This document shows, piece by piece, positions 1 through 64,000 of a stretch of DNA of 64,000 nt. Origin of the DNA: Shimia aestuarii (GTDB lineage: Bacteria > Pseudomonadota > Alphaproteobacteria > Rhodobacterales > Rhodobacteraceae); assembly GCF_900114635.1 (NCBI RefSeq), contig NZ_FOTQ01000003.1, positions 188,501 to 252,500 on the forward strand, in the 5' to 3' direction. Below the pieces are notes generated by a model. The model had not been told where the DNA came from, did no database searches, and saw nothing but the letters and a program-made list of their open reading frames with translations. How positions within the stretch are numbered: position 1 is the first letter of the stretch; every line of letters starts with the position of its first letter. A program made the translations under genes and the position numbers.

Positions 1-1220
1 TGGAGTTTGGGTCTGCAAGGGACGCGGTTCTCTGTGCAACAGAAATCCAGAAGCAAGTGAGCTCGGTACCCGCTCTCTATGACGATACGGAGCGGCTGTG
101 GCTTCGGATGGGTATTCATGCTGGAGACGTCACTGTTTCAGAAGGAGATATCTTTGGCGAAGCCGTCAATGTAGCGGCAAGGCTTGAGGCTGCAGCACCC
201 GAAGGCGGGGTTTTTGTTTCGAAGCTTGTGACAGACCTGGCCGGGAGTGGTCTTCCAGTTCAGTTTCAAAATGAGGGGACCCATCGGTTCAAGAATATCG
301 AACACCCGCTGCAGATCTTGTCGATCGTTGTAGATCAGGTTGGCTCAGCACCGGAAGCGTTGAACGTCGAAAGGGGGCATGACATTCGCTTCGCTAAAAG
401 TAGTGACGGCGTAATGCTGGCTTGGACAGCCGTCGGAGAGGGCTCGCCAGTGGTGCGGGCACCTGCGTGGATTAGTCGGTTAGATATGGATTTTCGTCTT
501 CCACACCTAGCACATTTCATCACCTCACTTTCGAACACACACAAGTTCATTCGTTTTGACGCACGCGGGAATGGCCTTTCTGATCGAGATATACCCGACA
601 TTTCTTTCGATACAATGATTGAGGATTTGCGGGCTGTCTTTGATGCTGCCGAAGTCGAGAGAGCCCCCATTCTTGGTATGTCCCAAGGATGTGCGGTGGC
701 AGCTGCTTTTGCAGCGCGTTTTCCGGAGAGGATCTCGGGTATTGTGATGGTCGGAGGGTTCCCGCTTGGCCGATCCAAACGTCCTGTAAAAAGGGATCAG
801 GAGAAAGCAAGTGCCATGCAGACGATGATGAAGGTTGGATGGGATGACGACTATCCTTCACTTCGCGACATGATGGCTGACATGATTGTGCCACTGGCCA
901 GTGTCGAAGATCGTCGTCAATTCGCAGAGGCAATGCGCGACATGGTAACACCTGAAGTGGTTAGCAGCTACCGTAAGGTTATCGATGAAATAGACGTGAC
1001 CGATATTCTCCCGGATATTCAAGCTCCTTGCCTTGTCCTGCACTGCGATGGCGACCGAATGCACCCTGTTGAGCAAGGACGGCTGATGGCATCTCTCCTA
1101 CCAGAGGCTCGGTTTGTGACATACGAAAGCTCTAGCCACATACCTTCTGCGAATGATCCCTGCTGGCCTTTGATGAATGCCGAGATTGAGCGGTTTCTGA
1201 AACAGTGCCGGGCTAGTTGA
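1..1220 (+). CDS. class III nucleotide cyclase fused to alpha/beta hydrolase (5' partial)
   Basis: The reading frame is open from the window edge (first full codon at 3), so the gene starts upstream; a GTG at 57 is an internal codon. The N-terminal part is the end of a class III adenylate/guanylate cyclase domain: it shows the helix after the metal-binding loop, then DIFGEAVNVAARLE with the Asn and Arg that stabilise the transition state. The C-terminal part is an alpha/beta hydrolase with nucleophile elbow GMSQG, a candidate Asp in HCDGDRMHP and a candidate His in SSSHIPS. Cyclase-hydrolase fusions occur in many alpha- and actinobacteria, but the hydrolase substrate is unknown. Loss of the first catalytic Asp cannot be judged because the N-terminus is missing. 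Confidence 0.85.
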   Translation, partial: EFGSARDAVLCATEIQKQVSSVPALYDDTERLWLRMGIHAGDVTVSEGDIFGEAVNVAARLEAAAPEGGVFVSKLVTDLAGSGLPVQFQNEGTHRFKNIEHPLQILSIVVDQVGSAPEALNVERGHDIRFAKSSDGVMLAWTAVGEGSPVVRAPAWISRLDMDFRLPHLAHFITSLSNTHKFIRFDARGNGLSDRDIPDISFDTMIEDLRAVFDAAEVERAPILGMSQGCAVAAAFAARFPERISGIVMVGGFPLGRSKRPVKRDQEKASAMQTMMKVGWDDDYPSLRDMMADMIVPLASVEDRRQFAEAMRDMVTPEVVSSYRKVIDEIDVTDILPDIQAPCLVLHCDGDRMHPVEQGRLMASLLPEARFVTYESSSHIPSANDPCWPLMNAEIERFLKQCRAS

Positions 1221-1442
1221 TAGCTGCCAAACTTGCTTGCGTTCAGGTGCCGGGTTTGAAACGGAAACGGCGGATACGGCCGCCAGACCGGACCATAAAC
1301 CGTTTAGACCCTCAAAGGCTGACGAAATGCGGCAGGCGGCAAAATTGATTCCGATCTAGTCCCCATGTTCAGGGTGTCCTTTGGCTGAACTCGACCTGTT
1401 GTGCTAAAATCTTAGAGTTCAAACGATATCGGAGCGGTCAAA

Positions 1443-2261
1443 ATGACGACGTACGAGGGCTTTGCGGAACTAGAAACGAAAGGCTGGTCTAACGATACGA
1501 TTTCATCCGGCTACGTAAACATGTTCTCTGAAGCGAGTGACATGGCAATTCCTTCCATTGTGTCCAGTATCAAAAGTACCGATAAGGTTCTCGACCTCTG
1601 CTGCGGGCAAGGTAATGTTACCGAGGCACTTGCCCAATCTGGGTATTCGGTAACGGGGGCAGATTTTTCCGAACAGATGCTCTCACATGCACGCAAGAGG
1701 TTTCCTGCAGGAGACTTTGTTGAAGCCGACGCCCAAGATCTACCTTTCGAGGACGGGAGCTTTGACTGTGTCGTCTGCAGTTTCGGCTTAATGCACGTGC
1801 CCGATCAACCAAAAGCGCTCTCGGAAATTCGCAGGGTTCTGAAACCAAAGGGTCAGTTCATTATGACGTCTTGGTGTGGCCCAGATATCTCCCCTGTCTT
1901 CCAAGTTTTTTATAGCAGCGTGCAAGAACACGGACATGTTTCCGTGAAGATGCCCGAGAGTCCGAATTTTCACCAGTTTGCAAACGAGGAAATGGCAAAG
2001 TCGATCTTGTCAGACGCGGGTTTCGACGTGGAGAACCAGCACCAGGTCGATTGTTTCTGGATGTTGGATGCTCCAGAAAGCTTGGCGGAGATTTTCCAGA
2101 ACGGAGCGCCTCGCGGTGGATACTTGCTGTCTCAGCAACCAGAGGTGAACAATGCAGCAATCAAAGCTGCGGTGGCCGAAAAAGTCAGTGAACGCTTCAT
2201 CCACGGTGACAAATGGCGGGCTCAAATTCCGGCATCCTTGATCGTAGCGCGTGCTCGGTAA
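1443..2261 (+). CDS. class I SAM-dependent methyltransferase (UbiE/type 11-like)
   Basis: This 272-aa protein carries a Rossmann SAM-binding motif I, VLDLCCGQGNVTEA, at about residues 49-62. Motif II acidic residues lie near GADFSEQMLSHARKRF, and a DxxxLPFEDGSFDCVVCSFGLMH segment covers motifs III/IV, as in methyltransferase type 11 (UbiE-like) enzymes. The start is ATG 1443, with a weak GGAG-type ribosome site about 8 bases upstream. It stands alone between a cyclase-hydrolase gene and an EamA transporter gene. The substrate is unknown; the C-terminal third, which would set specificity, is not recognised. It is probably a small-molecule rather than a nucleic-acid methylase. Confidence 0.8.
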   Translation: MTTYEGFAELETKGWSNDTISSGYVNMFSEASDMAIPSIVSSIKSTDKVLDLCCGQGNVTEALAQSGYSVTGADFSEQMLSHARKRFPAGDFVEADAQDLPFEDGSFDCVVCSFGLMHVPDQPKALSEIRRVLKPKGQFIMTSWCGPDISPVFQVFYSSVQEHGHVSVKMPESPNFHQFANEEMAKSILSDAGFDVENQHQVDCFWMLDAPESLAEIFQNGAPRGGYLLSQQPEVNNAAIKAAVAEKVSERFIHGDKWRAQIPASLIVARAR

Positions 2262-2450
2262 ACCAAACTAGGCAATACCGTGTTTGTCCGCGGAGTGGAA
2301 GTCAGCCACAGTTCAGCCTTTGCTTATGCAGTGATTGTCCGTGCCGCAGCCTGAGCCGCCGGATCAGCGGTAATCCAGCGACGGCTTGGAAACATAACCA
2401 AACTAGTGAAGCATTGCTACGCTTGGCATGTCTGGTGTTTAACTAGGTTC

Positions 2451-3395
2451 ATGGTCAGCACAAGCAAACAAGGCGAACAGACAACGTCCACGCTCTTCGG
2501 CATCTTATGTGGACTTGGGGCAGTTGCGATGTGGGCGGCGTATCTGGCCTACGCGCGCGCGGGGATCAAGGCAGGGTTACAACCGCAAGACCTATTGCTT
2601 CTTCGCTATGGCGTTGCGGGACTTGTCATGCTTCCCTGGATGCTCCGGGCAGGCTTCCGGGATCTCGGCGGTGTTGGCTGGATGCGCGGAACACTTCTGG
2701 CCATTTTCGCAGGCCCCATATTTGTGCTTCTCGGAACCTCCGGGTTTCTATTCGCACCGTTAAGCCACGGCGCCGTCATTCAACCGTCCACGGCAACGCT
2801 TGTTACAATGCTCTTAGGTTGGTTCGTTCTAAAGGAACAGGTATCGCTTATAAGGGCCATTGGTACCATCTTGCTGATTTCAGGTTTGGCAATCGTTGCA
2901 TCGCGATCTGTCGGTGGCGCTGTCGATCATCCGCTCGCATGGATTGGTGATAGCTTGTTTTTCTTGGGCGGCTTGTTCTGGGTCGGCTTTACGCTTTGTC
3001 TCAGGCGCTGGAGCGTGAACGCCGTCGCCGCGACGGCTTCGGTTTCCATTCTGTCTGCAGCGGCTGTTGTGCCACTCTTCGTACTTTTGCAGGACTTTGG
3101 TCGTCTTGCCGTCCTGCCTACCCAAGACCTCCTTGCTCAGCTTTGCGCCCAAGGGCTAGGAGCAGGTGTCTTGGCTTTGATCGCTTATGCAAAGGCAGTG
3201 CAACTGCTTGGGGCGGCGAGAGCGGCCCTGTTTCCAGCCGTTGTCCCGGTAAGCACGCTTTTGGTGGGCATACCGGTGACGGGTGAAATTCCCGCTCTGC
3301 CGGAAGCAATCGGGGCACTGCTTGCGAGTCTCGGCCTTGCTGTAGCATTGGGCGTCTTGGACCCAATCTTGTCCTCAAGAAAACAGAAAAGTTGA
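2451..3395 (+). CDS. DMT-superfamily EamA permease
   Basis: This 314-aa integral membrane protein has about ten hydrophobic segments arranged as two EamA repeats, the usual length and topology for drug/metabolite exporters. Typical first-helix text is LGAVAMWAAYLAYARAGI, and a P-x-x-A-T-L-V-T motif precedes helix 4. I chose ATG 2451 because the in-frame ATG at 2406 adds a hydrophilic 15-residue stretch not seen in the family. The substrate cannot be read from sequence; family members export amino acids, nucleosides or toxic metabolites. It is not obviously co-transcribed with the methyltransferases on either side. Confidence 0.8.
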   Translation: MVSTSKQGEQTTSTLFGILCGLGAVAMWAAYLAYARAGIKAGLQPQDLLLLRYGVAGLVMLPWMLRAGFRDLGGVGWMRGTLLAIFAGPIFVLLGTSGFLFAPLSHGAVIQPSTATLVTMLLGWFVLKEQVSLIRAIGTILLISGLAIVASRSVGGAVDHPLAWIGDSLFFLGGLFWVGFTLCLRRWSVNAVAATASVSILSAAAVVPLFVLLQDFGRLAVLPTQDLLAQLCAQGLGAGVLALIAYAKAVQLLGAARAALFPAVVPVSTLLVGIPVTGEIPALPEAIGALLASLGLAVALGVLDPILSSRKQKS

Positions 3396-3559
3396 CCCCC
3401 AAAAAACGTCTCTTTCGTCCGCTTAGCTGACCTTCAGGGCAGTCAGGCTCTCGCAAGTACAGGGAATGGCGGCTGTGAGCCCGGAGCAGACGGAATGAAC
3501 CCGCATATCGGGTGCTTCGAAACTGTGCTAACTTAACCGGCAAGATAGGAGGGGCTCAA

Positions 3560-4390
3560 ATGACTGATGCAAAAGCCATTTCTGATCACTGGGGCAAGGG
3601 AGACGTATATGCCCGAATTTTGGACACAATGGAACTCGCAGGCATCGACCCCAACTCCGTGACAGTCGAACAGCTTGCGCCTGTGGATCATTTTCATGCG
3701 AGAGGGTTCCCCGCGACCGTTGAACTTGCAGATGCGTTACCAATCAAAGAGGGTGATCGACTTGTCGACATCGGCTGTGGGCTCGGCGGTCCCGCTAGGT
3801 ATCTGGTAAAACGGTTCAACTGCCATGTTGACGGTATCGACATAACGGCACCATTCGTGGACGCTGCCAACAAACTGAGTGTGCTCGTTGGGATGGAAAG
3901 CGCAGTGGAATGCCGCCACGGTGACGGGCAGAAGCTCCCCTATGGTGATGAAACATTCGATGGAGGTTACACGCAGCACGTCACAATGAACGTGCCCGAT
4001 CGAGACGTTTTCTTCGGCGAAGCCTGCCGGGTATTGAAGCCTGGTGCATTCTTCGCGCTTACGGAACATGGGCTGGGCGAAGTGGGTGAGCCACATCATC
4101 CGGTGCCCTGGTCAGAAGACGGAAGCGGCGCCTACCTGATGCGGCCCGCCGATACAGTTGCCGCGCTGGAAAAGGCAGGTTTCGCCGACATCGAGGTCGC
4201 CGATACAGGAGAAAAGTATTTGCAGGGCTATGGACGTGCTATCGAACTTGCCGAGAAAGGTGAAGCACCAGTATTTGGCACTCATATTCTGTTAGGCAAA
4301 TTGGCTCCGCAAATTGTGCGAAATGCCGCGCGAAACATCGAAGAACGCCGAACCCACCCCGTGCAGATAATCTGCTTCAAGCCCAAATAG
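3560..4390 (+). CDS. class I SAM-dependent methyltransferase
   Basis: This 276-aa protein has SAM-binding motif I RLVDIGCGLGGPARYL near residues 67-82, the G-IDIT acidic loop, and a GDGQKLPYGDETFDGGYTQHV segment, resembling glycine/sarcosine-type and sterol-type N- or C-methyltransferases. The start ATG 3560 is chosen because a strong AGGAGG lies seven bases upstream; the longer in-frame ORF to 3512 has no such site. The small-molecule substrate is unknown. It is the second methyltransferase within 2 kb but clearly belongs to a different subgroup, so it is not a recent duplicate of the gene at 1443. Confidence 0.8.
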   Translation: MTDAKAISDHWGKGDVYARILDTMELAGIDPNSVTVEQLAPVDHFHARGFPATVELADALPIKEGDRLVDIGCGLGGPARYLVKRFNCHVDGIDITAPFVDAANKLSVLVGMESAVECRHGDGQKLPYGDETFDGGYTQHVTMNVPDRDVFFGEACRVLKPGAFFALTEHGLGEVGEPHHPVPWSEDGSGAYLMRPADTVAALEKAGFADIEVADTGEKYLQGYGRAIELAEKGEAPVFGTHILLGKLAPQIVRNAARNIEERRTHPVQIICFKPK

Positions 4391-4415
4391 GTTAGTTGCC
4401 GAACCTTGAACGCAA

Positions 4416-4495
4416 GGACTGCTCCGTTCCGCTGGGCAGACCTCAATCCCAAGTGTAGCTAATGGCTGAAACGAGCCCAAAAAGACGTTGATCAC
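4416..4495. repeat. degenerate intergenic repeat, family A copy
   Basis: This lies in the 315-base gap before the cyclase/TPR gene. It shares GCTAATGGCTGAAACGAGCC with the copies at 15486-15570 (CCAATGGCTGAAACGAGCC) and 6634-6712 (GCTAATGACCGGAATGAGCC). The upstream half resembles CTTCGTCCCGCTCAGCGGAC in degraded form (CTCCGTTCCGCTGGGCAGAC). No coding signal is seen in this gap. Confidence 0.6.
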
Positions 4496-4705
4496 GCGCG
4501 ATTACGGCGTTGCTTCGAATACACCTCTTGATCCCATTGCCGAGGCTCAATGGAGCCTCAACTGATGGCGACTGCTTTGAAGAAAAGGACGCGTTGTTGA
4601 ACTAAGGTGGTTCGTTGGTATGATCGGCCATCGTCATAGCCGGTCTTGTTCTCGCGTAACGTGGTTCGTTTGAGTTCCGGCTTGTTGGTGCAAGAGGGGG
4701 AAAGG

Positions 4706-6550
4706 GTGGAACGTAGGCTAGCGGCGATTTTGGCGGCAGATATTGTTGGCTATTCAAAGCTTATGGAACAGGACGAGACGGGAACTTTATCGTCTCTCAA
4801 AACGCATCGTGTTGAAGTCTTTGATCCCATCGTCGGCAAGCATAATGGCAGGATTTTCAAATTAATTGGTGACGGGGCGCTGGTCGAATTTGCTTCCGCG
4901 GTTGATGCGGTCAAGTGCGCCATCGAAATCCAGCGACATTTGATCCGAGTTGAAGGCGGCCTTGTTCTAAGGGTTGGCGTCAATTTAGGCGATGTCATCG
5001 TGGATGGCGATGATATGTACGGCGACGGCGTGAATATCGCCGCACGCCTTGAGTCGATAGCGAAGCCGGGAAGCGTTTGCTTGTCGGGAACAGCCTACGA
5101 CATGGTTTCAGGAAAGGTTGACTGCGAATTCGAAAACGGAGGAACGCGACGCCTAAAGAACCTGTCCAAACCTGTACGCGTCTACCATTGCAAAATTGGA
5201 ACAAGTGATTATTCGCGAAAACGCGCTGAAGAGCAGGGCCAGACAGAAAGAAGATCGATTGCGATTTTGCCCTTTTCAAATATGAGCGGCGACCTGGAGC
5301 AGGAATATTTCTCCGACGGCATAACTGAGGACATAATAACTGACTTGTCCAAAGTCTCTGAGCTTCTCGTTATCTCGCGAAATTCAACTTTCTCCTACAA
5401 AGGTCAAGCTATCAAGATTCAGCAAGTCAGCGCGGATCTGGGTGCACAGTATGTGGTGGAAGGAAGCGTCAGAAGATCTGGCAACCGTGTCAGAGTTACT
5501 GCGCAGCTCATAGATGGGGCTTCGGGCGGTCATTTATGGGCAGAAAGATACGACCGTGAACTATTGGACGTTTTTGAGGTTCAAGATGACGTGACCCGCA
5601 ATATCGTTGATGCCCTCAAAGTTGCCATTGCGCCGAAGGAAAGGCGGGCGATCGAGCGTGTACCCACAAGGAATTTCGATGCCTACGACCTCTGTTTGCA
5701 GGGGCGCAACTTACTTTATGAAATGAACAGGAAGAATTTGTACAAAGCGCGCCAGCTATTTGAAAATGCGGTTGAACTTGATCCAAATTATGCGCTTGCA
5801 TTCAGCGGTTTGGCGGACTGTGAGTCGACTATCTTCCAATTCTACTCGTCGGATGAGACCTTTGTTGAAGCCGCGATCAGTAATAGTAGCAAAGCAGTAC
5901 AACTAGATCCTGATCTACCAGAGGCCCACGCTTCTTTAGGGCTGGCACATTTCTTGCAGGGTGACTTTGACGAGGCGAAGGCAGAACTTGAACGCGCGCT
6001 TGAACTTGATCCAATGCTCTATGAAGCGTTTTGGCACCTAGGAATAATCAGCCTCACTCAAAGAGATTTTGAATCAGCCGCGGTAGCCTATTCCAAGGCT
6101 TCCAAAGTGCGTGGAGACGACCTGCAGTCAAACATGATGCTGATGAATTGCCTGTCAAAACTCGGTCTCGAAGTAGAGCTTACGTCAATATCCCTAAAGG
6201 CGCTCGCAATCGCGGAGCGTCGCTTGAAACTAAATACGACTGACGCGCCTGCCATTTACGTGGGTGCGTTTGCGTACATTCACATGAACCGGGTCGAAGA
6301 GGCCCTTCCATGGCTTCGGCACGCCGAAGAAATCAAGTCTGCCGATCCAAGAACGACATACAATCTTGCGTGCGCTTTTTCGATGGCCGGAAATGTCGAT
6401 AAAGCGATTGAGTTCATGGAACAGTCAATTCAGGCCGGTCGCCCGGTGAGAATGCTGGATTGGGCATTGTATGACCCTGATCTTGAACTGACCCGAAAAG
6501 ACCCGCGGTTTGACGAGTTGATCGAAGCTTGGCGCAACAAGGCGAAGTAG
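4706..6550 (+). CDS. class III nucleotide cyclase with TolB-like and TPR domains
   Basis: This protein is 614 aa from GTG 4706; upstream in-frame starts lack the family N-terminus, whereas VERRLAAILAADIVGYSKLM is the standard beginning, preceded by a GAGGGGGAAA ribosome site. Residues about 1-175 form a class III cyclase domain: metal Asp in LAADIVGYS, second Asp in GDGALVEF, and Asn/Arg in DGVNIAARLE, so it should be active. Residues about 190-335 resemble the TolB/FlgO N-terminal fold (SIAILPFSNMSGD, then GAQYVVEGSVRR). The rest is TPR repeats. It lacks a membrane anchor, so it is probably a cytosolic cAMP/cGMP sensor. It is flanked on both sides by family A repeats. Confidence 0.88.
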   Translation: MERRLAAILAADIVGYSKLMEQDETGTLSSLKTHRVEVFDPIVGKHNGRIFKLIGDGALVEFASAVDAVKCAIEIQRHLIRVEGGLVLRVGVNLGDVIVDGDDMYGDGVNIAARLESIAKPGSVCLSGTAYDMVSGKVDCEFENGGTRRLKNLSKPVRVYHCKIGTSDYSRKRAEEQGQTERRSIAILPFSNMSGDLEQEYFSDGITEDIITDLSKVSELLVISRNSTFSYKGQAIKIQQVSADLGAQYVVEGSVRRSGNRVRVTAQLIDGASGGHLWAERYDRELLDVFEVQDDVTRNIVDALKVAIAPKERRAIERVPTRNFDAYDLCLQGRNLLYEMNRKNLYKARQLFENAVELDPNYALAFSGLADCESTIFQFYSSDETFVEAAISNSSKAVQLDPDLPEAHASLGLAHFLQGDFDEAKAELERALELDPMLYEAFWHLGIISLTQRDFESAAVAYSKASKVRGDDLQSNMMLMNCLSKLGLEVELTSISLKALAIAERRLKLNTTDAPAIYVGAFAYIHMNRVEEALPWLRHAEEIKSADPRTTYNLACAFSMAGNVDKAIEFMEQSIQAGRPVRMLDWALYDPDLELTRKDPRFDELIEAWRNKAK

Positions 6551-6633
6551 GTCGTCCCAAAACACACCTGCGGCGGTCGAAAGCTTTTAGAATACTTGAA
6601 ACATTGTCGTCCGACGCCGCTCTGTAACGAACG

Positions 6634-6712
6634 ACGGCTTCGTCCCGCTCAACGGACATAGGGCAGCGATGCAGCTAATGACCGGAATGAGCCCATTTCG
6701 TCCATCGTTGGG
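6634..6712. repeat. degenerate intergenic repeat, family A copy
   Basis: GGCTTCGTCCCGCTCAACGG followed 20-30 bases later by GCAGCTAATGACCGGAATGA matches the copy at 15486-15570. It sits between the convergent cyclase/TPR and Anbu genes. The remainder of the 334-base gap (6551-6884) shows no other feature. Confidence 0.65.
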
Positions 6713-6884
6713 GAACGCAAGAAAGTTTGCAACCGTCGTAAAGCCATCCTTGCCAATTGGATCTTGGCTCCTTCCCGCAGCTGAAGAAGGCGCTTGATAT
6801 TCTTGGTTGAGGACTGTCAACTCTGCCGTTGTGTGATCGTTCAATCGCAAAAGATGAGGTTCCCCGGATTACGAAGCCAGAAGG

Positions 6885-7622
6885 CTATCGCTCCAACGAG
6901 AAATCGGGCAGGCTATCAAGCGCGTTTTTCAGGGCATCCCCCCACCCTTGCGAGACAAGCTTAAAATATGAGTCTTCCTGTTCAATTCGGCCCCCGGTTT
7001 CAATCCTAAGTGCGTCCTTTCGATAGAGATGGAAATCAAACGGAGCACCCACGGAAAGGTTCGCCTTGACTGTCGAGTCAAAGCTTACCAGCAGGAGTTT
7101 CATTGCCTCCTCGAAGGACATTTCGGGATCGTAGGCCCTCACCAGGATGGGACGCCCGTATTTCGTTTCGCCAATCTGGAAGAACGGTGTATCGGTGCTG
7201 GCCTCGACGAAATTTCCTTCGGGGTAAATCATGAAGAGCCGCGGTGGACCGCCCTTTATCTGACCACCTAGGATCAGTGTCGCGCCGAATGCGCTGTCGG
7301 CCTGTTGGCCCGCGGCATCATGCTGGGCAATCACTTCGCGCAGTGTATCGGCCACCATCCGCGCTGCCTGAAACATCGAAGGCGCACCGAGGATCGAAGG
7401 ATCGCGCTCGTCATGTGCTTGAGTACGTTCATCGAGAAGGCTGACCACGGCCTGCGTCGTTGCCAGGTTCCCCGAAGACAGGAGTGTGATCGCCCGTTCT
7501 CCAGATGTTTCCCAGCAGGTCATCTTCTTGAAAGTCGAAATGTTGTCCAGCCCGGCATTGGTGCGGGTGTCGGACATGAAAACCAGCCCAGCATTGAGCA
7601 TCATTCCCACACAATACGTCAT
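6885..7622 (-). CDS. Anbu proteasome-related peptidase
   Basis: This protein is 245 aa. After the initiator Met it begins TYCVGMML, giving an N-terminal Thr as in proteasome beta-type Ntn hydrolases; SDTRTNAGLDNISTFKKM supplies the Asp and Lys of the active site. This is the Anbu (ancestral beta-subunit) family, which forms open helical or ring-like assemblies. I chose ATG 7622 over the longer ORF because the catalytic Thr must be residue 2 and a GTGAGG site precedes it. It is the last gene of a tight four-gene operon, 7 bp after the transglutaminase-like gene. Published linkage of these four families suggests a peptide-ligation and proteolysis system whose substrate is unknown. Confidence 0.9.
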   Translation of the reverse strand: MTYCVGMMLNAGLVFMSDTRTNAGLDNISTFKKMTCWETSGERAITLLSSGNLATTQAVVSLLDERTQAHDERDPSILGAPSMFQAARMVADTLREVIAQHDAAGQQADSAFGATLILGGQIKGGPPRLFMIYPEGNFVEASTDTPFFQIGETKYGRPILVRAYDPEMSFEEAMKLLLVSFDSTVKANLSVGAPFDFHLYRKDALRIETGGRIEQEDSYFKLVSQGWGDALKNALDSLPDFSLER

Positions 7623-7629
7623 AGAGGCC

Positions 7630-8427
7630 TCACTGTTGCGCCACTTCGATTTGAACGTCGAGCACCTCTCCGGCACCTCCTATTCGCGTTCCAGATACAG
7701 GCGCCGCATCGCGATAGTCCAGCCCCGTGGCAACACGTACATAGCGCGCATCGGGCGAGATACCATTGGAAACATCAAAACCAACCCAGCCCAACCCTTC
7801 GACATGGGCCTCGGCCCAAGCATGCATGGCATCTTGCGTAGTGCGGTCATTCAACATGAGGTAGCCCGAGACATAGCGCGCCGGAAGGCCCAGTTTACGG
7901 GCACCAGCGATGAAGACATGCGCATGATCCTGACAAACGCCGCTGGCCGCTTCGATCGCATCCTCCGCGCTCCAACCCGCGTGTGATACACCGATTTCAT
8001 AGGCAACTTTACGTTGGATACGGGCCGACAGCTCGTGAAGCATGTCAACGGTATCACGATTATCAAGGTCGCTTACCAGTTCGCGGACCCCCGCGCGCGC
8101 CTCCGTCAACGGGGTGGCGCGGGCATAAAGCCACAACGGTGACGGACCTCGATGACGGCCCACCACCCCATGGGTGTCATTCAGTTCTACCCGCCCCTCA
8201 GAAATCAGTTCGAGTGAAGAGCTCCCAGGTTCGAAGCTGATCAACTCGGTTGTATTGTGATGATGATCCTCGAAGGAAAGCTCCTTGCGCCCGCCGTTGA
8301 TGCGTGTGTGCCATTCCAGCACATGTTGGTTCGGGGTGTTTTTCGGTGTCTTGCGTAATTGCTGCAGGCCGAAGGTTACCGGCTGATCAAAGCTGTAGCG
8401 GGTGGTGTGATGAATGGTCAGTCGCAT
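7630..8427 (-). CDS. transglutaminase-like cysteine protease family protein
   Basis: This 265-aa protein has a bacterial transglutaminase-like N-terminal beta domain (residues about 3-85) followed by the papain-fold core. The catalytic triad is visible as Cys165 (GVCQDHAH), His202 (AMHAWAE) and Asp218 (GFDVSN). The family hydrolyses or transfers amide bonds, and activity on isopeptides is plausible here. It lies 3 bp after the alpha-E gene and 7 bp before Anbu, so it is translationally linked to both. It has no signal peptide and should be cytosolic, like its partners. Confidence 0.9.
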   Translation of the reverse strand: MRLTIHHTTRYSFDQPVTFGLQQLRKTPKNTPNQHVLEWHTRINGGRKELSFEDHHHNTTELISFEPGSSSLELISEGRVELNDTHGVVGRHRGPSPLWLYARATPLTEARAGVRELVSDLDNRDTVDMLHELSARIQRKVAYEIGVSHAGWSAEDAIEAASGVCQDHAHVFIAGARKLGLPARYVSGYLMLNDRTTQDAMHAWAEAHVEGLGWVGFDVSNGISPDARYVRVATGLDYRDAAPVSGTRIGGAGEVLDVQIEVAQQ

Positions 8428-8430
8428 GGC

Positions 8431-9372
8431 TCACTCATAGAATCGATAGTCGAGTTGGATTTGGCCCGCGAGCTCTGCGAGCAGTTCCAGCATTTTCTCG
8501 ATGAACTCGTGCAGGCCGTAATCGAATACCTCTTCGATACCGTGCGAAAGATAGGTGTTTTCAAGATGGGTCACCAGTTTCTGGGATTGCGATGGTTTCG
8601 ATTGTCCGGCGTTCAGATAGCGCAAGTTGTCCTTGATCTTAGCTACGCAGAAGGCAAGGCTGCGCGGCATACGCTTGTCGAAGATCAGGAAGTGCGCGAT
8701 TTCCTGCGGTCCTCCCTCGGCGCCATATTCCATGCGAAAACCGCCACGTGCGGAAACCGAACGCAGGATGCCTTCCCACTGCACGTTGTCGATCGAGCTG
8801 CCAACGGCGCTGACCGACGGCAAGAGCACGTAGTATTTCACATCAAGGATGCGGGCTGTGTTGTCCGCCCGCTCAAGGAACGTACCAATGCGTAGAAAGT
8901 CATACATATCATTGCGCAGCATCGTTCCGTGAATCATGCCCCGTACCAGCGCCGTGTTCTGTCGGATCGCGGCAAGCGCGGAGGGCAGGTCACGTTCGCT
9001 GACTTTGCGTGCCAAAAGGGTACTTGCCATCATGTAGGTGGCGTTGACGGCTTCCCAAACCTCACCGGTGATTGCGGTCCGTACCAAACGGGCGTTTTGT
9101 CGGGCAGAAGAGATGCTGGTCTTGATCGAAGAGGGGTTGTCGCGACCGCGCAGCATCCAATCTATGGCAGCTTCAGCGCCGGGGGTTTCATAGGCCTCGT
9201 GAAAACCACCCAAAGACCCTGCGGATTGCAGCACGGGTATCCATTCTTCTTCTCCGCTGCTCAACCTAGTCAGCGCAATGCGTTGTCCGGTTTCGATAAG
9301 ACGCGCGGTGTTTTCCGCCCGCTCCAGGTAACGTGACATCCAGAAGAGGCCGTTTGCGGTTTTGCCCAGCAT
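8431..9372 (-). CDS. alpha-E domain protein (DUF403)
   Basis: This 313-aa all-helical protein starts MLGKTANGLFWMSRYLERAE, the hallmark of the alpha-E (DUF403) family. Start ATG 9372 lies 4 bp after the stop of the ATP-grasp gene; the longer ORF would overlap that gene. Conserved Arg/Glu-rich helices such as YLERAENTARLIE and FLERADNTARILD recur, suggesting an internal repeat. Its biochemical role is not established; in genomes it nearly always accompanies a circularly permuted ATP-grasp and a transglutaminase-like protein, as here, so it is probably a partner of the ligase. Confidence 0.9.
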   Translation of the reverse strand: MLGKTANGLFWMSRYLERAENTARLIETGQRIALTRLSSGEEEWIPVLQSAGSLGGFHEAYETPGAEAAIDWMLRGRDNPSSIKTSISSARQNARLVRTAITGEVWEAVNATYMMASTLLARKVSERDLPSALAAIRQNTALVRGMIHGTMLRNDMYDFLRIGTFLERADNTARILDVKYYVLLPSVSAVGSSIDNVQWEGILRSVSARGGFRMEYGAEGGPQEIAHFLIFDKRMPRSLAFCVAKIKDNLRYLNAGQSKPSQSQKLVTHLENTYLSHGIEEVFDYGLHEFIEKMLELLAELAGQIQLDYRFYE

Positions 9373-9376
9373 CGTG

Positions 9377-10837
9377 TCAGTCCTCCAGAACCCAGGTGTC
9401 CTTGGTGCCACCCCCTTGCGAGGAATTGACCACCAGCGACCCCTTCTTCAGCGCCACGCGAGTAAGACCGCCTGGGGTGATTTCCACTTTCCCGGGGCTG
9501 CACAGAACGAAAGGTCTGAGATCAACATGTCTGGGGCTGAGCCCCGCACGTGAAAAGATCGGAACGGTCGAAAGCGCCAAAGTGGGCTGGGCGATATAAT
9601 TACCGGGCCGCGCCTTGAGCTTTCGGCGGAACGCCGCAAGATCCGTCTTGGTGGCAGTCGGACCGATGAGCATCCCATACCCGCCCGAACCATGAACTTC
9701 CTTGACCACCAATTCTTCTAGATTGTCGAGCACATAGGCCAACGCCTCGGGTTCCGAGCAACGCCAGGTTTGCACGTTTTGCAAGATGGGGCGTTCTCCC
9801 GTGTAGAACTCGACGATCTCGGGCATGTAGCTGTAGATTGCCTTGTCATCGGCAATGCCGGTGCCGGGCGCGTTGGCAATGGTGAGACAACCCGCGCGGT
9901 AGGCGTCCATGATCCCGGGCACGCCAAGGCCACTTTCGGGGTTGAAGTTCAGCGGATCAAGGAACTCGTCATCTACCCGGCGGTAGAGCACGTCGATCGG
10001 TTTGTAGCCGCGCGTTGTGCGCATGGCGACGCGGCCATCGACAACCCGCAAATCATGCCCCTCGACCAGTTCCACGCCCATCTTGTCGGCCAGGAAGGCA
10101 TGCTCGAAATAGGCAGAATTGTAGATCCCGGGCGTCAGCACGGCGACCACAGGCTCGCTTTCACACGCCGGCGGCGCGCACGCGGCAAGAGAACGACGCA
10201 GATCAGTGGGATAGTTGGAGACGGGCTGAACTCTGTTCTGACTGAAAAGTTCAGGGAACATTTGGAGCATCGTCTCGCGATTTTCCAACATGTAGCTGAC
10301 GCCCGAAGGCGTGCGGGCATTGTCTTCAAGCACGAAGAACTCGCCCGGGCCTGTGCGAACCAAGTCGATCCCGACGATATGTGTGTAGACCCCACCCGGG
10401 GGGGTCATTCCGATCATGTGAGGCAGGAAGGCCTCGTTTCGGCTGATCATTTCCTCAGGGATACGGCCTGCCCTCACGATTTCCTGCTTGTGATAGATAT
10501 CGTAGAGAAAGGCGTTGATTGCACGCACACGCTGTTCTATCCCGCGTGAGAGGCGAAACCATTCGCTGCCTGAAATGATCCGTGGAATGATATCAAACGG
10601 GATAAGGCGCTCTTCGGCCTCGGCCTTGCCATAGACATTGAAAGTGATCCCGGTCAGCCGGAAAAGTTCCTCCGCGTCGCGCTGTTTCTTGCGCAGGCGC
10701 GCGGGATCCTCGCTTTCGAACCAAGTGTTAAATTGACGATAAGGTTCTCGAAGAGCGCCGCTCACTCCCCACATCTCATCGAAGCTTTCTGGTTTTTCCA
10801 TGGGTTTTCTCAGGCCGAATTTCTTAGCGACGATCAT
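9377..10837 (-). CDS. circularly permuted ATP-grasp type 2 protein
   Basis: This protein is 486 aa from ATG 10837, or 474 aa from ATG 10801 (MEKPESFDEMW); neither start has a convincing ribosome site. Family marks include the FVLEDNARTPSGVSYMLENR block, YRRVDDEFLDP and the glycine-rich VVKEVHGSGGYGMLIGP, with the ATP-grasp lobes in permuted order. Members are predicted ATP-dependent carboxylate-amine ligases that form peptide-like bonds. It is the first gene of the operon ATP-grasp, alpha-E, transglutaminase, Anbu (all minus strand, gaps of 3-7 bp). Promoter elements must lie in the 690-base gap upstream. Confidence 0.9.
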   Translation of the reverse strand: MIVAKKFGLRKPMEKPESFDEMWGVSGALREPYRQFNTWFESEDPARLRKKQRDAEELFRLTGITFNVYGKAEAEERLIPFDIIPRIISGSEWFRLSRGIEQRVRAINAFLYDIYHKQEIVRAGRIPEEMISRNEAFLPHMIGMTPPGGVYTHIVGIDLVRTGPGEFFVLEDNARTPSGVSYMLENRETMLQMFPELFSQNRVQPVSNYPTDLRRSLAACAPPACESEPVVAVLTPGIYNSAYFEHAFLADKMGVELVEGHDLRVVDGRVAMRTTRGYKPIDVLYRRVDDEFLDPLNFNPESGLGVPGIMDAYRAGCLTIANAPGTGIADDKAIYSYMPEIVEFYTGERPILQNVQTWRCSEPEALAYVLDNLEELVVKEVHGSGGYGMLIGPTATKTDLAAFRRKLKARPGNYIAQPTLALSTVPIFSRAGLSPRHVDLRPFVLCSPGKVEITPGGLTRVALKKGSLVVNSSQGGGTKDTWVLED

Positions 10838-11528
10838 AATTGAGGAGCACAGCTCGGAAAGCGCATCCTTCTACAAAGGCGTGAATTACGCCTATTTATG
10901 GCATTGTAATCTAAAAGCTGCCTAATATTACGGCACATACCGCGAGGTGAGGCATCTACCAGCACTTTGGCCAAAGGTGCTGAGGCGAAGGCAAGCAAAG
11001 CACCCGCTTGGCAGCTCGCCATGGTTTAGACCGATTTTGCCGCCAATTGGTCCCACATGACGATTGGGTTTTTGTCAGCGACCCGGCCTTTGCCTTCCGT
11101 TGAACAATGCTGTGCATAGGAAAAGTGGCACCTATGTCGAGCCGCGCCGCAGAAATGATATCCATAGCTCGATGACGCTGGGGCTGAGTCTGGTAGATGC
11201 TGCCCGCTCCGTGAAAGCTGACAAAGTCCGCGTTCTGTGAGTGCGACCCGCATCAGGTTTTGCACTCACGGCGAATGTTGGCAATGCGGGCTGCTGCCGC
11301 TGCGGCGAAGAACGGGGTCGGATGTCGGCTATGGGCCGAGAGCTGCCGTTGCCCAATAAGCAATCGTCGGTAGGTTTGTCCCGCAGAGCAGCCTTTCAGT
11401 CGAAATCGGGCGGCGTCTGCTCAGTTTCCAAGTCGAACTGCTCTTTTATGCAAGCATTGCCCTGTTCTCAGCCGCAAAGGATCATGCAAAGATAATACTG
11501 GAGCACACCGTCAGAAACCTCATCTGCT
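10838..11528. other. 691-base intergenic region without a convincing gene
   Basis: It separates the divergent ATP-grasp operon and the ModA-like gene. Short ORFs on both strands have no recognisable protein features. Phrases such as GATGTCGGCTATGGGCCGAG and the C/G-rich TCCG-containing words resemble decayed family A repeat material. The operon promoter is expected near 10840-10950, but no clear -35/-10 pair can be defended. Confidence 0.5.
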
Positions 11529-12221
11529 ATGCCGAGTGAATTGCGCATTTTTGTACCGGTGGCGATCCGGGCGATCATGAATAACCTCGTTCCGCGCTTG
11601 GAAACGGCAACGGGTGCATCGGTCACTCAGTTGGTTGATCTCAACCCTGCGATACCTGAGCGCATCTCGGCGGGTGAAGCTTATGACATCGGTTTGACCA
11701 ATCCCCCTTACGCTAAGGGGCTCATAGAAACTGGAAATGCAGAGGCAGCCAGTCACCGAGCTTTTGGACGTGTGCCCCTTGCCATTGGCCGAAAAGAGGA
11801 AACCGCAGGCTCAATCACAAAAGACGTCGAGACTATCAGAGGCCTTTTTCATGAAGCCGACAGCATCGCCTACACGGGTGCAGGTACAAGTGGCCGCACC
11901 TACTTGGATGTGATCGGGCGGCTCGATCTGAGTACTGCACTTTTACCAAAGAGCCTGGCCATGGGTGGTGGCGAGCCGGTCGCATCCGTCGCCGCTGGCC
12001 AAGTTGAGCTTGCGGTCGCTCCGCTGACCACGGTTATTTCCACACCTGGGGTGGTTCCTGCGGCAATCCTGCCGGAAGAGCTTGGGACTCATATCGATAT
12101 GTCGATATTCCTTAGTCGAACCTCTCGGGCCAGCGCGGCATCTGCCCTTGAATTTCTGACGGCAAGGGAACTCGATGATGAACTTGCCGCAGCGGGCGTC
12201 CTACGGTTCGAGTTGGATTGA
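11529..12221 (+). CDS. ModA-like substrate-binding protein without signal peptide
   Basis: This 230-aa protein has the type II periplasmic-binding fold of molybdate-type ModA proteins: LRIFVPVAIRAIMNNLVPRLE at the N-terminus, a YDIGLTNPPYAKGLI strand-turn, IAYTGAGTSGRTYLDVIGRL, and VAAGQVELAVAPLTTVIS near the C-terminus. Unlike true transporter subunits it has no signal peptide, since the chain starts directly at the first beta strand (ATG 11529), and no permease or ATPase gene is nearby. It may be a cytosolic sensor of a small molecule, or a remnant whose leader was lost. The ligand is unknown. Confidence 0.7.
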   Translation: MPSELRIFVPVAIRAIMNNLVPRLETATGASVTQLVDLNPAIPERISAGEAYDIGLTNPPYAKGLIETGNAEAASHRAFGRVPLAIGRKEETAGSITKDVETIRGLFHEADSIAYTGAGTSGRTYLDVIGRLDLSTALLPKSLAMGGGEPVASVAAGQVELAVAPLTTVISTPGVVPAAILPEELGTHIDMSIFLSRTSRASAASALEFLTARELDDELAAAGVLRFELD

Positions 12222-12394
12222 CGCGGATCGACAGAGTTGCGCCATTTCTGAAAGGAATTTGCGGCTACGCCCCCACACCTGGCATCGTTCGCAAGTCTGG
12301 CAGACGGCCGCTCCAAGTTAACTCAACCGACCCATGCCCCTTTCCTGACTTGGTCTGCTTCGAAGGCAAAAGGGGTAATGATAGCGAGTTCGCT

Positions 12395-12814
12395 TCAGGG
12401 TTCTCCTGGCATTGGAGCTGCGTTTACTTCGATAGTGTTGAGGTCGGGATCAAGCAGATAGAGTTGTGGGAACCCGGCGAGGCCTTCACGCAGAATAAGT
12501 AGTCTTTTTCTGTCACCCTCCGGCAAGTCCTCCCTAAATCCAGCCGCCTCCAAGCGTTCGACCATTTCTTCGAAGTCGTCGGTGCAGAATGCAAAGTGAA
12601 CGTCAGCAATGTCAGGAGACGATTTGGTGCGGTAGGTTCCAGCTTCGTTCAGCACTAGGTGAATTTGGCGATCGTGACATGCCAACCAAACTCCGGGTAT
12701 CGAAAATGGTGGGCGGTCAAGGCGTTCTAGGTTGAAAAGACTTTCGTAGAAGGCAGCTGACTCCTCAATATCCCTGACGGGATAGGAAACATGATGAAGT
12801 AGTATTTTGGGCAT
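12395..12814 (-). CDS. VOC-family (glyoxalase/dioxygenase-fold) protein
   Basis: This 139-aa protein starts MPKILLHHVSYPVRDIEESA, the first beta-alpha-beta module of a vicinal oxygen chelate domain. A second module contains DVHFAFCTDDFEEMVERLEAAG and ends with a LYLLDPDLNTIEVN strand carrying the usual metal-binding Glu. His8, a His in the QIHLVL strand and this Glu are candidate metal ligands. I chose ATG 12814 because the longer ORF adds 44 residues without similarity and a GAGAAGCGAG site precedes this ATG. The substrate is unknown: glyoxalase, fosfomycin-type and dioxygenase relatives share the fold. Confidence 0.8.
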   Translation of the reverse strand: MPKILLHHVSYPVRDIEESAAFYESLFNLERLDRPPFSIPGVWLACHDRQIHLVLNEAGTYRTKSSPDIADVHFAFCTDDFEEMVERLEAAGFREDLPEGDRKRLLILREGLAGFPQLYLLDPDLNTIEVNAAPMPGEP

Positions 12815-13023
12815 GAAATCTCGCTTCTCAGAGGCATCGATAGGAACAGTACCAGATGTGGTACCAAATGTCCGTTTCGTCCCGCAATGTCGGACATCAA
12901 ACTGCAGGGCGACGAACGGCCGGTTTCGATCCGGCCGTTTTAGCAATGCTCAAACGACAGCTTCCGGGAAAGCGAGCTGCGGCGCAGCGATTAAATAACG
13001 AAGACACGCCGTTCAGTCCTCTG

Positions 13024-13575
13024 TCATTCTTGATCTTCCAACTTCTTTAGGACTTCAGTGTCGGCCAGCTTTTTGTTGCTGGAGCCAAAGTCGAACACAG
13101 TTTCACCCATCTCGGTTTTGACGGACGCATCTGCTCCTGCCTCAAGCAAAGCCATGACTTGCTCCTCGGAACCAAACTTCGCAGCACCGTGGATTGGGGT
13201 CCAGTCATTGGCAGTCTTGGCGTTTACGTCAGCTCCAGCATCTATGAGCAGCTTGATGTTTTCGACGGATCCTGCCGCTGCCACAAAATGCAGAGGCGTC
13301 CGTTCCAATTGATCCCGTGCGTTTACATCAGCGCCAGCCGCGAGCAGTGCCACAACCACGCTCGGCGACGCCAGTGCGACCCAATGCAGAGCAGTCTTTC
13401 CAACATCGTCCCGCGCGTTAACGTCGGCTCCGCCATCCAGTATTTCTCTTACGTCTGCAACTGTTGCGGTGGTGTAGAATTTTGCGTCGCAGAGATGTCG
13501 GCAATCACCGCCCGCAAAGACTGATCCCGCGGATATAACAGCCACATACGTGGCGAAAAGCAGGCCTCTGGTCAT
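13024..13575 (-). CDS. exported ankyrin-repeat protein
   Basis: This protein is 183 aa from ATG 13575, with a GAGGGAG ribosome site. It has an N-terminal signal peptide (MTRGLLFATYVAVISAGSVF-AG), so it is probably periplasmic. Then come four ankyrin repeats with the phrases GKTALHWVALASP, ERTPLHFVAAAGS, DWTPIHGAAKFGS and GETVFDFGSS, each ending GADVNA or a variant. Two Cys near the mature N-terminus (GGDCRHLCDAKF) could form a disulfide. Ankyrin repeats bind proteins, but the partner is unknown. It is convergent with nothing and divergent from the cyclase gene at 13794. Confidence 0.85.
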   Translation of the reverse strand: MTRGLLFATYVAVISAGSVFAGGDCRHLCDAKFYTTATVADVREILDGGADVNARDDVGKTALHWVALASPSVVVALLAAGADVNARDQLERTPLHFVAAAGSVENIKLLIDAGADVNAKTANDWTPIHGAAKFGSEEQVMALLEAGADASVKTEMGETVFDFGSSNKKLADTEVLKKLEDQE

Positions 13576-13793
13576 CCCTGGCTCCCTCAGTTCCACGTCA
13601 GAATAGCACGAAGCCTTAAGCTGCAGCGCATATTTGTTATCCGCCTTCTGTGACTTGGCGAAAGGCCGCTTCGTCCGCAATGCAGGCGTAGCCGCTGCTC
13701 AAATAAGGGGCAGCTGTCTGAAGAAACGGTCCCCACATGTTGTCCGTTTGCCGATCCGACTTTTCTTGCTAGGCTAGGCAGCGGAGGAACAGG

Positions 13794-15440
13794 ATGCGTT
13801 CGCGGATCACGACATTGATGTTCGTCGATATGGTCGGATACTCGCGAATGATGAGCGCCGATCAAGACGCTGCGATCGAGGCGGTTCGTGAACTGAAGAA
13901 CAAGCAGCTAGAGCCCGTCCTTTCTGATTTCGGTGGCGAAATTCTCAAACGTATGGGAGATGGCTGGATCATCGCGTTTTCCTCTATAAGCGCGGCTCTG
14001 GACAGCGCTATTCAGGTGCAGACCAACCTCTACGATCATCGGAAACTGAAGCTGAGGATCGGTTGTCACCTGGGCGAAATCGTCGAAGATGAAGATGATT
14101 TCTACGGCGCCGGTGTGAATATCACTCAGCGTATCCAGACCGAAGCGCCGCCGGGAGGCGTGATGGTGTCGGAAGATCTGTTTCGGCAATTGTCCAACGA
14201 CCGCGCCAAGCTTCTTAGCGACGCAGGCACGTTCAACCTGAAGAACATTTCGCAGCCGGTCAGGCTTTATCAGTGGCGCCCGGCTCCCGGTCTGAAACGG
14301 AAACTGGACGATGTTCCATCAATCGCAGTGCAGGCTTTCGAATTCGCCCCGATCGATTCTGAAACTGCTGCTGTGGCCGGCGACTTGCGCGACCAGTTGA
14401 TCGTTCGTGTCTCGCGTCGCAAGGGCGTGTTGATATTCGACGCTTCCGACAAAAACGTGGAAAAGGCGACTTATGACTTGCGCGGACGGTTGCGCATAGC
14501 AGGGGGAAGAGGCCGGTTCACTGTAACCATGACCTCACGGGCAGATGCCCGGCCCGTCTGGTCGCAAACATACGAAGCGCCAACAGAGGATATCTTTGCC
14601 TTCTGTGACGAAGTCCTCGAACTGGCGGAGGGTGACCTGCGTCTGCAGACCAATGCATTCGACGGGGATCGTCTGGTCGATATCCCTCTCGAGGACTTGA
14701 GTGTCTCGGAACTCAGGGCACGGGCAGCCAACGAATACTACAAGGTCACAATGGAGAGTTGGTCGTACGGTCTCGCACTGATGGAACGGGCGATTTCGCT
14801 CAATCCGCACGACGCAGTATCGCTCTGCATGCGGGTCGAAGCTCAGATCATGCTGCATGGAGCGCGCTATGAAGACCTGCCCGCGCAGCTACGTGAAATC
14901 TATTCTGATGATCTGAACACCGCGGTAATCCAGTCCCCGCAGAGCGATTATGTGTTCTGGACGCGTGCATACTTCCGGCTCGTCGTTGATGATGACGTTC
15001 CAGGCGCCCGCGCGGATCTGAAGCGAAGTGCGGAAATCAATCCGGCGTATCTCGAGAACTACGAACTAAGAGGGCAGATCCTCCTTCGGGAGTCCGATTT
15101 CGAGGGTGCCGATACCGCCTTTTCCCGGTTAATCGAGCGTGGCGCTCAGAACCCGCTTCAGCCTTACCGACTGTTCATGCGAGGTGTGGCCAGGTTCTGT
15201 GGGGGAGACTTCGAAGGAGCCGCCCACGATGCTGCCGCAGCTTCTGATCTGCGCCCGAACGAAGCGGGACACCTGAAACTCCGTGCGATGGCCCTGAACG
15301 AAATCCAGATGGATAAGCAGGCCGAAGTCTGTCTAACAGCGGCCCGCAAGCTTTCATCGGAACCGATGATGACAACCAAGCTTCCGGTGTTGCCGCCAGA
15401 GTATCGCTGGATTTCGGATAAACTGAGGCCTGGAGCCTGA
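13794..15440 (+). CDS. class III nucleotide cyclase with degenerate TolB-like and TPR domains
   Basis: This protein is 548 aa from ATG 13794, with GGAGGAACAGG just upstream. Residues 1-165 are a class III cyclase domain: Asp in TTLMFVDMVGYSRMM, Asp in MGDGWIIAF, and Asn/Arg in GAGVNITQRIQ. The substitution of the usual AARLE by TQRIQ is unusual and may affect the nucleotide specificity or activity. Residues about 175-290 match the TolB-like region only loosely, and TPR-like helices follow to the C-terminus (LMERAISLNPHDAVSLCMR; LKRSAEINPAYLENYELRG). It shares domain order with the gene at 4706 but is much diverged, so the two are paralogues rather than a recent copy. Confidence 0.85.
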   Translation: MRSRITTLMFVDMVGYSRMMSADQDAAIEAVRELKNKQLEPVLSDFGGEILKRMGDGWIIAFSSISAALDSAIQVQTNLYDHRKLKLRIGCHLGEIVEDEDDFYGAGVNITQRIQTEAPPGGVMVSEDLFRQLSNDRAKLLSDAGTFNLKNISQPVRLYQWRPAPGLKRKLDDVPSIAVQAFEFAPIDSETAAVAGDLRDQLIVRVSRRKGVLIFDASDKNVEKATYDLRGRLRIAGGRGRFTVTMTSRADARPVWSQTYEAPTEDIFAFCDEVLELAEGDLRLQTNAFDGDRLVDIPLEDLSVSELRARAANEYYKVTMESWSYGLALMERAISLNPHDAVSLCMRVEAQIMLHGARYEDLPAQLREIYSDDLNTAVIQSPQSDYVFWTRAYFRLVVDDDVPGARADLKRSAEINPAYLENYELRGQILLRESDFEGADTAFSRLIERGAQNPLQPYRLFMRGVARFCGGDFEGAAHDAAAASDLRPNEAGHLKLRAMALNEIQMDKQAEVCLTAARKLSSEPMMTTKLPVLPPEYRWISDKLRPGA

Positions 15441-15485
15441 CGCTTTCGAACAGCTAGAGGCGCCTTTTTTGGACCCCTCGTCACT

Positions 15486-15570
15486 GTCCGCTTCGTCCCG
15501 CTCAGCGGACTTCGGTGCAGAGCACAACCAATGGCTGAAACGAGCCCATTCTGACCGATGCTGCACCTTT
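15486..15570. repeat. degenerate intergenic repeat, family A copy (best preserved)
   Basis: CTTCGTCCCGCTCAGCGGAC is followed by CCAATGGCTGAAACGAGCCC. Related copies lie at 4416-4495 and 6634-6712, with poorer matches near 12870-12930 and 13660-13700. It is located 45 bases after the cyclase stop codon. The rest of the 15441-15774 gap shows no gene. Confidence 0.65.
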
Positions 15571-15774
15571 CGCAGACAGTTGCGAAGCGCCGATTGACGA
15601 CATTGGCGTTGGTAAGCAAGGCCCAGTGCCCACAACTTTCGTAGTTGTCCGTCGCTGTACGGCGGCCCGTCATTCCAGATTGCTGCGCATTTTCAAACCC
15701 TCGATGAAGCAGGGCAGCAACTTGAACTCGCCTTGTGGCACTCCAAACGTAGCGGCAATCTCAAGCTTTTTTAG

Positions 15775-16737
15775 TCAGTCTAGGCCATAGGTGCGTTCTT
15801 TGATATCAATGGCGTTCAGCTCGGCATTGCATACCGACAGGAACTCGGCCTCGGCATCTGACTGGCGGCGTGCCGGGTTGGTGATAAGGTAGATGTTCAC
15901 CATGGGCAGCTCGTCATAGGGCGGCAACTGCCGGATATTTCCGGCCAGAACGTCCAGTTTTGCAACGTGAAGGGGCAGGGCGCCAATTCCGACATTCGCC
16001 ATGATCAGACGACGGATTTCATTAAGGCTTGAGGACACGCCACGCCAGCTGGTGGCCAAACCCAAGCGTGCGCGAAGCCGTGAAATGGCATGCAGCGGTC
16101 CGCCCTCGGCCTCAGTCTGGAAGGCGACGAAGGGTTCCCCTTGTAGATCTTTGGGATTGATTTCCTTGGCGTTGAACAATGGATGGCGCGCCCCGCAGTA
16201 AAGGCCGAAAAACTCTCGATAAAGGATTACAGAGTCCAGATTTCTGGGCAGTTTGGAAAGTAGGCAAATTCCGAAGCTGGCCCGGTTCTGGTTCACCATC
16301 GTTTCCACATCTTCACTTTCGTGGACTGAGAAAGAATAGGTGACATGTGGATGAATCTTGGAGAAATTGCTCAGGATCGCGTCGAAATGCTCGGAAATTA
16401 CGGAGCTCGTGATGGCGATCGACAGATGCCCCCTGAGTTCGGCGCGGTCGACATCCAGCAAGGAGGGAAGCTGAGAGATGGTGCCGAAGATATTGGCGCA
16501 TTCGGTGTAAAGCGCCTGTCCGGGTCGCGTGATGGTAAACTCGTTGGGCTTGCGAATAACAAGCTGCTTGCCTGTCGATTGCTCAAGGCGTTTTAGGGCT
16601 GCAGAAACGGTGGGCTGCTTGAGACCCAGAAAGTCGGCGGCTTTGGATATGCCGCCCTGTTCGACCACAACCATGAAGGTGCGCAGAAGGTTCCAGTCCA
16701 GGTTCCAGGGAAAGCGTTGCTGCTGCGGAAGGCTCAT
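15775..16737 (-). CDS. LysR-family transcriptional regulator
   Basis: This 320-aa protein has an N-terminal winged helix-turn-helix (residues about 14-73: LLRTFMVVVEQGGISKAADF, then KQPTVSAALKRLEQSTGKQL). The C-terminal effector domain has the usual two-lobe periplasmic-binding fold. It is transcribed divergently from the ABC transporter and catabolic operon that starts 136 bp away, the classic arrangement for a LysR activator of a pathway. The inducer is probably the transported substrate or an intermediate. Start ATG 16737 gives the normal family length. Confidence 0.92.
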   Translation of the reverse strand: MSLPQQQRFPWNLDWNLLRTFMVVVEQGGISKAADFLGLKQPTVSAALKRLEQSTGKQLVIRKPNEFTITRPGQALYTECANIFGTISQLPSLLDVDRAELRGHLSIAITSSVISEHFDAILSNFSKIHPHVTYSFSVHESEDVETMVNQNRASFGICLLSKLPRNLDSVILYREFFGLYCGARHPLFNAKEINPKDLQGEPFVAFQTEAEGGPLHAISRLRARLGLATSWRGVSSSLNEIRRLIMANVGIGALPLHVAKLDVLAGNIRQLPPYDELPMVNIYLITNPARRQSDAEAEFLSVCNAELNAIDIKERTYGLD

Positions 16738-16873
16738 AGATGAAATCTATATTGAATGTAGTTATTATCTGTTTGCGCAATATTGCTGAGTTATGCAAGT
16801 TTTTTCGCAAGCGGGTCCGCCCGCAGGCATTGATCGGGAAACACCCCGGCATGATTCTCACAGGGAGACATTA
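16738..16873. promoter_or_regulatory. divergent promoter region with LysR-type dyad
   Basis: This 136-bp gap between the lysR gene and the transporter operon is AT-rich. A perfect GCAATATTGC palindrome lies at 16777-16786, and an imperfect A/T dyad lies around 16745-16765. LysR regulators bind T-N11-A dyads in such gaps, so these are candidate sites. The GGGAGA ribosome site of the binding-protein gene is at its right end. Confidence 0.5.
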
Positions 16874-17650
16874 ATGACTTTTCGCCGTACCATCTTGAAA
16901 TCCGCAATTGCCGCCGCTGGCCTTGCGGTGTTTGGCTTGAATACCGCAGTCGCAGAAGAGCTCGACGCGCTGAAAGAAAAGGGCGTGATCCGCATTGCGA
17001 TGTCCGGCGCATATCCTCCGTTCAACTTCGTGAACGATCAGAACGAAGTTGTTGGTTTTGACCCGGCCATTGGCACTGAGATTGCCAAGCGCATGGGCAT
17101 GGAAGTGGAAATCGTAACCACCGCGTGGGACGGCATTATTGGCGGCCTGCTGGCCAACAAATATGACGCCATCGTCGGATCGATGACCATCACCGCAGAG
17201 CGCGATGAAGTGGTTGATTTTGTTGGTCCCTATTACTCGGACAAACGTGCCATTTTCAGCAAGCCGGGCTCGGGCATTTCGAGCCTCGAGGATCTGGAAG
17301 GCAAGAAAGTCGGCCTGACCCTGGGCGAAACCCACGAAGATTGGGCGCGCGAAAAGGGCTATGACATCAACACCTACAAAGGTCTGCCCGAGCTGCTGCT
17401 GGAACTGGAAAACGGCCGTGTGGACGCCATTGTCAACGACTCGATCGCGGCCATTCTGGCCATGACCGAGAAAGGGCAGGAGTTCGAGATGTTCGGCGAC
17501 CCGACTACCGAACCGTTTGGCGCGGGTATCGCCATTCGCGAAGGCAACCCGAAACTGGCCGCAGAAATGCAGGCTGCGCTGCAATCCATGATGGATGATG
17601 GCACTTATCTGACCATTGCCGAAAAATGGATTGGCGCAGACATTCGCTAA
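16874..17650 (+). CDS. polar amino-acid ABC transporter, periplasmic substrate-binding protein
   Basis: This 258-aa protein has a signal peptide (residues 1-27, ending FGLNTAVAEE) and the SBP_bac_3 fold: GVIRIAMSGAYPPFNFVND, then VGFDPAIGTEIAKRMGM, and the DAIVGSMTITAERDEVVDF ligand-binding loop. ATG 16874 is chosen over the longer ORF because AGGGAGA precedes it and the leader then starts correctly with MTFRRT. An Arg/Asp pair binding the alpha-amino and carboxyl groups is expected (TAERDE), so the ligand should be an amino acid or amino-acid-like compound. It is followed by a hairpin and then the permease genes. Confidence 0.92.
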   Translation: MTFRRTILKSAIAAAGLAVFGLNTAVAEELDALKEKGVIRIAMSGAYPPFNFVNDQNEVVGFDPAIGTEIAKRMGMEVEIVTTAWDGIIGGLLANKYDAIVGSMTITAERDEVVDFVGPYYSDKRAIFSKPGSGISSLEDLEGKKVGLTLGETHEDWAREKGYDINTYKGLPELLLELENGRVDAIVNDSIAAILAMTEKGQEFEMFGDPTTEPFGAGIAIREGNPKLAAEMQAALQSMMDDGTYLTIAEKWIGADIR

Positions 17651-17659
17651 GACACATCT

Positions 17660-17683
17660 CCCCGTCGCCCAACGGCGGCGGGG
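17660..17683 (+). terminator. hairpin between binding-protein and permease genes
   Basis: CCCCGTCGCC and GGCGGCGGGG form a 10-bp stem (one G-T pair) with a four-base loop. No T-run follows, so it is more likely a partial terminator or an mRNA-stabilising 3' hairpin that keeps binding-protein mRNA in excess over permease mRNA. Confidence 0.55.
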
Positions 17684-17834
17684 ATCTTCATCGTGGCGAC
17701 GGTTAAGGGACCGATGATCCTTTACTGCCCCATCCACGGGCGCCAAAGTTATCCGATACTTTACGCAAAACGTGCCGAGACAGCCTTTGCGCCGTCCGGA
17801 CGATTTCGGGTCGGATACCCAAAAGGAGTGACTC

Positions 17835-18482
17835 ATGGACATTGATCTGATGTTGAAGGTCTATCCCTTCTTTCTGGAGGCCGCGTGGGTCACCATTCTG
17901 CTGTCTGTTCTGACAGCGATTCTGGGCTTGATCTGCGGCACGCTTGGGGCCGCTGCCCGTCTCTCGCGATTTGCGGTTCTCCGGTTCCTCGGTGCAGCTT
18001 ATGTCAGCCTGTTTCGCGGCACGCCCGCGCTGATCCAACTCTTCATTCTCTACTTTGGCGGACCCCAGATTGGCATTCAGCTGGACGCGTTCGAGGCCGG
18101 CGTGATCGGCCTGGGCATAAATGCTGGCGCCTATATGACCGAGACGATCCGCGGCGCGATCATCGCCATCGACAAGGGACAACGCGAGGCTGCCCGCACG
18201 TTGGGGCTGAGCAGCTGGCAGGCCACTTACAAGGTGATCTTGCCGCAGGCCGCGCGCCTGATGGTGCGTCCGCTGGGTGTGAACCTGAATATGCTGATCA
18301 AGGCCACTGCGCTGGTGGCGGCGATTGCGGTGGTCGAGCTGACCTACACCGCGCAGCGCTATATCGGGTCGACCTACAAGCCCTTCGAAATGTTCCTGCT
18401 CGCGGGGGTTCTCTACATGATCATCATCTACGTGGTCGGCCGTGGCGTTGCCTGGCTGGATCGCAAAGTACAGATCACCTGA
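17835..18482 (+). CDS. polar amino-acid ABC transporter permease 1
   Basis: This 215-aa membrane protein of the HisM/GlnP type has about five spanning segments, a first periplasmic loop with FRGTPALIQLF, and the EAA motif EAARTLGLSSWQATYKVILP that contacts the ATPase. It starts at ATG 17835 with an AAAGGAG ribosome site. The second permease follows 18 bp after its stop, and the two should form a heterodimeric channel with the ATPase encoded at 19173. Confidence 0.93.
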   Translation: MDIDLMLKVYPFFLEAAWVTILLSVLTAILGLICGTLGAAARLSRFAVLRFLGAAYVSLFRGTPALIQLFILYFGGPQIGIQLDAFEAGVIGLGINAGAYMTETIRGAIIAIDKGQREAARTLGLSSWQATYKVILPQAARLMVRPLGVNLNMLIKATALVAAIAVVELTYTAQRYIGSTYKPFEMFLLAGVLYMIIIYVVGRGVAWLDRKVQIT

Positions 18483-18500
18483 TCGGAAAAGGACAGACAG

Positions 18501-19157
18501 ATGGGCCTAGATTTTTCGATTATTCCCAAATACATGGACATCATCCTGCTGGGTGTTGGCTGGACCGTGGGGATTACGGTTGCAGCCGCCTTGCTGAGCT
18601 TTGTTGGCGGCATCATCTTTGCGGTGATCGCCCTTTACGCCCCCTGGCTCATTCGCCAGCCGTTCCGGTTGACCGAATGGGTGTTCATGGGCACGCCGCT
18701 GTTGTTGCAGCTGTTCCTGATCTATTTCGGGCTGGTGCAGATCGGCATTGACCTGCCCGCCTTTGTGGCCGGGATCATTGGGTTGGGGCTGCACTTTGCG
18801 GTCTACAATTCCGAGCTGATCCAGACCGCCATCCTTGCCGTGGACAAGGGCCAGATGGAAGCAGCACGCACATTGGGTCTCAGCCGCACGCAGGCGCTGC
18901 GCAAAGTGGTCATTCCTCAGGCGGTGCGCGCCGTCATCCCGCCGATCGGGAACAACATGATCGCGCTCTTGAAAGACAGCGCGCTGGTGTCAGTCATCGG
19001 CGTCAGCGAGCTTACGCTGTCCGCGCAGAGGGTGATCGGCAAGACCTATCGTCCGTTCGAGTTCTATATCCTCGCCGCCGCTTTCTATTATGTCATCAAC
19101 CTTTGCATGGAATGGGTGCAGCGCAAGATCGAACGCCGCATTTCCATCTCGCGCTGA
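18501..19157 (+). CDS. polar amino-acid ABC transporter permease 2
   Basis: This 218-aa protein is the partner of the preceding permease, with the same fold and a second EAA motif, EAARTLGLSRTQALRKVVIP. The early segment FMGTPLLLQLFLIYFGL corresponds to the FRGTP loop of permease 1. The ATPase gene starts 15 bp downstream, so the three are one transcription unit. Confidence 0.93.
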   Translation: MGLDFSIIPKYMDIILLGVGWTVGITVAAALLSFVGGIIFAVIALYAPWLIRQPFRLTEWVFMGTPLLLQLFLIYFGLVQIGIDLPAFVAGIIGLGLHFAVYNSELIQTAILAVDKGQMEAARTLGLSRTQALRKVVIPQAVRAVIPPIGNNMIALLKDSALVSVIGVSELTLSAQRVIGKTYRPFEFYILAAAFYYVINLCMEWVQRKIERRISISR

Positions 19158-19172
19158 TCCAAGAGGCCAATC

Positions 19173-19943
19173 ATGAGCGAACAGACACACTTTGTCGAAA
19201 TCCGTCACGCCCAGAAATCCTTTGGCTCGCTTGAGGTGCTCAAGGACATCAGCCTGAACGTCGAGCGTGGCCAGATTGTCGGGATCATCGGATCGTCAGG
19301 ATCGGGCAAATCCACGCTACTGCGGGCGATCAACGATTTGGACCCGCTGACCGGTGGCGAGATCTGGCTTGACGGTGTGCAGGTGAACAAGACGCTGCCG
19401 CATCGCCAATATGAAAAGCACATCAACGAAATGCGGCAGCAGGTTGGGATGGTGTTCCAGCACTTTAACCTGTTTCCGCACATGACCGCCCGCGAAAACG
19501 TCACCATGGCGCCGAAGCTGCTGAAAGGCTTGTCGCAAGCCGATGCCGACAAGCTGGCCGAGGAGCAACTGGACAAGGTCGGGATGCTGGAGCGGATCGA
19601 CTATTACCCCTCGCAGCTTTCCGGCGGTCAGAAGCAACGCGTCGCGATTGCCCGAGCCTTGGCCATGAAACCCAAGCTGATGCTGTTTGACGAGGCCACT
19701 TCCGCGCTCGACCCGGAACTGGTGGAAGAGGTCAATATGGTGATGAAAAAGCTCGCCGAAGAGCACATGACCATGATCATCGTCACCCATGAGATGGATT
19801 TCGCCGCCTCGGTTTGTGACCGCGTGCTGTTCATGGACAAGGGCGTCGTGGTTGAAGAAGGCCCGCCGAGCGTACTTTTCAAAAATCCGACACAGGACAG
19901 AACCCGCGAATTCCTGCGCAAACATATTGAGGGTGCGTCGTGA
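19173..19943 (+). CDS. polar amino-acid ABC transporter ATP-binding protein
   Basis: This 256-aa protein has Walker [15 protein letters not shown]-loop [12 protein letters not shown], signature [15 protein letters not shown], Walker [15 protein letters not shown] and switch His in IVTHEMDFA. The length and the FPHMT text place it in the GlnQ/HisP group. Its stop codon overlaps the GTG start of the aminotransferase gene (GTGA), coupling uptake to catabolism. Confidence 0.95.
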
Positions 19944-21289
19944 GCGAAGAATCCTACCTGTTCTACCAAAGCCGCAACCCACGCCCGTTTCTGGATCGGG
20001 GTGAAGGCATCTACTTGTTCGATGAAAGCGGCAAACGCTACATAGACGGCTCTTCGGGGGCGATGGTGTCTAATATCGGGCATTCAAACCCGCGCGTGCT
20101 GGAAAAGATCAAAGCACAGATGGACCGTGCGACTTTTGGCTATCGACTGCATTTTCGCACGCACCCATCCGAGGATCTCGCTGCGAAAACCGTCGCCATG
20201 ACGCCTGACGGGCTGGACCGTGTGTTCTTTGTTTCTGGCGGTTCAGAGGCCGTGGAAAGCGCCGTGAAACTGGCGCGACAGTATGCTCTGACACAGGGAC
20301 AATCCGACCGCTATAAAGTGATTTCGCGCTTTCCTTCGTATCACGGCTGTACGTTCGGGGCGCTGGATCTGACCGGGTATGACCCGCTGCGAGAGCCTTT
20401 CGCGCCGATGTTGGAGGGCATGCCCAAGATCGCCGCCCCGGCCACCTATCTGGACCGCGACAACCTGAGCGAAGAGGCGCGCGGTTTGAAATACGCTGAA
20501 CTGCTTCGGGACAAGATCCTTGCCGAAGGGCCGGATAGCGTGTTGGCGTTTCTGATGGAACCCGTCGGTGGGGCGTCCACCGGCGCTCTGGTGGCCCCTG
20601 ACAGCTATTATGGTCGCATTCGTGAAATCTGCGACGAGTTCGGCGTGTTGCTGATCTATGATGAGGTCATGACCGGTGCGGGTCGCACGGGTAAGTTTCT
20701 GGCGGCGGAACATTGGGGGATCACCCCGGATATCGTGGTACTCTCCAAGGGTTTTGGCGCGGGCTATGTCCCGCTGGGGGCTGTTGTTGCCGGTAAGCGT
20801 CTGGTCGAACCGATCCTGGATGCCGGCGGTTTTGCGCATGGCTTCACTTATGCGGGCAACCCCCTGGCTTGCGCTGCTGGGTTGGCGGTGCTGGAGGAGT
20901 TGGAAGACCAGAACCTGATCGCCAATGCGGCTACCATGGGCGTGGTCCTGATGGATGAGCTGCGCGCGCTGATGGATCGCTATCCCTTTATCGGCGACGT
21001 GCGCGGCAAGGGTTTGTTGACCGCGTTCGAACTCGTTTCGGACCGAGACACGATGGAGCCGCTGGAGCCGCGCCTGAACGCCTATGATCGTCTGGTCGAG
21101 CTGGCCTATGAACGGGGGCTGATCATCTATTCCCGTCGCACGCGCGGCGGCACGGCTGGGGACCATTTTCTGATCGCACCGCCGCTGATCATTACCGAAG
21201 CGCAGATCGCTGAGCTGATGTCCATTTTACGCGACTCGCTGGACGCTTTTGCTGCAGAGGTTGGCCTACCACTGGAGGTGGCCGCATGA
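19940..21289 (+). CDS. class III PLP aminotransferase (YodT-like)
   Basis: This protein is 449 aa from GTG 19940, overlapping the ATPase stop. It has the ornithine/acetylornithine-type fold: [37 protein letters not shown]-stacking and anchoring [15 protein letters not shown] with Asp241, and PLP Lys270 in [10 protein letters not shown]. Class III enzymes act on omega- or beta-amino groups. In this operon it is followed by CoA-transferase subunits and a thiolase, so a beta-amino acid converted to a beta-keto acid is the most sensible substrate. It is closest in context to Bacillus YodT. The next gene starts within its stop codon. Confidence 0.85.
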
Positions 21290-21978
21290 GACTGCCGGAC
21301 AAACGCTGTGACATGGCGGCAGCCGTGGCCCATATCAAAGACGGCGATACAGTCATGGTGGGCGGCTTTGGTGTGCCGGGCACGCCGATGGCGCTGATCC
21401 ATGCGCTTGTGGATCATGGTGCCCGTGATCTGACGCTGATCAAAAACGACGCAAATGAGCCGGGTATGGGCATCGACCACCTGCTGCAAAGCGGTCAGGT
21501 GGCGCGCCTGATTACCACCCATCTGGGACTGAACAGCCATGCCATCGACCTAATGAACAGCGGCCGGATCAAAGTGGAGTTCAACGCCCAAGGTATCCTC
21601 GCTGAGCGCATCCGTGCAGGAGGCGCCGGGATCGGAGCTGTGCTGAGCGATATCGGGATCGGCACTGAACTGGCAGATGGAAAGCAGCTCGTCGAGGTGG
21701 ACGGCAAGCCGCACCTTGTCGAAACGGCGTTACACGCTGATTTCGCACTCATCCATGCCGGTCGGGCCGATACCTTTGGCAACTTGGCCTATGTCGCGAC
21801 CGCGCGGAACTTCAATCCGCTTATGGCCATGGCCGCGACCCGCGTGATTGCTGAGGCTGAAACCGTCACACCATTGGGTGCGCTGGACGCGGACGCCGTT
21901 CACACAAGCGGTGTGTTTGTTGATCACGTCACCGAATTGGGTGCGCTTTCCAAGGAATACGCCGTTGTCCAGCGCTAA
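21286..21978 (+). CDS. 3-oxoacid CoA-transferase subunit A
   Basis: This 230-aa protein is family I CoA-transferase subunit A. GDTVMVGGFGVPGTPMALIH is the glycine-rich CoA-binding segment, and ELADGKQLVEVDGKPHLVET with FALIHAGRADTFGNLAY is typical of AtoD/ScoA. The ATG lies in the aminotransferase stop (ATGA). With subunit B it should transfer CoA from succinyl- or acetyl-CoA to a 3-keto acid. In Bacillus the equivalent pair is YodS/YodR. Confidence 0.9.
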   Translation: MRLPDKRCDMAAAVAHIKDGDTVMVGGFGVPGTPMALIHALVDHGARDLTLIKNDANEPGMGIDHLLQSGQVARLITTHLGLNSHAIDLMNSGRIKVEFNAQGILAERIRAGGAGIGAVLSDIGIGTELADGKQLVEVDGKPHLVETALHADFALIHAGRADTFGNLAYVATARNFNPLMAMAATRVIAEAETVTPLGALDADAVHTSGVFVDHVTELGALSKEYAVVQR

Positions 21979-22618
21979 AACCCGCATGATCGCTCGCGCT
22001 GCACGCGAGATTGCTCCGGGCATGGTTGTGAACCTTGGTATCGGGCTGCCAACCAAGGTGGTTGATCATCTGCCACCCGACTTTCCAGTTTGCCTGCACA
22101 CCGAAAACGGGTTGACCGGAATTGGTCCGACCTTGCCTGCGGATCAGGCCAACAGAAACTTAATTGATGCAGGCGGGGCCTATGTCTCGACCGTGCCCGG
22201 CTCGGCCTTTTTTGACAGCGCGACCAGCTTTGCGATGGTGCGCTCGGGCCGTCTGGATCTGACCATGCTTGGGGCATTCGAGGTAAGCCGTCAGGGAGAT
22301 CTGGCCAACTGGAAAATCCCCGGTAAATTCAGCCCCGGCGTGGGCGGCGGCATTGAGCTGGCGCAAAAGGCGCGCCGGGTTGTGATCCTGACCACCCATA
22401 CGGACCGGGCGGGCAACCCGAAGCTCAAGGATGAATGTACCCTGCCACTTACGGCACGGGGTTGTGTTTCGCGAATTTTTACCGAGATGGCGGTCATTGA
22501 CGTCACGCCGAAAGGCTATGCGCTTGTCGAAATTGCCGAAGGGGTCAGCCTTGCCGAGGTCCGCGAAGCGACCGGGGCACCCTTGGTCGTATCCGATACC
22601 ACTCTGCCCGTTTTCTGA
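21965..22618 (+). CDS. 3-oxoacid CoA-transferase subunit B
   Basis: This 217-aa catalytic subunit has the active Glu in HTENGLTGIGP (the family ENG motif), then VSTVPGSAFFDSATSFAMVR and GGAFEV-type strands. I prefer TTG 21965, which has AAGGAA nine bases upstream and overlaps subunit A by 14 bases. The next option is ATG 21986, which has no ribosome site. It forms a heterotetramer with subunit A and produces the 3-ketoacyl-CoA used by the thiolase two genes on. Confidence 0.88.
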   Translation: MSSAKTRMIARAAREIAPGMVVNLGIGLPTKVVDHLPPDFPVCLHTENGLTGIGPTLPADQANRNLIDAGGAYVSTVPGSAFFDSATSFAMVRSGRLDLTMLGAFEVSRQGDLANWKIPGKFSPGVGGGIELAQKARRVVILTTHTDRAGNPKLKDECTLPLTARGCVSRIFTEMAVIDVTPKGYALVEIAEGVSLAEVREATGAPLVVSDTTLPVF

Positions 22619-22626
22619 GGTTGTTT

Positions 22627-23919
22627 ATGCAAACCGAACTCAATAGCCGTTTGTGCGATGCCGTGGATGCGGCGTTTGACCGGCAGGTCGCCTTTCTGTC
22701 TGACCTCACCGCGCATCCGTCGACCCGAGGGCAGGAGCAATCCGCACAGGCTTTCATGGCCAGCGCGTTGGCTGACCGGGGTTATGAACTCGATCAATGG
22801 CAGATCGACGTCTCTGAAATTCAGCACCTGCCCGGGTTCTCTCCGGTGATTGGGCCGTATGAGGATGCCGTGAATGTCGTGGGCACGCACCGTTCCAAAT
22901 CCGGGACAGGCCGCTCGTTGATCCTGAACGGGCATATCGACGTCGTGCCCGCCGGACCGCTGGACATGTGGGACACCCCGCCGTTTGAACCACGAGTCGA
23001 GGACGGCTGGCTTTATGGCCGGGGTGGCGGCGACATGAAGGCCGGTCTGGCCTCGAACCTCTTCGCGCTTGATGCCCTGTCGGCCTGCGGGCTCGCGCCC
23101 GCAGCGGACGTGTTCTACCAATCGGTGGTCGAGGAAGAGTGCACTGGCAATGGCGCGCTCGCTTGCCTCGCTCGGGGCTACACCGCTGATGCCGCACTGA
23201 TCCCCGAACCATTTTCGGAACATCTGGTCACGGCGCAGCTGGGTGTCCTGTGGTTCCAGGTGCATCTCAAGGGGTTGCCGACCCATGTGGCCTATGCCGG
23301 TAGCGGTGCCAATGCGATTGAAGCGGCCGTTCCTCTGATCACCGCGCTGCATGATATGGAACACCGCTGGAACGCGGCGGAAAACCGGACCAGTGACTAC
23401 GCTCATATGGATCACGCGCTAAATCTGAATGTCGGCAAGATCGAAGGTGGTGACTGGACAAGCTCGGTCCCGGCCTGGTGTGTGTTTGACGTGCGCATGG
23501 GGTTGTTCCCGGGGCAATCCATCAACGCGGCAAGGGCCGAGATCGAGCAGGTCATTCTGGATGCCGCGCGGCAGAACGATTTCCTGCGCAACTCTTTGCC
23601 CGAGATCGTCTATCACGGGTTCCACGCCGAAGGGTATGCGCTGTCGCAGGACAGTTCGGTCAAAGCGACTTCGGCGATCGAAGCACTCGAGAACGCCCAC
23701 CGCACCGCCACCGGACAGGGCCTCGTCCGCGAAGCGATCACCGCCACGACCGACGCGCGGTTCTTTGGCTTATATGCCGATACGCCTGCGCTGGTCTATG
23801 GCCCGCGCGCCGAGGCGATCCACGGTTTCAACGAGCGGGTTGAGCTTGAAAGCATGCGCCGCGTGACCAAGGCCACGGCCATGTTCATCGCCGACTGGTG
23901 CGGCGTTGAAAACATCTGA
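22627..23919 (+). CDS. ArgE/DapE-type M20 deacylase (YodQ-like)
   Basis: This 430-aa zinc amidohydrolase has metal site [13 protein letters not shown] (His103, Asp105), [14 protein letters not shown] (Asp136), and [12 protein letters not shown] with catalytic Glu170 and metal Glu171. A lid domain with [20 protein letters not shown] lies between. Start ATG 22627 lies eight bases after the preceding stop, with a TGAGG site. ArgE/DapE enzymes remove acyl groups from amino acids. In the Bacillus yod cluster the homologous YodQ sits with the same aminotransferase and CoA-transferase, suggesting N-deacetylation of an acetylated intermediate. Confidence 0.88.
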
Positions 23920-23929
23920 GGATTTGCCC

Positions 23930-25105
23930 ATGCGACAGGCAGTTATCGTTTCATACGCCCGCACACCGATTGGCAAGGCCTATCGCGGTGCGTTCAACAA
24001 CCTTGAGGCCCCGAGCCTTGCCGCCCCGGCGGTCAAGGCCGCGCTGGACCGCGCGCGCCTGAGCAGTGGGGAGGTGGAAGAGGCTGTGTTCGGATCAGCG
24101 CTCACGCAGGGTTCGTCCGGTGTCAATGTCGCGCGTCACATTGTGCAAGCCGCGGGTCTGCCCGACAGCGTCGCGGGTGCCACCGTGGATCGGCAATGCG
24201 CCTCGGGTCTGAACGCCATCGCCATCGCCTCGCATATGGTGCAGGGCGAAGGGGTAGACATCGCGCTGGCCGGTGGGCTGGAGAGCATTTCACTGGTGCA
24301 GAATGCGCATTGGAACGGGTATCGCTACAACGATCCGTCGGTGGCAGAGGCCTATTACATGCCCATGCTGGACACCGCCGAAGTGGTCGCGGACCGTTAC
24401 GGCATCAGCCGTGCAGCGCAGGATGCCTATGCCCTGCAAAGCCAGACTCGTACAGCCAAAGCGCAGGCCACCGGTCTGTTTGCCGATGAGATCATTCCGG
24501 TCACGGCTACAAAGACCGTCGCGGACAAGGCCACCAAGGAAACCCACAAGGAAACCGTCACGCTGACAGCCGACGAATGCAATCGCACGGGCACGACGGC
24601 TGGCGGGCTGGCCAGTCTCGCCGCCGTGCGTGGCGAAGGCATGACTGTCACCGCGGGCAACGCCAGCCAGCTTTCGGATGGTGCGGCCGCGCTGGTCGTG
24701 ATGGATGCGGCAGAGGCAAGCCACAGGGGGCTCGAACCACTCGGCGCTTTGCGCGGATTTGCCGTGGCTGGCGTCGCGCCTGACGAAATGGGCATCGGGC
24801 CTGTCGTCGCGGTGCCCCGTCTTTTGGAGCGCAACGGACTGCGCATGGAGGATATTGATCTGTGGGAGATCAACGAAGCCTTTGCCGCGCAACTGCTGTA
24901 CTGCCGCGATCGTCTGGGCATTCCTGACGACCGGCTGAACGCCAACGGCGGTGCAATTTCCATCGGTCACCCCTATGGCATGTCCGGTGCGCGCATGGTG
25001 GGGCATATTCTGCTGGAAGGACGCAGGCGCGGTTCGAAATGGGGCGTGGTGTCCATGTGTGTCGGCGGCGGACAAGGCGCCGCTGGTCTGGTCGAGATTT
25101 TCTGA
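23930..25105 (+). CDS. acetyl-CoA acyltransferase (thiolase)
   Basis: This 391-aa protein is of the usual thiolase length. The nucleophile is Cys90 in [13 protein letters not shown]. The C-terminal block has [11 protein letters not shown], His in [20 protein letters not shown] and the second Cys in [15 protein letters not shown] 23930 is used because it follows TGAGG and begins with [16 protein letters not shown]. Placed after a CoA-transferase, it should cleave a 3-ketoacyl-CoA to acetyl-CoA plus a shortened acyl-CoA. Confidence 0.93.
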
Positions 25106-25115
25106 GGGGACAAAT

Positions 25116-26273
25116 ATGCAGGCTCTTTCATCAGAACAGTTGGATCATCTTGTGGCCCTGCGCCACGCTTTGCACCAATCGCCCGAGGTGTCCGGTGAAG
25201 AGGCGCAGACAGCAGAGCGCATCGTCGCAGAACTCACCAAACTGGGGGCAGACCGGCTTTGGCGCGGGCTGGGCGGGCATGGTGTTGCTGCCGAGTTTTC
25301 CGGGCGCGAGGAAGGCCCGACGGTTCTCTTGCGGTGTGAACTGGACGGATTGCCCATCCGCGAGATCTCGGACCTCCCCTACAAATCGACCATTCCTGGC
25401 AAGGGGCACCTGTGTGGCCATGATGGCCACATGGTGTCAATGCTGGGAGTTGCGACACGGTTGACCACGCGTCCGCAAAAGGGGCGCGTCATTCTGCTAT
25501 TCCAGCCTGCCGAGGAAACCGGCGCTGGTGCTCAGGCGGTGATTGACGATCCACGCTGGCCAGAAATCCGGCCCGACTTTTCCTTTGCCTATCACAACGT
25601 GCCCGGTCGTCCGCTGGGAGAGGTTGGCCTTCGCAAAGGGCCCGGCAATTGCGCCTCACGCGGCATGCAGATCCTTCTTGAGGGCAAAAGCTCACACGCC
25701 GCTGCGCCCGAGGATGGTGTGTCTCCGGGGCCAGCCATGGCGGCTCTGATGGCCGGCCTTCCCGAACTGAGCTGCGGCACCATTGGGGATGAGGCGTTCT
25801 CGCTGGCGACCTTAACCCATGCCCATTTGGGTGAACCAACGTTTGGCATTGCCCCCGCGGATGGCGAGTTGCGCGTAACGCTGCGGTCGATGACCAATGA
25901 ACGTATGGACGCGCTGATGCAAGAGGCGCTGCACAGGGTTGAAAAACACGCTCTGGGGCTTTCCGTCGATATCCTGTGGCATGATGTGTTTCGCGCCGTG
26001 GTGAATGATGTCGAGGCCACCAGCATTGCCCGCACCGCAGCCGGGGCCTTGGGGCAGCGCTGCCGCGAGATGCCGACGCCCATGCGCTGGTCCGAGGATT
26101 TCGGGCGGTTTGGCGACGATGGGGCCAAAGCTGCCTTGCTCTACCTTGGAGCTGGCGAAAATCATCCCCAACTTCACAACCCCGACTATGATTTCCCCGA
26201 TGCCCTTGTCCCTGTTGCGGTGGATCTGTTCTGCCAAATTGTGCAGGACATGCTGGGATCCGAGGCGCAGTAA
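25116..26273 (+). CDS. M20D amidohydrolase (hippurate/IAA-amino-acid hydrolase type)
   Basis: This protein is 385 aa from ATG 25116 (TGAGGGG site). Key blocks are HALHQSPEVSGEE, LLRCELDGLPIRE, the metal Cys/His block GHLCGHDGHMVSML, and QPAEETGAGAQAVIDD with the catalytic Glu pair. M20D enzymes hydrolyse N-acyl-amino acids and related amides. This is the second amidohydrolase of the operon and belongs to a different subfamily from the gene at 22627, so the imported substrate, or a second substrate, probably carries an acyl group. Confidence 0.88.
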   Translation: MQALSSEQLDHLVALRHALHQSPEVSGEEAQTAERIVAELTKLGADRLWRGLGGHGVAAEFSGREEGPTVLLRCELDGLPIREISDLPYKSTIPGKGHLCGHDGHMVSMLGVATRLTTRPQKGRVILLFQPAEETGAGAQAVIDDPRWPEIRPDFSFAYHNVPGRPLGEVGLRKGPGNCASRGMQILLEGKSSHAAAPEDGVSPGPAMAALMAGLPELSCGTIGDEAFSLATLTHAHLGEPTFGIAPADGELRVTLRSMTNERMDALMQEALHRVEKHALGLSVDILWHDVFRAVVNDVEATSIARTAAGALGQRCREMPTPMRWSEDFGRFGDDGAKAALLYLGAGENHPQLHNPDYDFPDALVPVAVDLFCQIVQDMLGSEAQ

Positions 26274-26275
26274 CT

Positions 26276-27391
26276 ATGCGCGACGTAAACCCCACATCCT
26301 GGTGCACCATTCACCGCGACCGGATTTCGCGAAACCTGGAGCTCGCGCTGGGTCTTGTCCCTGACGGCCGCAAGTTTTGTGCGGTGCTAAAGGCCGATGC
26401 CTATGGGCATGGCATTGCGCAAGTCGTGCCCCTGATCCGGGAGCAGGGGGTAGAGACAGTCGGCATCACATCTAATGCCGAAGCGCGTGCTGTTCGCGAC
26501 GCAGGGTTCGACGGCACGCTGATCCGTTTGCGCGCAGCGCGACTGCAGGAAATCGAGGGCGCGCTGGATGATCGTGTCGAAGAGCAAGTCGCCTCAGTCA
26601 CCACTGCGCTGCAGCTTCGCGCCCTTTTGGATGCAGGAAAACTGCGAACCGGTGCCCATCTGGCGTTGAATACAGCGGGCATGTCGCGCGACGCGCTGGA
26701 GATTTCGACGGCGGATGGGCAGAACACATGCCACGAAATCCTTGCCGCCCTTGGGGCTAACATTCATGGGATTAGTTCGCATTTTCCATCCAATGAGCCC
26801 GCACATCTCGGGCAAATCGCGGATCAGTTTCAGCAACAGGCCGCGTGGGTGTTCAAAAACAGCAATCTGAAACGCCGTGAGACGCTGGTCCATGCGGGCA
26901 GCTCACTGACGCTGATCTCGGACGTGGATGTTACAACCGACATGTATCGCTGTGGTGCGATCCTCTACGGGATCTTGCGGCCTGATCTGGGGTTTCGACC
27001 GACAATGGATCTCGAGGCCCGCGTCGTCAGCATGCAGGACTATCCGCAGGGGATGACAGTCGGCTATGACCGCGCGCAATGCCTGTACAGGGATTGCCGA
27101 TTGGCCTGTATTTCGATCGGCTATGAAAACGGGTTCAGGCGCGTTGCACACGAGGGAAGTACTGTCGCGATACGGGATACACTGGCGCCGGTTTTGGGTA
27201 AGATTTCCATGAATGCGATCGTGGCGGATGTGACCGGCATCAGGGATATCGCTGTTGGCGATATCGTCAGAGTGTTCGGCGAAGGCGATGCCGCAGCCAT
27301 CCTGCCCGAACGGGCGGAAACCCAATTCCGAACCATCATGGCAGACCTCTATACGGACTGGGGACAGCGCAATCACCGGGTCTATCGCTGA
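26276..27391 (+). CDS. alanine racemase-like PLP racemase
   Basis: This 371-aa protein has the alanine racemase fold: PLP Lys in CAVLKADAYGHG near residue 43, and TDMYRCGAILYGILRP with the loop contacting the cofactor. A Tyr in MTVGYDRAQ is in the place of the catalytic Tyr. The usual SMDQ motif reads SMNAIVADVTG, an Asp-to-Asn change. It starts two bases after the previous stop and is the last operon gene. There is no signal peptide, so it is cytosolic. A catabolic (dadX-like) or broad-specificity racemase serving this pathway is more likely than the cell-wall enzyme. Confidence 0.82.
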   Translation: MRDVNPTSWCTIHRDRISRNLELALGLVPDGRKFCAVLKADAYGHGIAQVVPLIREQGVETVGITSNAEARAVRDAGFDGTLIRLRAARLQEIEGALDDRVEEQVASVTTALQLRALLDAGKLRTGAHLALNTAGMSRDALEISTADGQNTCHEILAALGANIHGISSHFPSNEPAHLGQIADQFQQQAAWVFKNSNLKRRETLVHAGSSLTLISDVDVTTDMYRCGAILYGILRPDLGFRPTMDLEARVVSMQDYPQGMTVGYDRAQCLYRDCRLACISIGYENGFRRVAHEGSTVAIRDTLAPVLGKISMNAIVADVTGIRDIAVGDIVRVFGEGDAAAILPERAETQFRTIMADLYTDWGQRNHRVYR

Positions 27392-27429
27392 GACACTTTA
27401 GCGCATTGAAGCGACACCCACGGGATGCT

Positions 27430-27640
27430 AATGGCGACCTATCCTCGAAGCGATAGTCCAGGCCGTCGACCTCGTAGCCGAAAATCCGCGAGCGCGCGCC
27501 CAGCACGTCGCCATAACCAAGCCCGGCACCGTCAAAGGCCCAATGGTTGTCACGGTAAATCGTAAAGCCTCCCGCACCGCCGCCAACACAGTTGCCGAGA
27601 CCGGCATAGATACCGCGCAGGGCGTTGACACCGTTGTCAT
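27430..27640 (-). pseudogene. gene fragment, possibly of an N,N-dimethylformamidase large-subunit-like protein
   Basis: Read on the minus strand this stretch encodes FHDNGVNALRGIYAGLG, then HWAFDGAGLGYGD and IFGYEVDGLDYRFED, a coherent protein-like segment. It begins and ends abruptly at the start of the aldehyde-dehydrogenase remnant and near the racemase stop. The text resembles large subunits of the N,N-dimethylformamidase family, but that assignment is tentative. No start or full domain is present. Confidence 0.35.
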
Positions 27641-28552
27641 GAAACCGTCCGAGCAGACGCCTCTGACCGCACTGGCCTTTGCCGATATCCTTGCCGATAT
27701 CCTGCCCGAAGGCGTTGTGAACGTGATCGTCGGCAAGGACGGTTCGTTCGGGAGCACGCTGATCAACCATGACGGGGTCGATATGGTCTCGATCACCGGG
27801 GATGTGGCGACCGGCAAGAAAGTGCTTCAGGCCGCCTCGCGCACCGTCAAGCGCACCCATCTAGAACTGGGCGGCAAGGCGCCCGTCATCGTCCATGATG
27901 ATGCCGACCTGTCGGCGGTGGTCGAGGGGCTCAAGGCCTTTGGCTATTACAATGCCGGGCAGGACTGCACCGCGGCCTGCCGGATCTATGCGGGCGCCGG
28001 GATCTATGAAAATCTTGTGGCCGAGCTGTCTGCCGCAGCGGCCAGCATCGTCTATAACAACGCCGATGACAGCCTGAACGAGATCCCGCCGCAGATCTCG
28101 CCGCGCCAACGCGATCGGGTCGCTAGCTTTGTCCAGCGCGCCGCTGACCTCTCGCATGTCGAGATCGCCACCGGAGGCGCGATGGTCGTGGTCCTGGCTT
28201 CTACTACAAGCCCACCGTCGTTGCAGGCGCCCGGCAGGAGGACGAGATCGTCCAGCGCGAAGTGTTCGGCCCCGTCGTCTCGGTTACCCGGTTCACCGAA
28301 GACGACCCGGTGGTCGATTGGGCCAATGACAGCCAATACGGTCTGGCCTCGTCGGTCTGGACCGGAAATAACGGCCGCGCGATGGATGTCGCCGTCAAGC
28401 TGCAATACGGCTGCACCTAGGTGAATACGCATTTCATGCTGACCACGGAAATGCCGCATGACGGGCCCAAGCAATCGGGCTATGGCAAGGACATGTCCAT
28501 GTATGCGCTCGAGGATTACACCGCGGTCAGGCACATCATGGTGGCGCATTGA
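27628..28552 (+). pseudogene. gamma-aminobutyraldehyde dehydrogenase remnant (patD/ydcW-like)
   Basis: Homology to PatD/YdcW begins abruptly at VVMKPSEQTPL, so the N-terminal third, including much of the NAD site, is missing. ELGGKAPVIVHDDAD and the catalytic-Cys block YYNAGQDCTAACRIYAG are intact. A one-base shift near 28175-28180 moves the frame to [23 protein letters not shown] and [17 protein letters not shown] at 28418-28420 replaces the Trp of the GCTWVNTHF motif, and the reading resumes to SGYGKDMSMYALEDYT with a natural stop at 28552. There are thus three independent lesions, so the gene is dead. Its normal product would turn 4-aminobutanal into GABA. Confidence 0.88.
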
Positions 28553-28778
28553 TTGTGCAACTGGAGTTTTCGGTCTTGGACAACTCGGCACTTGGGACAG
28601 CGTCGCGTCACCCCTTGCAACGGGGGTGTCTGGACGTTTGGAAAGTTGGGCGCTTTGCAGGGGAAGCCGACGTTCGCAATTCTGACTACAGGGCCCGAAA
28701 AGGTCTCGCGTTGCGGGCATGGGCGCATGAGGCAACGAATGTCCGCTCGCGCTCATGAATACGACAAACTAATCAGTA

Positions 28779-29726
28779 TTAGGCCGCCATCAAATCCTGG
28801 TCCAACTTCTCAAACATCGCGACATCTTCCTCAGCATTCTCAAACAAGTGCCCGTAAACATCCATCGTCATGTTGATCGTGGCGTGGCCAAGCAGCGTCT
28901 GGATCTTCTTCGGGTTCCAACCTTGCTCAATGAACAGTGACGCCGCAGCGTGTCGCAAAGCATGAATGCCGAACTTAGGCTCTCCGGCGGCATTGGCAAT
29001 GCCTTCCCTCGCGAGCATTGGCTTGAACACACGATTATAGATGTTCGAATAGTTCTGCACTTTCCCGACCGAATTTGGAAAGACGAGACCGAGGTCGCTC
29101 TTCGGCACCTTGCCCTTCCATTCTTCCAGCGCCGAAAGGACTGTTGGCGCCATCGGGATCTCGCGTGTTCCTGCCCTACTCTTTGGAAGTCCGATTTCGC
29201 AGTATTCATCCGCACGCTGGTAGACACGGAGAACCTTGCGCTCGAAATCGACACCCTCCCATGTCAACCCGCGCAGCTCGGAAATCCGCATTCCTGTGAA
29301 GATTGCCGTTACGAACATCGCCCGATGTGAGTCCGGGGCGTTGGCGATGATTGTGCGGATTTCTTCCTTGGTCGGGATATCGATGCGCCTGCCGATCGCC
29401 CTTGAGCTGCGTTTGAGTTTCACTTCTGTTCCAACATTATGCGAGAGCCATTCGCGCTCGACGGCCTCTGTCAGAACCGCCCGCAGGCTAACCATGATCT
29501 TCTTTGTAAGGGCGCGTGACACGCCCTCATCCAGCAACTCGTCCATGAAATCCCGGACGTTGCTGCGGGAGAGCTCTCTGAGCAGAAGATCACCTATCCT
29601 CGGTTCAATATGGATGTTCACATGGCTGCGATAGGCCTTGAGCGTAGATCGCTCCAGCTCGTTGCGTTCGCAGGATTTGAGCCAGCTCTGGCAGGCATCG
29701 GACACGGTTTTCGGCTGACGGGGCAT
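28779..29726 (-). CDS. tyrosine recombinase / phage-type integrase
   Basis: This protein is 315 aa. It has an N-terminal SAM-like core-binding domain (residues about 8-95) and a catalytic domain with the complete set: Arg147 (FTGMRISELRG), His255 and Arg258 (HALRHAAASLF), His281 (LLGHATINMT) and Tyr291 (MDVYGHLF). It starts at ATG 29726 with GAAGGAA upstream and looks intact. It is probably the integrase of a now decayed genomic island: around it lie truncated genes, an inverted repeat and, 1.4 kb to the right, tRNA-Phe. Confidence 0.93.
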   Translation of the reverse strand: MPRQPKTVSDACQSWLKSCERNELERSTLKAYRSHVNIHIEPRIGDLLLRELSRSNVRDFMDELLDEGVSRALTKKIMVSLRAVLTEAVEREWLSHNVGTEVKLKRSSRAIGRRIDIPTKEEIRTIIANAPDSHRAMFVTAIFTGMRISELRGLTWEGVDFERKVLRVYQRADEYCEIGLPKSRAGTREIPMAPTVLSALEEWKGKVPKSDLGLVFPNSVGKVQNYSNIYNRVFKPMLAREGIANAAGEPKFGIHALRHAAASLFIEQGWNPKKIQTLLGHATINMTMDVYGHLFENAEEDVAMFEKLDQDLMAA

Positions 29727-29936
29727 GCGTATTCCTTCGGTAGTTTCTGCATGCCCATATTATACAGCCCCGCCCAACGTCCGTCGGGCATATTCCTCCG
29801 TTCTCCTAGGATTATTTTATTGGTGTCAGTCCGTACGAAAACCAACTTGCAAGACCACTGGTGAAGCTTGAAATCAGAGCATGAGGACATAGGTGGAAAT
29901 ACAAGATTTACGTTTTCACAACGGAAAGAGAACGCA

Positions 29937-30287
29937 TTGCCGATCGCCTATGTTCTCCTAACGCACGGCGCCAAGCCCAAGGGCGGCATTGCTGGTCACC
30001 CGGCTGCGAAACAGCAACTCGAGAATCTCCAATTTGCCGCGGTGAAAGCTGGAAAACCTGATGCGCTCTTTTGGCAATATGATCACTCAAGAAAGTTCCA
30101 ATGCCTGAATGATCTCCCAAAACTGAAGAGATCGCTTGAAATCGCGAAAGAACATGGAAGTCATGTCCTCATCGATGATTTCCGGCGATTGGTAGCTCAT
30201 TGCGAGAATAATCGGGGGCCTCACCTTTTCTTCGAATTGCGCGAGTATCAGGGCCATCTGATGGAGCTGCGAACGGGCAAAGACTGA
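29937..30287 (+). CDS. hypothetical protein, 3' end cut by an inverted repeat
   Basis: This is a 116-aa product from TTG 29937 (GGAAAGAG site); an upstream TTG at 29868 is also in frame. It begins MPIAYVLLTHGAKPKGGIAG, with later phrases ALFWQYDHSRKFQCLNDLP and GSHVLIDDFRRLVAHC. The alternating strand-helix pattern and the VLIDDFRRL segment recall a serine-recombinase/resolvase N-domain, but this is weak. The stop codon TGA is supplied by the first bases of the 34-bp inverted repeat, so the natural C-terminus is probably lost. Confidence 0.45.
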   Translation: MPIAYVLLTHGAKPKGGIAGHPAAKQQLENLQFAAVKAGKPDALFWQYDHSRKFQCLNDLPKLKRSLEIAKEHGSHVLIDDFRRLVAHCENNRGPHLFFELREYQGHLMELRTGKD

Positions 30288-30362
30288 GGTGCCCCTAGAT
30301 TTGTAGACGCTTTGCTTCCAAAATTACCAAGCAAAGCGTCTACAAATCTAGGGGCACCTCAG
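30284..30362. repeat. perfect 34-bp inverted repeat with 11-base spacer
   Basis: Arms 30284-30317 and 30329-30362 are exact reverse complements, separated by CCAAAATTACC. The arms begin CTGAGGTGCCCCTAGATTTG and end with GCTTTGCTT at the spacer. TGAGGTGCCCC at the outer tip resembles terminal inverted repeats of IS3-family elements (5'-TG...CA-3'). No transposase gene lies between the arms and no target duplication is evident. Both flanking reading frames are truncated exactly here, so this is a two-ended remnant left by deletion of an element, or a miniature element. Confidence 0.9.
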
Positions 30363-30752
30363 AGCATAACAAGGGAGTTATGGGAGAAGTTTGTATTCTT
30401 GGCTAGCTTTTCTGGGATTACCTGTTTGACCAGGCAGCCAATCGGTTTCACCCAACAAGAGCAGTCCGCAAAAGAACTATTTGAACAAGCGTTGAAGGAG
30501 GCGGTCGCTGTTGCCGATGCCGAGGCTGTAAAACTAGACGACGGCTTTGTAGGAAAAACAATGGCGTTTGCCATGGGCATGGGGGCGAGCGCGCAGTCTT
30601 CAATGCTAACAGATTTGCAAAATGGAAGACCTTTGGAAAACGCTTGGCTGTCCGGGAAGATCGTCGAACTGGCGAGAAGGCACAAAATATGCACACCCGC
30701 GCACAAAGCGTTTTACGCGGCTATGAAGCCTTTCGAGACTGGCACTGATTGA
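30363..30752 (+). pseudogene. C-terminal fragment of ketopantoate reductase-like gene (ApbA/PanE C-domain)
   Basis: From the edge of the inverted repeat the frame reads ITRELWEKFVFLASFSGITC, then ELFEQALKEAVAVADAEAV, QSSMLTDLQNGRPLENAWLSG and HKICTPAHKAFYAAMKPF. This is the helical C-terminal domain of ketopantoate-reductase-family enzymes, including the SSM..D...GR motif. The NADP-binding N-terminal half (about 170 residues) is absent, and no plausible start lies outside the repeat. It is a 5'-truncated remnant. Confidence 0.85.
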
Positions 30753-30949
30753 ACCAACGCATCTACGGAGGTAGGAGGCGACTATAATTGGGGTCCTGAC
30801 CGTATCCTTTCAATTGGACGCGATGGAGGTTTGGTGTGGGGGCGCTGGCGCAGAGGTAGGCTATGAAGCGCTGGTTGGGAGCAAAGACAGGATTTTGAAG
30901 GTAGGCCCTGAGCCCGAATGAAAAAGCTCTGTTGTTGACCGTCTTCCTA

Positions 30950-31132
30950 AACACTGTGTTGTAGAGCCATGCCACAAACACTGTGGGCAAACAGTGTGTT
31001 ACGAACACTGTGTTCAACACCGCGATTCCAAACACTGTGTTCGACACAGTCTTTCAGCGCTCAAATCCACCCAGCAACGCACGAAAAACTGTGCGATGAC
31101 TGTGCAATGCAGGAAGTAGAAACTGTGCGATG
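30950..31132. repeat. palindromic iteron array AACACTGTGTT
   Basis: Perfect AACACTGTGTT copies occur at 30950-30960, 31004-31014 and 31031-31041, with variants AACACTGTGGG at 30977 and AACAGTGTGTT at 30990. Start-to-start distances are 27, 13, 14 and 27 bases, a regular register of about 13.5. A second set, ACTGTGCGATG, lies at 31088 and 31122 with ACTGTGCAATG at 31099. The 407-base gap 30753-31159 has no convincing gene. Confidence 0.85.
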
Positions 31133-31159
31133 CTGAAGTGCATTTTTTTATGGCTAAAG

Positions 31160-31236
31160 TGGTGCCCGGGGGCGGAATCGAACCACCGACACGAGGATTT
31201 TCAATCCACTGCTCTACCCCTGAGCTACCCGGGCAC
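31160..31236 (-). tRNA. tRNA-Phe (GAA)
   Basis: The minus strand reads GTGCCCG (acceptor), TAGCTCAGGGGTAGAGCA (D arm), an anticodon arm with loop TTGAAAA (anticodon GAA), and GGTGGTTCGATTCCGCC (T arm), then CGGGCAC and an encoded CCA. There is one T-T mismatch in the anticodon stem. It follows yacG in the same direction; its 3' end faces the scarred integrase region. Confidence 0.95.
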
Positions 31237-31313
31237 GGGTGAACGTCTTGCGTTCGGGTTGCGGCGTTCTATGTCAGGCTAGGAGGCGTGTCCAGAGGGA
31301 TTCGACAAAAAAA

Positions 31314-31496
31314 TCAGTGCAGATGCGGGGCGTGTTGCGATATCTCGTCGATGGCCGTTTCCGCTTCTTCGGGATCGCCTGATGGTAAGGCATAATCTCC
31401 GCTGAGCCACTTGCCGAGATCCACGTCGGCGCAGCGTTTGGAGCAGAAGGGGCGATACTTGGCGACCGTGTCTTTCTTGCAGATCGGGCAGCTCAT
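31314..31496 (-). CDS. yacG: DNA gyrase inhibitor YacG
   Basis: This 60-aa zinc-binding protein has Cys pairs in MSCPICKK and FCSKRCADVDLGKWLSGDYA, the family signature. Escherichia coli YacG binds GyrB and inhibits gyrase. Its start overlaps the rng stop by four bases (ATGA), so it is the last protein gene of the infA-maf-rng-yacG group, followed by tRNA-Phe 77 bases on. Confidence 0.93.
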   Translation of the reverse strand: MSCPICKKDTVAKYRPFCSKRCADVDLGKWLSGDYALPSGDPEEAETAIDEISQHAPHLH

Positions 31497-32515
31497 GACA
31501 GCACCTCGGACAATGCGATGCGGGCATTCTTGCGCTGCAATTCGTAGTGCCCCAGCGGGGTCCAGCCCACCAGCGTTGTGTCGATCGTGTCCCGGCGGAA
31601 AGCAGCCCGTAGAGCGCTTTCAAAGGCGCGGCGGTCCTTCTTGGGCATTGGGGCAAGGTCAACGACGATCTGCCCGCCAAGGCCCCGTACCCGCAGTGCG
31701 CGCGGCAGCAGTTTGGCAGTGGCCATGTTCGCCTTCAGCCCGGATGCAGGTGATGTGTCGGCGCCTGTGTTCACATCCACCGCGACAAGGGCGCGGGTGG
31801 GTTCTACGAACAGGCTGGCGCCGCCACCAAGCGGAACCCTGGGGCCCTGCGCCTCTTCTAGCGCGTCAAGCACGCCGTGGGTCTCAAAGCTGCCAGCCTC
31901 GGTAACGATCTCGGCCGGATCGCTCCAGTCGCGCCAGGCCGCTACGTGCGGGCCATCGCCCTCGGCCAGCAGTTCAGCGCCGCCTTCTGTGTCTTTCAGA
32001 ACCGCGCGCGCCAGATCCAGCATCGCGGCGATGTCTTCGGCGATCTCGTCCTCATCTGCGCCGTCACAGGCCGACCGCAGGATCAGACCCATGTCGGCGT
32101 CCCCGGCGACGTCATGCGCGATTTCGAGCAGGGTGTCGCGTGTATCTTCGTCGCGGATCGCGCGACTGATATTCAGGCCGGGTGCGTCAGGAGTGACGAT
32201 GGCAAAGCGGCTCTTGAACAAGAGCTTTTGCGTCACTGGAATGGCTTTGCCCGGCTCGGCATAGCCTGTCACCTGAACGAGCAGAGCCTGTCCCGGCGCG
32301 AGACCCTTGACCTGGCGCAGAAAGGCCGGGCCGTCCGGCGTCTTGAGGAACATGCCGCCCTGACCCTTGACCGGTCGGTCGGCAATCGCGCGGTAAACCG
32401 TTCCGGGGCGGGGGGCATCGCCGTCGACCAGAATGTCGTCAAGCTGCCCGTCTACCATTAGCGCGGCGGCTTCGCGGCCTTCGATATGGTCGAGAATGAT
32501 CTGGCGGCCTTTCAT
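31493..32515 (-). CDS. ribonuclease E/G family protein
   Basis: This protein is 340 aa from ATG 32515, whose ATG overlaps the maf stop (ATGA); the longer ORF would lie within maf. It has the RNase E/G catalytic core text [15 protein letters not shown] with the metal Asp residues, and a second Asp in [10 protein letters not shown]. It is shorter than RNase E or canonical RNase G, and the S1-like N-terminal region is compact. Expected role: endonucleolytic processing of rRNA or mRNA 5' ends. This short form beside maf and yacG is common in Rhodobacterales. Confidence 0.88.
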
Positions 32516-33090
32516 GTGCGCTCCTTGTATAACGGATAGCCTGCGGCCTGCAAAAGCGTGGCGGTTTCGGCGACGGGCAGGCCCATGATGGCGGAAAACG
32601 ATCCGCTGATCCACGGGATGAACGCGCCCGCTGGGCCCTGAATGGCATAGCCGCCGGCCTTGCCCTGCCAGTCGTCGCTGACGAGATAGGCGTTCAACTC
32701 ATTGTCCGAGAGGCGCTTCATCTTGACGGCGCTGACGACGTCGCGCTGCCAGATCTGGTCGCCCCGGCGGATGGCCACGGCAGTAATCACCCGGTGCCGA
32801 CGCCCGGCCAGCGCCAGCAGGAACTCTGCTGCTTCGCCCGCGTCGCGCGGTTTGCCCATGATCCGGCGCCCGAGTGCGACGGTCGTGTCCGCACACAGCA
32901 CGATATCGTCCGCATCCGCCTTGACCGCCATGGCCTTTTCATATGCGATGCGCTGGCAATAGGGCCGCGGGAGTTCGTTTGTCAGGGGATCTTCGTTGAT
33001 GTCGGGCGGGCGGATATCATCCGCCACCACCCCGATTTGTGCCAGGAGTTCCCGGCGGCGCGGGCTTCCCGAACCCAGGATCAGTTTCAT
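32512..33090 (-). CDS. maf: Maf-family nucleotide pyrophosphatase
   Basis: This protein is 192 aa. It has the N-terminal signature [14 protein letters not shown], catalytic Asp in [16 protein letters not shown], and a [27 protein letters not shown]-terminal block. Maf proteins hydrolyse non-canonical or ordinary nucleoside triphosphates (dTTP/UTP or m7GTP types) and restrain septation when in excess. It lies 31 bp after infA and overlaps the ribonuclease gene. Confidence 0.92.
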
Positions 33091-33121
33091 CCGAAATCCT
33101 CGATCCGCCCGCGCGGGGCGC

Positions 33122-33340
33122 TTACTTGAAGCGATAGTTGATCCGACCCTTGGTCAGATCATACGGGGTCATTTCGACCTGCACCTTGTCGCCAGCCAGA
33201 ACACGGATGCGGTTCTTGCGCATCTTGCCTGCCGTGTGTGCGATGATCTCATGGCCGTTTTCCAGCTCGACCCGAAACGTCGCATTGGGCAGGAGTTCCT
33301 TCACGACACCGGGAAATTCGAGCAGTTCTTCCTTGGCCAT
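33122..33340 (-). CDS. infA: translation initiation factor IF-1
   Basis: This 72-aa S1/OB-fold protein reads [20 protein letters not shown], then [20 protein letters not shown] and [14 protein letters not shown], close to the family consensus at full length. ATG 33340 is preceded by GGAGAAACC. It is essential for 30S initiation complex formation and occupies the A site. Confidence 0.97.
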
Positions 33341-33421
33341 GGTTTCTCCTTTACATAATACCCGCCATTTGCGCGGGCTGCCCTTAAATGGGCCTATATG
33401 CACAGGTTTTCAAGGGCAATC

Positions 33422-34300
33422 TCAGCGCAAAATCTGGTTTGTGACTTGGGAATCACGGCCCAGTTGATTGGCCCAGTCCCAGCGGTTGCGCACCCTGCCG
33501 GTTTCGCGCACTGCGTCAATGGTTTGCAGGTCGACATCCCCATATGTCCAGCCGGGTTGGTTCAGGGTGCCTTCGGCAATGACGCCCGTGTCAGGGAAGC
33601 CGGTGTCGGGTGGGCCAAAGATGCCTCCCATGCCGGTGTTCATGTCGACGGCTTCGGACCATTCTGCCGTGCCAACCAGTGACGCCATGGCGACAACGCA
33701 CTGATTTTCGAGGGCGCGCGCCATGGACCCGACACGCACGCGCCAATAGCCGGAGAGCTGTTCCGTGCAGCTTGGCGTTAGGATCACGTCGCACGCTTCC
33801 AGCGCCTTGCCGAGCAGGGGGAATTCGCTGTCATAGCATATCAGCACTCCGATCTTGCCGATGGTGGTGTCGAAAACCTTCAACTCCCCGCCGGGAACGA
33901 CATTCCACGGATCGGTTTCGAACCGTGTCATGATCTGCTTGTCCTGGAACCCGATTGCACCGAAAGGCGCGAAGATGTGAGCGCGGTTTACCGGGCGCGG
34001 GCCACCGTCAAAAACCGGGGCGGAGGCGCCGAGGATATGCACGCCGAATTCTTGCGCCAGGCGGGCGTGCAGGGCATTGGCTTCGGGCATGCGTTCGGAC
34101 ACGGCATGCAGCGATTGTTCAAGATCCCGGGCCGCATCGGCCCCCGCAAGCGTGGCCAGTTCCATCGCGCCATATTCGGGGAAGACCAAAAGGTCCGCGC
34201 CGTTTGTCGCTGCATCGGAGACCCATCGATGCAGCTTGTCTTCGTAGGCTGCCCAGCTATCAAAAAAATCGAGCGGGTATCCGGCGGTTGCAAGTCTCAT
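33422..34300 (-). CDS. carbon-nitrogen hydrolase (nitrilase superfamily)
   Basis: This protein is 292 aa from ATG 34300; the longer ORF overlaps the acetyltransferase gene. The Glu-Lys-Cys triad is visible: Glu in LLVFPEYGAMEL, Lys in GFQDKQIMTRFE, and Cys in GVLICYDSEFPLLGKAL. Members hydrolyse amides or nitriles or act as ligase amidase domains; the substrate is unknown. The gap of 15 bases to the acetyltransferase gene upstream suggests one transcript. Confidence 0.88.
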   Translation of the reverse strand: MRLATAGYPLDFFDSWAAYEDKLHRWVSDAATNGADLLVFPEYGAMELATLAGADAARDLEQSLHAVSERMPEANALHARLAQEFGVHILGASAPVFDGGPRPVNRAHIFAPFGAIGFQDKQIMTRFETDPWNVVPGGELKVFDTTIGKIGVLICYDSEFPLLGKALEACDVILTPSCTEQLSGYWRVRVGSMARALENQCVVAMASLVGTAEWSEAVDMNTGMGGIFGPPDTGFPDTGVIAEGTLNQPGWTYGDVDLQTIDAVRETGRVRNRWDWANQLGRDSQVTNQILR

Positions 34301-34314
34301 GGATGTCTTCCTTT

Positions 34315-34899
34315 TCACAGGTCCCGGATCCAGAATTGCAGTGCCTTTTCTGTTTCCGCACCCTTGTCGATGTCTTTCCACTCAAACCCGGCCACGGCCC
34401 CTTTAAGCGGGGCATAGCCGCGCTTGCGCCAAAAACCATCGAGCGGCACGTAGCCTTCCGGTCGGAGGGGATGGCCATTTTCACGCAGAACAGCACAGAA
34501 TGCTGCCTTGGAAAACCCCAGCGACCGCGCGTGTGCTTCGCGGTGATCAAAAAAGTCATGACCGAGTCCCATTCCCCGATACTCGGGAAGAAGGACAGAC
34601 TCAGCGCAATAGAACACGTCGTTCAGCGAGATGTGGGTTTCTGCAAAGGCGGCTGCGAAATCGTCGGCATGGTCGCGCAGCGGGGTGCCTGTTGCAGCCC
34701 CGACAAGCCGATCGCCATCAAATGCGCCAACGATGATGGCCGAATCGCTTTCGACATAGGGCCTGAGATAGTCGCGCTCATAGGCAAGGTCGCCATCATA
34801 AAGATATGGGAAAGCGCGAAATACCTCGATACGCAAGCGCGCGACGTCGTCCAGCGCGTTCGCCAGCGCATCGCCAACCAGCTTGCGCACTTCCATCAC
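34315..34899 (-). CDS. GNAT-family N-acetyltransferase
   Basis: This 194-aa protein has the acetyl-CoA-binding strand-loop VLLPEYRGMGLGHDFFDHREAHA (R/Q-x-x-G-x-G/A motif as RGMGLG), followed by AFCAVLRENGHP. The C-terminal residues GYAPLKGAVAGFEWKDIDKG are typical of the group acting on small molecules. The start overlaps the stop of the SnoaL-like gene. The acceptor substrate is unknown. Confidence 0.82.
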   Translation of the reverse strand: MMEVRKLVGDALANALDDVARLRIEVFRAFPYLYDGDLAYERDYLRPYVESDSAIIVGAFDGDRLVGAATGTPLRDHADDFAAAFAETHISLNDVFYCAESVLLPEYRGMGLGHDFFDHREAHARSLGFSKAAFCAVLRENGHPLRPEGYVPLDGFWRKRGYAPLKGAVAGFEWKDIDKGAETEKALQFWIRDL

Positions 34900-35291
34900 G
34901 ACACCTGCCTGATCCAGTCGTTGAGGTTGTAATAGGTTGTCACGCGCGTGATTTTGCCATCCTCAAGGGTAAAAAATCCACCTGCTGGCAGGACGTAGGA
35001 CTGGCCATGTGCCTTTGGCAGAGACCCGTCTGTTTCAAGATAGGTGCCGTTGACGGTGAACTCGGCCGCAGCGCGGGTGCCATCTTCGCTGACCATGATT
35101 ACCATGTCGGTCAGCGTCTCCTTGTAACAACGATTCATATGCGCGCAGAAATCGGCAAAGGCCGCCTTGCCATCACGGCGCTGCCCTTCGTTTACGTCAT
35201 GGACAAAGGCGTCAGACAGGCAATCCACCATGCCATTGATATCACCGGCGTTGAAGGCGTTGTAATAGGCGCGAATAGTATCTGTGCTCAT
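34896..35291 (-). CDS. SnoaL/NTF2-like fold protein
   Basis: This protein is 131 aa from ATG 35291 (MSTDTIRAYYNAFNAGDING). It has the ketosteroid-isomerase/NTF2 cone fold: AYYNAFNAGDINGMVDCLSD, then FADFCAHMNRCYKETLTDM and a C-terminal GKITRVTTYYNLNDWIRQV strand. Such proteins act as isomerases, cyclases or binding domains, and no catalytic assignment is possible. It overlaps the GNAT gene by four bases. Confidence 0.8.
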   Translation of the reverse strand: MSTDTIRAYYNAFNAGDINGMVDCLSDAFVHDVNEGQRRDGKAAFADFCAHMNRCYKETLTDMVIMVSEDGTRAAAEFTVNGTYLETDGSLPKAHGQSYVLPAGGFFTLEDGKITRVTTYYNLNDWIRQVS

Positions 35292-35365
35292 GTGGCTCCC
35301 CTCGTCGATCACACACGAATCCTAGCGGCGAGTCCGTGTGCCCGTTGGGTCGAAAGCGACCTGTT

Positions 35366-35824
35366 TCAGGTCGCGCGCGGATCGCCCCAACGCTCGACAA
35401 GGTGTCCGATGATCTCATCGCGGGATTTGCGATAGGCCTCCAGCCGGGATTCGCGGTTTTCACCCATGCCGGAAGGGTCCGAGATCGGCCAGTATTCGAG
35501 GTCGAGGTGATAGAACCGGGTCAGGTCTCGGGCTTCGGCGCGGCTTGCCGGAGTGAGGGCTACGACGAGATCGAAGGACGAAAGCTGATCGCCCCATTTC
35601 TCCATCTCTTCAAAGCTGCGCGAGCGGTGGCGCGACAGTTCCACACCGATCTCTTCGCAGACCGAAATCGCAAATCCATCAATTTCCAGATCGTTGCGAA
35701 TGCCGGCAGACTGAACATAGACGTCGGTGCCAAAGAACTTTTTCATGATTCCTTCGGCCATGGGAGAGCGCACTGCGTTATGGTCGCAGCAGAAGAGAAC
35801 CGACTGAGGAAGTTCTTCGGCCAC
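35366..35824 (-). CDS. low-molecular-weight protein tyrosine phosphatase family protein
   Basis: This protein is 152 aa from GTG 35824, five bases after the UPF0262 stop with GGAGGCTGAGG upstream; the longer ORF runs through UPF0262. The P-loop is VLFCCDHNAVRSPMAEG (Cys-x5-Arg), and the general-acid Asp lies in YWPISDPSG. The family also includes arsenate reductases; no second redox Cys pair is obvious, so a phosphatase is favoured. It is coupled to UPF0262 as in other Rhodobacterales. Confidence 0.88.
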   Translation of the reverse strand: MAEELPQSVLFCCDHNAVRSPMAEGIMKKFFGTDVYVQSAGIRNDLEIDGFAISVCEEIGVELSRHRSRSFEEMEKWGDQLSSFDLVVALTPASRAEARDLTRFYHLDLEYWPISDPSGMGENRESRLEAYRKSRDEIIGHLVERWGDPRAT

Positions 35825-35829
35825 GCGCC

Positions 35830-36309
35830 TCAGCCTCCGAAATGCAGGACGCAGATCAGGGTGAAAAGGCGGCGTGCCGTGTCGATGTCGATCTCGGCCT
35901 TGCCTTCCAGTCGCTCCTGAAGAATGCGGGCCCCTTCGTTGTGAATTCCGCGCCGTGCCATGTCGATGGTTTCGATCTGGCTGGGCGGCAGGGATTTCAC
36001 CGCGTCGAAATAGCTTTCGCAAATTGCCCAATAGTCTTTGACGACCTGGCGGAAGGGCGACAGGCTCAGGTGGAACTCGGCGGCCTTGTCGCCGTCTTCG
36101 GTGGCGACATCGAATACCAGCCGTTTTTCACGGATCGAAAGGTCCACCTTGTAGGGGCCGTCCGGCACCAGGCGATCGTCCCGCTTGGGAAGGGCAAATG
36201 TGTTCTCTTCCAACAGGTCAAACATGGCCACCTTGCGCTCCTGTTCGATCTCCGGAGTCGGAGGGGGCAGGTTGCGGTCGTCGATCTCGATCTGGCTGAT
36301 ATGGGACAT
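35830..36309 (-). CDS. UPF0262 family protein
   Basis: This protein is 159 aa. Recognisable family text: ISQIEIDDRNLPPPTPEIEQ, then SLSPFRQVVKDYWAICESYF and ARRGIHNEGARILQERL. The function is unknown; it is conserved in alphaproteobacteria and commonly adjacent to a low-molecular-weight phosphatase, which suggests a shared role. Confidence 0.9.
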   Translation of the reverse strand: MSHISQIEIDDRNLPPPTPEIEQERKVAMFDLLEENTFALPKRDDRLVPDGPYKVDLSIREKRLVFDVATEDGDKAAEFHLSLSPFRQVVKDYWAICESYFDAVKSLPPSQIETIDMARRGIHNEGARILQERLEGKAEIDIDTARRLFTLICVLHFGG

Positions 36310-36486
36310 GGGCCGTCTCTTGTTTAGCGTTGCGCATGAGTAGCGCAGAGTGGCGATCTGGGCAACGCCGCAAAGCCATGTCGGACAAAGGGGCAGCGAG
36401 GGCGTTACCCGAAAGCCCCTGTTGCGCAGATGTGTGGCAATGTTAAGGATCGGGCAACCTGTTAATCACAACCCAAGGAGCCCCGC

Positions 36487-37470
36487 ATGTCGCACCTTAT
36501 GAAAGCTGTCGAAATCACCAAACCCGGTGGCCCAGATGTGCTGCAGCTGACCGAACGCACTGTGCCCCAGCCTGGCGCTGGCGAGGTGTTGCTCAAGATT
36601 GCCTATGCGGGGGTGAACCGCCCGGATGCACTGCAGCGCGCGGGCATGTACGCGCCGCCGCCGAATGCGTCCGATCTTCCCGGACTGGAGGCGTCGGGGA
36701 CCGTTGTCGCGGTGGGAGAAGGGGTGAGTGAATGGGCGGAGGGCGACGAAGTCTGCGCGCTCTTGCCCGGTGGGGGATATGCCGAATACGCGTTGACCCC
36801 GGCGGCGCATTGCCTGCCGATCCCGGATGGCATGGGATTGAAAGAAGCGGCCTGTTTGCCCGAAACGTTCTTCACGGTGTGGTCGAACGTGTTCCAGCGC
36901 GGCGGATTGCAGGCAGGTGAAGTGTTCCTTGTGCATGGTGGATCAAGTGGGATCGGCACGACGGCGATCCAGTTGGCCAGTGTTCTGGGGGCGCGGGTCT
37001 TCACAACGGCTGGCTCGGATGAAAAATGTCGTGCCTGCCTTGACCTTGGGGCGGAGCGGGCCATCAACTACCGCGCCGAGGATTTTGTCGACGCGATACA
37101 GGCCGAGGGCGGTGCGAACCTGATCCTCGACATGGTGGGGGGCGACTATATTCCGCGCAATATCAAATCACTGGCTGATGACGGCCGCCTTGTTCAGATC
37201 GCATTCCTGAGTGGGCCAAAAGTGGAGCTGAATTTTGCGCAGGTCATGACACGGCGGTTGACCATTACCGGGTCAACTCTGCGCCCGCAGAGCGACCTGG
37301 CCAAGGCCAGGATCGCTGATGCGCTTCGGCAAAACGTCTGGCCGCTTCTGAACGCGGGCCGCGTTGCGCCGGTCATGGACAGTGAATTCGCACTGGCCGA
37401 AGCTGCCGCCGCCCATGCGCGGATGGAAACCAGTGGACACATCGGGAAGATTGTCCTGAAGGTTGCCTGA
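36487..37470 (+). CDS. NAD(P)H-quinone oxidoreductase, PIG3-type zinc-free MDR
   Basis: This 327-aa medium-chain reductase reads KAVEITKPGGPDVLQLTERT, then AGVNRPDALQRAGMYAPPP, and the nucleotide-binding loop VHGGSSGIGTTAIQLASVLG. The catalytic-zinc Cys/His set of alcohol dehydrogenases is absent. PIG3-type enzymes reduce quinones with NADPH. ATG 36487 has AAGGAG eight bases upstream. It converges on the GntR gene with six bases between stops. Confidence 0.9.
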   Translation: MSHLMKAVEITKPGGPDVLQLTERTVPQPGAGEVLLKIAYAGVNRPDALQRAGMYAPPPNASDLPGLEASGTVVAVGEGVSEWAEGDEVCALLPGGGYAEYALTPAAHCLPIPDGMGLKEAACLPETFFTVWSNVFQRGGLQAGEVFLVHGGSSGIGTTAIQLASVLGARVFTTAGSDEKCRACLDLGAERAINYRAEDFVDAIQAEGGANLILDMVGGDYIPRNIKSLADDGRLVQIAFLSGPKVELNFAQVMTRRLTITGSTLRPQSDLAKARIADALRQNVWPLLNAGRVAPVMDSEFALAEAAAAHARMETSGHIGKIVLKVA

Positions 37471-37475
37471 CGCGC

Positions 37476-38243
37476 CTAGCGGGTCATCTCATGCACATAG
37501 CGCTGTTGGGCAATGGCCTCGTTCTTCTTGAACTTCTGGTGGTCTGACAGCGCCTGCTCGACATAGTCGAGATGCGCGGTCACGGCGGCGCGTGCGGCGT
37601 CGGCGTCGCGCGCCTGAAGGGCCGTGTTGATGGCGCGGTGTTGCTCAAGAAGGTCCGAACGCGTGGTGCGTTGCTTGAACATGATCGAGCGGTTGTAGAA
37701 CACGCCCTCGCGAAGGAGCTGATACATCGAGCGCATCATGTGCAGCATGATGACATTGTGACTGGCCTCGATAATGGCGAGGTGAAAGTCGGCGTCCAGC
37801 TGAGCCTCTTCGGATGGGTTGCGCTTGGTATGTGCGGCTTCCATCTTTTCAAAGACGGTCTGAATGACCTGCAGGTCCGTATCCGACGCCAAAGTCGCAG
37901 CGCGTTCCGCAGCAAGCCCCTCCATGTCCCGACGAAACGAAATATAGTCGAAAACAGCTTCGTCATGCGCGGCGAACAATTGCACGAGAGCCGCGGAAAA
38001 GGCGCTGCCCAGAACGTCGGCCACGAAAATGCCGGCACCGGCCTTTGAGGTCAGCAATCCTTTGTCCTGAAGTGTGGAAATCGCCTCGCGCAGTGACGGG
38101 CGCGAAACGCCCAGTCGTTCGCTCAACTCGCGTTCGGCAGGCAGGCGTTCGCCGGGGCGCAGGATGCCGCGCAGGATCAGGAGTTCGATCTGGCGGACGA
38201 CGGAGGTGGAGAGTTTTTCGGGCTGGACCTTCTGGAAGGGCAT
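37476..38243 (-). CDS. GntR-family (FadR subfamily) transcriptional regulator
   Basis: This 255-aa protein has an N-terminal winged helix: VRQIELLILRGILRPGERLP, then ERELSERLGVSRPSLREAIS and LLTSKAGAGIFVAD. The C-terminal all-helical FCD domain has metal-type residues in LDADFHLAIIEASHN and HLDYVEQAL. Its effector is typically an organic acid. Two matching dyads, at 38262-38280 near its own start and 38337-38351 near the divergent aminotransferase gene, strongly suggest that it controls itself and that gene. Confidence 0.92.
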   Translation of the reverse strand: MPFQKVQPEKLSTSVVRQIELLILRGILRPGERLPAERELSERLGVSRPSLREAISTLQDKGLLTSKAGAGIFVADVLGSAFSAALVQLFAAHDEAVFDYISFRRDMEGLAAERAATLASDTDLQVIQTVFEKMEAAHTKRNPSEEAQLDADFHLAIIEASHNVIMLHMMRSMYQLLREGVFYNRSIMFKQRTTRSDLLEQHRAINTALQARDADAARAAVTAHLDYVEQALSDHQKFKKNEAIAQQRYVHEMTR

Positions 38244-38261
38244 TCTGAAACCTCGCAGGAT

Positions 38262-38280
38262 TGGTCAAGTGAGTTGACCA
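38262..38280. promoter_or_regulatory. GntR operator 1
   Basis: TGGTCAA-GTGAG-TTGACCA is a perfect 7-bp inverted repeat with a 5-base spacer, 19 bases before the gntR start codon. It contains GTCAA-N5-TTGAC. FadR-type regulators bind such short dyads, so this should be the autoregulatory site. Confidence 0.75.
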
Positions 38281-38336
38281 TGGGCGCGCGGAAAGGGCAA
38301 GAGGGCTTGGGGAACTTCACGAATTATGTCATGTAG

Positions 38337-38351
38337 GTCAATAATATTGAC
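38337..38351. promoter_or_regulatory. GntR operator 2
   Basis: GTCAATAATATTGAC is a perfect dyad with the same GTCAA-N5-TTGAC pattern as operator 1, with centres 73 bp apart (about seven helical turns). It overlaps the likely promoter of the aminotransferase gene (TTGAC...TATAAT-like text at 38347-38360). Confidence 0.72.
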
Positions 38352-38404
38352 TTATAATGAGCTGGGCTTCTAGCTTGGGCCTGACCAGCCGGGGAGGAAG
38401 CGTC

Positions 38405-39619
38405 ATGAGTCTCGAACAGGTTTTTGCCAGTCGCACCAGCCAGATGAAGGCGTCCGAAATACGCGAATTGCTCAAGCTTCTCGAACAACCCGGTATCTTG
38501 TCCTTTGCCGGCGGTATTCCGGACCCCAACCTGTTTCCGGCTGAGGCGTTTTCCGAAGCCTATGCCCGCGCGCTCTCGCCGGAGAACCAGGCGGTTGCGT
38601 TGCAGTATTCGGTGAGCGAAGGATACCTGCCGCTGCGCCGTTGGCTGGTGGGGCAGATGGAGCGCATGGGGGTGCCGTGTGACGTTGACAATATCCTGAT
38701 CACATCGGGCTCTCAGCAGGCGTTGGATTACCTGGGCAAACTGTTCCTGAACGCAGGCGATACCGCTCTTGTCGAAGGGCCGACCTACATGGGTGCCTTG
38801 GGCGCGTTCCGGGCGTATGAACCGCGCTTTGATCGGTTGAGCGTCAATGGCAACCGTCCCGCTCAAGATTATGCGGATGCCGCGCAAGCGGCTGGGGGAA
38901 AAGTGAAATTTGCCTATCTCACCCCTGATTTCGCAAATCCGACGGGGAAAACGATGGACCTGCGCGGACGAGAAAGCGTGCTGGACCTGACCGAGGCGCT
39001 GGACGTGGCGTCGATCGAGGATGCGGCGTATCAGGCGCTGCGCTATGACGGCGATTCGGTGCCGCCGATCCTCGCCCTTGAGGTCGCGCGCAAGGGCGAT
39101 CTTGAAGCGTGCCGAACCATCTATTGTGGGAGCTTTTCCAAGACCTTGACCCCCGGATTGCGGGTGGGCTGGGTGGTGGCTGCAAAGCCCGTGATCCGGC
39201 AGTTGGTTTTGACCAAACAGGCCAGCGACCTGCACTCTCCAACGATCAACCAGATTGTCGTGCACGAGGTCGCCGCGCGCATGTTCGAGAGCCATGTTGG
39301 CACTCTGCGCCAGAGCTATGGCGCGCGGCGGGATGCGATGCTTGCCGCCCTTGAAAAGCATATGCCAGAAGGGGTGGAATGGACCCGTCCCGAGGGTGGA
39401 ATGTTTGTTTGGATGACATTGCCCAAGAACATGGATGGGGCGTCGTTGCTGGCCGAGGCGTTGCGTAGCGAGATGGTTGCTTTTGTGCCGGGGAGCGCTT
39501 TTTTTGCCGATGGGGCGGGAGCAAACACCCTACGTTTGAACTTCTCCAGTCCGACGGTCGAACAGATTGACGAAGGTATGCTGCGGCTGGGACGGGTGCT
39601 GCGTGGGGCGCTGACCTGA
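38405..39619 (+). CDS. PLP-dependent class I aminotransferase (2-aminoadipate transaminase/LysN-like)
   Basis: This protein is 404 aa from ATG 38405 (GGGAGGAAGCGTC upstream). Fold-type I features: ILSFAGGIPDPNLFPAEAF, QYSVSEGYLPLRRWL, ITSGSQQALDYLGKLFLNAG, and PLP Lys in YCGSFSKTLTPGLRVGW. These match the broad-substrate group containing LysN and ARO8-like enzymes, which use 2-aminoadipate, aromatic or branched amino acids. The neighbouring GntR protein and its two operators indicate substrate-regulated, probably catabolic, expression. Confidence 0.88.
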   Translation: MSLEQVFASRTSQMKASEIRELLKLLEQPGILSFAGGIPDPNLFPAEAFSEAYARALSPENQAVALQYSVSEGYLPLRRWLVGQMERMGVPCDVDNILITSGSQQALDYLGKLFLNAGDTALVEGPTYMGALGAFRAYEPRFDRLSVNGNRPAQDYADAAQAAGGKVKFAYLTPDFANPTGKTMDLRGRESVLDLTEALDVASIEDAAYQALRYDGDSVPPILALEVARKGDLEACRTIYCGSFSKTLTPGLRVGWVVAAKPVIRQLVLTKQASDLHSPTINQIVVHEVAARMFESHVGTLRQSYGARRDAMLAALEKHMPEGVEWTRPEGGMFVWMTLPKNMDGASLLAEALRSEMVAFVPGSAFFADGAGANTLRLNFSSPTVEQIDEGMLRLGRVLRGALT

Positions 39620-39638
39620 CCAATTCGGGCTTTCGGTT

Positions 39639-39671
39639 TCACGTCGGTATCACGTCGGTATTGCGTCGGTA
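39639..39671. repeat. three tandem 11-base units
   Basis: TCACGTCGGTA occurs twice in direct succession and a third time as TTGCGTCGGTA. It lies between the aminotransferase stop and the terminator; function is unknown and slippage is a simple origin. Confidence 0.8.
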
Positions 39672-39681
39672 AACCCACGTG

Positions 39682-39707
39682 AAAAGGGCACCCGAAGGCG
39701 CCCTTTT
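39682..39707. terminator. bidirectional terminator between convergent genes
   Basis: AAAAGGGC and GCCCTTTT form an 8-bp stem with a ten-base loop, giving U-rich ends on both strands. It serves the aminotransferase (+) and the membrane-protein gene (-). Confidence 0.8.
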
Positions 39708-39728
39708 CGTTCTCGCGGAGGAAATCGA

Positions 39729-40943
39729 TTATTCGGCCGGGACGGCGGCACCCGAGGCGGGTTTGCCGAAATGCTGCCGGTTGAGGCGCAGCACCAGCAC
39801 CACCATGGCAATCTGAAAGGCAATCGCGATCGCGGTGATCGACCAATAGGCAATCCCGAACTTGGCGATGATCCCGGCGCCGACCAGCCCCTTGTTCACG
39901 AAGAACTGGGTCATCACCGAAAGGGCCACACCGGGGCAGACCAGCGCATAGGAACCGGGCGAGGTTTTGGAGCCGAACACGAAATCCGCGAAGTAGCTCT
40001 GACGGCGCAGAACGAGCAGCCCGAGCAGCAGGAACAGGATCTGGATCGACAGCAGGCGTGCCAGGAAGATCATGGTCTCGGCGGCTGTGCCATGGACTTC
40101 GAAAGTCGCGTGCAGCCCGTGGTTCTGGCGCAGGAACATGATGCCCAGAACGGTCAGGATCGGGACCACCACCATCAGGGTCGGGCCAGCCTCTTTGGCG
40201 GTTCCGTGATGCAGCATCGAATTGAAGGCGGTGAAGATCGCGACCAGCGCGTAAACGATGGCGGCCGTGCCCATGAAAGTGGACAGGACCAGCGAGATGC
40301 CGACGGTGGTCTGGGCGGTGCTCATGGCAGCAGGAGCGGACAGACCCACGGCGACCATCGACAGGGCAAAGGCTGGGAGCATCTGGGCAAAGCTGTTGTT
40401 GGCGGTGACGTCAAAGATGCCGCCCTGCGAGAGAACGCGGCCAAGGAAATTGGCGATCAGGCGGAATGCCAGGATACCGATCAGGACAAAGGCGACGAGC
40501 GCGGCGGGGAACAGGTATTCCACGATGTTCCAAAGCCCGGGTACGAATACAAGCCCCACGATGAACAGCGCATTGACGGTCATGGCCATGGCCAGCGGCA
40601 TCGCGAGAAGCGTGGATTCGGCGTTGGAATTGACAAGCTTGAGATAGGCGCCAGTTTGCTTGAACGCGGACAGGGCGCGCAGGTTCCAGATCAGGGACTT
40701 GATATTGAGAACCGTAAAGACGGCAATGCCCAGCACGGCAATCAGGAAGGCGGCTTGCATGGGCAGGTCGCCGGTCTGGAATGCAACCGCGATGTCTTCG
40801 AAGGTGGGAACGGGTTTGCCCTTATGAGGCACCCAGAACATCAGGTACATGAAAAACGTGACAGACAGACCGCCCGCGCCAAGTGAGGCGAGGAAATAGA
40901 GCGGCGAATAGCTGTCGGCAGGTCTTTGGGCCGTGGTGGTCAT
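39729..40943 (-). CDS. multi-span membrane protein, TDT/SLAC1-like (TsoY family?)
   Basis: This 404-aa protein has about ten hydrophobic helices, e.g. LASLGAGGLSVTFFMYLMFW near the N-terminus, AALVAFVLIGILAFRLIANF in the middle and MTQFFVNKGLV near the end. The layout resembles tellurite-resistance/dicarboxylate (TDT, SLAC1) channels. A conserved-looking ALVCPGVALSVM segment recalls the Cys/Sec position of proteins annotated as TsoY; that name is from memory and uncertain. An ATTC-N8-GAAT operator just upstream points to control by a sulfide/persulfide repressor, hence a possible role in moving sulfur oxyanions or sulfide. Confidence 0.7.
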   Translation of the reverse strand: MTTTAQRPADSYSPLYFLASLGAGGLSVTFFMYLMFWVPHKGKPVPTFEDIAVAFQTGDLPMQAAFLIAVLGIAVFTVLNIKSLIWNLRALSAFKQTGAYLKLVNSNAESTLLAMPLAMAMTVNALFIVGLVFVPGLWNIVEYLFPAALVAFVLIGILAFRLIANFLGRVLSQGGIFDVTANNSFAQMLPAFALSMVAVGLSAPAAMSTAQTTVGISLVLSTFMGTAAIVYALVAIFTAFNSMLHHGTAKEAGPTLMVVVPILTVLGIMFLRQNHGLHATFEVHGTAAETMIFLARLLSIQILFLLLGLLVLRRQSYFADFVFGSKTSPGSYALVCPGVALSVMTQFFVNKGLVGAGIIAKFGIAYWSITAIAIAFQIAMVVLVLRLNRQHFGKPASGAAVPAE

Positions 40944-40960
40944 GACGACTCTCCCATTAC

Positions 40961-40976
40961 ATTCTGAACATGGAAT
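40961..40976 (-). promoter_or_regulatory. SqrR/BigR-type operator (ATTC-N8-GAAT)
   Basis: ATTC-TGAACATG-GAAT lies 17 bases before the membrane-protein start codon and next to an AT-rich TATATTATAT stretch that could be its -10 region. ArsR-family persulfide sensors of the SqrR/BigR type recognise this pattern and would repress by blocking polymerase. Confidence 0.65.
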
Positions 40977-41077
40977 ATATAATATATGCGAAAGTTGGAA
41001 TGTGACTGTGACAAACGCGCACAGGGGAGGTGCGGAAGTTAAGGAGGCGTTAACCCAAGTTTGAGAGAGTCTCGCTC

Positions 41078-41479
41078 ATGCGATGGGTGTTACTGATGAC
41101 TTGCCTGATGGCTGTGGCCTGCAATACACCAACGCCCCATTTTCGAGGGGCGGAGGTGACGCGTGTCTCGGTGCAGGGCAGCACATTTGATATTCGCCAT
41201 CGCGGGCGTCTTGCCGAAGCCATTCGCGTCAATTCGGAATATGCTCCGCGACTTGGTCCGATCGGGCGTCGCGCGGAAATTGCCATTGAGGCGGTCACGG
41301 GATGTGACGTGATTGAGATTCGCGGCGATGCGGCGCTGATCCTTGGGATCATGGATTGCCGTGATAGTGCGCGTACAGCCCCCCTGGCGAGCTATGTGCC
41401 GCTTTATCAGGATTGCGAAGTGGTCGATATCTGGGTGCCGAGTGGCGGCAGCACCGGCTATCTCGAAGCGGAATGCTGA
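41078..41479 (+). CDS. small lipoprotein of unknown function
   Basis: This 133-aa product has a short leader ending LMAVAC, a lipobox, so the mature protein should be anchored by Cys15. The mature part is beta-rich (VTRVSVQGSTFDIRHRGRLA) with a second half containing three further Cys. No family is recognised. It starts at ATG 41078. It is convergent with the acetyltransferase gene, with three bases between the stop codons. Confidence 0.7.
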   Translation: MRWVLLMTCLMAVACNTPTPHFRGAEVTRVSVQGSTFDIRHRGRLAEAIRVNSEYAPRLGPIGRRAEIAIEAVTGCDVIEIRGDAALILGIMDCRDSARTAPLASYVPLYQDCEVVDIWVPSGGSTGYLEAEC

Positions 41480-41482
41480 TCC

Positions 41483-41953
41483 CTAGTCGAGCGCCTTGGT
41501 CATGAAGATCGAGGTGGAATTGGCTTCGTAGTCACCAAAGGGCCCGCATTCGACAAAGCCGTGCGCCTTGTAGAGCGAATGCGCCTGTTCCAGCTTGTCA
41601 CCGGTTTCCAGCTTGAGCGCGCTGAGCCGCTGCGCGCGTGCCTCGGCATCAAGGCGCTGCATGAGTTTGTGCGCTATGCCCTTGCCGCGTGCAATGGGAT
41701 CCACGAACATGGATTTGATCTCTCCATATTCCCCACGGTTTGCCAGCGCGGCGCAGCCAAGGGTCTTGTCGTCCTCGCGGGCGATAAAGAAACGGATATC
41801 GGGCGTGCACAGTTCATCGACCGAGAGGAAGTGGTTTTCCTCGGGGTTGAACAGGGATCGCATCAGGGCGTGGCTGGCCTGCAGGAGGGCCGTTGCCTGA
41901 CGGTCACGCGGGTTGCCGGGAACAACACGAATGGCAGAAGCTTTCTTGATCAC
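41483..41953 (-). CDS. GNAT-family N-acetyltransferase
   Basis: This 156-aa protein carries GEIKSMFVDPIARGKGIAHKL, the acetyl-CoA loop (RGKGIA), and ALKLETGDKLEQAHSLYKAHG, then FVECGPFGDYEANSTSIFM. This order fits the PhnO/YjaB-like small acetyltransferases. The acceptor is unknown. It is divergent from the DUF1636 gene. Confidence 0.85.
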   Translation of the reverse strand: MIKKASAIRVVPGNPRDRQATALLQASHALMRSLFNPEENHFLSVDELCTPDIRFFIAREDDKTLGCAALANRGEYGEIKSMFVDPIARGKGIAHKLMQRLDAEARAQRLSALKLETGDKLEQAHSLYKAHGFVECGPFGDYEANSTSIFMTKALD

Positions 41954-42043
41954 GGTGTTTCGATCTCCGTTGCGTTGTGCGAAGCCTTGTGTCGCATTCC
42001 CCGGCCCGTTAGTCCAGTTCTTGTGAAACAGGAGGCCTTCTCA

Positions 42044-42379
42044 TTGGGTGATGTTGTCTATATCTGCGACACCTGCGCGGCGCCGGGTGAAGCCCCCGAA
42101 GGGGCGGGGTTTGCGGCCGATTTGAGAATGGCAGCCCCGGTTGAGGTGGAGGTGCGCACGACGTCCTGTCTCAACATGTGCGACGCGCCGCTTGCGTTGG
42201 CGTTGAGGGGGTCGGGCAAGGTGGCCTATCTGTTTTCCGGGGTGCGCCCGGCGGAAGATGTGGCGGACACGCTTGCCTTGCTGAAGCTCTATCGGGACGC
42301 GCCGGACGGGGTGATCCAGGACGCGCGCCCGGCGGGACGTTTGCGGTTTTGCCTTCAGGGGCGCGTGCCGCCGCTTTGA
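42044..42379 (+). CDS. DUF1636 metal-binding (ferredoxin-like) protein
   Basis: This is a 111-aa protein if started at TTG 42044, which has AGGAGG eight bases upstream. The much longer open frame back to 41561 lies antisense to the GNAT gene and is not credible. Four Cys in VYICDTCA and TTSCLNMCDAPLALA form the DUF1636 iron-sulfur/metal site, followed by KVAYLFSGVRPAEDVADTL. Family members are found near cobalamin genes, but no such genes lie here. Confidence 0.82.
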   Translation: MGDVVYICDTCAAPGEAPEGAGFAADLRMAAPVEVEVRTTSCLNMCDAPLALALRGSGKVAYLFSGVRPAEDVADTLALLKLYRDAPDGVIQDARPAGRLRFCLQGRVPPL

Positions 42380-42383
42380 CTAA

Positions 42384-42445
42384 AGGGGGCGTTGCCCCCG
42401 TCTCCCCGAGGGTGACTCCCCCAGGGTATTGGAGACCATTGAGAA
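42384..42445. repeat. palindromic GC-rich intergenic repeat, family B
   Basis: AGGGGGCGTTGCCCCC opens a region ending in CCCCCAGGGTATTGG and ACCATTGAGAA. It begins right after the DUF1636 stop. Similar units follow at 55876, 59151 and 61884. The GGGGGC/GCCCCC hairpin could end transcription or protect 3' ends. Confidence 0.75.
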
Positions 42446-42474
42446 GGGCCGTCGGTTGATGTGGCCGGTCTTCG

Positions 42475-43056
42475 CTATTTGCGTAGCTTCTGGAAGGCAG
42501 GGCGGGCGCGGGCGTTTTTCAGGTAGGTTTTGAATTCGGCGTTGTCGGTCGGAAACTTGGCCGACAGGGCCCAGCCGCCGCAATGGGTCAGGATGATGTC
42601 GGGGATCGTCATCATGTCGCCCATCAGGTAGGGGCCCTTGGCGCGTGCCATGATGTTCGCGACGTTGCGGCTGTATTCCCACATCAGCGAGGGTTTGACG
42701 TCGGAAACGCGCTTGTCTTCGGGCAGGACAAAGCTGTGGCGGGCGGCGGTCCACAGCACGGCGTCGATCTCGTCGAGAATCTGGTGGGTAAGGCTGTCCT
42801 GTTGGGCGCGTTCGACGGTGCCCGCCGGATAGGTGAGGGCGCCATGCTTGTCGGCGAGATAGGTCAGGATGGCGGTGGAGTCAGAGATAACGGCATCTCC
42901 GTCTTTGAGGATCGGGATCTTGCCGGAAGGGTTCAGCGACCTGACCCGTTCGGAGTGGGGCTTCTCAGGGGAAAACTCGTATGGCTGGCCAAGTTCCTCG
43001 AGCATCCACATGACGCGAAAGGCGCGGCTGGCGATATTGCCGATGACTTCATACAT
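42475..43056 (-). CDS. glutathione S-transferase
   Basis: This protein is 193 aa from ATG 43056. The thioredoxin-fold N-domain reads YEVIGNIASRAFRVMWMLEE, with SGKIPILKDGDAVISDSTAI carrying the cis-Pro and glutathione gamma-Glu site (DS). The helical C-domain contains KGPYLMGDMMTIPDIILTH, the N-capping box. The electrophilic substrate is unknown. Confidence 0.9.
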   Translation of the reverse strand: MYEVIGNIASRAFRVMWMLEELGQPYEFSPEKPHSERVRSLNPSGKIPILKDGDAVISDSTAILTYLADKHGALTYPAGTVERAQQDSLTHQILDEIDAVLWTAARHSFVLPEDKRVSDVKPSLMWEYSRNVANIMARAKGPYLMGDMMTIPDIILTHCGGWALSAKFPTDNAEFKTYLKNARARPAFQKLRK

Positions 43057-43307
43057 GGCGGTTTTCTCCTGTCTGATGCCGGTGAGAGTGTCAGCCGGCA
43101 GGGGAGGAAGGCAAGTCACGAATGGCGGCCTGACGCCGGGTCATCGCCGCGCGTGGTCGCTTTGCACAGCATCGTGCGGCAGCGACGCGCAGGATCGTTT
43201 TCGCGGGACAGGGTGACAAGGCGTGGGTCCTTTGGCATAATTTTCGGCAAGGCGGAGAAACCGCAGGATCTGGCGTATTTTGGCAGTAGCAGGGCTTTGG
43301 GACGCGC

Positions 43308-44363
43308 GTGAAGAATTACTATTCAGACCTCGATAGGCGGGCGTTCTGGAAAACCGGTGTTGTCGCACCGAGCCATTTGACCGTGCCAGAGATCTACCAA
43401 AAAAAATGGGAGATCGGTCCGGATCAGAAGATCGGAACGGCCGGGAGTTGTTTTGCGCAGCATATCGCGCGGCATCTGACCCAAAACGGGTATCGGGTAT
43501 TGGATGTGGAACCGGCGCCGAGGGGACTGTCCGAGGTGCAACATGCGGCGTTTGGATACGGGATGTATTCCGCTCGCTATGGCAACCTTTATTCCGCGCG
43601 GCAATTGCGCCAGTTGGTCGAGGCAGCGTTCAGTGACGATCCGCGACCGTTCCTGATCTGGGAACGCGAGGGGCGGTTTTTTGATGCATTCCGCCCGACT
43701 ATCGAGCCAAACGGGTTTCTGTCGCGCGACGAAGTGATCGAGGCGCGAAGATACCATTTGCGCTGCGTGCGGAGGCTTTTCCTTGAGGTCGACGTCTTTG
43801 TTTTCACATTGGGCCTGACCGAGGCGTGGGTGCACAAGGAAAGCGGGCAGGTGGTTCCTTTGGCACCGGGAATTGTTGCAGGGGAAGATCGGGCGCAGGA
43901 CTATGAATTCGTAAATTTTTCGTATGGTGAAGTTGAGGCCGACTTCAGAGCCGTCATGCAGATGCTGGACGATTTGCGCGGCCGGAAAAGGCCGCTGCGC
44001 TATCTGTTGACGGTGTCGCCTGTGCCATTGACCGCGACGGCCAGCGGGCAGCATGTTCTTGCGGCGTCCACTTATTCGAAATCCGTGCTGCGCGCGGTGG
44101 CAGGGTGGCTTTGCGAGACCTGTGACAACGTCGATTATTTTCCCAGCTATGAGATCATCACCAACCCTGCCGCACGGGGGACGTTTTTTGAATCCAATCT
44201 GCGGTCGGTCATGACGGAAGGGGTCGAGGTTGTCATGAACGCCTTTTTCGCCGCCCATCCGCCCCGGTTGCGGAGGGAGGAGACGGGACAGCGCCCAACC
44301 GAGGTTCCGGCCAATGAGGATGTGCAATGTGACGAGCAGATGCTGGAGGCTTTTGGTCGGTGA
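43308..44363 (+). CDS. GSCFA-domain protein
   Basis: This protein is 351 aa from GTG 43308. The family name motif is present as GTAGSCFAQHIARHLTQNGY. The SGNH-like fold continues with LEVDVFVFTLGLTEAWVHKE, LLTVSPVPLTAT and YFPSYEIITNPAARGTFFE. GSCFA proteins are SGNH-superfamily and are found in surface-polysaccharide loci, probably as acyl-esterases or transferases. No signal peptide is seen. The next gene begins within its stop codon (GTGA), so the two proteins are made together. Confidence 0.85.
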   Translation: MKNYYSDLDRRAFWKTGVVAPSHLTVPEIYQKKWEIGPDQKIGTAGSCFAQHIARHLTQNGYRVLDVEPAPRGLSEVQHAAFGYGMYSARYGNLYSARQLRQLVEAAFSDDPRPFLIWEREGRFFDAFRPTIEPNGFLSRDEVIEARRYHLRCVRRLFLEVDVFVFTLGLTEAWVHKESGQVVPLAPGIVAGEDRAQDYEFVNFSYGEVEADFRAVMQMLDDLRGRKRPLRYLLTVSPVPLTATASGQHVLAASTYSKSVLRAVAGWLCETCDNVDYFPSYEIITNPAARGTFFESNLRSVMTEGVEVVMNAFFAAHPPRLRREETGQRPTEVPANEDVQCDEQMLEAFGR

Positions 44364-45109
44364 AGCGGCTTTGTTTCCTTGGAAATTCGCATGTGGCGGC
44401 GGTTCGGGCGGCGTTGAATGACATGCGCGTGGAAGGTGGGCTTGCAGGCGTGGAGGTCGACGTGTTCGGAAGCCAGCGCAATTCACTGCGCACGGCCACT
44501 GTCAGGAATGGGGTTGTCGGATCATCCAGCGCTTTTGTGCAGAAGAATTTCCGCTGGACGTCGGGCGGCATGTCAGAGGTTGAAATCGCACGGTATGACG
44601 AGATCATCATTCTCGCGGGGATATCGGTTTTTTCATCGGCGCATTACCAGGCCGGGACCGACCTGCCGATGATCAGCAGCGGGATGGCGGATGCCATCAT
44701 AACGCACCACATGGAACAGGACTGGGCCATTGGCCTGGCGCGCCTGATTGCCGAAGTGAGCGGTTCGGTGCAGGTGTCCTTTGTGGGCAGCCCGTTGATT
44801 TCGGTCGACAGCCCGCGTGCCCAAAAGTTCCTGGCGCAATACCATGATCGGGATACGGGTGTAGGCGTGCGCGCTCGAAATCTGAGAACCATGATCGACC
44901 GAAGTGTTGTCGCGCGATCCGCCGGGAATTTCAGGATGAAAGCCCCGCCCGCCGACGCGTTGGAGGACAGCGGGTTTTTCACCCGGTCCGCGTATTGCAA
45001 GGGGTCGATGCTGTTCAAGCCGGAGGTGGATGCACAGCACCCGGGCAACGATTTCGTGCACATGAACGCCCAATATGGCCGATTGCTTTTGCAGGACGCG
45101 CTTGGCTAG
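44360..45109 (+). CDS. SGNH-like hypothetical protein
   Basis: This protein is 249 aa from GTG 44360, overlapping the GSCFA stop. The first strand-loop FLGNSHVAAVRAAL is a GxS-type nucleophile block (Ser in GNSH). The C-terminal HPGNDFVHMNAQYGRLL resembles the D-x-x-H block of SGNH esterases. The middle part (YDEIIILAGISVFSSAHYQA) fits the same fold. The family is not named here; a partner of the GSCFA protein in carbohydrate acylation is a reasonable inference. Confidence 0.7.
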   Translation: MKRLCFLGNSHVAAVRAALNDMRVEGGLAGVEVDVFGSQRNSLRTATVRNGVVGSSSAFVQKNFRWTSGGMSEVEIARYDEIIILAGISVFSSAHYQAGTDLPMISSGMADAIITHHMEQDWAIGLARLIAEVSGSVQVSFVGSPLISVDSPRAQKFLAQYHDRDTGVGVRARNLRTMIDRSVVARSAGNFRMKAPPADALEDSGFFTRSAYCKGSMLFKPEVDAQHPGNDFVHMNAQYGRLLLQDALG

Positions 45110-45124
45110 GTCCGGCGGGTGCGG

Positions 45125-46150
45125 TCACCTGCGCGCCAACATGGCAAGCCGTAGGAACAGCCGTTCCACGAGCGCCATTTCGGGGGCGCGTTGTCCGGCA
45201 GAGCGGAGTTGCAGGTCGGTGTCGGTCAGACCGGTGAGCGCCTGTTCGAGCTTGGCCGGGCCCCAGTTCGACGCCTGCCGTAACATGCGGTCGCGACGCG
45301 GGCCGAAGATGGGCGGGCGCATGCGGGCAATGCCTGCCGCCGCGCCGCCGGGGTCGGAGGCTGCGGTATAGAGCGCACGGAAATGGCGGGTGGCAGAGAT
45401 GATCAGTGCCACGGGGTTGACCCCCTGAGCCTCGAGTTTTCGCAACACGGGGCCGATTTCCTGGGGGCGGCCTTCGGCAACGATGTTGAGAATGTCGTCC
45501 AGCGCGGCCTCGGTCGAGACCGGGGCGCAGTCGATGACATCCTGCGAGGTCACGGGCAGATCGTCGTTCAGCTTGTAGAGCGAAAGCTTTTCAAGGGTTT
45601 GCCGGAAATCCCCCGGGTCCAGTTCGCGTGACAGGTTGGTCAGGTCGGTCATCGCGTCGTGGTCGATATTGTTCAGGCCAGAGCGTTTGAGTTCGGCCTC
45701 GATCTCTTCACGGCTGGGCGGATCGTTGTAGATGCCGACGGCATAGGCATTGGGATGCGTTTCGAACGCCTTGCGGATCTTGGAGCTGGCCTTGAGCTGC
45801 CCTGCGGTGACGATGATCTGGGCGTCACCCGGCGCCCAGTCTTCGAGCGCGGAGAGGATCGCGGAGGCCGCCACATCGGTAGCGTCTTCGACAAAGGCGA
45901 CCCGGGGGCCGGGGAAAAAGCTGACTTCCTTGATGGCGTCATTGAGGCGTGCGGGGTCCTTGCGCAACTCGGTGCCGGGGATGCGGGTGAGGCGCATTTC
46001 CTCTTCGCCCTCTGGGCCGATCAGGGCAGCGATGACCTCTTGCCGCTTGAGGGCCGTGCGCATCGCGTCCGGCCCATAGATCAGGAGACCCGTGCGATCG
46101 GGATCGGGTTTGGCGAAATACCTCGCACTGTCGCGGGCAGACAGCTTCAT
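45125..46150 (-). CDS. holA: DNA polymerase III delta subunit
   Basis: This 341-aa protein of normal length reads GLLIYGPDAMRTALKRQEVI, then FFPGPRVAFVEDATDVAASA, and the helical collar domain DDILNIVAEGRPQEIGPVLR. It opens the beta clamp within the clamp loader. The start overlaps the lptE stop by four bases, as in the standard leuS-lptE-holA order. Confidence 0.92.
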   Translation of the reverse strand: MKLSARDSARYFAKPDPDRTGLLIYGPDAMRTALKRQEVIAALIGPEGEEEMRLTRIPGTELRKDPARLNDAIKEVSFFPGPRVAFVEDATDVAASAILSALEDWAPGDAQIIVTAGQLKASSKIRKAFETHPNAYAVGIYNDPPSREEIEAELKRSGLNNIDHDAMTDLTNLSRELDPGDFRQTLEKLSLYKLNDDLPVTSQDVIDCAPVSTEAALDDILNIVAEGRPQEIGPVLRKLEAQGVNPVALIISATRHFRALYTAASDPGGAAAGIARMRPPIFGPRRDRMLRQASNWGPAKLEQALTGLTDTDLQLRSAGQRAPEMALVERLFLRLAMLARR

Positions 46151-46641
46151 AGTGGGTTCGAGGTGGCGTAGACCTGCAGATCGGTCACGATCCGATCGGC
46201 AAGGATGACCATGAGACGTTGATAGGCGTCTTTCTCGGCAGCGAGTTCGGACACGGTCGAGCCGGTGGTCGAATAGCTTGTGAACGTATCAACCTTGCCC
46301 GTGGTCATCACCTCGTTCGTGCCGATATCGCGCAGCGCATAGGTCACCTCGCCCACGACGTTGTAACGGGATGTGACCTGCGCCACCGTCTTGCCGACCG
46401 ATTCCTGCCGGGTCTTGAGCGACAGGGTGAGGCCATAGGCTTCGCCCCCCGTCCCACGGCCCAGCCGGTCTTCGAGTTCGCGCACGAGCAGGTAGGACGC
46501 GTTATCGGTGGGTTCGTCCACCAAGACGTTCTGGTGCAGCCCGCGGGCGCCGCCGCCGGGGCCATAGACCGGCGTGAAGCCGCAGCCCCCGACAAGGGCA
46601 GCGGCAGAGAGCAGGAAGATTCGGCGGTTACAAGACGACAT
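46147..46641 (-). CDS. lptE: LPS-assembly lipoprotein LptE
   Basis: This 164-aa protein has a leader with twin-Arg-like text ([20 protein letters not shown]) and lipobox LVGGC. The mature part contains [20 protein letters not shown] and [19 protein letters not shown], the LptE fold. It plugs the LptD barrel in the outer membrane. It overlaps leuS by 14 bases. Confidence 0.92.
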
Positions 46642-49186
46642 TCACGATCCGACCGGGGACAACGATGAGTTTCTTGGGCTGGGCCCCTTCCAGCCGGCTG
46701 GTGACAGCTTCGTGGGCGAGGACCAGTTTTTCAACCTCTTCCTTCGGCATGTCCTTGGGCACGCTGATTTCCGCGCGGCGCTTGCCGTTGATCTGGATTG
46801 GCAGGGTCACGGTGGATTCGACCAGCATCGCCTCATCCGCCTCAGGCCACGGCGCGTCGATCAGAAGACCTTCGCCCCCCAGCATTGACCAGATTTCCTC
46901 GGAGAGGTGCGGGGTCATGGGCGACATCAGCTGTGCCAGAACCAGAGCGGCTTCGCGCTTGGCCGCCGCGCCCGCCTTGGATTTGGCGAGCGTGTTGGTA
47001 AAGGCATAAAGCTTGGCGATGGAGGCGTTGAAGCCAAAGCTTTCAATGCCAAGCGTCACGTCGCGGATTGCCTTGTGCATTTCGCGGAGCAGTTCCTCAT
47101 CCGCCCCCTGTGGGCCATCTTGGGCACCTGCGATGTCGCTGGAGATACGGTGCACGCGTGCAAGGTGTTTGTAGGCGGCTTCGGCACCGGAAGCGGTCCA
47201 TTCCACGTCGCGTTCCGGGGGCGAATCCGACAGCACGAACCAGCGCGCGGTATCGGCGCCATAGCTTTTGATGATCTCGACCGGGTCGACCACGTTGTTC
47301 TTGGATTTAGACATCTTGGCCGAGGGGATGACCTCGATCCGTTCGCCGGTTTTCTTGACGAAAACGCCGCCGTCCCGTTCTTCGACCTCGGCGGGGTAGT
47401 GATAGATCGCGCGGCCGTTTTCGTCGGTGCGCTCGGCGTTCTTGAAGATCGCGTGGGTAACCATGCCTTGGGTAAAGAGCGCATCAAACGGCTCTTTGGA
47501 TTTTTCGGGCAGGTGGCCGCAGATATGCATCGCGCGGGCGAAGAAGCGCGAATAGAGCAGGTGCAGGATCGCGTGCTCAATGCCGCCGATATACTGGTCG
47601 ACATTCATCCAGTATTCCGCGTCCTCCATCGAGGTCGGCGTTTCGGCGCGGGGCGCGGTGAATCGCGCGAAATACCACGAGCTGTCCACGAAGGTGTCCA
47701 TCGTGTCGGTTTCGCGTTTCGCCGGAGCGCCGCAGGACGGGCAGGCGCAATCGCGCCATGTCGGGTGGCGGTCAAGCGGGTTGCCGGGTTTGTCGAACGA
47801 CACGTCATCGGGCAGTTCGATCGGCAGGTTTTCTTTCTTCTCGGGCACCACGCCGCAGCTTTCGCAGTGGACAACCGGGATTGGGCAGCCCCAGTAGCGC
47901 TGACGGGAAAGGCCCCAGTCGCGCAGGCGGAACTTGGTCACGCCCTTGCCCCAACCGGCCTGTTCCGCAAAGTCGATGGTGACGTCGATCGCTTCCTGAC
48001 CGGTGGCTTCGTCGAGGCCGGCGAAGTGGTTGATCCATTTCACCTTTTGCTCTTTCGGCGGCACGAAGGCTTCGGTCTCGACAGGCTTGGGATTGTCGAG
48101 ATCAAAGAAGGTGTCGATCACCGGCAAGTCGTACTTGCGGCAGAAATCGAGGTCGCGCTGATCATGGGCCGGGCAGGCAAAGATCGCGCCGGTGCCGTAA
48201 TCCATAAGGATGAAGTTGGCGATCCAGACCGGGAGTTCCCAGTTCGGGTCAAGCGGGTGTTTCACCCGGATGCCGGTGTCATAGCCCAGTTTCTCGGCGG
48301 TTTCGATGGCTTCTTCGGTGGTGCCGCCCTTGCGGCACTCGGTGAGGAAACCGGCCAGTTCGGGATTGTCCGCTTCCAGTTCTTTGGAAATTGGGTGATC
48401 CGGCGAGATGCCTACAAAGGATGCGCCCATGAGCGTGTCAGGACGGGTGGTATAAACGGTGATCGGGTCGCCATCGTCGGTGCGGTCAAAGGAAAACTCC
48501 AGACCGCGGGATTTGCCGATCCAGTTCTCCTGCATCAGGCGCACCTTGGCGGGCCAGTTTTCAAGCGTGTCGAGCGCGTCGAGCAGTTCTTCGGAATAGT
48601 CCGAGATCTTGAAGAACCATTGGGTCAGTTCGCGGCGTTCCACCAGAGCGCCCGAGCGCCAGCCGCGCCCGCCTTCGACCTGTTCGTTGGCAAGCACGGT
48701 CATATCGACCGGATCCCAGTTCACCACGGCGTTCTTGCGATAGACCAGATCATGTTCAAGGAAATCGAGGAACAGCGCCTGTTGCTGGCCGTAATATTCG
48801 GGGTCACAGGTGGCAAACATGCGCGACCAGTCGAGCGAGAGGCCGAGCGGCTTCATCTGTTCGACCATGGTGTCGATGTTGGAATAGGTCCATTCCTTGG
48901 GGTGGCCACCTATCGCCATGGCGGCGTTTTCCGCAGGCATACCAAACGCGTCAAACCCCATCGGGTGCAGCACGTTATGCCCGGTCGAGATCTTGTAGCG
49001 TGCAATCACGTCGCCCATCGTGTAGTTGCGCACGTGGCCGATATGCAGCTTGCCTGAAGGGTAGGGGAACATCTCGAGCACGTAGTATTTCGGTTTGCTC
49101 TCGTCCCGGACGGCCTTGAAGGTTTGTGCCTTGGCCCAGGCTTCCTGCCATTTGGCTTCGATCTCTGCGGTGCTGTAGCGCGACAT
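46628..49186 (-). CDS. leuS: leucyl-tRNA synthetase
   Basis: This protein is 852 aa from ATG 49186 ([17 protein letters not shown]); the ORF extends 162 bases further without family sequence. The class I signatures are [13 protein letters not shown] near residue 48 and [10 protein letters not shown] near the C-terminal third. The editing (CP1) domain holds [20 protein letters not shown], and a zinc-type Cys set lies in [17 protein letters not shown] and [10 protein letters not shown] long open frame on the opposite strand is a codon-bias shadow. Confidence 0.97.
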
Positions 49187-49373
49187 GGTCGGGTTCACCC
49201 TTTTGATTCTCGTGGTGCCGCTGGTCTCGCGGCGCGGTTCGCAAGCGGTGATATGCGTGCTTTTCCCTGTGGTCCAGTGCCGATGCTGTTGCAAATCGTA
49301 AATTGGGCGGGCTTTGTTGTGGGAAAAACTGCGATATACAGGTCGCAACCGCGACTATGTTGGGTACGTTTTT

Positions 49374-50633
49374 ATGAAAATCCTTTTCATCCACCAGAAT
49401 TTTCCGGGCCAGTTCAAACATCTGGCGCCAACACTTGCCGAAAAGGGGCACGAGGTCGTGTGCCTGACCTTGCGCGTAAAGGAACCCTCTCTTTGGAAAG
49501 GGGTGCAGGTGCTTCCTTATTCGATCCAGCGCAAGCCATCGCAGGGGTTACATCCGTGGTTGGTGGATTTCGAAACCAAGCTGCTGCGGGGTGAGTCCTG
49601 TTTTGTTGCGGCGCGCAAGCTGAAGGCCGAAGGGTTTGAGCCGGATGTGATCGTGGCGCATCCGGGCTGGGGCGAGTCGATGTTCCTGCGCGACCTGTGG
49701 CCCAACGCGCGGATCGGGCTGTATTTCGAGCTGTATTATTCCAACAACGACAATGATGTCGGCTTCGATTCGGAATTCTCCAAGTTCGATCAGCAGACCG
49801 ACACGATCCGGTTGCGGCTGAAGAACCTCAACAACATGATGCATCAGCAGATCGCGGATCGGGGCATATGTCCGACCGAGTTCCAGGCGTCCAGCTTTCC
49901 CGAGGAGTATCGCCAGATCATTGACGTCATCCACGACGGGATCGACACGGACGTGGTGCGCCCCAACCCGGACGTGAGGTTTTCCTTGTCGGACGGAACG
50001 GTTCTTGATCGCGGCGACGAGGTAATCACCTTTGTGAATCGCAACCTTGAACCCTATCGTGGGTATCATGTTTTCATGCGGGCCTTGCCGGAGCTGCTCA
50101 AGGCGCGTCCCGATGCGCGGGTGTTGATCGTGGGTGGGGACGAGGTGAGCTATGGTGCCCGACCGCCGAAGGGACAGACGTGGAAGCAGATATTCATCGA
50201 CGAGGTGCGTGGGCGAATTCCGACGAAAGACTGGGAGCGGGTGCATTTTCTGGGACGTATTCCATATGATCAGTTCCTGCGCCTGCTGCAGATCAGCAAG
50301 GCGCATGTCTATTTGACGTATCCGTTTGTCCTGAGCTGGTCGCTCATCGAGGCCATGGCGGCGGGGGCGCCGATCGTGGCAAGCGACACCGCCCCTCTTA
50401 AAGAGGTGATCCGGCATGGCGAAACCGGCCGGTTGTTCCCGTTTTTTGATGGCGCGCGATTGGTTGAAGAGGTTTGCACTGTTCTGGACAGCGCGGAGAT
50501 GCGCGAGGCGCTGGGACGAAACGCGCGGCGTCTTGCGGTTGATACCTATGATTTGCAGGGAGTCTGTCTTCCACGGCAGCTTGACTGGATCGACCGGCTT
50601 TTTGAAATGAGCCCCCGTCCGGTGCGGACCTGA
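49374..50633 (+). CDS. GT4-like glycosyltransferase
   Basis: This protein is 419 aa from ATG 49374 (MKILFIHQNFPGQFKHLAP). It has the GT-B fold: an N-terminal Rossmann domain (PDVIVAHPGWGESMFLRDLW) and a C-terminal nucleotide-sugar domain with VTFVNRNLEPYRGYHVFMRA. The E-x7-E-type motif is in LSWSLIEAMAAGAPIVASDT. Donor and acceptor are unknown; it probably serves exopolysaccharide or LPS, and the GSCFA/SGNH pair lies 5 kb away. Confidence 0.88.
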   Translation: MKILFIHQNFPGQFKHLAPTLAEKGHEVVCLTLRVKEPSLWKGVQVLPYSIQRKPSQGLHPWLVDFETKLLRGESCFVAARKLKAEGFEPDVIVAHPGWGESMFLRDLWPNARIGLYFELYYSNNDNDVGFDSEFSKFDQQTDTIRLRLKNLNNMMHQQIADRGICPTEFQASSFPEEYRQIIDVIHDGIDTDVVRPNPDVRFSLSDGTVLDRGDEVITFVNRNLEPYRGYHVFMRALPELLKARPDARVLIVGGDEVSYGARPPKGQTWKQIFIDEVRGRIPTKDWERVHFLGRIPYDQFLRLLQISKAHVYLTYPFVLSWSLIEAMAAGAPIVASDTAPLKEVIRHGETGRLFPFFDGARLVEEVCTVLDSAEMREALGRNARRLAVDTYDLQGVCLPRQLDWIDRLFEMSPRPVRT

Positions 50634-50645
50634 TTCAACGAAAAA

Positions 50646-50673
50646 GGGCCGCACCCCTTTTAGAGTGCGGCCC
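50646..50673 (-). terminator. Rho-independent terminator of the DUF3576 gene
   Basis: GGGCCGCAC and GTGCGGCCC form a 9-bp stem with a ten-base loop. On the minus strand it is followed by TTTTT (50641-50645), so it ends the DUF3576 transcript; the plus strand has no T-run. Confidence 0.82.
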
Positions 50674-50696
50674 GCAAAGCGCTCAGAATGCGTTGA

Positions 50697-51209
50697 TCAG
50701 AGCTTGCCGTCTGCAATCCGCAGTTGGCGGGCACGGGTCAGGATGGCATCTTCAACGGCACGCACCGTACCCGCATTGACCGAACCGCCGCCGCGGGTCT
50801 GCATCGCGACGTTCAGGGAACGTGCATCAAGTGCGGGGTCACGGATATAGACAGTTGCGCGATAAGAGCGCCCACCGCCCGGTGGCACGCCGTATCCGGT
50901 GGAGATCACTCCGGAGAACGGATCAACACTTTCGATGGGCAGGAAGTCGAGAACTTCAAGCGATGCGGCCCAGAGGTATTTGTTGACCCGAACCGTGACA
51001 TCAGAGTTGTCGTCCTTGAAAATATCCCAGATGGTCGAGCCGGTCTTGGTTCCGGTGATCTGCTGGTTTTCAATGGGGTTGCCGACGTCGTCACGTTCCA
51101 GATACCCCTCGGCGTCGCCCTGAATAACAACCGTCCTGCCGCCACAAGCGCCAATCGTCAGGAGCGCGACCATCGCGACCGTGATGCCGAAAATGCCGGA
51201 TTTCTTCAT
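50697..51209 (-). CDS. DUF3576 lipoprotein
   Basis: This 170-aa protein has leader and lipobox VALLTIGACGG, giving an acylated Cys22. The mature domain has STIWDIFKDDNSDVTVRVN and KYLWAASLEVLDFLPIESVD, then DARSLNVAMQTRGGGS, the DUF3576 text. It is an outer-membrane or periplasmic lipoprotein of unknown function, common in Rhodobacterales. In the same orientation leuS lies 1.3 kb away. Confidence 0.88.
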   Translation of the reverse strand: MKKSGIFGITVAMVALLTIGACGGRTVVIQGDAEGYLERDDVGNPIENQQITGTKTGSTIWDIFKDDNSDVTVRVNKYLWAASLEVLDFLPIESVDPFSGVISTGYGVPPGGGRSYRATVYIRDPALDARSLNVAMQTRGGGSVNAGTVRAVEDAILTRARQLRIADGKL

Positions 51210-51494
51210 CTTTCTGCCCCAAGCGTAGCTTTGCCTAACGTCCTAGCCAACAGGGGCTGGATGGGCAAGGGTTATAGTAGGCGCGCCCGGTTTTGGGCGG
51301 CCAGACAGCAGTTTGGGGTTGGTGGACGTGGGGGGCGCCGAAGAACTGTGACATGTCTGCACCATATCCGGCGACTTTGTCCCGAGGCATCGGCCCGTGC
51401 TTGCAAAGACCCCCCGAAAAGAGCGAGAGACTACGCATACCCAGTTTGGGATTCTCCGGCTGGGCGCATGAATTGGAAAACCGAGGGAAAAACT

Positions 51495-52412
51495 ATGAAA
51501 AAAGTTCTCTTCGCAACGACTGCTCTCGTCGCCACCGCCGGTGTCGCCGCAGCAGACGTGACCTTCGGCGGCCTGGGCCGCTTTGGTGTCTACTACAACG
51601 AAAACGCAGCTACCGAAGTTACGCTGGAAAGCCGCTTCCGTCTGATCGTGACCGGCACTGCAGAGTCGGACAACGGCCTGTCGTTCGGCGCACAGATCCG
51701 CTACCAGTCGAACGAGCACCGTGACGGTTACGGCGCCCCCCAGGGTAACGCCGCGTTCAACACCCCGCGTTTCTGGGTTTCGACCAACGGCTTCACCGTG
51801 TCGGTTGGCCAGGTTCTGGGCGCAATCGAAAACATGCCCGGCATGTACACCGGCTCGATCGGTCTGACCGGCCTGAGCTACCGCAACGTTGTTTATAACT
51901 TCGGCGCAGACGCATACACCTCGGGTTCCACCGGTTCGCAGGGTGTTGACGTGATCTACTCGTCGGGCGCATGGGGCGTTCACCTGTCGCATTCGTGGGA
52001 CGGTTCGGGTAACGCCGGTCGCGGCTTCGACCGCACCGCAGTCCACGGTTCGTACAGCACCGGTCAGTACACCTTTGCTGTTGGTTTCCAGGATTCGGAC
52101 AACGCTGGTGACACCGAGTGGGCCGCAACCGCAACCGGCACCTGGGGCAACTTCACCGGTACCCTGGCATATGCTGACAACGACGGTAACGCCAAGTACG
52201 GCATCGCTGGCGACTACCAGGTTGGCGCAGCAACCTTCATCCGCGGTTACGTGAACCACGACGAAGGCCTCGGCGCTTCGGGTGACGAAAACTACGGCAT
52301 CGGCTTCCAGCATCGTCTGGGCGGCGGCACCTTCCTCGAAGGTGGTGTTGCTTCGCTCGGCGGCGCAACCTCGACGACCGTTGCTGACCTGGGTCTGCGT
52401 TTCTCGTTCTAA
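51495..52412 (+). CDS. outer-membrane porin
   Basis: This protein is 305 aa from ATG 51495 (GAGGGAAAAACT upstream). The signal peptide is MKKVLFATTALVATAGVAAA. Then follow short amphipathic beta strands such as VTFGGLGRFGVYYNEN, FWVSTNGFTVSVGQVLGAIE and TVADLGLRFSF, ending in Phe as required for barrel insertion. It is a Rhodobacter-type general porin. Codon use is strongly biased (GAC, GGC, TTC), as for a very abundant protein. A terminator follows. Confidence 0.93.
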   Translation: MKKVLFATTALVATAGVAAADVTFGGLGRFGVYYNENAATEVTLESRFRLIVTGTAESDNGLSFGAQIRYQSNEHRDGYGAPQGNAAFNTPRFWVSTNGFTVSVGQVLGAIENMPGMYTGSIGLTGLSYRNVVYNFGADAYTSGSTGSQGVDVIYSSGAWGVHLSHSWDGSGNAGRGFDRTAVHGSYSTGQYTFAVGFQDSDNAGDTEWAATATGTWGNFTGTLAYADNDGNAKYGIAGDYQVGAATFIRGYVNHDEGLGASGDENYGIGFQHRLGGGTFLEGGVASLGGATSTTVADLGLRFSF

Positions 52413-52438
52413 TCTGAACGACAAACCATCCAAAGAGA

Positions 52439-52468
52439 GGGCAGGTCTTTTGACCTGCCCTTTTCTTT
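52439..52468 (+). terminator. Rho-independent terminator of the porin gene
   Basis: GGGCAGGTC-TTTT-GACCTGCCC (9-bp stem) is followed by TTTTCTTTT. It lies 26 bases after the porin stop. Confidence 0.92.
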
Positions 52469-52525
52469 TGCGCGCATTTGGTGTTCCTTGCCGGCAGATG
52501 ACCCGGGCAGGAAGGATCACGAAAC

Positions 52526-53176
52526 ATGTCGCTGACAGATATTACCGCACGCGTTCACAAGGCTGAGGCTGCTGCCGGACGCACGGTTGGCGAAACCAAG
52601 CTGATCGCGGTGAGCAAACGCCAGCCCGACGAACGGGTCGAGGCGATGTTGGCCGAGGGACATCGGCTTTTTGGAGAAAATCAGGTTCAGGAAGCTGCGG
52701 GAAAGTGGCCGGATTTCCGCGCGCGCTTTGACGGGGTCGAAGTGCATCTGCTGGGGCCGTTGCAAACCAACAAGGCCCGTCAGGCGATGGGGTTGTTTGA
52801 CGCCATTCATTCATTGGATCGCCCGAAGCTGGCCAAAACCCTTGCCCGACTGGCGCAGGAGATCGGGCAGTGCCCGGAGCTTTTCATTCAGGTCAATACG
52901 GGCGAAGAGCCGCAGAAAGCTGGCGTGATGCCGTTGGAGGCAGATGCGTTTGTCGCAGAGTGCCGGGCCTTGGACCTGCCGGTGGTCGGGCTGATGTGTA
53001 TTCCGCCAGTTGAGGAAGAGCCTTCGCTGCATTTCGCGCTCTTGGCCAAAATCGCGGAGCGCAATGGTTTGACCGGTCTGAGCATGGGGATGAGCGGCGA
53101 CTTCGAACGCGCGGTGGCGTTGGGCGCAACGCATGTGCGGGTCGGGTCGGCCATTTTCGGGGATCGCGCTTACTAA
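52526..53176 (+). CDS. YggS-family PLP homeostasis protein
   Basis: This 216-aa PLP-binding TIM-barrel protein has Lys in ETKLIAVSKRQPDERVEAML (PLP Lys), FGENQVQEAAGKW, and HLLGPLQTNKARQAM in place of the usual HFIGxLQxNK. The C-terminal phosphate loop lies in GLSMGMSGDFERAVALGATH with VRVGSAIFGDR. It has no domain that would make it a racemase; YggS proteins buffer free PLP. Confidence 0.95.
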   Translation: MSLTDITARVHKAEAAAGRTVGETKLIAVSKRQPDERVEAMLAEGHRLFGENQVQEAAGKWPDFRARFDGVEVHLLGPLQTNKARQAMGLFDAIHSLDRPKLAKTLARLAQEIGQCPELFIQVNTGEEPQKAGVMPLEADAFVAECRALDLPVVGLMCIPPVEEEPSLHFALLAKIAERNGLTGLSMGMSGDFERAVALGATHVRVGSAIFGDRAY

Positions 53177-53219
53177 AGGCGTTGCCGCCGTCCTCAGAAA
53201 TGCCGGACAAACACAGCAC

Positions 53220-53714
53220 TCAGGGAATAATTAGCCGGGTGCCGGGCGGAGCGTTGGCGGCAATCCAGCGTATGTGAGCACGCGAAAAGGCGAGGCATCC
53301 TTCGGTCGGGTATCCGGGGCGGCGCCATTGGTGCAGGAAAATCGCCGAACCGCGTCCGGGCGTAGCCTTGGGCCAGTTCCAGTCGGTCAGCATGATCAGG
53401 TCATAAAGAGGATCAGCCCGCCGCAGGGTTTCATGGCTGGGGGCGTAGGGCGCGCGGACCTGTTGGTTATAGTCCGGGTCGGCGGGGTCGTCAGACCACA
53501 GATCACCCAAACGAATCGGGATGGCCCAGGGCGCTGGACAGGTCATGCGGTCGGGGCGATAGAGCAGGCCGGTGATACAGTGCGTGCCGCGCGGCGTCGC
53601 ACCATCCCCCTCGCGCTTGGTGGCTGATAGACCGCCGCGCCCGATAGTGCAGGGAAAAAGCTGCCCCATAAAGCGCAGACCGCGCGGGGTCAGGACAAGA
53701 TCGAAAGGGGTCAC
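53220..53714 (-). CDS. L,D-transpeptidase (YkuD-fold) family protein
   Basis: This 164-aa protein has the catalytic block AIFLHQWRRPGYPTEGCLAF (His...Cys), matching the YkuD HxxxxxxxxxxGCxxM/L motif. The N-terminal part has GRGGLSATKREGDGATPRGT, the characteristic G-K-x-G-D-x-x-T-P-x-G strand. No signal peptide is seen from ATG 53714, unusual for a murein enzyme. It overlaps the ribA stop by four bases. Confidence 0.88.
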   Translation of the reverse strand: MTPFDLVLTPRGLRFMGQLFPCTIGRGGLSATKREGDGATPRGTHCITGLLYRPDRMTCPAPWAIPIRLGDLWSDDPADPDYNQQVRAPYAPSHETLRRADPLYDLIMLTDWNWPKATPGRGSAIFLHQWRRPGYPTEGCLAFSRAHIRWIAANAPPGTRLIIP

Positions 53715-54802
53715 AGCAAATGGCCGGACTTGGCGGCCTTTGTGGCGAGATAGGCGCGGTTCTGAACGGTTTCGCCCACCTTGAGCGGCACGCGCTCGGC
53801 CACGGAGATGCCGGTTTTCTCCATCATTTCGATCTTGCGGGGGTTGTTCGTGAGCAGGCGGACCGAGGAAAACCCCATTTCCTTCAGTATCTTGGCGCCG
53901 ATGCGGAAATCGCGTTCGTCGTCTTCGAAGCCCAACCGGTGATTGGCTTCAACGGTGTCGAACCCCTGGTCCTGCAGCGAATATGCGCGCATCTTGTTGG
54001 CCAGCCCAATGCCGCGCCCTTCCTGGTTGAGGTAGAGCAGAACGCCCGTGCCCTCGGCCCCCATCTGGGCCAGCGCGCCGCGCAGTTGAGGGCCACAGTC
54101 GCATTTCAGCGAGCCCAGAACGTCGCCGGTGAAGCATGCCGAATGCAGGCGGGCGAGGACGGGTTTGTCACGGGGGGGGCGGCCGATTTCGATGGCGTAA
54201 TGCTCTTCGCCGCCATCTTCGGGACGGAAGATATGCAGGCGGCCCGCCTCGGCGGCGGCCATCGGCAGGCGGGCATGCGCGACCGGGTGCAGGGGGCTGG
54301 TGGCGGCCAGATGCGGGGCGGCGAGGTCGGCGGGAATCACGGTGAGGCCGTGCTCCATGGCGAAACGGGCAGCATCGGCAAGGGGAAGGACCACGGCGGC
54401 GGGCAGGAGTTGCGCGGTTTTCACCAACTGCGTTGCGGCGCGGTGCAGAGTGGCGGGGCCGTCACGATCGCTGGCCAAGGGGCCTTTCATCGGGCTTCGC
54501 AGGTCGTCATCCGGGTTGGCGATGGACAGTACCCATGCAAGCCCGGCATCCGAGGGCAGCAGGATTCGGGCGACATCGCCATCATAGGCGCGCGCCTTGA
54601 GCGTTTCGGCGCGCCGCGACGTCAGGACCAGCACTGGCGTTCCGGGCAAGGCGCGCAGGTCGCAGAGCCGAGTGTCGGTCAGGGTTTCAGCCGCCAGCAC
54701 CAGAAGCGCCTGCCCGTCACCCGTCAGCACGATGGGCACGCCCATGCGCAAATCTGCACGGGCGCGGGCGAGGCGTTCGATGATATCGGGCGAAAAGCTC
54801 AT
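53711..54802 (-). CDS. ribA: GTP cyclohydrolase II (with degenerate N-terminal domain)
   Basis: This protein is 363 aa from ATG 54802; the extra 47 codons of the ORF are not family-like. The C-terminal 200 residues are RibA: the zinc Cys in HSACFTGDVLGSLKCDCGP, LNQEGRGIGLANKMRAY, and LLTNNPRKIEMMEKTGI. The first 140 residues are not a functional DHBP synthase, as the acidic metal motif is absent; this N-terminal extension is usual in Rhodobacterales. It makes the riboflavin precursor from GTP. Confidence 0.93.
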   Translation of the reverse strand: MSFSPDIIERLARARADLRMGVPIVLTGDGQALLVLAAETLTDTRLCDLRALPGTPVLVLTSRRAETLKARAYDGDVARILLPSDAGLAWVLSIANPDDDLRSPMKGPLASDRDGPATLHRAATQLVKTAQLLPAAVVLPLADAARFAMEHGLTVIPADLAAPHLAATSPLHPVAHARLPMAAAEAGRLHIFRPEDGGEEHYAIEIGRPPRDKPVLARLHSACFTGDVLGSLKCDCGPQLRGALAQMGAEGTGVLLYLNQEGRGIGLANKMRAYSLQDQGFDTVEANHRLGFEDDERDFRIGAKILKEMGFSSVRLLTNNPRKIEMMEKTGISVAERVPLKVGETVQNRAYLATKAAKSGHLL

Positions 54803-54977
54803 GGGAAGGTGATCTGTCCGGCGAAGATAGGCGTAATGGATATAGCTGTGATGGCAGCAATATGAAACATTTACCAGTGCTCGTACACGAGGCCGTGAGC
54901 GAAATGCAGCAAATCTTGTCGTGGACGTGAAGCGGGTCCACATCGCGGGTGTACGTAAGAGAGGGCGAGGAGGTCAC

Positions 54978-55664
54978 ATGGCACAGCTCAAGAAAATCCT
55001 GTTGGTGGATGACGACGAGGACCTGCGCGAGGCGTTGTCCGAGCAGTTGATCATGACCGAAGATTTTGACGTGTTCGAAGCGGGCAATGGTTCGGAGGCA
55101 ATGAGCCGGGTCAAGGAAGGCCTGTATGACATGGTCATTCTCGATGTCGGGTTGCCGGATACGGACGGGCGGGAGCTTTGTCGGCTGATGCGCAAGCAGG
55201 GGGTGAAAAGCCCGATCCTCATGCTTACCGGGCATGACAGCGATGCCGATACGATCCTTGGCCTTGATTACGGAGCGAACGACTATGTGACCAAGCCGTT
55301 CAAGTTTCCGGTACTTCTGGCGCGGATTCGGGCGCAGCTGCGTCAGCACGAGCAGAGCGAAGATGCTGTGTTCCAGCTTGGGCCGTACACGTTCAAGCCG
55401 AGCATGAAGATGCTGATCACCGAAGACGAGCGCAAGATCAGGCTGACCGAGAAAGAAACCAATATTCTCAAGTTCTTGTACCGGTCGACAGATGGTGTCG
55501 TGGCGCGTGATGTGCTGTTGCACGAGGTCTGGGGATACAATGCGGGTGTCACGACACATACGCTGGAAACACATATTTACCGGCTGCGTCAGAAGATCGA
55601 ACCCGACCCCTCTAACGCCCGTTTGCTGATCACGGAATCGGGGGGCTATCGGTTGGTGGCGTGA
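54978..55664 (+). CDS. OmpR-family response regulator (CenR-like)
   Basis: This protein is 228 aa from ATG 54978 (GAGGAGGTCAC upstream). The receiver domain has acidic pocket LLVDDDEDLRE, phospho-Asp in DMVILDVGLPDTDGREL and Lys in ANDYVTKPFKFP. The winged-helix output domain reads RLTEKETNILKFLYRSTDGV and THTLETHIYRLRQKIEPDPS. The text is close to the alphaproteobacterial CenR group, which controls envelope growth; that identity is from memory and tentative. No sensor kinase gene is adjacent. Confidence 0.92.
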   Translation: MAQLKKILLVDDDEDLREALSEQLIMTEDFDVFEAGNGSEAMSRVKEGLYDMVILDVGLPDTDGRELCRLMRKQGVKSPILMLTGHDSDADTILGLDYGANDYVTKPFKFPVLLARIRAQLRQHEQSEDAVFQLGPYTFKPSMKMLITEDERKIRLTEKETNILKFLYRSTDGVVARDVLLHEVWGYNAGVTTHTLETHIYRLRQKIEPDPSNARLLITESGGYRLVA

Positions 55665-55723
55665 CTCCTATGCCGCAGTTTTCAACCTTTTGTTGATAAG
55701 CGCATGGCAGAATGAGCGGATTC

Positions 55724-55737
55724 TTGATATGTATCAA
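55724..55737. promoter_or_regulatory. FNR/FnrL box
   Basis: TTGAT-ATGT-ATCAA is a perfect match to the FNR consensus TTGAT-N4-ATCAA. Its centre (55730.5) lies about 40 bases before a predicted transcription start near 55770, with a TTATAT/TATATC -10-like element at 55758-55764, the position expected for class II activation. Confidence 0.82.
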
Positions 55738-55770
55738 AGAAGCATATGAACGATACCTTATATCAAGTCT

Positions 55771-55850
55771 TTACGGATCCCGCGCATGTCCGGGTTATGA
55801 CATGCACCTCCCTGTTGGACTGAGCCCGGATATGATCCGGGCTCTTTTTT
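55771..55850 (+). ncRNA. candidate FnrL-activated small RNA (about 80 nt)
   Basis: No ORF worth naming lies in 55665-56019. A predicted start about 40 bases after the FNR box and a strong terminator at 55822-55850 delimit an RNA of about 80 nt. It contains ATGCACCTCCCTGTTGGAC; its CCTCCCT core could pair with ribosome-binding sites of target mRNAs. An alternative is that this is only the 3' end of the response-regulator transcript, in which case the FNR box is spurious. Confidence 0.6.
55822..55850 (+). terminator. Rho-independent terminator
   Basis: GAGCCCGGAT-ATG-ATCCGGGCTC (10-bp perfect stem, three-base loop) is followed by TTTTTT. Confidence 0.93.
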
Positions 55851-55875
55851 GTTTTGGGCAGGTTTGTTCATGGGG

Positions 55876-55940
55876 CAGGGGGCGCAGCCGCCGTCGCAGC
55901 AAGCTGCGACTCCCCCGGAGTATTTCTGGCAAATTGAAAG
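55876..55940. repeat. palindromic GC-rich intergenic repeat, family B
   Basis: It contains GGGGGCGCAGCCGCCGTCGC, then GCAGCAAGCTGCGAC, CCCCCGGAGTATTTCTGG and AAATTGAAAG. It is nearest to the copy at 59151. Confidence 0.75.
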
Positions 55941-56019
55941 CGGGACGTGGCGCATATGCGTTGGCAAGCCGTGATCGGGCGGGGTAGGGTGCGCCGATCA
56001 CAGGCAACGGGAGCGCGGC

Positions 56020-56808
56020 ATGAGCTTTTCACTGGCAACTTGGAATATCAATTCGGTGCGGTTGCGTGAGCCGATCGTCCTCAAGCTGTTGCAGGAAGAG
56101 GCGCCGGACGTTCTGTGCCTTCAGGAGTGCAAGAGCCCGGTGGACAAAATCCCGACCGAGGGGTTCGCCGCATTGGGGTATCAACATATGATCGCGCGCG
56201 GACAGAAGGGATATAACGGTGTAGCGATCCTGTCCAAGCTGCCGATCGAGGATGTCGGGGATAAAGATTTCGCGGGGCTGGGCCATGCCCGCCATGTCGC
56301 GGGGCGGCTGGAAAACGGGGTGACGATCCATAACTTCTATGTTCCGGCAGGGGGGGACAAGCCGGACCGGGAGGTGAATGAGAAATTCGGGCAAAAGCTC
56401 GACTATCTTACCGAGATGCGGGACTGGTTTCATGGAGACAGGCCGGAGAAGTCGATTTTGGTGGGGGATCTCAATATCGCGCCGCGCGAGGATGATGTCT
56501 GGAGCCACAAGCAGTTGCTGAAGGTCGTGAGCCATACGCCGATAGAGGTGGAGCACCTCGCGCAGACACAGGAGGCCGGCGGCTGGGTGGACATCACCCG
56601 GCAGGATATTCCAGAAGGGCTGCTGTACAGCTGGTGGAGTTATCGTGCGCGGGATTGGGATGCGGCGGACAAGGGGCGGCGTCTGGACCATGTGTGGGCG
56701 ACGCCGGATATTTCGAACGCGGGCCATTCCAGCCGTATCCTGCGGGCGGCGCGGGGCTGGGAGAAGCCCAGCGATCACGCACCGGTCTTTGCCAGTTTTG
56801 ATCTCTGA
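56020..56808 (+). CDS. xthA: exodeoxyribonuclease III
   Basis: This 262-aa enzyme of the AP-endonuclease fold reads SLATWNINSVRLREPIVLKL, then CLQECKSPVDKIPTEGF (metal Glu), LVGDLNIAPREDDVWSHKQ, RRLDHVWATPD and the catalytic pair SDHAPVFASFDL. It removes nucleotides from 3' ends and cuts at abasic sites. The ATG of the next gene overlaps its stop (TGATG). Confidence 0.96.
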   Translation: MSFSLATWNINSVRLREPIVLKLLQEEAPDVLCLQECKSPVDKIPTEGFAALGYQHMIARGQKGYNGVAILSKLPIEDVGDKDFAGLGHARHVAGRLENGVTIHNFYVPAGGDKPDREVNEKFGQKLDYLTEMRDWFHGDRPEKSILVGDLNIAPREDDVWSHKQLLKVVSHTPIEVEHLAQTQEAGGWVDITRQDIPEGLLYSWWSYRARDWDAADKGRRLDHVWATPDISNAGHSSRILRAARGWEKPSDHAPVFASFDL

Positions 56809-57287
56809 TGCGGGGCGGCCCGCACAAGAAGCCGCTTTTTCGCAAGGTGAACACGCGCACGTTTCGTGTCCGGCACGGGTGTCCGCGACTGGAGGGCCGT
56901 GATGGCAACACCAAAAAAGCGCGCGTGAGTGAGGCCACGCAGCAGGGCATGCGGCAGGGGTTGCGGCACGGGCTGGACTATACGCCGCTTTACAAGTTCC
57001 TGCTTTCCAAGGTGGGCCAGCCCTGGGATGCAGTCTATTCCGAGGCGGTGGCGCGCCTGGAGGAGGATGCGGCCATTTGGCATCTGGTCGCGCGCTCGGA
57101 AGTTGAGCGGCGCGCGGTGGTGCGGTGCGGGGAGTCGAGTTTTTACAGCGGGCTTCATGTTGATGAGGCCGGGCGGCTGGCCAAGGTCGATCCCGGGTTG
57201 GATGCATCGTCGATGCGTCCAGATTGCGCCTGTTGCACGCATACCTTCAACGGGGAGCGCTTTGGTCTGCCATTCGAGGCGCCCTGA
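56808..57287 (+). CDS. conserved-looking hypothetical protein coupled to xthA
   Basis: This protein is 159 aa. The start ATG shares bases with the xthA stop, so it is translationally coupled. The N-terminus is very basic (GGPHKKPLFRKVNTRTFRVR), and a Cys/His-containing PDCACCTHTFNGERFG lies near the C-terminus. The middle is helical (YTPLYKFLLSKVGQPWDAVY). The layout suggests a small nucleic-acid or ribosome-associated protein, but no family is recognised. A competing 145-codon frame from 56929 is probably a shadow. Confidence 0.65.
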   Translation: MRGGPHKKPLFRKVNTRTFRVRHGCPRLEGRDGNTKKARVSEATQQGMRQGLRHGLDYTPLYKFLLSKVGQPWDAVYSEAVARLEEDAAIWHLVARSEVERRAVVRCGESSFYSGLHVDEAGRLAKVDPGLDASSMRPDCACCTHTFNGERFGLPFEAP

Positions 57288-57377
57288 TGGTGATCTGAGC
57301 GAAAAATCATGCAAAGGCACTTTGAAACCCCGTTGCAGGGGGTCATATAGGGGCCAACAGACATGAGGAATGACGAG

Positions 57378-58295
57378 ATGCTTGAACTTGGACAAGGCAC
57401 GGCGGCGCCTGGGGGCGATCTGATCAAGGATGTCAGCGAAGCGGAGTTCATGACCGACGTTGTGGATGCGTCGATGTCGGTGCCGGTGATCGTGGATTTC
57501 TGGGCCCCGTGGTGCGGGCCCTGCAAGACCTTGGGGCCAGCTTTGGAAGCCGCCGTGACAGCGGCGGGCGGGGCCGTAAAGATGGCCAAGGTCAATGTAG
57601 ACGAGAACCAGATGATTGCCGGGCAGATGCGTGTCCAGTCGATCCCGACTGTTTATGCCTTTTGGCAGGGCCAGCCGATTGACGGTTTCCAGGGCGCGTT
57701 GCCGCCCAGCGAGATCGAAGCTTTCGTGACCAAGGTGGTGGAAGCATCCGGCGGGCAGGTGCCCGACAACGGGTTGGACGATGCGCTGGCCGCCGCCGAA
57801 GAGATGCTGGCCGAAGGTGATGCGCAATCAGCGGGTGAGACCTTTGCCGCGATCATCGAACAGGACCAGAGTGTCGTGGCCGCCTATGGCGGACTGGCGC
57901 GGGCCAATATCGCTATGGGGGCGCTGGATCAGGCGGAGGCGGTGCTGAATGGCACGCCTGCAGAATACTCCGGAGCGCCCGAGATCGAAGCCGCGCATGC
58001 GCAGCTTGAACTGGCGCGGCAGGCGGAAAATGCCGGGCCGGTGGCCGAGCTGCACGCCAGGGTCGAGGCCAACCCGGATGACCACGCGGCACGGCTTGAC
58101 CTTGCGCAGGCGTTGCATGCCGCCGGGCAGGTAGAAGAGGCCGTCGCAGAATTGCTCGAGCTGTTCCGGCGGGATCGCGAATGGAACGATGGGGCTGCCA
58201 AGGCACAGTTGTTCACCATTTTCGAGGCATTGAAGCCCAACGATCCGGTTGTGCTGAACGGGCGGCGCAAGCTAAGCTCGATGATCTTTGCCTGA
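57378..58295 (+). CDS. thioredoxin-TPR protein (CnoX/YbbN-like)
   Basis: This protein is 305 aa from ATG 57378, with GAGGA eight bases upstream; ATG 57363 is the alternative. The N-terminal thioredoxin domain has VIVDFWAPWCGPCKTLGPAL (active CGPC) and cis-Pro in VQSIPTVYAFWQG. The C-terminal region has TPR-like helices (ARLDLAQALHAAGQVEEAVA). CnoX-type proteins hold oxidised clients for GroEL. Unlike E. coli YbbN, both Cys are present, so it may be redox active. Confidence 0.9.
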   Translation: MLELGQGTAAPGGDLIKDVSEAEFMTDVVDASMSVPVIVDFWAPWCGPCKTLGPALEAAVTAAGGAVKMAKVNVDENQMIAGQMRVQSIPTVYAFWQGQPIDGFQGALPPSEIEAFVTKVVEASGGQVPDNGLDDALAAAEEMLAEGDAQSAGETFAAIIEQDQSVVAAYGGLARANIAMGALDQAEAVLNGTPAEYSGAPEIEAAHAQLELARQAENAGPVAELHARVEANPDDHAARLDLAQALHAAGQVEEAVAELLELFRRDREWNDGAAKAQLFTIFEALKPNDPVVLNGRRKLSSMIFA

Positions 58296-58322
58296 TCGGG
58301 CAATCCGGGCTAGGTTCGTGAC

Positions 58323-58967
58323 ATGATCAAAGCCGCAGACCTGCCCGATACACTGGCCGTGTTCCCCTTGCCCGGGGCGTTGCTCTTGCCCCGGGCACGG
58401 TTGCCGCTACACATTTTCGAACCCCGCTACCTCGCGATGTTCGACGATGCGCTGAAGTCGGGGGGGCGGCTCATTGGAATGGTGCAGCCCAACGAGGTCC
58501 CCGGCCGGGAAGACAATGGGTTGCACCGGATCGGTTGTGTCGGGCGGATCACGCAGTTTTCAGAGACCGAGGATCACAGGTATCTCATCACGCTGACCGG
58601 CGTGTCGCGGTTCCGGGTCCTGAGCGAGGTGGAGGGGTTCACCCCTTATCGGCGCTGCGAAGTGAGCTGGGACGGGTTTGCGCGCGATCTTGGGCCTGCG
58701 GAGCGCGATGCCGGGTTCGACCGGACCGGGTTCATGGCTTTGCTGCGGCGGTATTTCGAGACGCTGGAGCTGTCCACGGATTGGGAAACGCTCAAGGATG
58801 CCAGTGATGAGTTGCTGATCAACTCGTTGTCGATGCTTCTGGATTTCGAGGCCGAGGACAAGCAGGCGTTGCTGGAGGCGCCATCGTTGTCGACACGTCG
58901 CGAGACGTTGGTGACGTTGATAGAATTTGCGCTGCGGGGCGGCGCCGGAGAGGACTTGATGCAATGA
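58323..58967 (+). CDS. LON N-terminal substrate-binding domain protein
   Basis: This 214-aa protein reads [20 protein letters not shown], then [20 protein letters not shown] and [20 protein letters not shown], the LAN domain without AAA or protease parts. It probably binds substrates for Lon or another protease. It overlaps the Trm112 gene by four bases (ATGA), and it lies 27 bases after the thioredoxin gene, so the three form an operon. Confidence 0.92.
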
Positions 58968-59149
58968 GTGAACAAGGTGAATTTGACCGTCGTATGCTGG
59001 AGGCACTGATCTGCCCGCAGACGCGCACGACGCTGAAGTATGATGCTGCGGCGCAGGAGTTGATCTCCAAGGCGGCTGGGTTGGCCTTTCCGATCCGCAA
59101 TGGCATTCCGGTCATGCTGATTGATGAGGCACGGGTACTGGACGGGTAG
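58964..59149 (+). CDS. Trm112 family protein
   Basis: This 61-aa small zinc-ribbon-type protein reads [20 protein letters not shown], then [20 protein letters not shown]. Only one Cys remains, as in many bacterial members. In eukaryotes Trm112 activates methyltransferases; the bacterial role is unknown. A family B repeat begins right after the stop. Confidence 0.9.
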
Positions 59150-59150
59150 G

Positions 59151-59212
59151 CGGGGGCGCTGCCCCCATCGCAGCGAGGCTGCGATCCCCCCGGGGTATTT
59201 CTGGAAAAAGAA
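59151..59212. repeat. palindromic GC-rich intergenic repeat, family B
   Basis: CGGGGGCGCTGCCCCC, then TCGCAGCGAGGCTGCGA, CCCCCCGGGGTATTTCTGG and AAAAAGAAAG. The two nested palindromes could fold as adjacent hairpins. Confidence 0.78.
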
Positions 59213-59252
59213 AGACTGGAAGCGCGCCTTGTGAAACAGGGCGCGCGTTTCA

Positions 59253-60467
59253 TTAGCGCATCAGGTCGGGCAGATTGCCGGTCAGGCCGGCGGCTTCGCG
59301 GATGAAAGTGCGGCGCAAGCCGGGGACGGCGTTGACCAGACCCATGCCGATGTCACGCCCGGCGCGCAGGATTGGATTGTCGTTCGAAAACAGCTTGTTG
59401 GTGAGATCCGTGGCCATCACGAGAGCGGCGGTGTCAAAGCGGCGCCATTCCTGGTAACGCTCGAGGACCAGGGTGGAGGCGATGTCTTCGCCGCGCTGTC
59501 GGGCCTCGCGCAGGACCTGGGCGAGGGCGGCGACATCGCGCAGGCCCGCATTCAGTCCCTGCCCGGCAATCGGATGCATGCCGTGGGCGGCATCGCCGAC
59601 AAGGGCGATGTGATCAGCCACGAAGTGGTTGGCGACGCTCAGAGAGAGCGGATAGGTGAAGCGGTTGCCGACCAGTTCGATTTTGCCAAGGAAATCGCCG
59701 AAACGGGGGCGCAACACCTGCATGTAGTCGTCATCCGAGAGTGCCTGGATGCGGGTGGCGTTTTCATCGGTTTCCGACCAGACGATCGAGGACATGTTGC
59801 CGGGAAGCGGCAGGATGGCCAGCGGGCCCGGCGGCATGAAGAACTGATGCGCGATACCGCCATGTGGTTTTTCATGTGCAATGGCGCAGACCAGTGCGGT
59901 TTGGCCATAGCCCCAGCCGGTGCGCCGGATGCCGGCGCGTTTCGCGACACCGCTGCCGCGCCCGTCACACCCCACCAGCAGGCGGGTGCGGTGGGTTTCG
60001 CCGGTGGAGAGCGACACGGCAACACCCGAGGCATCCACATCCTGATCGGTCACGCCTGTTTCAGAGAGGAGCGTGATGCGCGGCTCGTTCTGCATCGCGG
60101 TCAGGAAGGCGCGGTAGAGGTAGCGGTCTTCGAGCATGTAGCCCATTGGGCCTTCTTCGATCTCGGCGTGATCGAAATGCAGGAAGAAAGGCGAAGGCCC
60201 TTCTCCGGCGCGCCCGTCAGAGACCTTGATTTCGAGCAGGGGCTGGGCATTGTTCGCCACGTCGTCCCAAACGCCAATGGCGCGCATAAGGCGTTGTGAA
60301 GCGAGCGCTAAGGCATAGCCGCGCCCATCAAAATTGTCGCCTGCACGGTCCGGGGCGGGACGGGCATCGACCACGGTTACGTTGAAACCGGATTGGGCAA
60401 GGGCCAGCGCCAGGGCGGGGCCGTTCAGCCCTCCGCCGGCGATCAGAATGTCGCTGTCGTAAGTCAT
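59253..60467 (-). CDS. UbiH/UbiF-type FAD-dependent aromatic hydroxylase
   Basis: This protein is 404 aa from ATG 60467 (MTYDSDILIAGGGLNGPAL, the FAD dinucleotide loop). The second FAD motif is LVGDAAHGMHPIAGQGLNAG and the DG motif region is LLVGCDGRGSGVAKRA. These are the marks of ubiquinone-ring monooxygenases. Which ring position it hydroxylates cannot be told from sequence. It is divergent from the amidase gene. Confidence 0.92.
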   Translation of the reverse strand: MTYDSDILIAGGGLNGPALALALAQSGFNVTVVDARPAPDRAGDNFDGRGYALALASQRLMRAIGVWDDVANNAQPLLEIKVSDGRAGEGPSPFFLHFDHAEIEEGPMGYMLEDRYLYRAFLTAMQNEPRITLLSETGVTDQDVDASGVAVSLSTGETHRTRLLVGCDGRGSGVAKRAGIRRTGWGYGQTALVCAIAHEKPHGGIAHQFFMPPGPLAILPLPGNMSSIVWSETDENATRIQALSDDDYMQVLRPRFGDFLGKIELVGNRFTYPLSLSVANHFVADHIALVGDAAHGMHPIAGQGLNAGLRDVAALAQVLREARQRGEDIASTLVLERYQEWRRFDTAALVMATDLTNKLFSNDNPILRAGRDIGMGLVNAVPGLRRTFIREAAGLTGNLPDLMR

Positions 60468-60556
60468 GGGGCCAATATGGGTGCTGCTTCGGGATTGTCC
60501 ATGCGCATCTGCGTCGCTACCGTTATTTCCAACAAGATTGGAGGAGAGGGCAGGCG

Positions 60557-61885
60557 ATGTTTCACTGGCTGGGCATGAGTGCAGGGGACCTGGGGCGCGC
60601 AATCGGGGAAGGGGCAATCGATCCGGTGGCGCTGACTCAGGCGTTCCTGGGTGCGATCGACAGCCATGATCATCGGGACCGGATCTATTCGAAAGTGACC
60701 CATGAGCGTGCGCTGGCCGAGGCCGAAGCAGCCGCTGAACGCGCGCGGGCGGGGATGCGCCTGTCGCTGCTGGATGGGGTGCCGATCAGCTGGAAGGACC
60801 TGTTTGACAGTGCCGGGGTCGAAACCGAGGCCGGGTCCGCGCTGTTGAAGGATCGCATTCCGGGGCAGGATGCCGAGGTGTTGCGCAATGCGACGGCGCA
60901 AGGCCTGGTGTGCCTTGGCAAGACCCACATGTCCGAGCTGGCCTTTTCCGGGCTCGGCCTCAACCCGGTGACGGCGACGCCGCCTTGTCTCAATGATCCC
61001 AAGGCGGTGCCGGGGGGATCATCGTCAGGCGCGGCGGCGTCGGTGGCCTTTGGTCTGGCAGCGGCCGGGATCGGGTCGGACACGGGAGGGTCGGTGCGGA
61101 TCCCCTCGGCGTGGAATGACCTTGTCGGGTTGAAAACCACCGCCGGGCGGGTGTCCAACGACGGCGTGGTGCCGTTGTGCCGGAGTTTCGATACGGTTGG
61201 GCCCTTGTGCCGGACGGTGGAGGATGCCGCGCTTTTTCTGGCGGTTCTGGAAGGGGGGCGCGCGGCAGACCTGCGCGGGGCGGATCTACGTGGTGTGCGG
61301 CTAGCGGTGCTGGAGACCGTGGCTCTGGAGGATGTACGCGAGGCACCCCTGGCCGGATTCGAAACTGCCGTGGCGCGGCTTCGGGACGGCGGGGCAGAGG
61401 TCCATGTGATCCGGGCACCGGAAGTGGCGCGGGCGCTGGCGTTGAGCGGAGTGTTGTTCACATCGGAAGCTTATGGCGAGTGGCGTGAGGATATCGAGGC
61501 GGCGCCGGACCTGATGTTCGACCAGATCCTTGAACGTTTCCGTGCCGGAGCGCAGTTTTCCGGGCCGGATTTCGTGGCCGCCTGGAACCTGCTCAGGGAT
61601 TTACGGCGCCGGTGGAATGCGCGAGTGGCCGGTTTTGATGCGGTGCTTTTGCCGACGTCACCGATTCTGCCGCCCGATGCGCAGAGGTTGATGCAGGACG
61701 AAGACTATTACGTGACAGAGAACCTGCTGGCGTTGCGCAACACAAGGATCGGCAACCTGATGGGCAGTTGCGGGGTCAGCCTGCCGACCGGACTGCCGAG
61801 CTGTGGATTGATGATGCTGGGGAGACCCATGCAGGAAGAACGTCTCTTGCGGGTTGCGGCTGCGGCAGAGGCCGCGCTGAGGTAG
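60557..61885 (+). CDS. amidase (amidase-signature family)
   Basis: This protein is 442 aa from ATG 60557 (GGAGGAGAGG upstream). The Ser-cisSer-Lys triad is visible: Lys in PISWKDLFDSAG, Ser in GGSSSGAAASVAFGL, and Ser in GSDTGGSVRIPSAW. It lacks the GatA-specific C-terminal features and has no gatB/gatC neighbours, so it is a general amidase of unknown substrate. Confidence 0.9.
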   Translation: MFHWLGMSAGDLGRAIGEGAIDPVALTQAFLGAIDSHDHRDRIYSKVTHERALAEAEAAAERARAGMRLSLLDGVPISWKDLFDSAGVETEAGSALLKDRIPGQDAEVLRNATAQGLVCLGKTHMSELAFSGLGLNPVTATPPCLNDPKAVPGGSSSGAAASVAFGLAAAGIGSDTGGSVRIPSAWNDLVGLKTTAGRVSNDGVVPLCRSFDTVGPLCRTVEDAALFLAVLEGGRAADLRGADLRGVRLAVLETVALEDVREAPLAGFETAVARLRDGGAEVHVIRAPEVARALALSGVLFTSEAYGEWREDIEAAPDLMFDQILERFRAGAQFSGPDFVAAWNLLRDLRRRWNARVAGFDAVLLPTSPILPPDAQRLMQDEDYYVTENLLALRNTRIGNLMGSCGVSLPTGLPSCGLMMLGRPMQEERLLRVAAAAEAALR

Positions 61886-61946
61886 GGGGCGCTGCCCCGT
61901 CGCCGTGCACAGCGACTTCCCCGGGGTGTATGGGACCATTGAGAAA
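61884..61946. repeat. palindromic GC-rich intergenic repeat, family B
   Basis: AGGGGGCGCTGCCCC, then CCCCGGGGTGTATGGG and ACCATTGAGAA. The ACCATTGAGAA tail is shared with the copy at 42384, whereas the copies at 55876 and 59151 end in GAAAG, which defines two subtypes. Confidence 0.75.
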
Positions 61947-62083
61947 CAGGGTACGACGTGGTCGTGGTGGCGCAGAGGCCACAAGACGCGGATTCGCGGG
62001 CATTTTTCTGGACGAGCGGAGTGGGTTTCGGTAACTTGGGTACAAACGGGGCGAAATGATCCCGAAGCTGAGGCAGTTGAAGA

Positions 62084-63265
62084 ATGGTGTTCCCCGAGCG
62101 GTTTTCGAACCTACCGGCCTATGCGTTTCCGCGTTTGCGGGCGCTTTTGGACCATCTGGACCCGGGCGGTCCGGTGGTGCACATGACGATTGGCGAACCC
62201 AAGCATGCTTTTCCAGCATGGGTCACCGATGTGATTTCCGAACATGCCGAAGGGTTCAATCAATATCCTCCCAATGACGGCACACCGGAGTTGCAGCAGG
62301 CGATTTCGGATTGGATCTTGCGGCGCTATGGCGTTGCGGTGGACCCGGCGACGCAGGTGATGGCGCTCAATGGCACGCGCGAAGGGCTCTACAATGCCGC
62401 CATGGCGCTTTGTCCCGAAGAGAAGGACGGGCAGGCGCCTGTCATTCTCACGCCGAACCCGTTCTACCAGGTCTATGCGGTGGCGGCGATCTCGGTTCGG
62501 GCAGAGCCGGTTTATGTTGCGGCGCGGGCGGAAAACGGATTCCTGCCGGACTATTGCGCCCTGCCCGAGGACGTGCTGCGGCGCACGGCAATTGCCTATC
62601 TCTGTTCGCCGGCCAACCCGCAGGGCGCGGTGGCGGATCGCGCCTATTGGGAAGCGCTGATCGCGCTGGCCGAGCGGTATGATTTCCGCATTTTCGCGGA
62701 TGAATGTTATTCGGAAATCTACCGGGGCGAGGCACCGGTGGGCGCGTTGCAAGTTGCTGCGGAGATGGGGGCCGATCCAGAGCGGGTAGTGATTTTCCAT
62801 TCGCTTTCCAAGCGGTCGAACCTGCCGGGGCTGCGGTCGGGATTTGTTGCGGGCGGGCCGGAGAGCCTCAAGCGTATCATGCAGCTTCGGGCCTATTCAG
62901 GGGCGCCCTTGCCGTTGCCGTTGCAGCGCGCGGCGGAAAAGGTTTGGGCGGATGAGGCGCATGTCGAGGAAAACCGCCGACTTTATGCCGAAAAGTTTGA
63001 CCTGGCAGATGAAATTTTCGCGGATGTGCCGGGCTATGTCAGCCCGCGGGCCGGGTTTTTCCTGTGGCTGCCGGTCGAAGATGGCGAGGCAGCAGCGGTG
63101 AAGGCGTGGACGGAAACAGGGGTCCGGGTGTTGCCGGGCGCGTATCTCAGTCGCGATGTAAACGGGGAAAACCCCGGTAAAGGGTATGTTCGGGTCGCGC
63201 TGGTGGCCCCAAAGGCCGAGGTGGCTGAAGCGCTGACAAAGCTGCGCGACTGCCTCTACGGATAA
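62084..63265 (+). CDS. class I/II aminotransferase (DapC-like)
   Basis: This 393-aa protein of fold type I has MTIGEPKHAFPAWVTDVISE, QYPPNDGTPELQQAISDWIL, SPANPQGAV, and PLP Lys in IFHSLSKRSNLPGLRSGFVA. SKRSN-type text and the position before ftsK match predicted succinyl-diaminopimelate aminotransferases (DapC) of alphaproteobacteria. The DapC role is inferred, since other acidic acceptors are possible. Confidence 0.85.
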   Translation: MVFPERFSNLPAYAFPRLRALLDHLDPGGPVVHMTIGEPKHAFPAWVTDVISEHAEGFNQYPPNDGTPELQQAISDWILRRYGVAVDPATQVMALNGTREGLYNAAMALCPEEKDGQAPVILTPNPFYQVYAVAAISVRAEPVYVAARAENGFLPDYCALPEDVLRRTAIAYLCSPANPQGAVADRAYWEALIALAERYDFRIFADECYSEIYRGEAPVGALQVAAEMGADPERVVIFHSLSKRSNLPGLRSGFVAGGPESLKRIMQLRAYSGAPLPLPLQRAAEKVWADEAHVEENRRLYAEKFDLADEIFADVPGYVSPRAGFFLWLPVEDGEAAAVKAWTETGVRVLPGAYLSRDVNGENPGKGYVRVALVAPKAEVAEALTKLRDCLYG

Positions 63266-63282
63266 AAAGACGAGGGAACGAG

Positions 63283-64000
63283 ATGGCATTTCAGGCACGA
63301 GGGCGGGACCCGCTGTTGGACAGCAACATGCAGGCAGCAATCGAGAAACGCGGCAAGGAGCTGATCGGGATCGTGCTGATCGGGCTGGCCTTGATGTCGG
63401 CTGCGATGATCGCCTCGTACACGCCCAATGACCCGAGCTGGATTTCGGTCACGGATGCGCCGGTGCAGAACTGGATGGGGCGGATTGGCGCGTCGATTGC
63501 GGCGCCGCTGTTCATGATTATTGGCTGGAGCAGCTGGGGATTGGCCTTTGTGCTGGGCGCATGGGGTGTGCGGTTCGCGATGCATTGGGGTGAGGAACGG
63601 GCAATCAACCGCGTGATCCTGGCGCCAATCATGCTTGCGCTTGGGGCGGTCTATGCCTCGACCCTGACGCCGGGCGAAACCTGGACGAACAGTTTCGGGC
63701 TGGGGGGTATGTTCGGCGACACCGTTACGGGCGCACTGTTGACCATTCTTCCGGTGAGCGCGTCGACCGGCGTCAAGCTTTTGTCGCTGGTCATGGGGCT
63801 GGCGTTCGTGGCGATGAGCCTGTTTGTTCTGGGATTCACCCGTGACGAGCTTCAGCGCCTTGCACGGATGGCGATTGTCGGGATCGTTTTGACCTATGCC
63901 GGGTTGATGACGGTGATCGGGCGTGGAGCCAACGGGGCATTCGCCGCCGCAAAGACCGCACAGGCTCGTCGGCAGGAACGGCGTAGTGAAGCCGAGGCCA
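63283..64000 (+). CDS. ftsK: DNA translocase FtsK (3' partial)
   Basis: The gene begins at ATG 63283 (GAGGGAACGAG) and runs off the window. The visible 239 residues are the N-terminal membrane module. A cytosolic MAFQARGRDPLLDSNMQAAI start is followed by four hydrophobic helices (LIGIVLIGLALMSAAMIASY; FMIIGWSSWGLAFVLGAWGV; and two more) and then an Arg/Glu-rich linker. SPNDPSW-like text (YTPNDPSWISV) after helix 1 is typical of FtsK. The motor and gamma domains lie outside. Confidence 0.93.
   Translation, partial: MAFQARGRDPLLDSNMQAAIEKRGKELIGIVLIGLALMSAAMIASYTPNDPSWISVTDAPVQNWMGRIGASIAAPLFMIIGWSSWGLAFVLGAWGVRFAMHWGEERAINRVILAPIMLALGAVYASTLTPGETWTNSFGLGGMFGDTVTGALLTILPVSASTGVKLLSLVMGLAFVAMSLFVLGFTRDELQRLARMAIVGIVLTYAGLMTVIGRGANGAFAAAKTAQARRQERRSEAEA

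Follow-up and report, generated by a model that had tools for sequence, protein, structure and literature searches.

Between the gene for a CenR-like response regulator (its stop codon ends at 55664) and the gene for exonuclease III (56020–56808) lies a single block that resembles a transcription unit, with an FNR box, a −10-like element, an RNA body, and a terminator that ends at 55850. (Positions are those of the window, the 64-kb stretch of DNA that we analyzed.) Which RNA is encoded here, and how is its expression controlled? The initial annotation proposed a candidate sRNA that is activated by FnrL and would be an analogue of FnrS, the oxygen-controlled sRNA of enterobacteria. What the sequence encodes here is SorX, in a roseobacter-type Rhodobacteraceae bacterium. 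We consider it probable that this gene is fed by two inputs, which are read-through from cenR with trimming by RNase E and its own class-II FNR promoter, and that the RNA acts on ribosome-binding sites. The SorX family is known, and so, in part, is the binding of FnrL; the comparative evidence for the box and the promoter is new here. The features are:

54885–54899, + strand: CenR-box-like ACACGAGGCCGTGAG upstream of cenR, from the sequence and its likeness to ACACGAGCGCGTGAG of R. sphaeroides
54915–54943, + strand: RpoH-type promoter-like CTTG (54915–54918) and CACAT (54939–54943) for cenR; the motif recurs in relatives
54978–55664, + strand: cenR ortholog, an OmpR-family response regulator of 228 amino acids (ATG at 54978, stop at 55662–55664) with Response_reg and Trans_reg_C domains
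55724–55737, + strand: perfect FNR/FnrL box TTGATATGTATCAA, from the letters and a pattern search; its position is conserved in relatives
55758–55764, + strand: −10-like TTATAT (55758–55763) or TATATC (55759–55764), with a predicted start at about 55771–55772, from the sequence and the alignment of relatives
55777–55849, + strand: SorX sRNA (RF02784; 79.9 bits, gathering cutoff 46.6, E = 5.1e-18)
55779–55794, + strand: candidate pseudoknot stem S1, CCCG (55779–55782) with CGGG (55791–55794); the innermost pair covaries and the support is otherwise weak
55784–55805, + strand: hairpin stem S2, GCATGTC (55784–55790) with GACATGC (55799–55805), from the Rfam consensus structure line
55807–55820, + strand: anti-ribosome-binding-site stretch CCTCCCTGTTGGAC, invariant or nearly so across 131 loci
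55822–55850, + strand: intrinsic terminator, a 10-bp stem (55822–55844; 7 of 10 pairs are G-C) and T6 (55845–55850)

The perfect box in front of a −10-like element, the terminator with its perfect 10-bp stem and T6, the CCTCCCT in the RNA (55807–55813), and a unit of about 80 nt, which agrees with a start near 55771–55772, had all been described correctly. The claim that no ORF fills the interval needs qualifying: mechanically called ORFs do overlap it, but the one on the plus strand (55712–55987, 91 amino acids) crosses the terminator. This crossing disfavors a protein-coding reading, and the Rfam match and the conservation fit an RNA.

SorX and the neighboring cenR

The RNA is over the cutoff of the SorX covariance model, and it lies 3' of the ortholog of cenR (RSP_0847 of R. 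sphaeroides), as expected for SorX; 128 of the 131 SorX loci that we examined are joined to the end of a response regulator-like ORF. It also has the hairpin, the CCUCCCUGUUGGA core, and the terminator of SorX from R. sphaeroides. So the sRNA is not new, nor is it likely to be purely oxygen-controlled: SorX of R. sphaeroides is reported to be a singlet-oxygen and peroxide-stress sRNA which RNase E cuts from the 3' UTR of RSP_0847 (cenR). It reportedly shares a transcript with RSP_0847 that starts at an RpoHI/RpoHII promoter, is matured by RNase E (the mature 5' end is an RNase E cut), and is bound by Hfq.

Calling the adjacent gene CenR-like was right by position, as RSP_0847, the SorX-adjacent gene of R. 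sphaeroides, has been renamed cenR (PMC9275681). Its product is reported to be an essential response regulator that, by ChIP-seq, binds its own gene at ACACGAGCGCGTGAG (PMC9275681), and RSP_0847 appears in an RpoH regulon table. The product of the gene in our window matched Response_reg and Trans_reg_C, and no NCBIfam equivalog cutoff was reached among the 25 matches listed. Upstream of cenR, ACACG-N4-CGTGA (often as TGCAGCAA) is found in 66 of 80 named relatives, and CTTG-N16-20-CNCAW in 58 of 80 (mononucleotide shuffles: mean 0.85, maximum 3). Because the CenR-box-like and RpoH-like elements are present and recur in relatives, the stress route to SorX via an RpoH/CenR-driven cenR transcript is likely intact in this genome. 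We also noticed that the promoter region of cenR as a whole is strongly conserved (54885–54943 of the window and loci L035–L114).

SorY (RF02651) shares the core ACCUCCCUGUUGGACU with SorX, and our RNA scores 31.4 bits against the SorY model, but this is far under the SorY cutoff of 111. This genome has one SorX over the threshold and three weaker look-alikes, of which one is a SorY-like gene. The separate SorY-like gene, at C11:203460–203540 (L002/L251), has the same ACCUCCCUGUUGGACU core and scores 71.4 bits, also under the cutoff of 111. Weaker SorX-like matches are at C11:23489 and C20:29086. And in three other genomes, two copies of SorX, both over the cutoff, lie in tandem about 0.2–0.7 kb apart (G283:C5:242070 and 242285; G190:C76:17455 and 18098; G022:C183:9526 and 9749).

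As for the analogy with FnrS, only the regulatory logic holds. Rfam includes an FnrS family, and FnrS was absent among the four Rfam matches of our RNA at E ≤ 0.1. Enterobacterial FnrS is likewise reported to be an sRNA gene under direct control of FNR (PMC4263372), but it lies at another genomic place, and SorX is also a stress RNA that is cut from an mRNA.

A probable FNR-type promoter in front of SorX

In the 64-kb window, TTGATNNNNATCAA has a single perfect match, TTGATATGTATCAA. If up to one mismatch is allowed, there are 2 matches where 1.73 are expected; the site that stands out is therefore the perfect one alone. Across the 4.23 Mb of this genome, TTGAYNNNNRTCAA matches at 26 places, and the reversed control pattern at none.

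Is the box kept in relatives? The SorX model matched at E ≤ 1e-3 in 282 of 295 genomes from the family and was over the cutoff in 232 of 295. From these 232 we examined 131 genomes, our own and 130 others, by rank of score. (One genome, G028, was skipped because its matches were near contig ends, and one genome from the same genus, G210, was added out of rank; this ranking favors high-scoring SorX genes.) A perfect TTGAY-N4-RTCAA (TTGAYNNNNRTCAA) begins 41–160 nt before CCTCCCT in 39 of the 128 cenR-linked loci, or 40 of 131 if the three unlinked loci are included; with up to one mismatch, 46 of the 128 linked loci have it. When these stretches were shuffled by dinucleotide, perfect boxes averaged 0.065 (maximum 1), and boxes with up to one mismatch averaged 1.8 (maximum 5). 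There were no perfect boxes in the final 133 nt of the cenR reading frame (0/128) or in downstream sequence (0/31, at loci with enough sequence). Furthermore, of the 39 perfect boxes at linked loci, 36 lie 71.5–87.5 nt before CCTCCCT. In a set of 80 named loci that partly overlaps the first set, 12 had no SorX core within 400 nt, and there were 26 perfect boxes at the 68 loci with the core. The initial annotation had suggested checking for a conserved position of the box across Rhodobacteraceae; in relatives, the box does recur at this position, far above shuffles.

Among close relatives, where loss of the box would have spoken against the annotation, the picture is mixed. The box is perfect in G210 of the same genus (locus L129) and in Shimia locus L035; at Shimia locus L037 it is degraded, with two mismatches, and at Shimia locus L036 there is no SorX core within 700 nt. 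These differences might suggest a palindrome that lies near SorX by chance, but its recurrence at a fixed distance (39 of 128, with 0.065 expected) rules this out, as nearly as such counts allow. On a weak tree, the state of the box changes 25 times, and this, with the many FnrL-bearing genomes that lack it, indicates frequent gain or loss: of the 105 FnrL-bearing genomes, 71 have no perfect box and 53 have none at up to two mismatches. As most of the FnrL-bearing genomes that we examined lack a perfect box, it is not essential to SorX.

The architecture of class-II FNR promoters has the center of the box at −41.5, with a −10 element. We aligned, on the box, the 37 of 131 loci with a perfect box 70–90 nt before CCTCCCT. 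If the center is set at −41.5, then a CATCTTTA-like block appears at −18 to −11, with T at −13 in 32 of 37 loci, T at −12 in 32, and A at −11 in 28. The box is followed directly by A in 32 and G in 35 of these loci, and there is an unexplained preference for G, C, and A at −30 to −28 (26, 22, and 27 of 37; exactly GCA in 12 of 37). The class-II geometry thus fits in the window and in the 37 loci, with the start position predicted from the box. The −10-like element of our window is about 1 base closer to the box than in the CATCTTTA-type consensus of the relatives. The center of its box is 46.5 nt before the Rfam start, so the predicted start falls about 5 nt before the 5' end given by Rfam; at L006, L008, L009, L011, L012, and L015, the distance is 41.5 nt and the predicted +1 is the Rfam 5' end itself. 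By eye, in 17 of the 26 perfect boxes of this genome (including that of SorX), the −10-like block is not general, and many of these boxes may not be promoters. We also considered the box as the −35 element of an RpoH promoter (CTTG at 55723–55726 and CATAT at 55743–55747, by eye). Two observations disfavor this: relatives have the full palindrome far more often than shuffles do, and the base preceding the box is C in just 17 of the 37 aligned loci.

Given that the box recurs at a mostly fixed spacing, that a CATCTTTA-like element occupies the −10 position of a class-II promoter, and that the 5' end of SorX falls near +1, we infer that lineages with the box have an FnrL-type promoter of SorX's own, besides the RpoH/CenR-driven cenR transcript. 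Under stress, the cenR mRNA, controlled by RpoH and CenR, would be read through and then trimmed by RNase E, as in R. sphaeroides. At low oxygen, FnrL would bind the box and recruit polymerase to the −10 element, and a start at about 55771–55772 would give a primary transcript of about 80 nt that ends at 55850.

Alternatively, SorX might come only from processing of the cenR 3' UTR, with FnrL at the box acting as a repressor or a roadblock or having no effect. SorX of R. sphaeroides is indeed reported to arise by processing of the RSP_0847 mRNA, and at L144, L184, and L208 the box is too near to the RNA for class-II activation. But 36 of 39 linked perfect boxes keep their distance, and a −10-like element is found repeatedly at the spacing of class II, which speaks against a roadblock: activation needs this element and roadblocking does not. 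We think this alternative is improbable. (At L144, L184, and L208, the perfect box is 43.5–44.5 nt before CCTCCCT, over the stop codon of cenR and directly before the start of SorX. Such a place would suit repression rather than class-II activation.)

R. sphaeroides itself is different from our window, which has a perfect box 46.5 nt before SorX and its own −10-like element. In R. sphaeroides (L024, identified by coordinates), the box is degenerate: TTGCGTGAGATCAA lies across the stop codon of cenR, 70.5 nt upstream of where SorX starts, with TATAAA at the matching distance. The published ChIP peak of FnrL may stem from this TTGCGTGAGATCAA. However, the end reported for pre-SorX (2,598,182) precedes the start predicted from the box (2,598,196) by 14 nt, so the predicted start does not explain this precursor.

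FnrL or another regulator

This genome encodes FnrL: a protein scores 467 bits against NF045989 (cutoff 300) and has an N-terminal CX2CX7CX2C. Some match to FnrL at 1e-40 is found in 124 of the 131 genomes (70/71 and 54/60), and three of the seven genomes with no hit are under 90% complete. We counted hits with at least 66% identity as FnrL orthologs, a cut that was chosen after the values were seen; the identities look two-peaked. Where there is a box with up to two mismatches at 70–90 nt, 52 loci are from genomes with the ortholog and 3 from genomes without, as compared to 53 and 23 for the other loci (Fisher p = 3e-4, uncorrected for descent). For the perfect box, the counts are 34 and 3 against 71 and 23 (p = 0.05, again uncorrected for descent). 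In G266, G091, and G190, a second FnrL-like protein of 54–61% identity is found beside FnrL; elsewhere, a protein of this class is the only FnrL-like hit in some genomes.

In R. sphaeroides, a link between this locus and FnrL has been reported as well. RSs2461, the former name of SorX, has an FnrL ChIP-seq site whose regulatory effect was not established (2014, PMC4263372). That an sRNA with an FNR-type promoter lies by cenR, as the initial annotation proposed, is well supported by conservation; the binding of FnrL at this sRNA in R. sphaeroides had already been reported in 2014. In the parts of papers on R. pomeroyi, P. denitrificans, and R. capsulatus that our search covered, we found nothing that links SorX and FnrL.

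The motif of the box does not separate FnrL from factors of the Dnr, FixK, or CrpK type. So the box might be used by another member of the Crp/Fnr family (Dnr/NNR, FixK-like, or CrpK) that responds to nitric oxide, nitrate, or another signal instead of to oxygen via FnrL. This genome has 16 matches to HTH_Crp_2, 8 of them over the cutoff, and three loci with the box lack an FnrL ortholog by the 66% cut. But the presence of the box tracks the presence of FnrL, and FnrL is reported to bind at SorX in R. sphaeroides; also, the covered part of the CrpK peak table names RSs0019 and does not name RSs2461. This makes another factor unlikely, in our view, and FnrL is the probable regulator.

A candidate pseudoknot and possible targets

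We also considered how the two inputs could yield one RNA, and here our proposal is more tentative and quite possibly wrong. In many Rhodobacteraceae, oxidative or envelope stress would produce SorX from the cenR 3' UTR and loss of oxygen would produce an FnrL-dependent primary transcript whose +1 is close to the processed 5' end. An H-type pseudoknot at the 5' end (S1, CCCX/YGGG) would define the common end and present the anti-ribosome-binding-site stretch.

The Rfam structure line for SorX has a 7-bp hairpin and the terminator; the extra stem S1 is absent. At all 131 loci, the stretch before the hairpin can pair with the G-rich part of the loop, with at least three contiguous pairs. In our alignment (A1), the three G columns never vary, though L146 has a T inserted between them. 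The innermost pair of S1 is G-C at 70 loci, C-G at 31, U-G at 10, and U-A at 1, out of 130 (one locus has no plain GGG), and at 18 it is unpaired in the fixed register; shuffling gave a mean of 65.5 paired loci and a maximum of 86. Similarly, the presence of CCCG and of C before GGG is consistent at 121 of 125 loci (82 and 39) and inconsistent at 4. Since CCC and GGG are near-invariant, shuffling the partners hardly lowers the pairing in S1 (mean of 4.05 pairs, versus 4.06 when shuffled). At least four pairs are found at 106 loci (shuffles: mean 98.7, maximum 106), and the stem score is 11.46 (mean 11.02, maximum 11.27). On the 64 distinct combinations, the stem score is 11.19, versus a mean of 10.65, and the shuffle maximum ties at 11.19. 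Only the innermost pair is informative, and the statistics for the pseudoknot are mixed. (A column-based pair counter was left out because the 5' arm of S1 is out of register in A1.) On the tree, there are just three independent pairs with good support, about two of them agreeing and none opposing, which is not significant. The lengths of S2 and of loop L1 are correlated (Spearman 0.22, p = 0.012, with some ambiguity in the parse). In our window, the loops would be 1 nt, none between the stems, and 4 nt. The arrangement of S1 and S2 fits an H-type pseudoknot with a partly covarying stem, although covariation does not separate a pseudoknot from two alternative hairpins.

In the literature that we searched, we found no description of a lineage-wide dedicated FNR promoter, a covarying stem, or a pseudoknot for SorX; the main SorX paper (Peng et al. 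2016) was beyond that search and may contain the promoter or the stem. About a third of the relatives examined have an FNR site that is placed to start SorX directly, and one RNA may serve both oxidative stress and lack of oxygen. If our proposal is correct, processing of an mRNA end and a dedicated promoter are two routes to the same RNA, one for each of two opposite oxygen states, and an oxygen-responsive riboregulator like FnrS exists in marine roseobacters. The FnrL ChIP site at RSs2461 of R. sphaeroides, for which no effect had been settled, would then have a function, and a pseudoknot would change how the processing of SorX and its pairing with targets are modeled.

The CCUCCCUGUUGGAC stretch of SorX would pair with the ribosome-binding sites of target mRNAs and repress them. 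Repression of potA is expected of a SorX, and among potA-like genes, start regions were screened for three of five loci over the cutoff, with many starts tried, and the best energy was −20.3 (L256; 5% background −19.1). An ABC transporter ATPase other than PotA (L259) had a better pairing energy (−26.1) than any potA-like gene. We also searched this genome for ACAGGGAGG-N2-10-ATG, which would pair perfectly with CCUCCCUGU, and found seven matches (reversed control: 0). Three of these, two of which overlap, are antisense to SorX or to the SorY-like gene. The other four precede a TRAP solute-binding protein (DctP), a 24-codon frame, a 4HBT thioesterase, and an SBF symporter. By our own estimate, with equal base frequencies, about 4–5 sites are expected by chance, so their number is not evidence of targeting. 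The sites at C15:36557 (DctP), C17:202528 (4HBT thioesterase), and C18:50051 (SBF symporter) are fully complementary to the SorX/SorY core. TakP is a reported target of SorY, and our DctP candidate is at most a possible TakP. A match to this DctP at 1e-60 is found in only 4 of 120 genomes, our own included. Its ortholog in G031 (85% identical) retains ACAGGGAGG, and a 42% identical homolog in G053 has CAGGGAGG.
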